Shown one piece after another: positions 1 to 38,436 of a stretch of DNA of 38,436 nucleotides. The stretch is from the NCBI GenBank assembly GCA_017859785.1, contig JAFMMJ010000014.1:1-38436 (forward strand), read 5' to 3'. A model generated the notes under the pieces. It was not told the DNA's origin. It ran no database searches and saw only the letters and a list, made by a program, of their open reading frames with translations. This stretch comes from Ilumatobacteraceae bacterium. GTDB lineage: Bacteria; Actinomycetota; Acidimicrobiia; Acidimicrobiales; Ilumatobacteraceae. A program made the translations under genes and the position numbers. Numbering within the stretch: the stretch's first letter is position 1; each line of letters begins with the position of its first letter.

Positions 1-52
1 TGAGGGTGGTCGCACGGTTGGTGCGGGTCGCGTCACGAAAATCATCAAGTGA
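1..52 (+). CDS. tuf: Elongation factor Tu, C-terminal end (partial)
   Basis: Only the last 16 codons are in the window. They read [16 protein letters not shown] followed by TGA, which is the conserved C-terminus of EF-Tu domain 3 (the GTPase that delivers aminoacyl-tRNA to the ribosome). The rest of the gene lies upstream of the window. rpsJ starts 30 nt after the stop, which fits the usual fusA-tuf-rpsJ order. Confidence 0.93.
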
Positions 53-82
53 CCCCCTGAACGACAAAGAGACGAGAAGCAC

Positions 83-397
83 ATGGCCCAGAGCATCCGA
101 ATCCGGTTGAAGGCCTTCGACCACGAGATCATCGACCAGTCCACGAAGAAGATCGTGGAGACGGTTAACAGGACCGACGCCACCGTGCGCGGCCCGATCC
201 CGTTGCCGACCGACAAGCACCGGTACACCGTCATCCGTGGCCCCCACGTCGACAAGGACTCACGCGAGCACTTCGAGATGAGGATCCACAAGCGGTTGAT
301 CGACATCGTGAACCCGAACGCCAAGACCATCGACTCGCTCCAGCGGATCGAGCTCCCGGCCGGCGTCGACATCGAGATCAAAATCCAGAACGCCTGA
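83..397 (+). CDS. rpsJ: 30S ribosomal protein S10
   Basis: 104 residues, the normal S10 length. The protein begins [18 protein letters not shown] and carries the conserved [20 protein letters not shown] loop region, ending with a DIEIKI strand. S10 sits in the 30S head and also binds NusB in antitermination complexes. It follows tuf closely, with a purine-rich stretch (gagacgag) ahead of the ATG. Unlike the usual S10 operon, rplC does not follow. A strong hairpin comes 33 nt after the stop and an unrelated transporter operon lies beyond it. Confidence 0.98.
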
Positions 398-430
398 GAC
401 GGCGCCGACGGCTTCGGCCGATCGGAAATG

Positions 431-463
431 CTGAGAACCCCGCCCGATGGGCGGGGTTCTCAG
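431..463 (+). terminator. Perfect hairpin after rpsJ, probable terminator
   Basis: A perfect 15-bp inverted repeat (CTGAGAACCCCGCCC, loop GAT, GGGCGGGGTTCTCAG) lies 33 nt after the rpsJ stop. No T-tract follows, as is common in high-GC Actinobacteria. The position between rpsJ and the transporter operon supports a transcription end. The symmetry would let it act on either strand, but there is no convergent gene here. Confidence 0.8.
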
Positions 464-499
464 CGTTCCGGGGCCTCTTGCAATGAGCGGTGAGTCCAC

Positions 500-505
500 T
501 AGTGT
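500..505 (+). promoter_or_regulatory. Candidate -10 box for potA
   Basis: TAGTGT fits the actinobacterial TANNNT -10 pattern and lies 9 nt before the GTG at 515. The transcript would start within a few bases of the start codon, which would explain why no Shine-Dalgarno sequence is visible. No convincing -35 box was seen. Confidence 0.4.
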
Positions 506-514
506 TCGCCGCCA

Positions 515-1603
515 GTGACAGAGACCGCCGCAGCTCCAGCCGTGTCTCTCCGCGCCGTGTCGAAGCACTTCGACGACGTCGTCGCCGTCGATTCCGTGGA
601 TCTCGATATCGGGGACGGAGAGTTCTTCGCCCTCCTCGGACCGTCCGGGTGCGGTAAGACCACGACCTTGCGCATGATCGCCGGGCTGGAGATCCCGTCG
701 GCCGGCAGCCTCAAGATCTTCGGATCCGAGGTCGGCCCCCTTCCCCCGAACCGACGCCCCGTCAATACCGTCTTCCAGAACTACGCGCTCTTCCCCCATA
801 TGAGCGTCGCCGACAACGTCGGCTTTGGCCTGCGGATGTCGAAGACGCCGAAGGCTGATGTTGCCCGACGGGTGTCCGAGGCCATCTCGCTCGTGCGCAT
901 GGGCGGCATGGAGAACCGCCGACCCGCTCAACTCTCGGGCGGTCAGCAACAGCGCGTCGCCTTGGCTCGTGCCCTCGTCAATCGACCGAAGGTGCTCCTG
1001 CTCGACGAGCCCCTCGCCGCTCTCGACCTCAAGCTCCGCCAAGAGATGCAGTTCGAGCTGAAGCAGCTCCAGCGTGAGGTGGGAATCACCTTCGTATTCG
1101 TCACCCACGACCAGGAAGAGGCCCTCGCTCTCTCCGACCGGATCGGGGTCATGGACTCCGGGCGGCTGCTCCAAGTCGGCACACCGGAGGAGATCTACGA
1201 CGCGCCGGTCGACCGGTTCGTCGCCGACTTCATCGGGCGTTCGAATTTCTTGGCCGGGACCCTCGAGGCCCACGACCGAGTGTGCTTGGCGAACGGCGAT
1301 CGGGTGACCGTTCCCTCCGTTGCCGATGGGGTCGTGTCGGTGGGTGACGCGGTGCAGGTGAGCCTCCGCCCGGAGCGGGTCATGATCGACCGAGCGGGCG
1401 CGGCTCCAGAGGGTCATGCCTCCCTCGAGGGAGAGGTCGCCACGGTCACGTTCCTCGGGAACAGCATCGTCTACCGGGTCGCTCTCGACTGGATGACCAT
1501 TGAGGTGGAGACCGATCATCGGCCGGACCTCGATCGCCACGAGGTGGGCGACCGGGTGGCGATGTGGTGGCGCGACGACGCCATCGCGGTGGTTCGACCG
1601 TGA
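515..1603 (+). CDS. potA: Spermidine/putrescine-type ABC transporter ATP-binding protein
   Basis: A 362-residue ATPase subunit of a polyamine-type importer, acting on the cytoplasmic face of the membrane. The ABC domain has Walker A GPSGCGKTT (42-50), Q-loop Gln88, signature LSGGQQQR (140-147), Walker B LLLDEP (161-166) and switch His198. A C-terminal TOBE-like region (about 240-362) is typical of the PotA/FbpC/MalK group. The start is GTG. A potB GTG overlaps its stop by 4 nt, so the two are translationally coupled. Polyamine specificity is inferred from the PotD-like binding protein two genes downstream. A related substrate cannot be excluded. Confidence 0.93.
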   Translation: MTETAAAPAVSLRAVSKHFDDVVAVDSVDLDIGDGEFFALLGPSGCGKTTTLRMIAGLEIPSAGSLKIFGSEVGPLPPNRRPVNTVFQNYALFPHMSVADNVGFGLRMSKTPKADVARRVSEAISLVRMGGMENRRPAQLSGGQQQRVALARALVNRPKVLLLDEPLAALDLKLRQEMQFELKQLQREVGITFVFVTHDQEEALALSDRIGVMDSGRLLQVGTPEEIYDAPVDRFVADFIGRSNFLAGTLEAHDRVCLANGDRVTVPSVADGVVSVGDAVQVSLRPERVMIDRAGAAPEGHASLEGEVATVTFLGNSIVYRVALDWMTIEVETDHRPDLDRHEVGDRVAMWWRDDAIAVVRP

Positions 1604-2499
1604 CTGTTCTCCCCGACGCGGATGCTCTCGAGACCGCCCTCGGGGAGGCGGAGCGTCGCGGGGAGGTAGCTGAACGTCGGCGGGGTCTGCTGCTCGCGCT
1701 GCCGTCCTTTGCCTACATGGTGCTGTTCTTCGCGGTGCCACTGGTGATCGTGCTCGTGTACAGCTTCGCGACTCGCACCTCCAGCGGCTCCACGGCGCTC
1801 TCGGACTGGAACCTTGAGGCCTATCGCAAGCTCGGTGAGCCGATCGTCCGAAACGTGGTGATCCGTTCGGTGGTACTCGCCCTCATCACCACCGTGCTCT
1901 GCCTGGTGATCGCCTATCCCTTCGCGTACTTCTGCGCGACCCGATCTGCCACCGTGCGCAACTTGCTCCTCGTGGCCGTGATGATCCCCTTCTGGACGAA
2001 CTTTCTGGTGCGCAACTACGCCTGGCGGTTGCTGCTGTCGTCGGGAGGCCCGATCTCGTCGTTCACGGAGTCGATCGGTCTTGGGCCGACCGAGATCCTG
2101 TTCACGAAAACCGCTGTTGTGATCGGGCTCGTCTACGCCTACCTGCCGTTCATGATCCTGCCGCTCTTCGCCTCGATCGACCGGCTCGATTGGCGTCTCG
2201 TTGAGGCCAGCCGCGACCTCTACGCCTCCGGACCGGCGAGCTTCCGCAAGGTGGTGCTGCCTCTCACGATGCCGGGGGTCATCGCCGGGTCGATCCTCGT
2301 TTTTGTGCCGTCGATGGGCGCCTACGTCACCCCGGAACTCCTCGGCGGGGGCAAGGAGACCCTGCTTGGCTCCTACATCGTCACGCAGTTCCTCACCGCG
2401 CGGAACTGGCCCGTCGGGGCCTCGCTGTCGTTCGTGCTCATGGCGGTGATGCTCGTGTCGACGATCATCTACTTCCGAGCCGGGGGTAAGAACCTGTGA
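1600..2499 (+). CDS. potB: Spermidine/putrescine-type ABC transporter permease (PotB)
   Basis: A 299-residue inner-membrane permease. The chosen GTG overlaps the potA stop as GTGA. An in-frame ATG at 1564 would give 12 more residues, all inside potA, and is less likely. After a charged N-terminal tail come about six hydrophobic segments, the first around residues 34-55 (FAYMVLFFAVPLVIVLVYSF). The EAA loop that contacts the ATPase is visible as EASRDLYASGPASFRKVVLP, followed by TMPGVIAGSILVF. It pairs with PotC to form the channel. Its stop is overlapped by the potC GTG. Confidence 0.93.
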   Translation: MTVLPDADALETALGEAERRGEVAERRRGLLLALPSFAYMVLFFAVPLVIVLVYSFATRTSSGSTALSDWNLEAYRKLGEPIVRNVVIRSVVLALITTVLCLVIAYPFAYFCATRSATVRNLLLVAVMIPFWTNFLVRNYAWRLLLSSGGPISSFTESIGLGPTEILFTKTAVVIGLVYAYLPFMILPLFASIDRLDWRLVEASRDLYASGPASFRKVVLPLTMPGVIAGSILVFVPSMGAYVTPELLGGGKETLLGSYIVTQFLTARNWPVGASLSFVLMAVMLVSTIIYFRAGGKNL

Positions 2500-3341
2500 G
2501 TGGACGGTCGATCGCGCCGACCACCCGCTGGCTGTTGCGATCCAACAGCGCGCTGGTGATCGCCTTCTTGTACGCCCCGATCATCCTCTTGGCTGTCTAC
2601 TCGTTCAGCGGCAGTCGGATCCCGGGGGAGTGGGGTGGATTCACCACCGAGTGGTACGCGCGCCTCTTCGACGACTCTCGTATCCAAAAGACCATCGGCG
2701 TGTCGGTGAGGGTGGCTCTGGTGTCGACGGTGATCGCGACCGTGCTCGGCACCATGTCGGCTCTCGCCCTTGAGAGGTTCAAGTTCCGTGGCCGACGGGT
2801 CTTCGACGCGCTGTTGTATCTGCCGATCATCATCCCCGACGTCACCATGGCCGTGATGATGCTGATGTTCTTCACTCAGGCCTTCGATCTCGTCGACCTG
2901 CTCTTCGGGCTCGGTCTCTCGAAAGGGTTCGCGACGATCGTCGTCAGCCACGTGGCCTTCAATATCGCCTTCGTCTCGGTGGTGGTGAGGGCGCGCATCG
3001 CCGGCATGGACGCCACGCTGGAACAGGCCGCGGCCGACCTCTACGCCAACCGCTGGCAGGCGTTCCGCTACGTCACCCTTCCGCTCATCGCTCCCGGTGT
3101 GCTCGGTGGGGCGCTGCTCGCGATCACCCTGTCGCTCGACGATGTGGTGGTCACGCAGTTCGTGGCCGGCCCTGGCAGCACTACGCTCCCGGTATACGTC
3201 TTCTCGCTCATCCGCAAGGGCGTGACGCCAACGATCAACGCGGTGTCGGTGATCATGTTGTTGGCGTCGCTCACCCTGGTGGCGGGCTCGGTGGCGTTGC
3301 AGCGTGCACAAGCCGTCCGCGGACGGACCAACTCCGAATAA
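2496..3341 (+). CDS. potC: Spermidine/putrescine-type ABC transporter permease (PotC)
   Basis: A 281-residue permease with about six membrane segments, partner of PotB. The GTG start overlaps the potB stop as GTGA. The EAA loop reads EQAAADLYANRWQAFRYVTL followed by PLIAPGVLGG. The segment LSLDDVVVTQFVAGPG is characteristic of the PotC/PotI branch. The gene ends 14 nt before potD, in the same operon. Confidence 0.93.
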   Translation: MSGRSIAPTTRWLLRSNSALVIAFLYAPIILLAVYSFSGSRIPGEWGGFTTEWYARLFDDSRIQKTIGVSVRVALVSTVIATVLGTMSALALERFKFRGRRVFDALLYLPIIIPDVTMAVMMLMFFTQAFDLVDLLFGLGLSKGFATIVVSHVAFNIAFVSVVVRARIAGMDATLEQAAADLYANRWQAFRYVTLPLIAPGVLGGALLAITLSLDDVVVTQFVAGPGSTTLPVYVFSLIRKGVTPTINAVSVIMLLASLTLVAGSVALQRAQAVRGRTNSE

Positions 3342-3355
3342 CAAGGGGGAACAAC

Positions 3356-4462
3356 ATGAACAACCGTTTCCGGAGGGCGCGTCGGCTTCTGCCGCTGGCG
3401 GTGCTCCCCATGATCACCCTCGCCGCCTGCGGTGGGGACTCTGGCGACTCAGGCTCGGCCGATGACTGCGAGACCGGTCAGGTCGACGGCGACCTCTACC
3501 TCTACAACTGGTCGGAGTACATCGATCCCGAACTGAAGGACGCCTTCGCCGCCGAGTACGGCGTCGAGGTCATCGAGGACAACTACGACTCCAACGAGGC
3601 GATGCAGCCGATCGTGGCAGCTGGCAACTCGGGCTACGACGTGATCGTCCCATCGGACTACATGGTGTCGATCATGATCGAGGAGGGCTCCCTGATGCCG
3701 CTCAATCTCGACGCGATCCCCAACATGTCGAACCTCTCAGCGGAGTTCAACCCGCCGCCCTACGATCCCGATGGCGCGTATGTCGCCGCCTACCAGTGGG
3801 GGACCACCGGCCTCGGTGTCGACCTCACCGTCATGGGTGAGGACACTCCTCGCACCTGGGGCCTGATTTTCGATCCCGAGCTCTCGGCGAACTTCGACGG
3901 GCGCATCACCCTGCTCAACGATCCTCGTGAGACCCTTGGCGCAGCGCTGAAGTACCTCGGCTACTCGCTGAACACCACCTCGGCCGATGAGCTCGCCGAG
4001 GCGAAGGCGCTCGTTGCCGACGCTGTCGACCGGATCGCGGCCTTTGATTCCGACCAGTACGACGAGTTGTTGGCGACGGGCGAGACCGCCGTCGCGCACG
4101 GCTACTCCGGAAACATGGTCGTCGGTATCGACGAGGCGGAGAACCCGGACAACTACACGTATTTCGTCCCGGATGAGGGCGGCACGATCTGGACCGACAA
4201 CATGGCGGTGCCTTTCGACGCCCCGCATCCCTGCACGGCCCACAGCTTCATCAACTTCATCCTCGACGCTGAGAACGGCGCTCAGTTGAGTGAGTGGAAC
4301 TACTACGGCAGCCCGAACGAGGCATCCGTGCCCTTCATGGATCCCGAGTTCCTCGCCGACGAGACGGTCTACCCGTCGGACCGCTCGAAGCTCGAGTTCA
4401 TCACCGATACCGGCGACTTCGAGACCGAGTTCTCGGACGCGCTGAGCGAGGCCAAGGGCTGA
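3356..4462 (+). CDS. potD: Spermidine/putrescine-type substrate-binding lipoprotein
   Basis: A 368-residue extracellular binding protein. The N-terminus has a basic start, a hydrophobic stretch and a lipobox LAAC ending at about Cys25, so it should be lipid-anchored. The mature part has the LYLYNWSEYIDPEL motif of the PotD/PotF family, then NYDSNEAM and YDVIVPSDYMV. AYQWGTTGLGVD and PFDAPHPCTAHSFINFILD follow further on. An AAGGGGGA Shine-Dalgarno precedes the ATG, unlike the leaderless first gene of the operon. It is the last gene of potABCD, with a hairpin after it. The ligand is likely a polyamine but was not deduced residue by residue. Confidence 0.92.
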   Translation: MNNRFRRARRLLPLAVLPMITLAACGGDSGDSGSADDCETGQVDGDLYLYNWSEYIDPELKDAFAAEYGVEVIEDNYDSNEAMQPIVAAGNSGYDVIVPSDYMVSIMIEEGSLMPLNLDAIPNMSNLSAEFNPPPYDPDGAYVAAYQWGTTGLGVDLTVMGEDTPRTWGLIFDPELSANFDGRITLLNDPRETLGAALKYLGYSLNTTSADELAEAKALVADAVDRIAAFDSDQYDELLATGETAVAHGYSGNMVVGIDEAENPDNYTYFVPDEGGTIWTDNMAVPFDAPHPCTAHSFINFILDAENGAQLSEWNYYGSPNEASVPFMDPEFLADETVYPSDRSKLEFITDTGDFETEFSDALSEAKG

Positions 4463-4505
4463 CCCACCGCCCAACGCCGCCCGGCAACGGGTAAAGAGAA
4501 CGTGA

Positions 4506-4538
4506 GAATGGCCCGCTGCGAGAAGCAGCGGGCCATTC
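4506..4538 (+). terminator. Hairpin terminator after potD
   Basis: A perfect 14-bp inverted repeat (GAATGGCCCGCTGC, loop GAGAA, GCAGCGGGCCATTC) ends 20 nt before the next start codon. No T-tract follows. It separates potABCD from the HtrA-like gene. Confidence 0.82.
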
Positions 4539-4545
4539 CCGTTGC

Positions 4546-4551
4546 TAGACC
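4546..4551 (+). promoter_or_regulatory. Leaderless-type -10 box of the HtrA-like gene
   Basis: TAGACC is followed by exactly 6 nt and then the ATG at 4558. There is no Shine-Dalgarno sequence. The same TAG-box plus 6 nt arrangement occurs before several other genes in this window, so a leaderless transcript is likely. Confidence 0.55.
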
Positions 4552-4557
4552 TTCAGC

Positions 4558-5697
4558 ATGAGCCAGTTGCCTCCGCCCCCTCCGCCGGCGGCTCCCGAGC
4601 CAGCGCGGCGTCGCCGACCGAGTGCCGCGCTTGGCATCGCGCTCGCGTTCGTGCTCGCTTTCACCGGTGGCGCGACCGTCGACTTGGTGTTCTCAGGCTC
4701 CGATGACTCCCCGAGCGCGCGACCAGTCGACGCCGACACGGTCGCCTTCGAAGTCGGACCCGAGCGCACCGAAGCCCTCCCACGCCTTGACGTCGCTGCT
4801 GTCGCCGAGTTCGTCGGGCCGAGTGTCGCGACCGTCATGGCCGACCTCGGCGGAGGTCGCTTCGGGGCAGGAGGCTCGGTCGGGACCGGCATCATCACCT
4901 CGGCCGACGGAGAGATCGTCACCAACGCGCACGTCGTTGAGGGTGCGACCGAGATCCGGGTGCGCCTCGCGGGTGAGACCGAACCCCGCTCCGCCGAGCT
5001 GTTGGCCTACGACGTCGGCAACGATCTCGCGATCATCGACATTGAGGGCGACGGCTTCCGCCCGGCCACCTTCGTGGCTCCTGATTCCGTGCGGATCGGC
5101 GACGAGGTGATGGCGATCGGGTTCGCCCTCAACCTCGATGGCGCGCCGAGCGTCACCCTCGGCATCGTCTCGGCGTTGAACCGAACCATCGTCACCGAGA
5201 GCGGCGCCCTCGACGGCCTGGTGCAGACCGACGCGGCGATCTCGTCAGGTAACTCGGGCGGTCCGTTGGTGAACGCCCTCGGTCAGGTCGTCGGTATCAA
5301 CACCGCGGTCGCCCGTGGTTCGGCCACAACGGCGGCCTCCAACATCGGCTTCGCCATCTCCGCGGAGGAGGCCCTGCCGATCCTCACCTCGCTTCGCCAG
5401 CAAGCGGGTGGAACCCCACGCCAGGAGGGCTTCCTCGGGGTTGGACTCGACGACCGCACCGATGGCGGTCTCGGGGCCCTGATCACCGATGTACGCGCCG
5501 ACACCCCCGCCGACACCGCGGGGATCGAACGGGATGACATCGTGATCGCCATCGATGGGTCGCCCGTCGAGGGTGTGGCGGGTTTGATCGCGGCGATTCG
5601 CGATCTCGAACCCGGTGATCTCACCATCGTGACGGTCCGCCGCGACGATGAACTCATCGATCTCAGCGTCATCTTGACCAGCCGCCCTGACTCCTGA
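4558..5697 (+). CDS. Membrane-anchored HtrA/DegP-like serine protease with PDZ domain
   Basis: 379 residues. A Pro-rich, Arg-rich cytoplasmic N-terminus (1-20) leads into one transmembrane segment (about 22-46). An extracytoplasmic trypsin-like domain follows (about 80-280), with catalytic His125 (VTNAHVV), Asp156 (DVGNDLAI) and Ser233 (SSGNSGGPL). A C-terminal PDZ domain (about 290-375) begins FLGVGLDD and includes DTAGIERDDIVIAIDG. This architecture is that of HtrA/DegS-type quality-control proteases acting on misfolded secreted proteins. It probably forms its own transcription unit, between a terminator and its own -10 box. Which HtrA paralogue it is cannot be told from sequence alone. Confidence 0.93.
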   Translation: MSQLPPPPPPAAPEPARRRRPSAALGIALAFVLAFTGGATVDLVFSGSDDSPSARPVDADTVAFEVGPERTEALPRLDVAAVAEFVGPSVATVMADLGGGRFGAGGSVGTGIITSADGEIVTNAHVVEGATEIRVRLAGETEPRSAELLAYDVGNDLAIIDIEGDGFRPATFVAPDSVRIGDEVMAIGFALNLDGAPSVTLGIVSALNRTIVTESGALDGLVQTDAAISSGNSGGPLVNALGQVVGINTAVARGSATTAASNIGFAISAEEALPILTSLRQQAGGTPRQEGFLGVGLDDRTDGGLGALITDVRADTPADTAGIERDDIVIAIDGSPVEGVAGLIAAIRDLEPGDLTIVTVRRDDELIDLSVILTSRPDS

Positions 5698-5730
5698 GGC
5701 GCCGCGGGGCCTGTGAGGTCCCAGCCCGTC

Positions 5731-5736
5731 TAGGTT
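5731..5736 (+). promoter_or_regulatory. Leaderless-type -10 box of the alpha/beta hydrolase gene
   Basis: TAGGTT is followed by 6 nt and then ATG at 5743. This places the transcript start at or next to the start codon. Confidence 0.55.
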
Positions 5737-5742
5737 GAGGTG

Positions 5743-6945
5743 ATGGCTTCGGCCGCGGACGCGATGACCGGGGCGATCAGACCCTTCGGGTTGGGGTACT
5801 GGCCGCTTCCCGAGGACGAGCCCCGCGCGGCGCTCGACCGCGAGCCGATTCGACTCGTCTCCGACGACGGGGCGCTCCTCACCGGCATCGTCTGGACGCC
5901 CGCTCACGGGCGCGCCTCGCGAACCTGGACCCTCCTGGCACACCCCCGAGGCGACTTCTCGGTGCACTACGCGGCTCCGTTGCTCGCTGCGGCGGGGTTC
6001 CCGGTCATCGCCTTCAACACGCGCTATCTCAATAACGACGCCGACTGCCTTCATGAGCTCGCAGCTCGAGATGTGGTCACCGCCCATGGCGAGGCGATCC
6101 GACGGGGAGCGGAGTCGGTTGTGCTCCTCGGAAACTCGGGCGGCGGTTCGCTCATGGCCCTCGCCCATGTCGAGCACCGAATCGGCGACGCTTGGGTCGG
6201 TCTCGCAGCCCATCCTGGGGAGGGCGTATTCATGGGTCAGGTCATCGATCCCTCGGTGACCGATGAAAACGATCCGCTCTCGGTCGATCCCGACCTCGAT
6301 ATGTACGCGCCTGAGAACGGCTGGCGGCCCTGGCCCGAACCCTGCTTCTACGACCCCGACTGGGTCACTCGTTACCGCGCGGCACAACTCGAGCGGATCG
6401 CGCGGATCGATCAGCGAGCGCGAGCAGCGATCGAGGCGGCCGCCGAAGCGCGAGGTGAGGCGCGATCGATCGATCGACAGGCGGATCCTGCTGCGTGGGG
6501 CCGGGCGCGGCGGAGATCGGTGAACACGCCGTATCTCACGATCTACCGAACGCTCGCCGATCCGGCCTACCTCGACCTCTCCATCGACCCAGACGACCGG
6601 CCGCTTGGCAGCCTGTTCGCCTTCCCAGATCCCCTTGACGCCAACTATGGCAGAGGTGGTCTCGCCCGCACCATGACGCCCCGGGGCTGGCTGAGCACCT
6701 GGTCTGCCCTGTCGAGCCGGGCTCGACTCGCCGACACCATTCCTGAGGTGAGGGTGCCGACACTTCTGGTGCACCCGACCGCTGACACCGAGATCCGCAG
6801 ACACCAGGCCGCTGAGATCGCCTCCTCCTCGGGTGCGTCCGACCTCACTTTCCACGAACTCACTGGGGCTCCGCACTACTTCGAGGGTCATCGTCCCGAG
6901 GCGATGGAACTCGTGACGGAGTGGATCCGGGCCCGATTCGGCTGA
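5743..6945 (+). CDS. Alpha/beta hydrolase family protein
   Basis: About 400 residues, predicted cytoplasmic. The fold is indicated by the strand and oxyanion region [20 protein letters not shown] and the nucleophile elbow GNSGGGS (serine near residue 132). A late [16 protein letters not shown] strand probably supplies the acid, and [17 protein letters not shown] supplies the catalytic histidine near the C-terminus. A long middle region rich in charged residues (about 185-300) probably forms the lid. GTG at 5740 is possible, but ATG at 5743 fits the TAGGTT box at 6-nt spacing. The substrate is unknown. It lies alone between the protease gene and the rplC leader and has no clear link to either. 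Confidence 0.8.
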
Positions 6946-6967
6946 GAATCGGCGCGCGACCCCGAAG

Positions 6968-6995
6968 TTGGAAGGCGCTGAGGCGCCGATAGCAT
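6968..6995 (+). promoter_or_regulatory. Promoter of the rplC (remaining S10) operon
   Basis: TTGGAA (6968-6973) and TAGCAT (6990-6995) are separated by 16 bp. A very similar element, with the same GATAGCAT core, precedes infA. Transcription would start near 7002 and give a leader of about 235 nt. A promoter is expected here because rplC is cut off from rpsJ. Confidence 0.65.
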
Positions 6996-7092
6996 CCCTT
7001 CCTCGTGTCCGGGGACTTCCCGGCGCGGAAGGCAACCGATGTCCGTGCGAGCCCGGTCCGACCGGGGACCTCACGGCGACAACCAGACAGCG

Positions 7093-7122
7093 TGCTCCGC
7101 ATGCCCGATGGGCAGCGGAGCA
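7093..7122 (+). promoter_or_regulatory. Leader hairpin upstream of rplC (possible attenuator)
   Basis: The arms TGCTCCGC (7093-7100) and GCGGAGCA (7115-7122) enclose a second stem, TGCCC/GGGCA (7102-7106 with 7110-7114) with a GAT loop. This gives 13 bp with one bulged A, followed by TTT. A smaller GGGCC/GGCCC stem follows at 7136-7149 and another at 7201-7214. The region 6946-7237 holds no convincing gene. It looks like a structured leader of the kind that carries ribosomal-protein feedback, but the ligand is not known. Confidence 0.5.
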
Positions 7123-7237
7123 TTTGCGTGACCAAGGGCCATACGGCCCTGAGCGACAGGACCGAGCCGGATGGCCCGGGGCGGTCCGAACAGAGTGGAT
7201 AGCCCCTCGGGGCTCGATCAACGAAGAGGAAGCCGTC

Positions 7238-7885
7238 ATGGCACAGACAGCGATCGTCGGCGAGAAGGTCGGCATGACCCAGCGGTGGGTCGACGACCGG
7301 ATCGTCCCGGTGACCGTTCTGCGGGTTGACCCGATGCGCGTGGTGCAGATCAAGACCACCGAGCGCGACGGATACACCGCACTTCAGGTCACCTACGGGC
7401 AGCGCGACCCTAGGAAGATGAACCAGCCGGCCGCCGGGCACTTCGCCGCCGCCGGCGTTCAGCCCGGCCGCAACCTCGTCGAGCTGCGTCTCGACTCGGT
7501 CGACGGGTTCGAGGTCGGTCAGGAAATCACCGTCGAGCAGATCCCAGCGGGCTCGCTGGTCGACGTGACCGCGACCAGCCGCGGTAAGGGATTCGCCGGA
7601 ACCATGAAGCGCCACAACTTCCGCGGTCAGGGCGCCAGCCACGGTAACCACAAGCACCATCGCGCCCCCGGCTCGATCGGTGCCTGCTCGTTCCCCGGCC
7701 GCGTCTTCAAGGGTTTGAAGATGTCCGGTCACATGGGTCACGAGCAGGTGACCACGCTCAACCTGCAGGTCGTCGACTCCGACGCCGAGCGGGGCCTCCT
7801 CGTGGTGAAGGGCTCGGTTCCGGGCCCCAACGGAGGAGTCGTCCACGTCCGTTCCGCCGTCAAGGCCGCGGTGAAGGGTTCCTGA
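7238..7885 (+). CDS. rplC: 50S ribosomal protein L3
   Basis: 215 residues starting MAQTAIVGEKVGMTQRW. The ATG is chosen because it matches the family N-terminus and has GAAGAGGA 8-15 nt upstream. In-frame sequence further upstream is leader. The conserved central loop is present (GKGFAGTMKRHNFRGQGASH, then GSIGACSFPGRVFKGLKMSG). L3 is an early assembly protein that reaches to the peptidyl transferase centre. Here it is the first gene of the operon, since rpsJ is 6.8 kb away. Confidence 0.97.
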   Translation: MAQTAIVGEKVGMTQRWVDDRIVPVTVLRVDPMRVVQIKTTERDGYTALQVTYGQRDPRKMNQPAAGHFAAAGVQPGRNLVELRLDSVDGFEVGQEITVEQIPAGSLVDVTATSRGKGFAGTMKRHNFRGQGASHGNHKHHRAPGSIGACSFPGRVFKGLKMSGHMGHEQVTTLNLQVVDSDAERGLLVVKGSVPGPNGGVVHVRSAVKAAVKGS

Positions 7886-7886
7886 C

Positions 7887-8519
7887 ATGGCTCAGATCAC
7901 GATGAAGAAGGTCTCCGGCGGTGACGCCGGCAAGGTCCAACTCGACGAGTCCTACTTCGGCATCCAGCCGAACGTGCCGGTCATGCACCAGGTGGTGACC
8001 GCCCAGCTCGCGGCCCGCCGCTCCGGAACGCAGAGCACGAAGACCCGTAGCGAGGTCTCCGGTGGTGGCGCGAAGCCCTACCGCCAGAAGGGCACCGGTA
8101 ACGCCCGCCAAGGCTCCATCCGCGCACCGCACTTCAGCGGCGGTGGAATCGCGCTTGGGCCGAAGCCCCGCGGTTACGCCCAACGCACCCCGAAGAAGAT
8201 GATCCGCCTCGCACTGCGCTCGGCGCTCTCCGATCGGGCCGCCGAGGGTCGTGTGATCGTCGTCGATCAATGGGGCTTCGACTCCCCGAGCACCAAGGCG
8301 GGCGTCGCCGCCCTAGCCGCGCTCGGTGTTGAGGGCCGCGTGCTCGTCGTGCTCGATCCCTCCGACGCGAACGCCGCGCTCAGCCTCCGCAACATTCCCG
8401 AGGTGCAGCTCATTACGACCGGCGAGCTGAACGCCTACGACGTGCTCTGCAACGACACCGTCGTGTTCACCAGTTCGACCCTGCCGAGCTCGGCAGCCGC
8501 AGAAAGTGACGCCTCCTGA
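7887..8519 (+). CDS. rplD: 50S ribosomal protein L4
   Basis: 210 residues. The extended loop that lines the exit tunnel is visible ([20 protein letters not shown]), and [15 protein letters not shown] is typical of L4. It starts 1 nt after the rplC stop. In enterobacteria L4 is the autogenous repressor of the S10 operon. Whether it acts on the leader upstream of rplC here is unknown. Its stop shares one base with the rplW ATG. Confidence 0.97.
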
Positions 8520-8806
8520 TGAAGGACCCACGCGACATCATCATCGCCCCGGTCGTCTCCGAGAAGAGCTACGCGCTCATGGAGGCCGGTGTGTACACGT
8601 TCAAGGTCGCCCGTTCGGCCTCCAAGCCCGAGATCCGCGATGCCGTCGAGGCCATCTGGGGCGTCGAGGTGCGCAAGGTCAACACGGCCAACCGCAAAGG
8701 CAAGGCCACCCGTGTGCGGGGTTCGAACCGCCGCGGTTCCAAGCCCGACTCGAAGCGGGCCATCGTCACGCTGGCAGCGGGGGATATCCCGCTGTTCGAG
8801 AACTGA
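8519..8806 (+). CDS. rplW: 50S ribosomal protein L23
   Basis: 95 residues, normal length. It begins [20 protein letters not shown] and has the [20 protein letters not shown] and [13 protein letters not shown] segments of L23. L23 lies at the tunnel exit and is the docking site for SRP and trigger factor. The start overlaps the rplD stop by one base (TGATG) and has no separate Shine-Dalgarno, so it is probably translated by coupling. Confidence 0.97.
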
Positions 8807-8813
8807 GGTCATC

Positions 8814-9650
8814 ATGGCTATCCGCACACGCAAGCCGACCAGCCCCGGACGTCGCTTCCAAACCTCGTCCGACTTCTCCGAGATCACGGCCTCCTCGCCC
8901 GAGAGGACGCTGCTCGCCCCCGCTCCGAAGAGCGGAGGTCGCAACTCCTACGGCCGCAAGACCTCGCGTCATCGCGGTGGTGGGCACAAGCGCCGATATC
9001 GCATCATCGACTTCAAGCGCGTCAAGGACGGCGTGCCGGGTCGTGTCGCCTCGATCGAGTACGACCCGAACCGCACCTGCCGCATCGCGCTCATCCACTA
9101 CGCCGACGGCGTGAAGTCGTACATCCTCGCGCCGAAGGGTCTGAGCGTCGGTGACACGGTCCAGAGCGGCCAGGGCGCCGACATCCGTCCGGGTAACGCC
9201 CTTCCGCTTCGCTACATCCCCGTCGGTACGACGGTCCACAACGTGGAGCTCCGTCCCGGTCAGGGCGGCAAGATCGGTCGTTCCGCAGGAATCGCTGTTC
9301 AGCTCGTGGCCAAAGAGGGAGAGTTCGCGACCCTGCGTATGCCCTCCACAGAGATGCGGCGTGTCCTGATTGACTGCCGCGCCACTGTCGGCGAGGTGGG
9401 CAACTCCGAGCATGAGCTCGTCAAGATCGGCAAGGCCGGCCGCAACCGCTGGAAGGGCGTTCGCCCCCAGACCCGCGGTGTGGCCATGAACCCCGTCGAC
9501 CACCCCCTCGGTGGTGGTGAGGGCCGCACCTCGGGCGGACGTCCCGCGGTGAGCCCGTGGGGCAAGCCCGAGCGTCGCACCCGCGACAAGAACAAGGCCA
9601 GTCAGAGGTTGATCGTCCGTCGTCGTCGCTCCGGCAAGGGCCGGCGGTGA
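8814..9650 (+). CDS. rplB: 50S ribosomal protein L2
   Basis: 278 residues, starting [20 protein letters not shown] at the ATG 7 nt after rplW. Conserved parts include the [20 protein letters not shown] segment and the C-terminal [20 protein letters not shown] loop, which carries the histidine close to the peptidyl transferase centre. The tail [10 protein letters not shown] is strongly basic. Longer in-frame upstream sequence lies inside rplW and is not used. Confidence 0.98.
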
Positions 9651-9671
9651 CCCGGGAAGAGGTGAGGAACG

Positions 9672-9950
9672 ATGTCTCGTAGTCTCAAAAAGGGCGCCTT
9701 CGTCGACGGCCATTTGCTGTCGAAGGTGGACGCTCAGAACGCCGCCGGAGAGCGCAAGGTCATCAAGACCTGGTCGCGCCGATCCACGATCATCCCCGAC
9801 ATGGTCGGTCACACCATCGCCGTCCATGACGGCCGCAAGCATGTGCCCGTCTACATCACCGAGTCGATGGTCGGCCACAAGCTCGGCGAGTTCAGCCCGA
9901 CCCGCACCTTCCGGTTCCACGCCGGCCAGGAGAAGGGAGCGAGGCGCTGA
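9672..9950 (+). CDS. rpsS: 30S ribosomal protein S19
   Basis: 92 residues starting [15 protein letters not shown], with [20 protein letters not shown] and [16 protein letters not shown], all hallmarks of S19. It sits in the 30S head and forms a complex with S13. A GAGGTGAGG Shine-Dalgarno precedes the ATG. The last base of its stop is the first base of the rplV ATG. Confidence 0.98.
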
Positions 9951-10687
9951 TGACCGGTCCCAAGCTCAACGAGGCTCAGACCCCCTCGATGGCCCGCGCT
10001 GGTGAGCGATCGGGCACCAAGGCGGTCGCCAAGCACGTGCGCTCCTCGGCCTACAAAGCCCGAGTGGTGCTCGACCTGATTCGCGGACTTGACGTTCGTC
10101 GGGCCGATGAGGTGCTCGCACTCACCCAGCGCGACATCGCGCGCGACATCCGCAAGGTGCTCCGCTCCGCCGTCGCCAACGCGGTCAACAACGAGGGCCA
10201 GGACGCCGAAGAGCTCTTCGTCGTCGCCTGCTTCGCTGACGAGGGCACCACCCTTAAGCGATTCCGTCCCCGGGCCCGCGGCCGAGCTACCCGCATCCGC
10301 AAGCGCACCTGTCACATCACGGTCATCGTCGCCCGCATGAGCGACGACCGTCTCGAGATCCTCCGCGCCAAGGCTGAGGGGGCCTCCGCCTCCGCTGCCG
10401 CCGCTCGCCGGGCCCGCGTCGACGCGAGCCGTCGCCGGGCCGAGGCCGCCCAAGAGTCGAGCGACCAGGTCGAGGACGACGTGGTTGAGGGCGACTCGAT
10501 CGAGGACGTCTCCGATGAGACGGTTGCTGAGGCCGACGCTGTCGAAGTGGCGGACGACACGGCTGAGGACGCGGCGGACGACGCTGCTGCCTCCGACGAC
10601 GAATCTGCTGAGGATGCTGCGGATGACGCGGCCGACGACACCACTGAGGAAGCGGCCGACGAGTCAGCCGACGAGGAGAACAACTGA
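9950..10687 (+). CDS. rplV: 50S ribosomal protein L22 with long acidic C-terminal tail
   Basis: 245 residues, about twice the usual 110-130. The L22 core is at about residues 25-130 ([20 protein letters not shown], then [20 protein letters not shown] and HITVIV). An Ala/Arg-rich linker (about 140-168) and an extremely acidic, low-complexity tail (about 170-245) made of Asp, Glu and Ala repeats follow. The tail is in frame, ends 1 nt into rpsC, and keeps the local codon style, so it is part of the gene and not a frameshift. L22 contacts the exit tunnel. The tail would project from the ribosome surface, and its role is unknown. Confidence 0.95.
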
Positions 10688-11565
10688 TGGGTCAGAAGAT
10701 CAACCCCTATGGCTTCCGCCTCGGCGTGAGCACCGACTGGAAGAGCCGCTGGTTCAGCGACCGCGACTACAAGCAGTACCTCACCGAGGACTGGCAGATC
10801 CGCGACACGATCATGGAGCGCCTCGAGTCGGCTGCGATTAGCCGCATCGAGATCGAGCGCACCCGCGACAAGCTGCGCGTCGACATCCACACCGCCCGCC
10901 CGGGCATCGTGATCGGCCGCAAGGGCGCCCAGGCTGACGAGCTCCGCCAGATGATCACCAAGGTCACCGGCAACCCGCGCATCCAGCTCAACATCGTCGA
11001 GATCAAGACCCCCGAGCTCGACGCCGCGCTCGTCGCCCAAGGTGTCGCCGACCAGCTCGCCAACCGCATCGCTTTCCGTCGCGCGATGAAGCGCGCCGTC
11101 CAGAACGCCCAGCGCGCCGGTGCCCTCGGCATCCGGGTGCAGTGCTCGGGTCGCCTCGGCGGAGCTGAGATGAGCCGCACCGAGTGGTATCGCGAGGGCC
11201 GCGTGCCCCTGCACACCCTCCGGGCCGACATCGACTACGGCTTCCGCGAGGCCAAGACGGCCAACGGCCGCGTCGGCGTGAAGGTTTGGCTCTACAAGGG
11301 TGAGATCGTTCCTTATCGCTCCGCGAACGAGGACAAGATCGCCCGTGAGGCCGCGATGGCTGTCGGCGAGACCTCCGGTCAGACCGCCGACGCCGCCCGC
11401 CGCGTCGTTTCGTCGGCCGGCCCCCGTAGCGAGGAGACCGTTGAGGCCGCCCCACTCGTCCGTGAGGCCGACCCCGAACTCGAGAAGCTCCTTGACGAGG
11501 AAGAGACCATCACCCGCCAGACCCGCGAGGGCCACGAGACACCGCACTTCCGCGGTGACGACTGA
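10687..11565 (+). CDS. rpsC: 30S ribosomal protein S3 with C-terminal extension
   Basis: 292 residues. It begins [20 protein letters not shown]. The KH domain includes [20 protein letters not shown] (residues 69-88). The core ends near the VWLYKGEIV strand. A tail of about 79 residues (214-292), helical and acidic, contains [17 protein letters not shown]3 lies at the mRNA entry channel and has RNA-unwinding activity with S4 and S5. The ATG overlaps the rplV stop by one base. Confidence 0.97.
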
Positions 11566-11589
11566 GAACGAAGGGTCGAGGAGAACACC

Positions 11590-12006
11590 ATGTTGATGCC
11601 GCGCAAGGTCGCACATCGCAAGCACCATCGAGGCCGCACCCGAGGCGTCGCCAAGGCCGGAACCGAGCTGTCCTTCGGCGAGTACGGAATCCAGGCTCTC
11701 GAGCCGGGCTGGATCACCGCCCGTCAGATCGAGGCTGCCCGTATCGCCATGACCCGCTCCATCAAGCGTGGTGGCAAGGTCTGGATCAACGTCTTCCCGG
11801 ACAAGCCGGTCACCAAGAAGCCGGCGGAGACTCGCATGGGCTCAGGTAAGGGCAACCCCGAGTTCTGGGTGGCCGTCGTGCGGCCCGGCCGCATTCTCTT
11901 CGAGCTGTCGTTCCCCGACGAGGCCCAAGCGAAGATCGCCATGAACAAGGCGATCCAGAAGCTTCCGATCCGCGCCCGAATTCTCACCCGAGATGAGGAG
12001 ATCTGA
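11590..12006 (+). CDS. rplP: 50S ribosomal protein L16
   Basis: 138 residues starting [20 protein letters not shown], the family N-terminus, so the first ATG is used and not the one two codons later. GAGGAG lies 6 nt upstream. The segment [20 protein letters not shown] is the loop that approaches the peptidyl transferase centre. It helps position A-site tRNA. Confidence 0.98.
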
Positions 12007-12011
12007 TCGTC

Positions 12012-12224
12012 ATGGCGAAGAAGGACGACTTGAAGAACAAAGACATCGCCGAGCTCACCGAGGAGTTGCGCGCGACGAAGCACGAGGCGCTCAACCTCCG
12101 CTTCCGCAACGCGACTGGCCAGCTCGAGCACACCCACGAGATCAAGCAGGCGCGTCGACGTATCGCGCGCATCAACACCCTGATCCGCGAGCGGGAGATC
12201 GCCGCGGCCGAGGCAGAGAGCTGA
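12012..12224 (+). CDS. rpmC: 50S ribosomal protein L29
   Basis: 70 residues, two-helix protein at the tunnel exit beside L23. Sequence: starts [20 protein letters not shown], and contains the conserved [20 protein letters not shown] and [22 protein letters not shown] at the end of rplP provides the ribosome-binding site. Confidence 0.97.
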
Positions 12225-12228
12225 ACCC

Positions 12229-12501
12229 ATGAGCGAGACCGAGACCACCACCCGGGCGTCACGCAAGACCCGCGACGGCGTCGTCACCTCCGACGCGATG
12301 GACAAGACCGTCGTGGTGACCGTGACCGACCGCGTTCGTCACGCCCGGTACAACAAGTTCGTTGTGCGCACCAAGAAGTTGCACGCGCACGATGAGACCA
12401 ACGACGCCCACGTCGGCGACCGCGTCCGGGTCATGGAGACCAGGCCGCTGTCGAAGAACAAGCGCTGGCGCGTTATCGAGATCCTGGAGCGTGCCCGATG
12501 A
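12229..12501 (+). CDS. rpsQ: 30S ribosomal protein S17
   Basis: 90 residues. After a short variable N-terminus rich in Thr comes the conserved [27 protein letters not shown] and [20 protein letters not shown] follow. It binds 16S helix 11 early in 30S assembly. It starts 4 nt after rpmC, and its stop overlaps the rplN ATG (ATGA). Confidence 0.97.
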
Positions 12502-12866
12502 TCCAGCAGGAGTCGAGGCTCCGCGTCGCCGACAACAGCGGCGCCAAGGAGGTCCTCTGCATCAAGGTGCTCGGTGGAACCCGCCGTCGCTACGCCTCAA
12601 TCGGCGACATCTTCGTCGCGACGGTCAAGGACGCGATCCCGGGCGCCGGCGTCAAGAAGGGCGACGTCGTCAAGTGCGTCGTCGTGCGCACCAAGAAGGA
12701 GAAGCGTCGTCCCGACGGCAGCTACATCCGCTTCGACGAGAACGCCGCCGTCATCATCAAGGACGACCTGACTCCTCGCGGAACCCGCATCTTCGGACCG
12801 GTCGGCCGCGAGCTGCGCGACCGCAAGTTCATGAGGATCGTGTCCCTCGCCCCGGAGGTGATCTGA
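12498..12866 (+). CDS. rplN: 50S ribosomal protein L14
   Basis: 122 residues, the invariant L14 length. It begins [20 protein letters not shown] and has [20 protein letters not shown] with [19 protein letters not shown] at the end. It lies at the subunit interface and forms bridge B8 with 16S rRNA. Translationally coupled to rpsQ by ATGA. Confidence 0.98.
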
Positions 12867-12867
12867 C

Positions 12868-13173
12868 ATGAAGATCCGCAAGGGAGACACCGTGCTCGTG
12901 ATCGCGGGCAAGGACAAAGGCAAGGAGGGCACCGTCGACCGCGTGCTCCCCAAGCAGGACAAGGTGGTCGTCGCCGGCATCAACACGGCCAAGCGCCACC
13001 AGCGGGCCCGCAAGGCCAATGAGCAGGCCGGCATCATCGACAAGGACATGCCGATCCACGTCTCGAACGTGATGCTCGTGCACAAGGGCAAGCCCGTCCG
13101 TGTCGGATATCGCATCGAGGCTGACGGCACCAAGGTGCGCGTGGCCCGGCCTTCCGGAGAGGTGATTAAGTGA
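12868..13173 (+). CDS. rplX: 50S ribosomal protein L24
   Basis: 101 residues with an N-terminal KOW motif, KKGDTV-like ([20 protein letters not shown]), and the [15 protein letters not shown] segment. L24 initiates 50S assembly. Its stop is overlapped by the GTG of rplE (GTGA). Confidence 0.97.
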
Positions 13174-13793
13174 GCACGTCCACCATGCCCCGTCTGAAGG
13201 TCCGCTACCGCGAGGAATTGCGCGGCCAGCTCCAGACCCAGCTCGGGATCGAGAACGTCATGCAGATCCCGTCGATCGAGAAGATCGTGATCAACATGGG
13301 AGTCGGCCGCGCCGCCCAGCAGCCCTCGCTGCTCGAGCACGCGGTGGCCGATCTCACCCTCATCGCGGGTCAGAAGCCCGTCGTGACGATCGCGGGCAAG
13401 TCAATCGCGGGTTTCAAGCTTCGTGAAGGTCAGGCGATCGGCACCAAGGTGACGCTCCGCGGAGACCGTATGTGGGAGTTCCTCGACCGTCTCATCGCCG
13501 TCGCCATCCCCCGTATCCGCGACTTCCGCGGCCTCCCGGCCCACTCCTGGGACGGACGGGGCAACTACACCTTCGGCCTCAACGATCAGACCGTGTTCCC
13601 CGAGATCGATATCGACAAGGTCGAGCAGCCCCGGGGCATGGACATCACCATCGTGACGACGGCGACCAGCGATGAGGCGGGCAAGGCTCTCCTCGACGCT
13701 TTCGGCTTCCCCTTCAAGCAGGGTGCCGACGCCGACAACGCGCCGCGCAAGAAGCGCTCACGCCAGCCGTACCGCGGCGGCAAGAAGAAGTGA
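13170..13793 (+). CDS. rplE: 50S ribosomal protein L5
   Basis: 207 residues from the GTG that overlaps the rplX stop. An ATG at 13185 ([13 protein letters not shown]) would also give a normal L5. Conserved parts are [35 protein letters not shown] and [19 protein letters not shown]. The C-terminus is basic. L5 binds 5S rRNA and contacts P-site tRNA. Confidence 0.96.
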
Positions 13794-13829
13794 CCCCGAC
13801 CGAGCACTGAAGAGAACGCGAACGAGAAC

Positions 13830-14015
13830 ATGGCCAAGAAATCACTGATCAACAAGGCAGCAGGCAAGCCGAAGTACAAGGTCCGCGCATATACGCGGTG
13901 CCGTCGCTGCGGACGCCCCCGCTCGGTGTTCCGCAAGTTCGGACTCTGCCGAGTGTGCCTGCGCGAGCTCGCCCACGCCGGCGAGATCCCCGGTCTGACG
14001 AAGTCGAGCTGGTGA
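13830..14015 (+). CDS. rpsZ: 30S ribosomal protein S14, zinc-binding short form
   Basis: 61 residues, the type-Z length. Two CXXC pairs are visible, CRRC and CRVC (separated by [12 protein letters not shown]), forming a zinc ribbon, with the C-terminal [11 protein letters not shown]. This is the zinc form; longer cysteine-free paralogues exist in some Actinobacteria but none is in this window. S14 is a late-assembling 30S head protein. Confidence 0.97.
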
Positions 14016-14027
14016 GGGAGGACAACG

Positions 14028-14429
14028 ATGCTCACTGATCCGATCGCCGACATGTTGACCCGAGTCCGCAACGCGAACACCGCGATGCACGACCAGGTCC
14101 GTATGCCGTCGTCCAAGCAGAAGGTCAACCTCGCCAAGGTCCTCGAGGCTGAGGGCTACATCTCCGGCTTCTCCGTGGCTCCGGCCGTGGAGGGTCCCGG
14201 CGATGTCCTGACCATCGACATGAAGTACTCCGACGAGCGGGATCGCACGATCTCGGGCCTCCGTCGAATCTCCACGCCGGGTCTGCGGGTCTACCGCAAG
14301 GCCGACGCGCTTCCGCGCGTCCTCGGTGGCCTCGGTGTGGCCGTCCTGTCCACGAGCCAGGGGCTCATGACCGACCGTGAGGCGCGCAGGCGCAAGGTCG
14401 GTGGTGAAGTGCTCTGCTACGTCTGGTGA
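14028..14429 (+). CDS. rpsH: 30S ribosomal protein S8
   Basis: 133 residues starting [20 protein letters not shown]. The C-terminal part has [20 protein letters not shown] and GGEVLCYVW, the 16S rRNA-binding signature. A GGGAGG Shine-Dalgarno lies before the ATG. In E. coli S8 is the repressor of the spc operon. Confidence 0.98.
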
Positions 14430-14447
14430 TCCGGTAGGAGACGACTC

Positions 14448-14990
14448 ATGTCACGAATCGGGAACGCTCCCGTCGCCCTCCCCAACGGGGTTGAGGTGAC
14501 CATCAGCGACCGGACGGTCACGGTGAAGGGCCCGAAGGGCACCCTCAGCCGCGCCATCCCCGGCGAGATCCAGATCGAGCAGGCCGAGGGGTCGCTCGTG
14601 TTCACCCGGCCCGACGACGATCGGGACAACCGGGCCAAGCACGGCCTCACCCGCAGCCTCGTCAACAACATGGTGATCGGGGTCACCGACGGCTTCCGCA
14701 AGGAGCTTGAGATCGTCGGCGTCGGCTACCGCGCCGAGGCGCAGGGTCCGAACGCCCTTCGCCTCAACCTCGGTTTCAGCCACCCGGTGAACGTGGCCGC
14801 CCCCGACGGCATCACTTTCGAGGTCCCCGCGCCCACCCAAGTGATCGTGACGGGAATCGACAAGGAGGTCGTCGGCCAGGTCGCCGCCGACATCCGCAGC
14901 ATCCGCAAGCCCGAGCCCTACAAGGGCAAGGGCGTCCGCTACGCCGGCGAGCGCGTTCTGCGCAAGGCCGGTAAGGCCGGCAAGAAGTGA
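14448..14990 (+). CDS. rplF: 50S ribosomal protein L6
   Basis: 180 residues, two similar domains. It begins MSRIGNAPVALPNGVEVTIS and contains TVKGPKGTLSR, LEIVGVGYRAEAQG and IRKPEPYKGKGVRYAGERVL near the end. L6 sits near the factor-binding site. An AGGAG ribosome-binding site precedes it. Confidence 0.98.
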   Translation: MSRIGNAPVALPNGVEVTISDRTVTVKGPKGTLSRAIPGEIQIEQAEGSLVFTRPDDDRDNRAKHGLTRSLVNNMVIGVTDGFRKELEIVGVGYRAEAQGPNALRLNLGFSHPVNVAAPDGITFEVPAPTQVIVTGIDKEVVGQVAADIRSIRKPEPYKGKGVRYAGERVLRKAGKAGKK

Positions 14991-15011
14991 TCGCCGGAGA
15001 ATCGAGTCGAC

Positions 15012-15377
15012 ATGAGTGACATCGCCAAGGCACGTCGTCAGGGACGGATCACCCGTCACCGTCGCGTCCGCAAGAAGATCCACGGCACCGCGGCCCGCCC
15101 GCGTCTCGCCGTACACCGTTCCAACCGGCACATCAGCGCCCAGGTCATCGACGATGACTCGGGTCGCACTCTCGCCTCCGCCTCGACCACCGAGACCGAC
15201 CTCCGGTCGACCGGTGGATCGTCGGTGGACGCCGCCAACCGGGTGGGTTCCCTCGTCGCCGAGCGTGCCAAGGCCGCCGGCGTCAGCGCCGTGGTGTTCG
15301 ACCGCGGCGGCTACCTCTACCACGGTCGCATCGCGGCTGTGGCGTCCGCCGCCCGTGAAGCAGGTCTGGAGTTCTGA
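15012..15377 (+). CDS. rplR: 50S ribosomal protein L18
   Basis: 121 residues. Basic N-terminus with [20 protein letters not shown], then [12 protein letters not shown] and the terminal [21 protein letters not shown]18 binds 5S rRNA with L5. Its stop shares one base with the rpsE ATG. Confidence 0.98.
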
Positions 15378-15961
15378 TGTCGATGTACAGCAACAACGCG
15401 CCCGCCGCCGAGACCGAGGGTGGTCTCCGCGAGTCGCGCGTCATCACCATCAACCGCGTCGCCAAGGTCGTCAAGGGCGGCCGTCGGTTCTCGTTCACCG
15501 CGCTCGTCGTGATCGGTGACGGCAACGGTCGCGTCGGTCTCGGCTACGGCAAGGCCAAGGAAGTGCCCCTCGCCATCCAAAAGGGCACCGAGGAGGCCAA
15601 GCGCAACCTGTTCGAGGTGCCCCTCGCCGGTTCGACGATCATCCACCCGGTGCTCGGCACCACCGGTGGCGGCAAGGTCCTCATGAAGCCGGCCGCGCCC
15701 GGTACCGGCGTCATCGCCGGTGGAGCAGCCCGGATCATCCTCGAGGAGGCCGGCGTGCACGACATCCTGTGCAAGTCGCTCGGCTCGGCCAACCACATCA
15801 ACGTCGCCCGCGCCACGATCGCTGGCCTCAAGTCGCTGCAGCGCCCCGACGAGGTCGCGGCCCGTCGCGGACTCGCTGCCGACACGTTCGTGCCGAAGGG
15901 CATGCTGAACGCTTACGAGGAGCGGCGCAAGCAGGCCGCCGGAGCCGGAGGTCACCAGTGA
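15377..15961 (+). CDS. rpsE: 30S ribosomal protein S5
   Basis: 194 residues. The double-stranded RNA-binding-like N-terminal domain includes [20 protein letters not shown] and [15 protein letters not shown]. The C-terminal domain has [15 protein letters not shown] and [16 protein letters not shown]5 contributes to decoding fidelity and helicase activity. Its stop is overlapped by the rpmD GTG. Confidence 0.98.
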
Positions 15962-16149
15962 GCGAGAAGCAGATCTCCGTCACCCAGATCAAGTCGTCTA
16001 TTGGAGCGAAGCCGAAGACCCGCGGCACCCTGCGCGCCCTCGGCCTCGGCCGAATCGGCAAGACCAACACCCTCCCCGACCGTCCCGAGATCCGCGGCAT
16101 GTTGCTGCGTGTCCCGCACCTGGTCGAAGTAACAGAAGGCGGTGAGTGA
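15958..16149 (+). CDS. rpmD: 50S ribosomal protein L30
   Basis: 63 residues from a GTG that overlaps the rpsE stop (GTGA). Longer in-frame sequence upstream is only the rpsE shadow. The family pattern [20 protein letters not shown], then [16 protein letters not shown] and [14 protein letters not shown], is clear. Confidence 0.96.
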
Positions 16150-16150
16150 C

Positions 16151-16651
16151 ATGCGCGTCGACGAACTCGCACCCGCTCCCGGAGCGACGAAGCGCGGCAA
16201 GCGCGTCGGCCGGGGCATCGGCGGCAAGGGCGGCAAGACCGCAGGCCGCGGAACCAAGGGCCAGCGCGCCCGCAACACGGTTCGCCGTGGTTTCGAGGGT
16301 GGCCAGATGCCGCTCAAGCAGCGCGTCCCGAAGCTGAAGGGGTTCAACAACCCGTTCCGCGTCGAGTACTCGCCGGTCAACCTGCACCAACTCGACAAGC
16401 TCGGGGCGTCCAGCGTGACCCCGGAGAGCCTCGTTGAGGCGGGACTGATCCGCAAGGGCGCGTTCGTGAAGATCCTCGCCCACGGCTCGATCAGCTCGAA
16501 GGTTGACGTCACCGCTCACGCGGTGTCCGAGTCCGCTCGCGCCGCGATCGAGGCTGCCGGCGGTTCGGTGACCCTCGTTGAGCTCCCCTTCAAGGCGGAG
16601 GGCCGCGCAGGCCGTCCCGCTGTCAAGGGCAACCAGTTCGCCAACCGCTGA
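16151..16651 (+). CDS. rplO: 50S ribosomal protein L15
   Basis: 166 residues from ATG 16151, giving MRVDELAPAPGATKRGKRVG, the normal L15 start. A GTG at 16142 would add three residues and overlap rpmD. It contains GRGIGGKGGKTAGRGTKGQR and GFEGGQMPLKQRVPKLKGF, typical glycine/lysine-rich rRNA-threading segments. The spacing to secY is wider (51 nt) than between most genes here. Confidence 0.97.
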   Translation: MRVDELAPAPGATKRGKRVGRGIGGKGGKTAGRGTKGQRARNTVRRGFEGGQMPLKQRVPKLKGFNNPFRVEYSPVNLHQLDKLGASSVTPESLVEAGLIRKGAFVKILAHGSISSKVDVTAHAVSESARAAIEAAGGSVTLVELPFKAEGRAGRPAVKGNQFANR

Positions 16652-16662
16652 CCTAGGTCCGC

Positions 16663-16681
16663 GGTCGGTGTCATACCGACC
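16663..16681 (+). other. Small hairpin between rplO and secY
   Basis: GGTCGGT and ACCGACC form a perfect 7-bp stem with a GTCAT loop, placed 22 nt before the secY start and upstream of its CGGAGAG ribosome-binding site. It could be an RNA processing site or weak attenuator. It has no T-tract. Confidence 0.4.
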
Positions 16682-16702
16682 ATCATCCGACGGAGAGTCG
16701 CC

Positions 16703-18025
16703 ATGATCGCCAATCTCAAGAACATCCTGAAGATCCAGGACCTTCGCAACAAGATCCTGTTCACCTTCGGCATCGTGGCGCTCTACCGGGTGGGAGCGGC
16801 GATCCGCGTGCCTGGCGTCGACCCGCTCGCCATCGAGCAGCTTCGTGAGGGCGCTCAGGACGGAGCGCTCGGCCTTTTCAACCTGTTCTCCGGCGGTGCC
16901 TTCGAGAGCTTCTCGATCTTCGCCCTCGGGATCATGCCGTACATCACGGCGAGCATCATCATGCAGGTCCTCGGCGTGGTCATCCCGAAGCTCGAGGAAC
17001 TGCAACAGCAGGGTGCGGTCGGCCAGCGGAAGATCACCCAGTACACCCGCTATGTCACGATCACCCTGTCGCTCCTGCAGGCGACGGTTCTCGTCTTCCT
17101 CTTTGGCAACGGTGGTGGGGGAGCGTTCTACTCGGCCGTCCAGGCCCCCTCGGTGCCTCTGCTCCCCGACGGAATCTGGCCCCGTGGCTACCTGATCATC
17201 CCAACGCTCGTGGTGGGTACCGCGGTGCTCATGTGGATGGGCGAGCTCATCAGCCAGCGCGGTATCGGCAACGGCATGTCGATGATCATCTTCGCCTCGG
17301 TCGTCGCCGGCCTTCCCTCGGGCTTCTACTCGATCCTCCAGTTGAACAAGTTCTTCTGGTTCGCCGCGATGGTCGCCCTCACCATCGGCATCATCGTCGC
17401 GGTCGTCGGGGTGGAACTCGGGCAGCGCCGTATCCCCGTGCAATTCGCGAAGCGCGTCGTCGGTCGCCGCATGATGGGCGGCCAGAACACCTACATCCCG
17501 CTCAAGGTGAACCAGTCGGGCGTCATTCCGATCATCTTCGCCTCGTCACTGCTCCTGCTGCCGGCGATCCTCGTCAGCTTCCTCGGCAACGCCTCCGAGG
17601 GCTCGTGGCGCGCGAGCATCCAGTCGTACGTCGACCAGTACATCCTCAACAGCCAGAACGTCGTCTACATCTCGCTGTTCGCACTATTGATCATCGCCTT
17701 CGCCTACTTCTACAACTCGATCGCCTTCGACCCGGTCCGCCAGGCCGATCAGATCCGCCGACAGGGTGGCTTCATCCCCGGCGTGCGCCCCGGCCCGCAG
17801 ACCGAGGCCTACCTCGCGAAGGCCGTCAACCGGATCACCCTGCCGGGAGCGGTGTTCATCGCGATCATCGCGATCCTGCCCTACATCCTCCTCTGGGCCG
17901 CCGACGTGAGCACCTTCGCGTTCGCCGGCACCAGCGTGCTCATCTCCGTCGGAGTCGCCCTCGAGCTCATGAGGCAGATCGACTCCCAGTTGATGCTCCG
18001 GAACTACGAAGGCTTCCTCAAGTAG
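16703..18025 (+). CDS. secY: Protein translocase subunit SecY
   Basis: 440 residues with ten predicted membrane segments, the normal length. Landmarks: IFALGIMPYITASIIMQVL (segment 2), the cytoplasmic FAKRVVGRRMMGGQNTYIPL loop, KVNQSGVIPIIFASSLLLLP, and the C-terminal IDSQLMLRNYEGFLK. SecY forms the membrane channel for Sec export and works with SecE, SecG and SecA. It follows rplO as in the classical spc operon. adk begins 9 nt after it. Confidence 0.98.
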   Translation: MIANLKNILKIQDLRNKILFTFGIVALYRVGAAIRVPGVDPLAIEQLREGAQDGALGLFNLFSGGAFESFSIFALGIMPYITASIIMQVLGVVIPKLEELQQQGAVGQRKITQYTRYVTITLSLLQATVLVFLFGNGGGGAFYSAVQAPSVPLLPDGIWPRGYLIIPTLVVGTAVLMWMGELISQRGIGNGMSMIIFASVVAGLPSGFYSILQLNKFFWFAAMVALTIGIIVAVVGVELGQRRIPVQFAKRVVGRRMMGGQNTYIPLKVNQSGVIPIIFASSLLLLPAILVSFLGNASEGSWRASIQSYVDQYILNSQNVVYISLFALLIIAFAYFYNSIAFDPVRQADQIRRQGGFIPGVRPGPQTEAYLAKAVNRITLPGAVFIAIIAILPYILLWAADVSTFAFAGTSVLISVGVALELMRQIDSQLMLRNYEGFLK

Positions 18026-18034
18026 GGAACCCTC

Positions 18035-18691
18035 GTGATCCCGGGGGCCCGCCTCATCATCCTCGGCCGTCAGGGCGCCGGGAAGGGGACGCAGTGCGTC
18101 CGCCTCGCCCGGCACTATGTCGTGCCGCACATCTCGACCGGTGACGTGTTGCGCGCCGCGGTCCGGGAGGGGACCGAGCTCGGTCAGGAGGTGCGCGAGA
18201 TTCTCGAGTCCGGAGGGCTCGTTGGCGACTCGACCATGATCGGCGTCGTGCGCGAGCGTCTCGCCAAGCCCGACGCTGGCACTCGTGGCTACATCCTCGA
18301 TGGATTCCCTCGCACCGTCGCCCAAGCCGAAGCCCTCGCCGAGATCACCGCTCAGCGTCCGATCCATGTGGTGATCGATCTCGACGTTCCCCGCGAGATC
18401 GTTCTCGAGCGCATCTCCTCGCGACGCGTCTGCCGTGACTGCGGCACCAACTACACGTCGACGGGTGCCGACGCGACCACGTGGATCTGCGATGTCTGCG
18501 GCGGCGACGTGACCCAACGCGACGACGACACCCCCGAGGCCGTCAACCGCAGGCTCGACCTTTACGAGACCCAGACTTCACCCTTGATCGAGCACTACGG
18601 CAACCTCGGACAGCTCGTGGTGGTCAATGGCGTCGGACATCCCGACAACGTGTTCAAGCGCCTCACCGACGTGGTGGAGTCGCGAAGATGA
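18035..18691 (+). CDS. adk: Adenylate kinase, zinc-lid type
   Basis: 218 residues from GTG. It converts ATP + AMP to 2 ADP. The P-loop reads GRQGAGKGTQ (11-20), where most family members have a proline two residues after the first glycine. AMP-site motifs HISTGDVLR (32-40) and GYILDGFPRT (85-94) follow. The LID has four cysteines, C133, C136, C152 and C155, forming a zinc knuckle. It is a long-form enzyme. The next gene in many bacteria, map (methionine aminopeptidase), is absent. infA follows behind its own promoter. Confidence 0.96.
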   Translation: MIPGARLIILGRQGAGKGTQCVRLARHYVVPHISTGDVLRAAVREGTELGQEVREILESGGLVGDSTMIGVVRERLAKPDAGTRGYILDGFPRTVAQAEALAEITAQRPIHVVIDLDVPREIVLERISSRRVCRDCGTNYTSTGADATTWICDVCGGDVTQRDDDTPEAVNRRLDLYETQTSPLIEHYGNLGQLVVVNGVGHPDNVFKRLTDVVESRR

Positions 18692-18739
18692 CGGCGATTT
18701 CCCCTAGCACATACGGGCATGAGGGGCAGGCACCGCCCA

Positions 18740-18768
18740 TTGGCGTTGTCCGATACCGCCGATAGCAT
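18740..18768 (+). promoter_or_regulatory. Promoter of the infA-rpmJ-rpsM-rpsK-rpsD operon
   Basis: TTGGCG (18740-18745) and TAGCAT (18763-18768) are separated by 17 bp, in the 175-nt gap between adk and infA. The GATAGCAT core is identical to that of the rplC promoter. The expected start site is near 18775, giving an untranslated leader of about 90 nt. Confidence 0.65.
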
Positions 18769-18866
18769 CGCCCGTCGGTCCGTGGGCACGCGCCCCCGGA
18801 GCCGTAATCACCCGGCCATCCGAAAACACGTCCGCCCGGGCCCAGCCCGATAACGAGGAGAGTCCA

Positions 18867-19091
18867 CTGGCAACACCGAAGGAAGACGCGATCGTTCTCG
18901 AGGGAACGATCGTCGAATCACTCCCGAACGCGATGTTCCGCGTCGAACTGGAGAACGGCCACAAGGTTCTGGCCCACATCTCCGGCAAGATGCGGATGCA
19001 CTACATCCGCATCCTTCCGGGAGACAAGGTGCAGGTGGAACTCACCCCCTACGACCTCACCCGGGGTCGCATCACCTACCGCTACAAGTGA
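18867..19091 (+). CDS. infA: Translation initiation factor IF-1, apparent CTG start
   Basis: 74 residues, an S1-like OB-fold protein that binds the 30S A site. From the second residue it reads [20 protein letters not shown], then [20 protein letters not shown] and the terminal [13 protein letters not shown], which matches IF-1 end to end. The codon aligned with the family methionine is CTG (18867-18869), with GAGGAGAG 5-12 nt upstream. No in-frame ATG, GTG or TTG occurs between 18783 and this point. CTG is therefore the likely start, although a sequence error could also explain it. Confidence 0.95.
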
Positions 19092-19101
19092 GGCAGCAGC
19101 C

Positions 19102-19215
19102 GTGAAGGTCCGACCGAGCGTCAAGAAGATGTGTGAGAAGTGCAGGGTGATCCGTCGTCACGGGCGGATCCGAGTGATCTGTGACAACCCCCGACACAAG
19201 CAGCGTCAGGGCTGA
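19102..19215 (+). CDS. rpmJ: 50S ribosomal protein L36, zinc form
   Basis: 37 residues from GTG 19102. The sequence begins [20 protein letters not shown] and ends with [10 protein letters not shown]. Cys11, Cys14, Cys27 and His32 form the zinc site, so this is the zinc-dependent form. It lies 10 nt after infA and 23 nt before rpsM, as in most bacteria. Confidence 0.97.
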
Positions 19216-19238
19216 GGAAGAGCCGAGGAAGACAAGAC

Positions 19239-19619
19239 ATGGCACGTATCGCCGGTATCGACATCCCCCGCGACAAGCGGCTCGAGGTGTCCCTCACGTA
19301 CATCTTCGGCATCGGTCGCACAACTGCCCGCACCATGTGCGCGGCTGTCGACCTCGACCCGAACGTCAAGGTCTCCGACCTGACCGAGGAAGAGGTCAAC
19401 CGCATCCGCTCCTACGTCGACGCCAACCTCACCATCGAAGGTGACCTCCGTCGCGATGTCCAGAACGACATCAAGCGCAAGATCGAGATCGGGTGCCTCC
19501 AGGGCGTCCGCCACCGCAAGGGCCTCCCGGTCCGCGGCCAGCGCACCCACACCAACGCCCGCACCCGTAAGGGACCGAAGCGCACCGTCGCGAACAAGAA
19601 GAAGGCAGTGAGGAAGTAA
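19239..19619 (+). CDS. rpsM: 30S ribosomal protein S13
   Basis: 126 residues starting [20 protein letters not shown]. The helix-two-turn-helix part has [14 protein letters not shown], and the C-terminal tail has [21 protein letters not shown]13 contacts tRNA and bridges to the 50S. A GAGGAAG ribosome-binding site is present. The TAATG junction joins it to rpsK. Confidence 0.98.
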
Positions 19620-20017
19620 TGGCCAAGACCAAGCCCGGCGGCCGCAGGCCCCGCAAGCGCGATCGCAAGAACGTCTCCGTCGGCGTCGCGCATGTGAAGA
19701 GCTCGTTCAACAACACGATCGTCTCGATCACCGACACCGAGGGCAACGTGATCTCGTGGGCCTCCTCGGGAGCCGTCGGCTTCAAGGGTTCCCGCAAGAG
19801 CACCCCATTTGCCGCCCAGCTCGCTGCTGAGCGCGCCGCGAAGGCCGCCCAAGAGCACGGCATCCGCCGTGTCGACGTCGAGGTCAAGGGCCCGGGCTCC
19901 GGGCGCGATACCGCCGTCCGCTCCCTGCAGAACTCCGGCATCGAGGTCTCCTCGATCAAGGACGTCACCCCGATCCCCCATAACGGCTGCCGCCAGCCGA
20001 AGCGACGGAGGAACTGA
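19619..20017 (+). CDS. rpsK: 30S ribosomal protein S11
   Basis: 132 residues. Contains [40 protein letters not shown] and the C-terminal [19 protein letters not shown]11 lies on the 30S platform near the mRNA exit. The ATG shares the last base of the rpsM stop. Confidence 0.98.
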
Positions 20018-20018
20018 G

Positions 20019-20636
20019 ATGGCCCGTTACACCGGCCCCAAGGTCCGCGTCTCACGCCGTCTCGGTGTGAACGTGTTCGAGAACGAGAAGGGACGTCGCG
20101 CCATGGAGCGTCGTCCGTTCCCTCCGGGCGCGCATGGCCGCACTCGTCGCCGCAACGCCGGCTCGGAGTACCTCGCCCAGCTGCAGGAGAAGCAGAAGGC
20201 CAAGTACATCTACGGCGTCCTCGAGAAGCAGTTCAAGAAGACCTACAACGAGGCGAACCGGATACAGGGACCAACCGGTGAGAACCTGCTCATCCTTCTC
20301 GAGACCCGCCTCGACAACGTCACCTTCCGCGCCGGCTGGGCCTCCACCCGGCCCCAGGCCCGACAGTTCGTCAACCACGGCCTCATCCACGTCAACGGCC
20401 GCCGCGTCGACATCCCGAGCTACCGCGTCCGCAAGGGCGACGTGGTGACGCTCTCCCCGAAGGCCGCGCAGATGATCGTCATCCAGCACAACATCGACGT
20501 GCTCGATCGCAGCCTCGTCGGCTGGCTCGAGACCGGCGACGGCGGCAAGCAGGTCACGGTTCGCGACCTGCCGCAGCGCGATCACATCGACGTACCGGTT
20601 CGCGAGTCGCTCATCGTCGAGCTGTACTCGAAGTGA
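20019..20636 (+). CDS. rpsD: 30S ribosomal protein S4, cysteine-free form
   Basis: 205 residues from ATG 20019. It begins MARYTGPKVRVSRRLGVNVF and contains an S4 RNA-binding domain (RLDNVTFRAGWASTRPQARQ, then HVNGRRVDIPSYRV). The N-terminal region that holds four zinc cysteines in some bacteria has none here, so it is the zinc-independent form. S4 nucleates 30S assembly. Longer in-frame upstream sequence lies within rpsK. Confidence 0.98.
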   Translation: MARYTGPKVRVSRRLGVNVFENEKGRRAMERRPFPPGAHGRTRRRNAGSEYLAQLQEKQKAKYIYGVLEKQFKKTYNEANRIQGPTGENLLILLETRLDNVTFRAGWASTRPQARQFVNHGLIHVNGRRVDIPSYRVRKGDVVTLSPKAAQMIVIQHNIDVLDRSLVGWLETGDGGKQVTVRDLPQRDHIDVPVRESLIVELYSK

Positions 20637-20713
20637 CCCCGAAGCCCTGACCTACTAACGACCCTCGCCCAAGAATCCCGGCACCGCCGGCAACCGAAAG
20701 GACACGGCAGCCC

Positions 20714-21646
20714 ATGCTCGTCATGCAGCGCCCCTCAGTCGAAGCCCTCGGCAGCGACGATCCGCACCGTCAGCAGTTCGCCATCGGCCCGCTCGAGCCG
20801 GGCTTCGGTCACACCATCGGCAACTCGCTCCGCCGCACCTTGCTCTCCTCGGTGCCCGGAGCCGCCGTCACGATGGTCCGGTTCGATGAGTCCCTCCACG
20901 AGTTCGACACCATCGCGGGTGTCACCGAGGACGTCACCGACATCATCTTGAACCTGAAGGACATCGTCCTGACCAGCGAGTCCGATGATCCAGTCACCCT
21001 TCGCCTCGACGCCAAGGGCGCGGGCGCCGTGACGGCCGGCGATATCGAGTGCCCGGCCGACGTGACCATCCTCAACCGCGACCTGCACATCGCGACGCTG
21101 AACTCCAAGGCCCGTCTCGCGATCGACCTCACCGTCGAGCGCGGCAAGGGCTACGCGAGCAGCCAGCGCGAGATCGACAACCGGGTGATCGGTGTGATCC
21201 CGGTTGACGCGATCTTCTCCCCGGTTCGCCGCGTGAGCTTCACCGTCGAGCCGACCCGCGTCGAGCAGTCCACCAACTTCGACCGTCTCATCCTCGATAT
21301 CGAGACCGACGGCTCGATCTCGCCCCGCGAGGCCCTCGCCTCGGCCGGCGCGACCCTGCAGTCCCTCGCCGAGCTCGTCGCCAGCCAGAGCGACACCCCG
21401 CTCGGCCTCGGCCTGACCGAGGTGGTCGACACCACCTCCAGCTCCCCCGATCTCGACCTGCCGATCGAGGACCTCGATCTCTCGGAGCGCCCACGCAACT
21501 GCCTGAAGCGCGCCCAGGTCAACACGATCGGCGAGTTGCTCACCAAGAACGAGGACGACCTGCTGAACATCACCAATTTCGGGCAGAAGAGCCTGGACGA
21601 GGTGATCGAGAAGCTCGACGAGCGCGGCCTGTCGCTGCGCGCCTGA
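20714..21646 (+). CDS. rpoA: RNA polymerase subunit alpha
   Basis: 310 residues. The N-terminal dimerisation domain has FAIGPLEPGFGHTIGNSLRR (the 45a helix region) and SVPGAAVTMVRFDESLHEFD. A linker near 230-250 leads to the C-terminal domain (about 250-310), with SERPRNCLKRAQVNTIGELL and NFGQKSLDEVIEKL, which binds UP elements and activators. An AAAGGA site lies about 10 nt upstream. The 77-nt gap after rpsD contains only a weak 5-bp stem at 20678-20690. Confidence 0.98.
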   Translation: MLVMQRPSVEALGSDDPHRQQFAIGPLEPGFGHTIGNSLRRTLLSSVPGAAVTMVRFDESLHEFDTIAGVTEDVTDIILNLKDIVLTSESDDPVTLRLDAKGAGAVTAGDIECPADVTILNRDLHIATLNSKARLAIDLTVERGKGYASSQREIDNRVIGVIPVDAIFSPVRRVSFTVEPTRVEQSTNFDRLILDIETDGSISPREALASAGATLQSLAELVASQSDTPLGLGLTEVVDTTSSSPDLDLPIEDLDLSERPRNCLKRAQVNTIGELLTKNEDDLLNITNFGQKSLDEVIEKLDERGLSLRA

Positions 21647-21665
21647 GAGACGGAGAACAACAGCT

Positions 21666-22034
21666 ATGCCCGCCACCCCACGCCGCGCCCGCTCCTTCGG
21701 CGGTGACGCTGCCCATCAGAGGCTCATGATGGCCAACCTCGCCGCGTCGCTCTTCGCCGCCGAGGGGATCACCACGACCGAGGCCAAGGCCAAGGCGCTT
21801 CGTCCCATCGCGGAGAAGCTCATCACCAAGGCCAAGAAGGCCCAGGAGGGCCCGATGCGTGTTCATCGCATCCGTCAGATCCAGGGCTACCTCGGTGACC
21901 GCGAGATGACCCACAAGCTCGTCAACGATGTAGCTCCCCGCTACCTCGAGCGCAACGGCGGCTATACGCGGATCCTGAAGCTCGGCACCCGCGAGGGTGA
22001 CAACGCGAGCATGGCCCGCATCGAACTCGTCTGA
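21666..22034 (+). CDS. rplQ: 50S ribosomal protein L17
   Basis: 122 residues, starting MPATPRRARSFGGDAAHQRL. The family hallmark is MMANLAASLFAAEGITTTEA, followed by KAKALRPIAEKLITKAKK. The C-terminus reads GYTRILKLGTREGDNASMAR. It lies near the tunnel exit. Follows rpoA by 19 nt as in most bacteria. Confidence 0.98.
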   Translation: MPATPRRARSFGGDAAHQRLMMANLAASLFAAEGITTTEAKAKALRPIAEKLITKAKKAQEGPMRVHRIRQIQGYLGDREMTHKLVNDVAPRYLERNGGYTRILKLGTREGDNASMARIELV

Positions 22035-22061
22035 CGCGACGGCCATCGGGCCGGTGCCGCA

Positions 22062-22880
22062 GTGACAGAAATCGACGCCGCCCAGCCGGCGACCGTCCGT
22101 GTTCGCATCACCGTCGCGTACCTCGGCTCGGCCTTCCATGGAGCGGCTGACAACCCCGGTGTCCGAACGGTCGTCGGCGATCTCCGCTCCGCCCTCACCC
22201 GGGTGACCGGGGACGACGTCGAGATCACCCTCGCTGGCCGGACCGATGCCGGCGTCCATGCCACCGGACAGGTCATCAGCCTCGATCTCCCCGTCGGTAT
22301 CGACCTCGAGAACTTGCTGCACCGACTCAACCGGATGTGCGCCCCTGACATCGCGCTGCGCGACGCCGAGGTGGTCAGCGATGATTTCGATGCTCGGTTT
22401 TCGGCCACCTGGCGTCGTTATCGCTACACGATCCACGACGCCGCAGCCGTCGATCCGCTGACCGCTGATCGGTCATGGCATGTCCCGAACGCGCTGGATA
22501 TTGACGCCATGAGCACGGCCGCCAGCGAACTCATCGGTGAGCATGACTTCTCATCGTTTTGCCGGCGCCCGGACGCCGACCCCCCGGTGAGCCTCGTGAG
22601 GCGAGTTCTCGACATCTCGATCAGTCGGCGCGCTGGCCACGGTATCGATGGGGGTGACCTCGTTGTTGAGGTCACCGGGACCGCGTTCTGCCATCAGATG
22701 GTGCGCTCGATCGTCGGCACGCTCGTTGATGTTGGACGCGGGCGACTCAGTCCGTCCGACCTCCCGGCGATCCTCGCGGCCCGAGATCGGTCGGCGGCTG
22801 GGCAGGTGGCGCCACCACACGGTCTCGTGCTGGCCGAGGTCGGCTACGACGGCGAGCGTTGGGACGCTGAGACGGGTTGA
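22062..22880 (+). CDS. truA: tRNA pseudouridine synthase A
   Basis: 272 residues from GTG 22062. It makes pseudouridine at positions 38-40 of the tRNA anticodon arm. The catalytic motif is AGRTDAGVHATGQV with Asp62. RFSATWRRYRYTI, GEHDFSSFCRR and FCHQMVRSIVGTLVDVGRGR are conserved TruA elements. It begins 27 nt after rplQ without an obvious ribosome-binding site and is likely cotranscribed with it. Confidence 0.95.
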   Translation: MTEIDAAQPATVRVRITVAYLGSAFHGAADNPGVRTVVGDLRSALTRVTGDDVEITLAGRTDAGVHATGQVISLDLPVGIDLENLLHRLNRMCAPDIALRDAEVVSDDFDARFSATWRRYRYTIHDAAAVDPLTADRSWHVPNALDIDAMSTAASELIGEHDFSSFCRRPDADPPVSLVRRVLDISISRRAGHGIDGGDLVVEVTGTAFCHQMVRSIVGTLVDVGRGRLSPSDLPAILAARDRSAAGQVAPPHGLVLAEVGYDGERWDAETG

Positions 22881-22901
22881 CCGGAGCGCCAGCGCGCCAC
22901 G

Positions 22902-22931
22902 TTGGGGAACCGGCGGAGACGCCCGTATCCT
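22902..22931 (+). promoter_or_regulatory. Promoter of rplM-rpsI
   Basis: TTGGGG (22902-22907) and TATCCT (22926-22931) are separated by 18 bp in the 116-nt gap after truA. Transcription would start near 22938, giving a leader of about 60 nt that holds a stable hairpin. Confidence 0.5.
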
Positions 22932-22940
22932 CTCCGAGTT

Positions 22941-22963
22941 GCGCGATCGGCCCCGATCCGCGC
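22941..22963 (+). promoter_or_regulatory. Leader hairpin before rplM
   Basis: GCGC-GATCG (22941-22949) pairs with CGATC-GCGC (22954-22958 and 22960-22963). This gives 9 bp with a GCCC loop and one bulged C. It starts right after the predicted transcription start. L13 operons of several bacterial groups have regulatory leaders, so this is a candidate, not a proven, feedback site. Confidence 0.4.
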
Positions 22964-22996
22964 GGTCCGCGAGAAGTGACTGGACGAGTAACGAGC

Positions 22997-23443
22997 ATGA
23001 AGACCTACACCCCGAAGGCAAGTGAGATCACCCGCGAGTGGCACGTCGTCGACGCTGAGGGCATGGTCCTCGGGCGCCTGTGCACCGAAGTGGCCCGCGT
23101 TCTGCGCGGCAAGCACAAGCCGATCTTCGCCCCCCACATCGACACCGGTGACCACGTCATCATCGTGAACGCCGACAAGGTCGTGCTCACGAGCGGCAAG
23201 GCCGACCGCGCGATGGTGTACCGCCACTCCGGTTATCCGGGCGGTCTCAAGTCCGAGACTTTCGCCCAGCTTCACGCTCGCAAGCCCGCCGAGGCCGTGC
23301 GTCGCAGTGTCAAGGGCATGCTCCCGAAGGGCCCGCTCGGCCGTCAACAGATGACCAAGCTCAAGGTCTACGCCGGCCCTGACCATCCGCACCAGTCCCA
23401 GTCGCCCAAGACGATGACCGTCCCCGGCGCCGCCGCCCGCTGA
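22997..23443 (+). CDS. rplM: 50S ribosomal protein L13
   Basis: 148 residues from ATG 22997. Contains EWHVVDAEGMVLGRLCTEVA, VLRGKHKPIFAPHIDTGDHV and RRSVKGMLPKGPLGRQQMTK, the L13 hallmarks. L13 is an early 50S assembly protein. It forms the usual pair with rpsI, which follows by 16 nt. Confidence 0.98.
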   Translation: MKTYTPKASEITREWHVVDAEGMVLGRLCTEVARVLRGKHKPIFAPHIDTGDHVIIVNADKVVLTSGKADRAMVYRHSGYPGGLKSETFAQLHARKPAEAVRRSVKGMLPKGPLGRQQMTKLKVYAGPDHPHQSQSPKTMTVPGAAAR

Positions 23444-23459
23444 ACTCGAGGAATCACCG

Positions 23460-23852
23460 ATGTCGACCCCGCTCACCCAGACCACCGGCCGCCGCAAGCA
23501 GGCCATCGCCCGCGCCCGTCTCCGTGAGGGCACCGGCGTCGTCACCATCAACGGCCGCTCCTTCGAGACCTACTTCCCGACCGCCGCTCAGCGCATGGTG
23601 GTCGCCGAGCCCCTCCGTGTGACCGACTCCCTCGAGCGCTTCGACATCGACGCCTCGATCACCGGCGGTGGCGTCACCGGCCAGGCCGGTGCGCTTCGCA
23701 TGGCCATCGCGCGTTCCCTCGTCGACCTCGATCCGGAGACGCGCCCGGCGCTCAAGCGGGCCGGCCTCCTCACCCGCGACTCGCGGAAGAAGGAGAGCAA
23801 GAAGTACGGCCTGAAGAAGGCCCGCAAGGCTCCGCAGTACACCAAGCGCTGA
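23460..23852 (+). CDS. rpsI: 30S ribosomal protein S9
   Basis: 130 residues. TTGRRKQAIARARLREGTG is the S9 N-terminal motif, GGVTGQAGALRMAIARSLVD the central part, and the C-terminal KKARKAPQYTKR tail reaches the P-site tRNA. The glmM GTG comes 7 nt after the stop, so the two are probably cotranscribed. Confidence 0.98.
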   Translation: MSTPLTQTTGRRKQAIARARLREGTGVVTINGRSFETYFPTAAQRMVVAEPLRVTDSLERFDIDASITGGGVTGQAGALRMAIARSLVDLDPETRPALKRAGLLTRDSRKKESKKYGLKKARKAPQYTKR

Positions 23853-23859
23853 GTCTCCC

Positions 23860-25185
23860 GTGCGGTTCGGCACCGATGGCCTGAGAGGCCGATACGGGTC
23901 GGAACTGACCGAGGACGTCGCCACTCGACTCGGAGTGGCCGTCGCAGAAGTGTTGGCGGTCGACTCATTCGTCGTAGGCGGCGACAGCCGGGAATCCACG
24001 CCGTCGCTTGAGCGCGCCCTCGTAGCCGGTCTCAGCAGTCGCGGTGCTCAGGTCGAGCGACTCGGACTCGCCCCGACCCCGCTCGTCGCTCATCGAGCCG
24101 CTCGAACCGGCGGAGCGGCCCTCGTGGTGTCGGCCTCGCATAACCCGTTCCACGACAACGGCATCAAGGTCTTCGGTCCCGGTGGGGCGAAACTCGACCC
24201 GTCGAGCGAGACGGCGATCGAGTCGCTTCTCGATCGAGCCGCATCGATCACGCCCGTTCCGGACCCTCCGGAGGGCCCGGAGGCGTCCGTGGTGCGCGAC
24301 TACGTCGATCATCTCCGTTCGATCATCGGTGGTCGCTCCCTCGCCGGACCGCGCGTCGTCGTCGACGCGGCCAACGGCGCTGCCTCTCGACTCGCGGGCG
24401 ACGCTCTATCGGCCCTCGGAGCCGACGTGGAGGTCATCGAGAACCGCCCCGACGGTCGCAACATCAACGCCGGTTGCGGGGCGACGCATCCAGGGTCGCT
24501 CGCTGAGCAGGTGCTGGCGCGAGAAGCCGATCTCGGCTTCGCCCTCGACGGGGACGCCGACCGCGTGATCGCCGTCGACGGAGCGGGCCGGGTGCTCGAT
24601 GGGGATCACATCATGGCGATGCTCGCGATCGACCTGCGCGCGAGAGGCGCGCTCTCTGGGGACACCCTCGTTGTGACCGTCATGTCGAACCTCGGCCTTC
24701 GTCAGGCGATGGAGGCCAGCGGGATCTCCATCGTCGAGACGCCGGTGGGCGACCGCCATGTCGCTGAGGCGCTGCGGGCCGGCGACTATTCGCTTGGCGG
24801 TGAGCAGTCGGGGCACATCATCCTGGCCGACCACGCTCCGTCGGGCGACGGTCTCGCCACCGCCTCCGCTGTCCTTGATCTTGTCGCTCGCTCCGGCCGC
24901 TCACTCGCCGAACTCGGCAGTGAGGCGATGACCGCTCTTCCTCAGACGCTCGTCAATGTCGAGGTTGACCCCGCCGGCCCACCGGCGGCCGCGCTCGTGG
25001 CTGAGACCGCCGAGTCGATCTCCGAGGTCGAGCGGCAACTCGCTGGCACCGGTCGAGTGCTCGTTCGCCCGAGCGGCACCGAACCTTTGGTTCGGGTGAT
25101 GGTGGAGGCTCCAACCGCCGAGCTCGCGGAGAGCGCCGCCCGCGCCATCGCTGAGGCGATCCGTAATCGCTCAATGGCCCGCTGA
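23860..25185 (+). CDS. glmM: Phosphoglucosamine mutase
   Basis: 441 residues from GTG, starting MRFGTDGLRGRYGSELTEDV. It converts glucosamine-6-phosphate to glucosamine-1-phosphate on the way to UDP-GlcNAc. The phosphoserine is Ser93 in SASHNPFHDNGIKVF. The metal loop is DGDADR (230-235), the sugar-binding loop GGEQSGHIIL, and the phosphate-binding loop RPSGTEPLVRVM near the C-terminus. Together with the following glmS-like gene it covers two consecutive steps of amino-sugar synthesis. Confidence 0.97.
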   Translation: MRFGTDGLRGRYGSELTEDVATRLGVAVAEVLAVDSFVVGGDSRESTPSLERALVAGLSSRGAQVERLGLAPTPLVAHRAARTGGAALVVSASHNPFHDNGIKVFGPGGAKLDPSSETAIESLLDRAASITPVPDPPEGPEASVVRDYVDHLRSIIGGRSLAGPRVVVDAANGAASRLAGDALSALGADVEVIENRPDGRNINAGCGATHPGSLAEQVLAREADLGFALDGDADRVIAVDGAGRVLDGDHIMAMLAIDLRARGALSGDTLVVTVMSNLGLRQAMEASGISIVETPVGDRHVAEALRAGDYSLGGEQSGHIILADHAPSGDGLATASAVLDLVARSGRSLAELGSEAMTALPQTLVNVEVDPAGPPAAALVAETAESISEVERQLAGTGRVLVRPSGTEPLVRVMVEAPTAELAESAARAIAEAIRNRSMAR

Positions 25186-25235
25186 CGGTTGGGAGCTGCC
25201 GGGTCGACCTGACGGCCGCCCTGAACGCCGCTCGG

Positions 25236-25241
25236 TAGGCT
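25236..25241 (+). promoter_or_regulatory. Leaderless-type -10 box of the glmS-like gene
   Basis: TAGGCT lies 7 nt before the ATG at 25249 and only 1 nt before the in-frame ATG at 25243. A transcript starting 6-8 nt after the box would begin at the second ATG, which is also the codon that places the catalytic cysteine second in the protein. Confidence 0.55.
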
Positions 25242-25248
25242 GATGTCC

Positions 25249-28200
25249 ATGTGCGGCATCGTCGGCGTGCTCGCCCGACGATGGGCTGGTGAGGTGCCAG
25301 AGGGCGCCGTGATCCTCGCTGATCTCGATCGGGCGGTTGCTGCTGCTGAGACGTTCGACATCGACCTGGTGCGCGGTTTGCTCGCTGATGTCGATCGACC
25401 GCTGCGCGCGGTCTCCGGAGTGCTCGCGGCCATCGCTGACCCCGACCTCGTGCCCTCACTATTGGAACGGCTCGACCGGCTGGAGGTGCTCGTCGATCGG
25501 GCCGAGATCGACACCGAGGTGATGGCGGCCTCTTTCGGCGACGACGAGATCGAACGGAGAGCAGCCGGGTTCGTGGGGATCAGGGATCTCTGTTGGGCCC
25601 TCCGGAACGACCGCTGCGGCCTGATCCGCTCGGTGCTCGAGCTCGCCGGGGCCGGCGCCCCGACATCCGCCGTCGAGGCGTATGTGTCGATCCAGCAGAC
25701 GCTCGGCGCCATCGACCGGCTCGAGGTGCGCGGTCGCGACTCGGCCGGTGTGCACGTGATGGTGAGTGGGCATGATCTCGACCTGCCAGCGCTCGCTGAG
25801 ACGATTCGAGCGCGATCGGTCGACCCGCTCTATCAGTCCGGCGCCGTTCGCGTCGCGGGAGATGTGCTGTCCTTCGTCTACAAGGCAGCTGCCGAGATCG
25901 GTGAGCTCGGCGACAACACTCGGGCGATCCGCGAGCAGATCCTCGCCGACGACCTGCTCCGCTCGGCGGTGTCGGCCGCGGGAGCGAGCGCGACGGTGCT
26001 CGCCCACACCCGCTGGGCCAGTGTCGGCGTCATCTCCGAGCCGAACGCCCATCCGGTCAACAGCGAGGAGCTCGAGTCGACCGGCGGTCAGCCGTACGTC
26101 GTCGCGGCGCTCAACGGCGACGTCGACAACCACGCCGATCTCCGCGTCCGCCATGGCCTCCGGATTCACGGTCAGATCACCACCGATGCGAAACCGATCC
26201 CGGCGCTCGTCTCCCGGCGGCTCGCTGAAGGTCTCGAGCCATCTGAGGCCTTCCGACGCTCGGTCAACGAGTTTGAGGGCTCGGTCGCGATCGCGGCCAC
26301 CTCCGCGACCGATGCCGGCTCGCTCCTACTTGCGTTGAGAGGCAGTGGTCAGGGGCTGTTCGTCGGGATCGCCGACGATCGCTTCATCGTCGCCTCCGAG
26401 CCGTACGGCGTGGTCGAGGAGACCGAGCGCTTCGTGCGGATGGATGGAGAGAACGGTGGCGAGGTGCTCGCCCTCGATGCCAGTCGCGCCGGCACCCTCG
26501 AAGGGATTCGGCGTTGGCGTTATGACGGGGTCGAGGCGCCGATCGGTGATGGCGAGGTCCAGATCGCCGAGGTGACCACCCGCGACATCGACCGAGGGAG
26601 CGCGCCGCACTTCCTACTGAAGGAGATCACGGAGGCACCCACTTCGCTTCGCAAGACCCTGCGCGGGCGGATCGTCCGCGACAGCGACGGAGTGGCTCGC
26701 GCCTCGCTCGGAGAAGCCTCCCTTCCGACTCGGATCCGTGAACGCCTCGCCGACGGTTCGATCCGCCGCATCCGAGTCATTGGGCAGGGCACGGCCGCTG
26801 TGGCCGGTCAGGGGGCAGCGGCCCTGCTGGAGGAACTCGGCGGCGGGACGCTCGATATCGCAGCGGTCACCGCCACCGAGGTGTCGGGTTTCCAGATGCG
26901 CGCCGATATGTCCGACACGCTGGCCATCGCCGTCAGCCAGAGCGGAACGACCACCGATACCAACCGCACGGTCGACTTGCTTCGCTCCCGCGGTGCGGCC
27001 GTGATCGGCATCGTCAATCGACGGAACAGTGATCTCGTCGACAAGTCGGACGGCATCGTCTACACCTCCGACGGACGAGACGTGGAGATGAGCGTCGCCT
27101 CGACGAAGGCCTTCTACTCCCAGATTGCCGCCGGAGCCCTGTTGGCCTGCGCGATCACCGAGGCAGCCAAGGTCGGCGACGACACCCGGCGCCATCGCCT
27201 GTTGGAGCACCTTGAGGCCCTACCGGACGCTCTGGTGCGGGTTCTCGAGCAGCGACCGGCCATCGCCGAGGCCGCCCAGCGTCTCGCCCCCGGGAAGCGT
27301 TATTGGGCCGTCGTCGGCAACGGCCCGAACCGGGTGGCGGCCAACGAGGTGCGGATCAAGCTGAGTGAGCTCTGCTACAAGTCGATCGCCTCTGACATCA
27401 CCGAGGACAAGAAGCACATCGACCTGTCCTCGGAGCCGCTGATCTTCGTGTGCGCCGCCGGGCTCGACGGGTCGACCGCTGATGATGTCGCCAAGGAGAC
27501 GGCGATCTTCAGCGCTCATAAGGCGACCGCGGTGGTGGTCGCCGATGAGGGCGAGACCCGGTTTGTGGCCCCAGCGGTCATTGGTGTTCCGAGGGTGGAC
27601 CCGAGCCTCGGGTTCGTGCTCTCCGCGATGGTTGGCCACCTCTTCGGCTACGAGGCGGCGCGCGCCATCGACGACTCGGCCCGTCCGCTCCGGCTTGCTC
27701 GCGAGGCCATCGAGCAGGCCGTTGCCGAGAGCGCCAGCGGCGACGAGGTCATCGTCCGACTGCGGACCACCCTGCCGCTCGCGCTCGCCGACTTCGAGTC
27801 CGGACTCCGGGCCGGGCGATACGACGGCCATCTGGAGGCCTCCACCGCGGTTCGTCTCACCGGCCTCGTCGCGAACCTGCTCTCCGATCGACCGGTCGAG
27901 CAGTTCAGCGCGGCGACCGGAAAGGTCGGAACCCCCGGCCTGCTCATCGACGATGTGGTGATCGCCCTCACCCGAGCGATCGAGGAACTCACCCGACCTA
28001 TCGACGCGATCAAGCATCAGGCCAAGACGGTGACCGTCGGCATTTCTCGCAGTGACGAAGAGGTGCTCGACCGGCCGCTCGTGCAAGCGGCGCTCCGCGC
28101 TGGTGCGGGCCGGGACGTGCTCGCCTACCGCACCTTGCGCGTGCTCGCGGCCCTTGATCCCGCTGTCGAGGCTGTCACCGGTTACACCCGCTACGACATC

Positions 28201-28608
28201 GACGGCGAGGCGATCTCGATCATCGACCGCGACGGCATCTCACGGGACCTCCCGAGCCGTGTCGAGGGTGAGGGTGTCCTGCGTGGCACGAAGCACCGGG
28301 TGGCCGAGAATCGCGAGGTGCTCGTGGCCCGCGGGCGTCGTGATGGTCGCATTGTGATCCTCGTTCCCGAAGTGAAGGGGAGTACCTGCACTGGCATCAC
28401 GCTGCTGCACGTCGCCCTCCGAGACCGTCTCGACCCGAGCGCCGCCCGAGGCGTGCTGCAGGGTTACGACCAGCGTTTCGACCGCCTTGTCGACTGGGTC
28501 ACCGAGACCGAGGGCTCGTTCGATGAGTCGGTTCTCGCGCGGATCGATGTCGCCGACCTCCTCATCTCACCCATTTCCGAAACCGCTGACCACTGGATCA
28601 CCGGCTGA
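25249..28608 (+). CDS. glmS: Very large GlmS-like glutamine amidotransferase/isomerase with extra domains
   Basis: 1,119 residues from ATG 25249, against about 600 for ordinary GlmS, which makes glucosamine-6-phosphate from fructose-6-phosphate and glutamine. ATG 25249 gives MCGIVGVL, so the cysteine becomes the N-terminal nucleophile; ATG 25243 would add Met-Ser. In MSM-numbering (add 2) the amidotransferase part has RGRDSAG (163-169), HTRWAS (255-260), LNGDVDN (290-296) and TTDAK (313-317). SIS domain 1 has SQSGTT (565-570) and VASTKAF (618-624). SIS domain 2 holds Glu709 and His725, 16 residues apart as in E. coli GlmS Glu488/His504. QAKTVTV with Lys928 resembles the terminal AKSVTV of GlmS. 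About 135 extra residues follow the N-terminal CGIVGV, more precede Lys928, and about 190 follow it. GlmS function is inferred from these residues and from adjacent glmM. Confidence 0.8.
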   Translation: MCGIVGVLARRWAGEVPEGAVILADLDRAVAAAETFDIDLVRGLLADVDRPLRAVSGVLAAIADPDLVPSLLERLDRLEVLVDRAEIDTEVMAASFGDDEIERRAAGFVGIRDLCWALRNDRCGLIRSVLELAGAGAPTSAVEAYVSIQQTLGAIDRLEVRGRDSAGVHVMVSGHDLDLPALAETIRARSVDPLYQSGAVRVAGDVLSFVYKAAAEIGELGDNTRAIREQILADDLLRSAVSAAGASATVLAHTRWASVGVISEPNAHPVNSEELESTGGQPYVVAALNGDVDNHADLRVRHGLRIHGQITTDAKPIPALVSRRLAEGLEPSEAFRRSVNEFEGSVAIAATSATDAGSLLLALRGSGQGLFVGIADDRFIVASEPYGVVEETERFVRMDGENGGEVLALDASRAGTLEGIRRWRYDGVEAPIGDGEVQIAEVTTRDIDRGSAPHFLLKEITEAPTSLRKTLRGRIVRDSDGVARASLGEASLPTRIRERLADGSIRRIRVIGQGTAAVAGQGAAALLEELGGGTLDIAAVTATEVSGFQMRADMSDTLAIAVSQSGTTTDTNRTVDLLRSRGAAVIGIVNRRNSDLVDKSDGIVYTSDGRDVEMSVASTKAFYSQIAAGALLACAITEAAKVGDDTRRHRLLEHLEALPDALVRVLEQRPAIAEAAQRLAPGKRYWAVVGNGPNRVAANEVRIKLSELCYKSIASDITEDKKHIDLSSEPLIFVCAAGLDGSTADDVAKETAIFSAHKATAVVVADEGETRFVAPAVIGVPRVDPSLGFVLSAMVGHLFGYEAARAIDDSARPLRLAREAIEQAVAESASGDEVIVRLRTTLPLALADFESGLRAGRYDGHLEASTAVRLTGLVANLLSDRPVEQFSAATGKVGTPGLLIDDVVIALTRAIEELTRPIDAIKHQAKTVTVGISRSDEEVLDRPLVQAALRAGAGRDVLAYRTLRVLAALDPAVEAVTGYTRYDIDGEAISIIDRDGISRDLPSRVEGEGVLRGTKHRVAENREVLVARGRRDGRIVILVPEVKGSTCTGITLLHVALRDRLDPSAARGVLQGYDQRFDRLVDWVTETEGSFDESVLARIDVADLLISPISETADHWITG

Positions 28609-28626
28609 GGCCGTGGGAGCGCCCTG

Positions 28627-28992
28627 GTGATCGGGATCGGTGTCGACGTCGTCGAGATCGAGCGGTTCCGTCGATCGCTCGAGCGCACACCCTCGATGCG
28701 CGATCGACTGTTCACCGTGGGAGAACTCGCTGCCCTCGCTGATCGCGTCGACCCGGTGCCCGGCCTGGCCGCGCGCTTCGCCGCTCGGGAGGCGACCATG
28801 AAATCGCTTGGGCTCGGGCTCGGCGCGTTCGGATTTCACGATGTGTGGGTGCGTCGTCTCGAGGGAGGCGCTCCTGAGTTGGTGGTGGAGGGTCGCGCGC
28901 TCCAGCTCGCTACCGCCGCCGGAGTCGGCCGATGGCATCTCAGCCTGTCCCATGTCGACTCGGTCGCGGTCGCTTACGTGGTGGCCGAGTGA
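28627..28992 (+). CDS. acpS: Holo-[acyl-carrier-protein] synthase
   Basis: 121 residues from GTG. It transfers 4'-phosphopantetheine from CoA to acyl carrier protein. Hallmarks are GIGVDVVEIERFRRSL with Asp7, the magnesium-binding FAAREATMKSLGLG, and the C-terminal WHLSLSHVDSVAVAYVVAE. Normal length. It starts 18 nt after the glmS-like gene, and its stop is overlapped by the alr GTG. Confidence 0.95.
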   Translation: MIGIGVDVVEIERFRRSLERTPSMRDRLFTVGELAALADRVDPVPGLAARFAAREATMKSLGLGLGAFGFHDVWVRRLEGGAPELVVEGRALQLATAAGVGRWHLSLSHVDSVAVAYVVAE

Positions 28993-30095
28993 GTCCGGAT
29001 CGGGCGGAGGTGGTCGTCGACCTCGACGCGATCGCCGAGAACGTCGCGCTCACCCTCGAGCGGGTGGCTCCGGCGCAGGTGTGGGCAGTCGTCAAGGCCG
29101 ATGCTTACGGGCATGGGGATGTCGCGGTCGCGGCCGCGGCGCTGACCGCCGGTGCATCCGGGTTGTGCGTCGCGACGGTCGAGGAGGGGGAGCGAATCCG
29201 CTCCGCCGGTATCGACGCGCCGGTGCTACTCCTCAGCCAGCAGAGTCCGCGCGTGGCTGAGCGGATCGTCGCGGCTCGGCTGACACCGACCCTCTATGCG
29301 GTTGACGCCATGGACGCTTTGGTGAGCGCCGGAGCGAAGGACCTCCCGGTCCATGTGAAGGTCGACACCGGAATGCAGCGGGTCGGGGTGCGTCCCGACG
29401 GGCTCTCCCAACTCGTCGCCGCCCTCACCGAACGCTCGCCGGCTCTGCGTCTCGAAGGGATCTACACGCATCTCGCGGTCGCCGACCGGATCGACGATCC
29501 AGGCACGAACGAGCAGTTGGAGCGATTCGAGACAGCGCTCGCCGAACTCGATCTCGACGGCGTGCTCATCCACGCGGCCAACTCCGCTGGTGCGCTCGTC
29601 CATCCGGGCTCGCGTCAAGATCTGGTGCGACTCGGGATCGCAATGTACGGGCTGTCACCCGGCGACGACCTGACGGCTGAGAAGCTCGGACTCCGGCCTG
29701 CGCTCACCCTTCGCGCCCGTGTGGGTCATGTGAAGCGGGTGGATGCTGGATCCTCGATCTCGTATGGCTGGCGGCACACCTTCGACCGCGCGACGACGGT
29801 GGCCACCGTTCCAATCGGATACGCCGACGGGGTGCCCCGCCGACTGTCCTCCCTCGGTGGTGAAGTGCTCATCGGTGGTCGTCGCCATCGGATGGTCGGC
29901 GTCGTGACGATGGACCAGTTGATGGTCGATGTCGGCGACGCGCCGGTCGCTGTCGACGACGAGGTGGTGCTCATTGGCAGTCAAGGCGGTGAGCGGATCG
30001 GGGTCGCCGAGTGGAGCGCGATGCTCGGGACCATCGACTACGAGGTGGTCTGCGGGATCTCCGCACGGGTGCCCCGCCGTAGCATCGGGGGCTAA
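28989..30095 (+). CDS. alr: Alanine racemase
   Basis: 368 residues from the GTG overlapping the acpS stop (GTGA). A PLP enzyme that makes D-alanine for peptidoglycan. The PLP lysine is Lys36 in VWAVVKADAYGHG. The opposing catalytic tyrosine is Tyr258 in SISYGWRHTF. HVKVDTGMQRVGV and VPIGYADGVPRRLS are family motifs, and a C-terminal beta domain includes MVGVVTMDQLMVDVG. In-frame sequence upstream of the GTG lies inside acpS. The tsaE ATG follows the TAA with no gap. Confidence 0.96.
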   Translation: MSPDRAEVVVDLDAIAENVALTLERVAPAQVWAVVKADAYGHGDVAVAAAALTAGASGLCVATVEEGERIRSAGIDAPVLLLSQQSPRVAERIVAARLTPTLYAVDAMDALVSAGAKDLPVHVKVDTGMQRVGVRPDGLSQLVAALTERSPALRLEGIYTHLAVADRIDDPGTNEQLERFETALAELDLDGVLIHAANSAGALVHPGSRQDLVRLGIAMYGLSPGDDLTAEKLGLRPALTLRARVGHVKRVDAGSSISYGWRHTFDRATTVATVPIGYADGVPRRLSSLGGEVLIGGRRHRMVGVVTMDQLMVDVGDAPVAVDDEVVLIGSQGGERIGVAEWSAMLGTIDYEVVCGISARVPRRSIGG

Positions 30096-30590
30096 ATGCG
30101 TCTCATCTCGTCGAGTGCCGAGGAGACCCGCGAGATCGCTGCCGCGGTCGCCGGAGTCTGCAGGTCGGGCGACACGGTGCTGCTCTCGGGCGAGATGGGG
30201 GCGGGCAAGACCGTGTTCGCACAGGGATTCGGGGCTGCTCTCGGCGTTCGTGAGGCGATCACTTCGCCAACCTTCACGTTGGTGAACAGCCATCCGGCGG
30301 ACGGACTCACCCTTCATCACGCCGACCTCTACCGGCTCGACCGAACCTCGGAGATCGCCGACTTGGCCCTCGCCGAACTCGCCGAGTTCGACGGCATCGT
30401 GCTGATTGAGTGGGGCGAGGTGACGGCCGATGAGGTGCCCGGGCACCTGTCAATCCACATCAGCCCCGGCGACCCTGACGAGTCTGAGGACCGACGTGAA
30501 TTCGAACTGTCCTCCTCGGGGGAGCGTTGGGTGGGTCGATGGGACCGACTCCGGGAACGCCTCGCTGTCTTCTCGGAGGGGTCATGTTGA
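30096..30590 (+). CDS. tsaE: tRNA t6A biosynthesis ATPase TsaE
   Basis: 164 residues. The P-loop is GEMGAGKT (32-39). ITSPTFTLVNSHPA (switch region), HHADLYRLDRTSEIADL and VLIEWGE are the other family motifs. TsaE binds the TsaB-TsaD pair and its ATPase activity is needed for repeated rounds of t6A37 formation on ANN-decoding tRNAs. It sits directly between alr and tsaB. Confidence 0.95.
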   Translation: MRLISSSAEETREIAAAVAGVCRSGDTVLLSGEMGAGKTVFAQGFGAALGVREAITSPTFTLVNSHPADGLTLHHADLYRLDRTSEIADLALAELAEFDGIVLIEWGEVTADEVPGHLSIHISPGDPDESEDRREFELSSSGERWVGRWDRLRERLAVFSEGSC

Positions 30591-31279
30591 TCCTCGCGAT
30601 CGAGACCGCGACCGAGTCGGTCGGCGTCGCACTTGGCGGACGCGATGGTGTGCTCGCCTCGGTGACGATCGCCCGAGGGCGTCGCCACGGCGAGACGTTG
30701 GCGCCGGCTATTCAGTTCGCTTGTCGGCACGCTGGGGTGGAGTTGCCTGACCTCGACGCGGTGGCGGTCGACATCGGACCGGGTCTCTTCACCGGTATGC
30801 GGGTCGGGATCGCCACCGCGAAGGCGCTCGCGATGGCTCTGGATATCCCTGTCGTGCCGGTCACCTCGCTCGAGTCGCTGGCCGAGTCCGCCCGATCGCA
30901 CCACGGCCTTGTCGTGCCGGTAGTCGACGCGCGCAAAGGGGAGGTGTTCTGGTCGATGCACCGCGCGGACTCCGAGGGAGTCACGGCTCTGAGTGAGCCG
31001 TCGATCGGTTCGGTCGATGATCTCTTGGCAGCCCTCGGCGAGCGCGGGCAGCATGCCCTCTGTCTCGGCGACGGCGCCCACCGCCACGCCACCGCCCTTC
31101 GCGATGGGGCGGATTGCGTCGTCGCCGAGGAACGTCACCCATCGGCTGAGGTGCTCGTCACGATCGGCGCGAGGAGAGCGCTTCGCGAGGAATGGTCGAC
31201 CGCTGATCTGGTGACACCGCTGTATCTGCGGCGCCCCGACGCGGAGATCAACTGGGAGACCCGGGAGGTCCGCGCGTGA
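30584..31279 (+). CDS. tsaB: tRNA t6A biosynthesis protein TsaB
   Basis: 231 residues from ATG 30584, which overlaps tsaE by 7 nt and has GGAGGGG just upstream. It has an ASKHA fold: MLILAIETATESVGVALGG is the phosphate-1 strand, DLDAVAVDIGPGLFTGMRVG follows, and VVPVVDARKGEVFWSMH is typical of TsaB. It dimerises with TsaD. Its stop is overlapped by the next GTG. Confidence 0.94.
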   Translation: MLILAIETATESVGVALGGRDGVLASVTIARGRRHGETLAPAIQFACRHAGVELPDLDAVAVDIGPGLFTGMRVGIATAKALAMALDIPVVPVTSLESLAESARSHHGLVVPVVDARKGEVFWSMHRADSEGVTALSEPSIGSVDDLLAALGERGQHALCLGDGAHRHATALRDGADCVVAEERHPSAEVLVTIGARRALREEWSTADLVTPLYLRRPDAEINWETREVRA

Positions 31280-31827
31280 ACGCCGTGCGGCTACCTGCTA
31301 CGCGCTCATCAGAGACGCGGATCGTCCCGATGTCCCGACGCCACATCCCCCGCGCGGTCGAACTTGAGACGCAGGCCTATCCGCGCGGATGGTCGCGTTC
31401 GGTATTCCGTTCCGAACTCGACCAGGTCGGGCGTGGCGGCCGGCGTTATCTCGCCGCCGTAGACGGTCGACGATTGGTTGGCTACGCCGGGTTATGGGTG
31501 GTCGCCGGCACGGGCGGCTCGGAGGCTCACATCACCAACGTCGTCGTCGATCCGGACCGTCGACGCTGCGGTGTCGCAACCCGATTGCTCATCGCCCTCG
31601 CCCGCGAGGCCCGAGCGTCCGGTGTGACTGGCTGGACCCTCGAGGTGCGGGCGTCAGCCACCGGCGCGCAAGACCTTTACCGGAAGTTCGGCTTCGCTCC
31701 GGCGGGTGTGAGAAAGGCCTATTACGAGCAAGGTGAGGACGCCGTCGTCATGTGGTGCCACTCCATCGGCGACGACGGCTACGACCACCTTCTCAACCAA
31801 CTCGAACTCGAGGAGCAGGGAGCGTGA
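31276..31827 (+). CDS. rimI: GNAT acetyltransferase, RimI family
   Basis: 183 residues from the GTG that overlaps the tsaB stop. The acetyl-CoA motif A is VVVDPDRRRCGVATRLLIAL, preceded by EAHITNVVV and followed by DLYRKFGFAPAGVRKAYYEQ. RimI enzymes acetylate protein N-termini, classically that of S18. The gene is almost always near tsaB/tsaD. The N-terminal 15 residues and C-terminal 20 are not part of the GNAT core. The true substrate is not evident from sequence. Confidence 0.9.
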   Translation: MNAVRLPATRSSETRIVPMSRRHIPRAVELETQAYPRGWSRSVFRSELDQVGRGGRRYLAAVDGRRLVGYAGLWVVAGTGGSEAHITNVVVDPDRRRCGVATRLLIALAREARASGVTGWTLEVRASATGAQDLYRKFGFAPAGVRKAYYEQGEDAVVMWCHSIGDDGYDHLLNQLELEEQGA

Positions 31828-32837
31828 GAGTCGACTCCGACACCTTGGTGCTCGGCATCGAGACGAGTTGCGATGAGACGGCGGCCGCCCTGGTGATGGG
31901 TGGAACCGATGTCATCTCCAGCGTGGTCTCAAGCCAGATCGACCTCCACGCGAGATTCGGCGGCGTTGTTCCTGAAGTGGCCGGTCGAGCGCATCTCGAG
32001 CAGATCACCCCCGTTGTGCGCGAGGCGATTGCCGCCGCCGGTGTTGACCCTCGCCGAATCGACGCGGTCGCCTGCACGGTCGGTCCCGGTCTGATCGGCG
32101 CCCTGCTCGTGGGTGTCTCGGCGGCGAAGGCTCTCGCTCTCGCCTGGGAGGTGCCCTTCGTCGGGGTCAACCACCTTGAGGCGCATCTCTACTCGGCGTT
32201 CCTCGAGGACGACTCCCTCGAGTTCCCGCTCGTGGTGCTGCTCGTGTCGGGGGGTCACACGCTCCTCATCGAGATGAGCGATCACGGTCAGTACCGCCTG
32301 CTCGGAGGCACGATCGACGACGCGGCCGGCGAGGCGTTCGACAAGGTCGCCCGCTATCTCGACCTCGGGTATCCGGGTGGCCCAGCGATCGATCGGGCGG
32401 CAACCGAAGGTGATCCCGAGGCGATCAGGTTCCCGCGCGCGATGTCCGACGGCGGGCTCGATTTCAGCTTCAGTGGGCTGAAAACGGCTGTCGTGAACCA
32501 TGTTCGTCGGCACCCTGAGGTCGACTCTCGCGATGTCGCGGCCTCGTTTCAAGCGGCGGTAGTCGATGTGCTGGTTGACAAGACCCGTCGCGCCGCGGCT
32601 CTCGTCGGCGCCACGGGAATTGTGCTCGGTGGTGGTGTGGCCGCGAACTCCGCACTGCGGAGAGATCTCGTCGCCGCTGGGGAGGCCGACGGACGGCGAG
32701 TGTTCCTTCCCGGTCGGGAGATGTGCACCGATAACGCGGCGATGATCGCCGCCGCTGGATGGCATCGTCTACGCGATGACGGCCCGAGCCCGTTGGATCT
32801 CGGCGCTGTTCCCTCGATGCCGATTCTCGAGTCCTGA
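31824..32837 (+). CDS. tsaD: tRNA N6-adenosine threonylcarbamoyltransferase TsaD
   Basis: 337 residues from GTG 31824, coupled to rimI by GTGA. It transfers threonylcarbamoyl from TC-AMP to A37. The metal-binding HLEAH (His117, His121) lies in GVNHLEAHLYSAF. ETSCDETAAALV, VGPGLIGALLVGVSAAKALA and LVSGGHTLL are further motifs. C-terminal GGGVAANSALR and PGREMCTDNAAMIA complete the ASKHA fold. Normal length. Confidence 0.96.
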   Translation: MRVDSDTLVLGIETSCDETAAALVMGGTDVISSVVSSQIDLHARFGGVVPEVAGRAHLEQITPVVREAIAAAGVDPRRIDAVACTVGPGLIGALLVGVSAAKALALAWEVPFVGVNHLEAHLYSAFLEDDSLEFPLVVLLVSGGHTLLIEMSDHGQYRLLGGTIDDAAGEAFDKVARYLDLGYPGGPAIDRAATEGDPEAIRFPRAMSDGGLDFSFSGLKTAVVNHVRRHPEVDSRDVAASFQAAVVDVLVDKTRRAAALVGATGIVLGGGVAANSALRRDLVAAGEADGRRVFLPGREMCTDNAAMIAAAGWHRLRDDGPSPLDLGAVPSMPILES

Positions 32838-32885
32838 GCTGCGCCACCCCTGGACGACTCGCGACCTTGAGAGGCGGGTCGTCGA

Positions 32886-32891
32886 TACCGT
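32886..32891 (+). promoter_or_regulatory. Possible -10 box for dusB
   Basis: TACCGT fits TANNNT and lies 7 nt before GTG 32899 (4 nt before ATG 32896). If real, dusB would have its own near-leaderless transcript in addition to read-through from tsaD. This is weaker than the TAG boxes elsewhere. Confidence 0.3.
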
Positions 32892-32895
32892 GGAG

Positions 32896-34083
32896 ATGGT
32901 GAGTCCAACGGCAACCGCGCCGACCCCGTTGCGTATCGGGTCGTTCACTCCGGCAGCGCCGGTCGTGCTCGCGCCGATGGCCGGGGTCACCAATGCCGCG
33001 TTTCGCCGGATTTGCCGCGAGTTCGCTCCCGGGCTCGTCTACGTGAACGAGATGGTGATGTCGGACGCGGTGGTTCATCGCAATCCGAAGACCGACCGGA
33101 TGATGACCTTCGCGGCCGATGAGCATCCACGATCCCTGCAGCTCTACGGGAGTGATCCGTCGAAAGTCGGTCAGGCCGTTGCCCGAGTGTGCGATGAGGG
33201 CCGTGTCGATCACATCGATCTCAACTTCGGCTGTCCGGCGGCCAAGGTGACCCGGCGAGGCGGAGGCGCGGCCGTTCCCGCGCGGCCCGCGTTGCTTCGC
33301 GCGATCGTGCGCGCGGCGGTCTCGGCCGCGTCGCCGCACGGCATTCCGGTGACGGCGAAGTTCCGCATGGGGCTCACCGACGGATTGCGAACCGATATCG
33401 ACGCAGGTTTGATCTGCGCTGACGAGGGTGTCAGTTGGGTCGCGCTCCACGCGCGCACCGTTGAGCAGCACTACGCGGGGGACGCTCGTTGGGAGGCGAT
33501 CGGCGCGCTTCGTGAGGCGGTGCGCAGCGCAGGTCATGAGATTCCCGTGCTCGGCAATGGGGACATCTGGGAGGCGCGCGACGCGGTCGAGATGATGAGG
33601 GTCACCGACTGCGACGGTGTGGTGATCGGTCGTGGTTGCCTCGGGCGGCCCTGGCTGTTCGCTCATCTCGTCGATGTTCTCGCCGGCCGCCCGGCACCGG
33701 ACCATCCGCCCCTCAGCGAGGTGCTCTCCACCATGCGCCGGCACGCCGCTCTGCTCATCGAGTCGCGCAGTGACGATGGTGGCGAAGTGCACGCGATGCG
33801 CGACTTCCGCAAACACACCTCCTGGTATGTCACCGGCTATCCGGTCGGTCCGGATGCGCGACGTCGTCTATCCCAGGTGTCGACGCTCGCCGAACTCGAC
33901 GACGTGCTCGCCGACCTCGACGGCGGACTTCGTCTGGTGGAAGGGGGCGCGCGGATCAAGCGTGGCCACACCAACGGACCCATCCGAGTGGCCCTGCCCG
34001 ACGGATTCCTTGATGCGCCCGACGCGCGAACCGACCTCACGGTGCCCGACGACGCTGATGTGGCGGCGGTGTCCGGTGGCTGA
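32896..34083 (+). CDS. dusB: tRNA-dihydrouridine synthase
   Basis: 395 residues from ATG 32896. GTG 32899 is an equally possible start one codon later, and a frame open back to 32776 lies within tsaD. An FMN enzyme of TIM-barrel fold that reduces uridines in tRNA. It has [27 protein letters not shown], and the catalytic Cys113 in [35 protein letters not shown] and [15 protein letters not shown] bind FMN phosphate. The C-terminal helical domain has [13 protein letters not shown]. It lies between tsaD and maf, overlapping maf by 8 nt. Confidence 0.93.
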
Positions 34084-34657
34084 GGTCGGTCTAGTTCTGG
34101 CATCGGGCTCCCCTCGGCGTCGCGACATGCTCTTGGGCCTCGGCCTCGAGTTCATCGTCGATCCGGCTGACATTGATGAGGGTGTGCACCCGAGCGAGGC
34201 TCCGTTGGCGTATGTGCGCAGGGTGGCGTCGTCGAAGGCGACCACGGTGGCGGCTCGACATCTCAGCTCGGTGGTGCTCGCAGCCGACACGACGATCGAC
34301 CTCGACGGCGCGGTGCTCGCTAAACCGGCCGACACCACCGACGCGGTGAGGATGCTCGAAGCCCTCTCCGGCCGGGAGCATCTCGCCCATACGGCGGTGG
34401 CGATCGCGGCGGGGGGTCTGCTGAATGTGGTCGATGTGACCACCACGGTCCGGATGCGGCCGCTGGACCGCGCCGAGATCGACTGGTATGTCGCCACCGG
34501 GGAACCCCTGGACAAAGCCGGTGCCTACGCCATCCAGGGTGGTGCGGCGGCCTTCGTCGAGTCCGTCTCAGGAAGCGTCTCCAATGTGGTGGGGCTGCCC
34601 ATGGCCGAGACAGTGGTCGCTCTGCGGGTGGCCGGGATCGCCGTCTGCACGCGTTAG
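34076..34657 (+). CDS. maf: Maf-family nucleotide pyrophosphatase
   Basis: 193 residues from GTG 34076, overlapping the end of dusB by 8 nt. The start gives [20 protein letters not shown] with the signature ASGSPRR at 9-15. The catalytic acid is in [12 protein letters not shown] (Asp71), and [20 protein letters not shown] and [19 protein letters not shown] are conserved. Maf proteins hydrolyse non-canonical nucleoside triphosphates (dTTP, UTP or modified forms, depending on subgroup). The TAG stop lies inside the first CIRCE operator. Confidence 0.94.
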
Positions 34658-34680
34658 CACTCTCGACCTCCGGTTGCTAA
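34654..34680 (+). promoter_or_regulatory. CIRCE operator 1 (HrcA site)
   Basis: TTAGCACTC, 9 nt, GGTTGCTAA: one mismatch from the inverted repeat TTAGCACTC-N9-GAGTGCTAA bound by the heat-shock repressor HrcA. It overlaps the maf stop codon and the groES -35 region. Confidence 0.88.
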
Positions 34681-34703
34681 CGGCGGGTCCCCAGGCGTAA
34701 CAT
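34674..34703 (+). promoter_or_regulatory. groESL promoter
   Basis: TTGCTA (34674-34679) and TAACAT (34698-34703) are separated by 18 bp. The -35 lies in the right arm of CIRCE 1, and the -10 ends at the left edge of CIRCE 2. The start would be near 34710, inside CIRCE 2, leaving a leader of about 87 nt. Confidence 0.7.
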
Positions 34704-34729
34704 TGGCACTCGGGTCAAGCGAGTGCTAA
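34703..34729 (+). promoter_or_regulatory. CIRCE operator 2 (HrcA site)
   Basis: TTGGCACTC, 9 nt, GAGTGCTAA: one mismatch from the CIRCE consensus, in the left arm. Its start is 49 bp from that of operator 1. Occupancy would block the start region of the groESL promoter. Confidence 0.9.
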
Positions 34730-34796
34730 CGACCCGGCGGACCAACCGGTCCGACCCACCCACAGTCAACGTTCACGCCAACGGAGGCATGCACCA

Positions 34797-35090
34797 ATGA
34801 ACCTGAAGCCGCTCGACGACCGCATCGTGGTCAAGCCGAACGAGGCCGAGACGCAGACCGCGTCGGGTCTCGTCATCCCCGACACCGCCAAGGAGAAGCC
34901 GCAGCAGGGATCCGTCCTCGCCGTCGGATCCGGCAAGCGCGCCGAGGCCACCGGCGAGCTCATCCCCCTCGAGATCAAGGTGGGCGACACCGTCCTCTAC
35001 TCGAAGTACGGCGGCACCGAGGTGACCGTCGACGGCGACGAGCTCCTCGTCCTGTCTAGCCGAGACGTGCTCGCGATCGTGGAGAAGTGA
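34797..35090 (+). CDS. groES: Co-chaperonin GroES
   Basis: 97 residues, starting [20 protein letters not shown], with the mobile loop [20 protein letters not shown] that docks onto GroEL. VKVGD-like [20 protein letters not shown] and [14 protein letters not shown] complete the 10-kDa family. GGAGG lies about 9 nt before the ATG. Controlled by the two CIRCE elements, hence induced by heat through loss of HrcA function. Confidence 0.98.
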
Positions 35091-35095
35091 GGTAA

Positions 35096-36736
<1,641 letters not shown>

Positions 36737-36779
36737 CCGCCCGGTCCTCGTGACCGGTCCCGACGCCTGACGTCGACAG

Positions 36780-36807
36780 CGATGCCCGGGGTTCGCCCCG
36801 GGCATCG
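36780..36807 (+). terminator. Terminator after groEL
   Basis: CGATGCCCGGGG and CCCCGGGCATCG form a perfect 12-bp stem closed by a TTCG tetraloop, 43 nt after the groEL stop. The UUCG loop makes it very stable. A short T-poor tail follows. Confidence 0.87.
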
Positions 36808-36831
36808 TCGCGTCTGGAGTCAGTCGGCACC

Positions 36832-36837
36832 TAGGTT
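36832..36837 (+). promoter_or_regulatory. Leaderless-type -10 box
   Basis: TAGGTT followed by 6 nt and the GTG at 36844. It is identical to the box before the alpha/beta hydrolase gene at 5731 and lies right after the groEL terminator. Confidence 0.6.
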
Positions 36838-36843
36838 GACCTT

Positions 36844-37209
36844 GTGGGGTTCAAGCGGCCGTTCTGGGCGCACCAGGCACTCGAGTACGTCCTCGCGCTG
36901 GCGCTGCTCTCTCATGTGCTTCGTGTGGATGACGGCCTCTGGCCGCGCCTGCTCGCTGCAGGCCTGCTGATCAACGTCGCGGTGGTGGACGGCCCGCTCG
37001 GCGCCTTCCGACTCTTGACGCGCAAGCAGCACCGGGTGGTCGACGTGGTGTTGGCGGGTGGGGCTGTGGTCCTCGGTGTCCAATGGTGGATCGATCTTTC
37101 GACGCTTACCCGCGTCGTTGTTGTCGGCATCGGAGCCATGCTTGCCGCGCTGATCCCCATCACACAGTGGGAGCCGCGGGTCGCGCGTCGGTCTCGCCGT
37201 ACCGGGTGA
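36844..37209 (+). CDS. Small integral membrane protein, function unknown
   Basis: 121 residues from GTG. Four hydrophobic stretches are visible, at about 12-28, 33-50, 64-82 and 88-108. Between the second and third is a conserved-looking charged loop, RLLTRKQHRVVDVVL. The C-terminus is basic (RVARRSRRTG) and probably cytoplasmic. No family was recognised. The hydrophobic pattern, the leaderless promoter box and the gap-free fit after the groEL terminator support a real gene. It is followed after 19 nt by the next promoter box. Confidence 0.78.
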   Translation: MGFKRPFWAHQALEYVLALALLSHVLRVDDGLWPRLLAAGLLINVAVVDGPLGAFRLLTRKQHRVVDVVLAGGAVVLGVQWWIDLSTLTRVVVVGIGAMLAALIPITQWEPRVARRSRRTG

Positions 37210-37228
37210 CGCGAGCGGGGACGGTCCG

Positions 37229-37234
37229 TAGGCT
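37229..37234 (+). promoter_or_regulatory. Leaderless-type -10 box
   Basis: TAGGCT followed by 6 nt (GAGGGG) and ATG at 37241. The same hexamer precedes the glmS-like gene. The GAGGGG lies too close to the ATG to act as a normal ribosome-binding site. Confidence 0.6.
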
Positions 37235-37240
37235 GAGGGG

Positions 37241-37411
37241 ATGAGCTTCGAGCGCCCTGCCCCCGACATCAACAAGCTGATGACCGCTTGGGACGAATGG
37301 GAGCGTGGGGAGCAACTCCCCGGGAAAGTGCTGGCCAATCTCAAGACCGCCGGACTCGCTGAGGTGCTTCGCGACCTCGCCGACAACGGGTGGTCGGCTC
37401 GCGCGGAGTGA
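37241..37411 (+). CDS. 56-residue conserved-looking small protein, function unknown
   Basis: The protein starts MSFERPAPDINKLMTAWDEW, continues with ERGEQLPGKVLANLKTAGLA and ends EVLRDLADNGWSARAE. It is soluble, two short amphipathic helices around an LPGKVL turn, with two Trp residues in WDEW. It has its own -10 box, and its stop is overlapped by the Nudix GTG (GTGA), so the two are probably translated together. No function is recognised. Its small size may make it easy to miss. Confidence 0.75.
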   Translation: MSFERPAPDINKLMTAWDEWERGEQLPGKVLANLKTAGLAEVLRDLADNGWSARAE

Positions 37412-38079
37412 CCGACGCTGCTTCTCGAGGGGGACGCCAAGTCGTCCCTCGGCCCGCGCAGTGGAGCCCCGGCCCTGAGGCAAGTTGGGCTCGCGCCGGT
37501 GCCAGTTTCGATCTTGATGTTGATCGCCTCCGGTCGGTCGTGGCCCCCGAGGACGGGCCGTTGCAGCCGGCCTTCACGGGAGCTCGCCACTCGGCGGTGT
37601 TGGTCACGCTGTCCTTTGAGCGCGGGCCTGAGGTGTTGCTGACGCGACGGTCGATGCAGCTGCGCAACCACCGTGGGGAGATGAGCTTCCCCGGCGGTCG
37701 GATGGATCCTGGCGAGTCACCCACCGAGACGGCGCTTCGGGAGGCTGAGGAGGAGGTCGGCCTCGATCCCCATTCGGTTCGGATCATCGGTGAACTCGAT
37801 CATCTCAACACGGTGGTGAGTCGGAGTTACATCGTCCCGAAGGTCGCGGTGGTTGAGGGTCGGCCCGAACTGCGACCGGCGAGCGGCGAGGTGGAGCGGG
37901 TGATGTGGGTGGGGCTCGACGAACTGTTGTCGCCGCTCACGCACCATTCGGAGGTGTGGGGGCGTCCTCCGACGGACCGCCTTCTTCACTTTTTTGAGTT
38001 GGCTGACGAGACGGTGTGGGGGGCGACGGCGCACGTGCTGGTTGACCTGCTCGACCGGCTGCACGGGCACCCGCGATGA
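37408..38079 (+). CDS. Nudix hydrolase, probable CoA pyrophosphatase
   Basis: 223 residues from the GTG that overlaps the small protein's stop. Another GTG 18 nt upstream lies inside that gene. The Nudix box GGRMDPGESPTETALREAEE (96-115), followed by EVGL, has the REXXEE metal-binding residues Arg111 to Glu115. Just before it, LLTRRSMQLRNHRGEMSFPG matches the motif of the NudL/CoA-diphosphatase branch, which cleaves CoA to phosphopantetheine and 3',5'-ADP. The C-terminal part has ETVWGATAHVLVDLLDRL. The last 143 nt run antisense to the end of the next gene. Confidence 0.88.
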   Translation: MTDAASRGGRQVVPRPAQWSPGPEASWARAGASFDLDVDRLRSVVAPEDGPLQPAFTGARHSAVLVTLSFERGPEVLLTRRSMQLRNHRGEMSFPGGRMDPGESPTETALREAEEEVGLDPHSVRIIGELDHLNTVVSRSYIVPKVAVVEGRPELRPASGEVERVMWVGLDELLSPLTHHSEVWGRPPTDRLLHFFELADETVWGATAHVLVDLLDRLHGHPR

Positions 38080-38383
38080 CCCGCCAGGCGATGAATCCGA
38101 GTCCACCGAGAACGGCGAGGAAGACGGCGGTCTGACGCCAACCACCGCGGGCCTCGCTGCCGCATCCGGGTTTCGGGAGCGCGCTCACGCATTCGGTGAG
38201 GTCCCGATCCGGAGGCAAGAAATCGTTCTCCCCACCGTCGCTCTGAGCAGGCGCAGCCATCGCCGCGGTGCCGCTAGGCGCGTCGGCGGCCACGGGGCCG
38301 CTCATGGCGAGCAGTGCGAGCGCAGCGGTCAACAGCATCGCGCCGAGCCGATGCGGTGGGGCCGAGAGGTGGGGGTGAGTCAC
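37937..38383 (-). CDS. Secreted/membrane protein, function unknown (convergent, overlaps Nudix gene)
   Basis: 148 residues from a GTG at 38383. An internal ATG 15 codons later is an alternative start. The N-terminus is a signal peptide (AMLLTAALALLAMSGPVAAD). A short low-complexity region follows, then CVSALPKPGCGSEARGGWRQ with two Cys. One transmembrane segment follows (about 87-103, FLAVLGGLGFIAWRV), then a Pro/Ser-rich cytoplasmic tail. TAGACA lies 6 nt before the GTG. The tail (about 47 residues) is antisense to the conserved Nudix C-terminus, so the stop and tail are less certain than the first 100 residues. Confidence 0.65.
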   Translation of the reverse strand: MTHPHLSAPPHRLGAMLLTAALALLAMSGPVAADAPSGTAAMAAPAQSDGGENDFLPPDRDLTECVSALPKPGCGSEARGGWRQTAVFLAVLGGLGFIAWRVIAGARAAGRAGQPARAPSPPTPSRQPTQKSEEGGPSEDAPTPPNGA

Positions 38384-38389
38384 GTCCTG

Positions 38390-38395
38390 TGTCTA
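38390..38395 (-). promoter_or_regulatory. Leaderless-type -10 box on the minus strand
   Basis: On the minus strand TAGACA is followed by 6 nt and the GTG whose first base is 38383. This is the same spacing as in the plus-strand leaderless boxes. Confidence 0.45.
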
Positions 38396-38436
38396 CCATC
38401 GGGTGCTTGACCGGAGACAGCGCAGCACCCCCCTCA

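Follow-up and report, generated by a model that had tools for sequence, protein, structure and literature searches.

A Long-Form GlmS of Acidimicrobiia With an Internal C-Tail and a Predicted PAS/GAF-Like C-Terminal Domain

In the stretch of DNA analyzed here (the window; 38,436 nucleotides from an Ilumatobacteraceae bacterium), the glmM gene is followed by a gene for a GlmS-like protein of 1,119 residues, a form found instead of ordinary GlmS in roughly half of the class Acidimicrobiia. We consider it probable that this protein is the sole GlmS of the cell and a deep-branching long form of the enzyme, in which a C-terminal domain (CTD) senses a metabolite and gates the C-tail. Walled bacteria depend on GlmS, which controls nitrogen flow into the cell wall; the enzyme also serves as a drug target and as a textbook example of ammonia channelling. 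A search of open-licence PMC papers found no description of a long GlmS, and the long form represents a little-noticed variant of this enzyme.

Results

Gene, Start Codon, and Genomic Setting

The gene and its surroundings are as follows.

23860..25185, + strand: glmM (phosphoglucosamine mutase), immediately upstream; TIGR01455 459 bits, above cut-off
25227..25248, + strand: TAGGCT, a -10-like box (TANNNT), a few bases 5' of ATG 25249
25249..28608, + strand: long-form GlmS gene, 1,119 aa; start ATG 25249, stop 28606-28608
28932..30095, + strand: alr (alanine racemase), downstream neighbour in a conserved slot; TIGR00492 341.6 bits

The open frame around the gene spans 25243-28608, and ATG 25249 is most likely the start, because in about 100 homologous loci a start codon lies immediately 5' of the CGI(I/V) motif; upstream of it, no protein-level conservation was found in these loci. 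With this start, Cys2 would become the N-terminal nucleophile after Met removal. TAGGCT, TAGCCT or TAACCT was present at comparable spacing in most Ilumatobacteraceae homologs, so that the transcript is probably leaderless and the box a putative -10 element. No glmS ribozyme or other known RNA element was detected in the window. GlmM is the pathway enzyme following GlmS.

Domain Layout and Conserved Residues

The protein was divided into the following segments, with the two helical inserts delimited by alignment and by DSSP of the predicted model.

25249..25275, + strand: first glutaminase strand MCGIVGV; nucleophile Cys2 at 25252-25254
25276..25662, + strand: insert 1, residues 10-138 (about 129 aa); five helices, placed after the Cys strand and before the following helix
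25663..26568, + strand: remainder of the class II glutamine amidotransferase domain, residues 139-440, with Arg161, His253-Arg255-Trp256, Asn289-Gly290 and Asp313
26569..27675, + strand: interdomain linker and two SIS domains, residues 441-809, with SQSG 563-566, Thr568, Lys704, Glu707 and His723
27676..27999, + strand: insert 2, residues 810-917 (about 108 aa); helical, between SIS2 and the C-tail
28000..28047, + strand: internal C-tail IDAIKHQAKTVTVGIS, residues 918-933; Lys926 (28024-28026) at the Schiff-base lysine position
28048..28605, + strand: CTD, residues 934-1119 (186 aa); PAS/GAF-like fold in the model

The original prediction had described a GlmS-like protein of about twice the usual size, and this was borne out by the amidotransferase domain, the two SIS domains and the RGRDSAG, HTRWAS and LNGD motifs. 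The Pfam GATase_6 profile scored above cut-off, whereas Pfam SIS matched the first copy only, the second being seen by structure. The sizes of the three extra segments were also close to those predicted; a further expansion inside the glutaminase domain (about residues 175-245, with a nearly invariant AEIGELGDN) had been overlooked.

The predicted catalytic residues Glu709, His725 and Lys928 correspond to Glu707, His723 and Lys926 when counted from ATG 25249. Their E. coli counterparts in the alignment are Glu488, His504 and Lys603, all three are present in 22 of 22 long forms, and the 16-residue spacing between Glu and His was correct. In E. coli GlmS numbering, C1, R26, H71, R73, W74, H86, N98, G99 and D123 of the glutaminase part were identical in all 22 aligned long forms, as were S347, Q348, S349, T352, K403, E481, K485, E488, H504, A602 and K603; Cys2 was invariant across 64 long-form homologs and is also found in ordinary GlmS. 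At several positions where ordinary GlmS is uniform or nearly so, the long forms were uniformly changed (Y28R, H77V/I/M, H97L, C300Q, S303A, K487S, G505I, E608G), which counts against the model proposed below. E. coli His77, noted as a valine in this protein, is replaced by Val, Ile or Met in every one of the 22.

The internal C-tail was the best-conserved segment of the long form (0.97) and aligned with E. coli GlmS 596-608. Lys926 lies within an invariant AKTVTV, which fits the GlmS C-tail pattern AK(S/T)VTV, and the chain runs 193 residues further, so that a free C-terminal tail of the GlmS type is absent. The statement that GlmS ends right after this lysine was close, but in E. coli five residues follow. 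Insert 1 was the least conserved part (0.52), with a dN/dS of 0.144, and insert 2 gave 0.053. The tail and CTD together had a dN/dS (0.035) as low as that of the catalytic SIS part (0.042). All values were far under 1, and purifying selection therefore acts on all parts of the long form.

Predicted Structure

The model matched GFAT-1/GlmS with Z about 42 over about 600 aligned residues, the aligned range extending to the tail. Its amidotransferase domain aligned with 1xff over 235 of 238 residues at 1.7 Å, and its SIS part with the GFAT1 isomerase domain 2v4m over 341 residues at 2.1 Å; pLDDT was under 50 in the C-tail zone (residues 918-937). For inserts 1 and 2, profile searches of the PDB returned chance-level helical matches only.

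The CTD was modeled with a pLDDT of 93.4. Its best structural match was residues 174-359 of 7jsr_A (VIA Z 9.1; 4.5 Å over 162 residues), followed by many GAF/PAS/CACHE domains at Z 5.7-7.1; the best Foldseek match was 3ci6_B, the GAF domain of PtsP, at E 1.1e-3 (no E under 0.001). By sequence, none of 31 members gave a Pfam PAS or GAF match in the CTD, no relatives were found in the PDB at E up to 10, and hhalign against the N-terminal region of L-GDH gave a probability of 0.3% (reversed control 0.1%), i.e., no link. A viral structure library likewise gave no match at E under 0.001. These results suggest that the resemblance of the modeled CTD to PAS/GAF domains is one of fold only, and PAS-type domains often escape sequence detection (PMC8175468). 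In 396 genomes of the phylum, the CTD occurred only as a fusion to the long form, save for two marginal matches at E about 0.002. Many of its invariant positions are polar (T, R, Y, K, E), and it has conserved TRY/GTK/PE residues.

Distribution and Relation to Ordinary GlmS

Co-occurrence was surveyed in 296 genomes of the class Acidimicrobiia: 133 carried only the long form, 156 only ordinary GlmS, one both and six neither (mutual exclusion, Fisher p 9e-76). The long form was conserved at full length in 135 of the 296, and seven single-contig genomes had the long form only. In the both-forms genome (G298), ordinary GlmS is represented only by a 236-aa fragment where a contig ends, and a further genome with both forms, G357, has 6.5 Mb and 5% contamination; both exceptions are probably due to contamination. 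At 80 independent loci, homologs 54-69% identical to the protein matched almost all of its length, and chance or an assembly artefact was thereby ruled out.

An ordinary glmS elsewhere in this genome had been named beforehand as part of what would speak against the prediction; searches with protein, Pfam SIS and TIGR01135 found none. The long form is the only SIS protein above the family cut-off in the genome, which is rated 98.8% complete; TIGR01135 otherwise matched only the N-terminal amidotransferase part of a probable PurF of 513 aa. Ordinary GlmS lies immediately after glmM in 9 of 10 loci examined, a slot matching that of the long form, and is then followed by alr-tsaE-tsaB-rimI-tsaD in 6 of the 10. 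Mutual exclusion and the common gene slot argue that the long form is very probably the sole working GlmS of the cell.

The long form scored 224.9 bits with TIGR01135, the NCBI GlmS equivalog, against a curated whole-protein cut-off of 418.05, and it is therefore not filed within that equivalog. In the unrooted tree, a 100/100 branch separated all 22 long forms from all ordinary GlmS, including that of E. coli. The original prediction of a functional GlmS core with inserts is thus supported by residue alignment, predicted fold, mutual exclusion and gene slot; a GlmS-type core does carry the extra parts, but these mark a deep form found class-wide rather than an acquisition peculiar to this genome.

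Discussion

Proposed Model

Catalysis by the long form is well supported by homology. Cys2 would hydrolyse glutamine, and an internal channel running past Trp256 would deliver the ammonia to the SIS pair. There, Glu707 and Lys926, together with His723 from the other subunit, would convert fructose-6-phosphate to glucosamine-6-phosphate, to be used by GlmM, encoded next door. In GlmS, the residue equivalent to His504 comes from the neighbouring subunit, and the C-tail with its lysine is, in the ordinary enzyme, a free mobile end bridging the two active sites. In the long form, the internal C-tail would be anchored at both ends, by the helical insert before it and the PAS/GAF-like CTD after it. 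We infer that the CTD most likely binds a metabolite, be it a pathway product or an indicator of nitrogen status (e.g., glutamine or 2-oxoglutarate), and that its signal enters the tail to gate channel formation or sugar-ring opening; for inserts 1 and 2, a part in assembling subunits or coupling domains would be the likeliest function. Among regulation, channelling to GlmM and a new substrate, regulation appears to be the best-fitting role of the extra parts, because the modeled CTD folds like a PAS/GAF sensor.

A wider proposal is put forward tentatively, as possible rather than probable: the long form may be a second deep GlmS branch that has replaced ordinary GlmS in about half of the class and beyond, with amino-sugar synthesis controlled by a built-in nitrogen- or metabolite-sensing PAS/GAF-like domain via the doubly held C-tail. 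If true, the control that PTS-Ntr, sRNAs or feedback inhibition exert on GlmS in other organisms would reside in a single polypeptide.

Alternative Explanations

In one alternative, the protein would be a functional GlmS and its extra parts would have a structural role only, serving oligomer formation or the docking of GlmM or neighbouring enzymes without ligand sensing. The all-helical, fast-drifting insert 1 is scaffold-like, glmM adjoins the gene, and PAS/GAF-like folds commonly dimerise; however, the CTD is constrained like the catalytic domain, and its invariant polar residues resemble a ligand site rather than a passive interface, and we regard this explanation as rather unlikely. A shift to another substrate or product with the same chemistry (another ketose phosphate or amino sugar), suggested by the uniform changes C300Q, S303A, K487S and G505I around the sugar site, is improbable, given the lack of another GlmS in the genome, the near-perfect exclusion with ordinary GlmS, the adjoining glmM, and the retained phosphate loop SQSG..T and equivalents of Lys485, Glu488, His504 and Lys603.

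The CTD was also considered as a second catalytic domain, for example the acetyltransferase absent from the short GlmU of this order, since the GlmU homolog of the genome ends before the second half of its acetyltransferase domain and the activity must have another source. Short GlmU is found, however, in ordinary-GlmS genomes of the order as well, while long-GlmS genomes of other orders (four cases) have full GlmU, and the CTD model is PAS/GAF-like. The acetyltransferase reading was rejected because GlmU length tracks taxonomic order and not GlmS form; being mostly refuted by this co-occurrence, a bifunctional enzyme is very improbable. Finally, a score far under the curated cut-off might point to a GlmS paralog that has decayed or is not essential, or to an assembly artefact, an idea with next to no likelihood in view of the conservation at full length in 135 of the 296 genomes, the dN/dS values, the invariant catalytic residues and the absence of any other GlmS.

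Significance and Comparison With Known Systems

The long form combines a core about 29% identical to ordinary GlmS with a C-tail that lacks a free end and a sensor-like domain; it raises the question of whether a free tail end is needed for channel gating, and it offers a natural case of in-enzyme regulation. It lies under the curated GlmS cut-offs, so many common marine and freshwater Acidimicrobiia may wrongly seem to be without glmS in automatic annotation.

The SIS phosphosugar isomerases NagB-II, FraB and AgaS share the SIS fold with the long form (Z 27-35), but they are without an amidotransferase domain, their structural match is clearly weaker than that of GlmS, and the sequence score of the long form is 60 bits for SIS isomerases against 225-241 bits for GlmS. 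With GlmS/GFAT (E. coli 2J6H/1JXA, human GFAT-1 6SVQ), the long form has in common the Cys amidotransferase, two SIS domains, the C-tail lysine and the catalytic residues, and, like ordinary GlmS, it stands beside glmM as the only GlmS of its genome. In contrast to these enzymes of about 609 aa, whose core is 26-29% identical, it has three large extra segments, an internal C-tail, and group-wide changes at His77, His97, Cys300, Ser303, Lys487 and Gly505. The GlmS C-tail is the chief mobile element linking both active sites and is restrained in E. coli by Glu608 (PMC8041777), which is Gly in the long form.

The closest structural counterpart of the CTD, the PAS-type domain of L-GDH180 from M. 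smegmatis (7JSR), is likewise an extra domain on an oversized enzyme of nitrogen metabolism and has been proposed as a metabolic sensor (PMC8175468); it is N-terminal, whereas the CTD is C-terminal, and long GlmS has no ACT domains. The GAF domain of EI-Ntr (PtsP; 3CI6, 3TRC), to which the CTD bears a weak likeness, belongs to a separate protein of PTS-Ntr, a system that signals nitrogen status and whose EIIA-Ntr inhibits GlmS accordingly in Salmonella (PMC5024086).

Reading frame, domain layout and conserved residues

The frame 25243–28608 is uninterrupted in the window, and ATG 25249 was favored as the start because CGI(I/V) comes immediately after the initiation codon, ATG or rarely GTG, in about 100 homologous loci, with the residues upstream of that codon unconserved. 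The nucleophile Cys is thereby residue 2, the position that N-terminal-nucleophile amidotransferases need. A TANNNT box (TAGGCT, TAGCCT, TAACCT; 25227–25248) lies a few bases 5' of the start codon, suggesting a leaderless transcript; it occupies the same place in most Ilumatobacteraceae loci among the homologous loci L010–L085, and is mostly absent from homologs outside the family.

Segments of the long GlmS (25249–28608, forward strand; 1,119 aa), with borders drawn from the alignment with ordinary GlmS
Residues 1–9: Cys strand
Residues 10–138: insert 1
Residues 139–440: amidotransferase domain, with a further expansion at about 175–245
Residues 441–809: linker and two SIS domains
Residues 810–917: insert 2
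Residues 918–933: C-tail
Residues 934–1119: C-terminal domain (CTD)

Pfam matched GATase_6 and SIS, and the top NCBIfam matches were two GlmS models, both scoring below their cut-offs (240.8 and 224.9 bits vs. 381 and 418). Automatic annotation may file such proteins under generic SIS names, and no description of a long GlmS was found in the open-licence papers searched.

The original prediction described a GlmS-like core with both active sites, and every motif and spacing that it named is present; residue numbers here start at ATG 25249 and are two lower than those it used. At E. coli positions C1, R26, H71, R73, W74, H86, N98, G99, D123, S347, Q348, S349, T352, K403, E481, K485, E488, H504, A602 and K603, all 22 long forms compared are identical; the catalytic set is therefore retained. 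E. coli Y28, H77, H97, C300, S303, K487, G505 and E608 differ throughout the same group, and these changes are thus a mark of the long-form group rather than decay in the host genome. The expansion inside the glutaminase domain (25771–25983) contains the sequence AEIGELGDN, almost invariant among long forms and unmatched in ordinary GlmS in the alignment, and is possibly located near the glutamine site or a domain interface.

A full-length AlphaFold2 model built with 64 homologs had a mean pLDDT of 88.8 and a pTM of 0.77, with pLDDT below 50 only at residues 918–937. In structural searches with Foldseek and VIA-align, the best matches were human GFAT-1 and E. coli GlmS (Z about 42 across about 600 residues). 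By domain, the fit was 1.7 Å across 235 residues for the glutaminase part and 2.1 Å across 341 for the isomerase part. The C-tail is the most conserved segment (0.97), although its position in the model is unsure; several structural alignments extend to residue 932–933, where they pair with the tail terminus of GFAT/GlmS. Judging from residues and predicted fold, the long form very likely performs GlmS-type catalysis.

The long form as the probable GlmS of the cell

The host genome (1.96 Mb, rated 98.8% complete) was searched for a second, ordinary glmS, as originally proposed, and it held no further GlmS and no second SIS protein above the family cut-off. A 513-aa protein, probably PurF, accounts for the other TIGR01135 match through its amidotransferase part. 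When CTD presence was cross-tabulated with TIGR01135 in 296 genomes of the class (completeness at least 90%), 133 had only the long form, 156 only the ordinary form, one both and six neither (Fisher p = 9e-76, genomes counted as independent). In the lone genome with both, G298, ordinary GlmS is present only as a 236-aa fragment where a contig ends, and single-contig genomes carrying the long form lack ordinary GlmS. Ordinary glmS directly follows rplM-rpsI-glmM in 9 of 10 loci examined, with alr-tsaE-tsaB-rimI-tsaD on the other side in six (two of the remainder are cut off by a contig edge); the long form sits in this slot in the window. Shared slot and mutual exclusion are the expected look of one enzyme replaced by another of the same function. 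The long form is a real, lineage-wide variant of a known enzyme, and very probably the sole GlmS of the cell. In the two-contig genome G046 (C1:1179749–1182446), long glmS appears as two open frames of 812 and 431 aa, either a sequencing error or a genuine two-gene version.

The host GlmU homolog has 359 aa and covers model positions 2–344 of 452:
G000:C106:11065–12120 (L157:1492–2571), host genome: short GlmU homolog whose acetyltransferase domain lacks its second half (model positions 345–452)

Given this truncation, the long GlmS was considered as a source of the missing acetyltransferase activity. Among the genomes listed in the class survey, those of the host's order have the short GlmU, irrespective of GlmS form, and a full-length GlmU is seen in other orders, including genomes with the long GlmS. 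The idea was rejected on this survey, as GlmU length follows order.

Spread and age

In a phylum-wide search, the long form was also found in a few genomes from other classes, some with other neighbors. One of them, G357 (locus L146; 6.5 Mb, rated 5% contaminated), has both forms, a rare co-occurrence if real. Within the long forms the core is 65% identical, within the ordinary forms 56%, and between the two 29%. An unrooted tree separates the 22 long forms from the ordinary ones, including E. coli, by a very long branch with full support. The long form thus did not arise by recent lengthening of the local gene; a gain of the extra parts in the long-form line and an ancient branch are both compatible with this tree. 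Acidimicrobiia-like long glmS genes, 56–61% identical to that of the window, also occur in loci titled Bifidobacterium breve (L049, L089), Ferrithrix thermotolerans DSM 19514 (L057, L071, L073, L097) and Acidobacteria (L078, L082), public MAG titles that look mislabelled.

Inserts, C-terminal domain and proposed mechanism

Insert 1, a helical bundle in the model, is the fastest-changing part (dN/dS 0.144), while insert 2, also modelled as helical, is conserved (0.053). The tail and CTD (0.035) are constrained like the SIS domains (0.042). Modelled alone, the CTD reached pLDDT 93.4 and pTM 0.89. Its top Foldseek match was a GAF domain, that of PtsP (3ci6, E = 1.1e-3), and its top VIA match residues 174–359 of the Mycobacterium smegmatis large glutamate dehydrogenase (7jsr; Z 9.1, 162/190 residues, 4.5 Å); GAF, PAS and CACHE domains followed (Z ≤ 7.1). 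Z scores in this range may mean a common arrangement only. The predicted fold thus places PAS/GAF-type sensor domains as the nearest structural relatives and suggests a sensor-like domain; comparisons with PDB, Pfam and large glutamate dehydrogenases found no sequence link to these relatives.

The long form would use glutamine and follow the glucosamine-6-phosphate route as in GlmS, with catalysis by the retained residues. We tentatively propose, giving it not quite an even chance, that the CTD binds a metabolite and signals into a C-tail anchored at both ends, thereby gating channel formation. In the E. coli and human enzymes the C-tail is a mobile element carrying residues of both active sites, and in E. 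coli GlmS a salt bridge of the terminal Glu608 restrains it (PMC8041777). In contrast, position 608 is Gly931 in the long form and the chain continues past it, and the C-tail is therefore held at both ends. Nitrogen status would be an attractive candidate signal for such a putative sensor, since GlmS consumes glutamine, the closest structural matches come from nitrogen-metabolism proteins, and in Salmonella EIIA-Ntr inhibits GlmS according to nitrogen status (PMC5024086).
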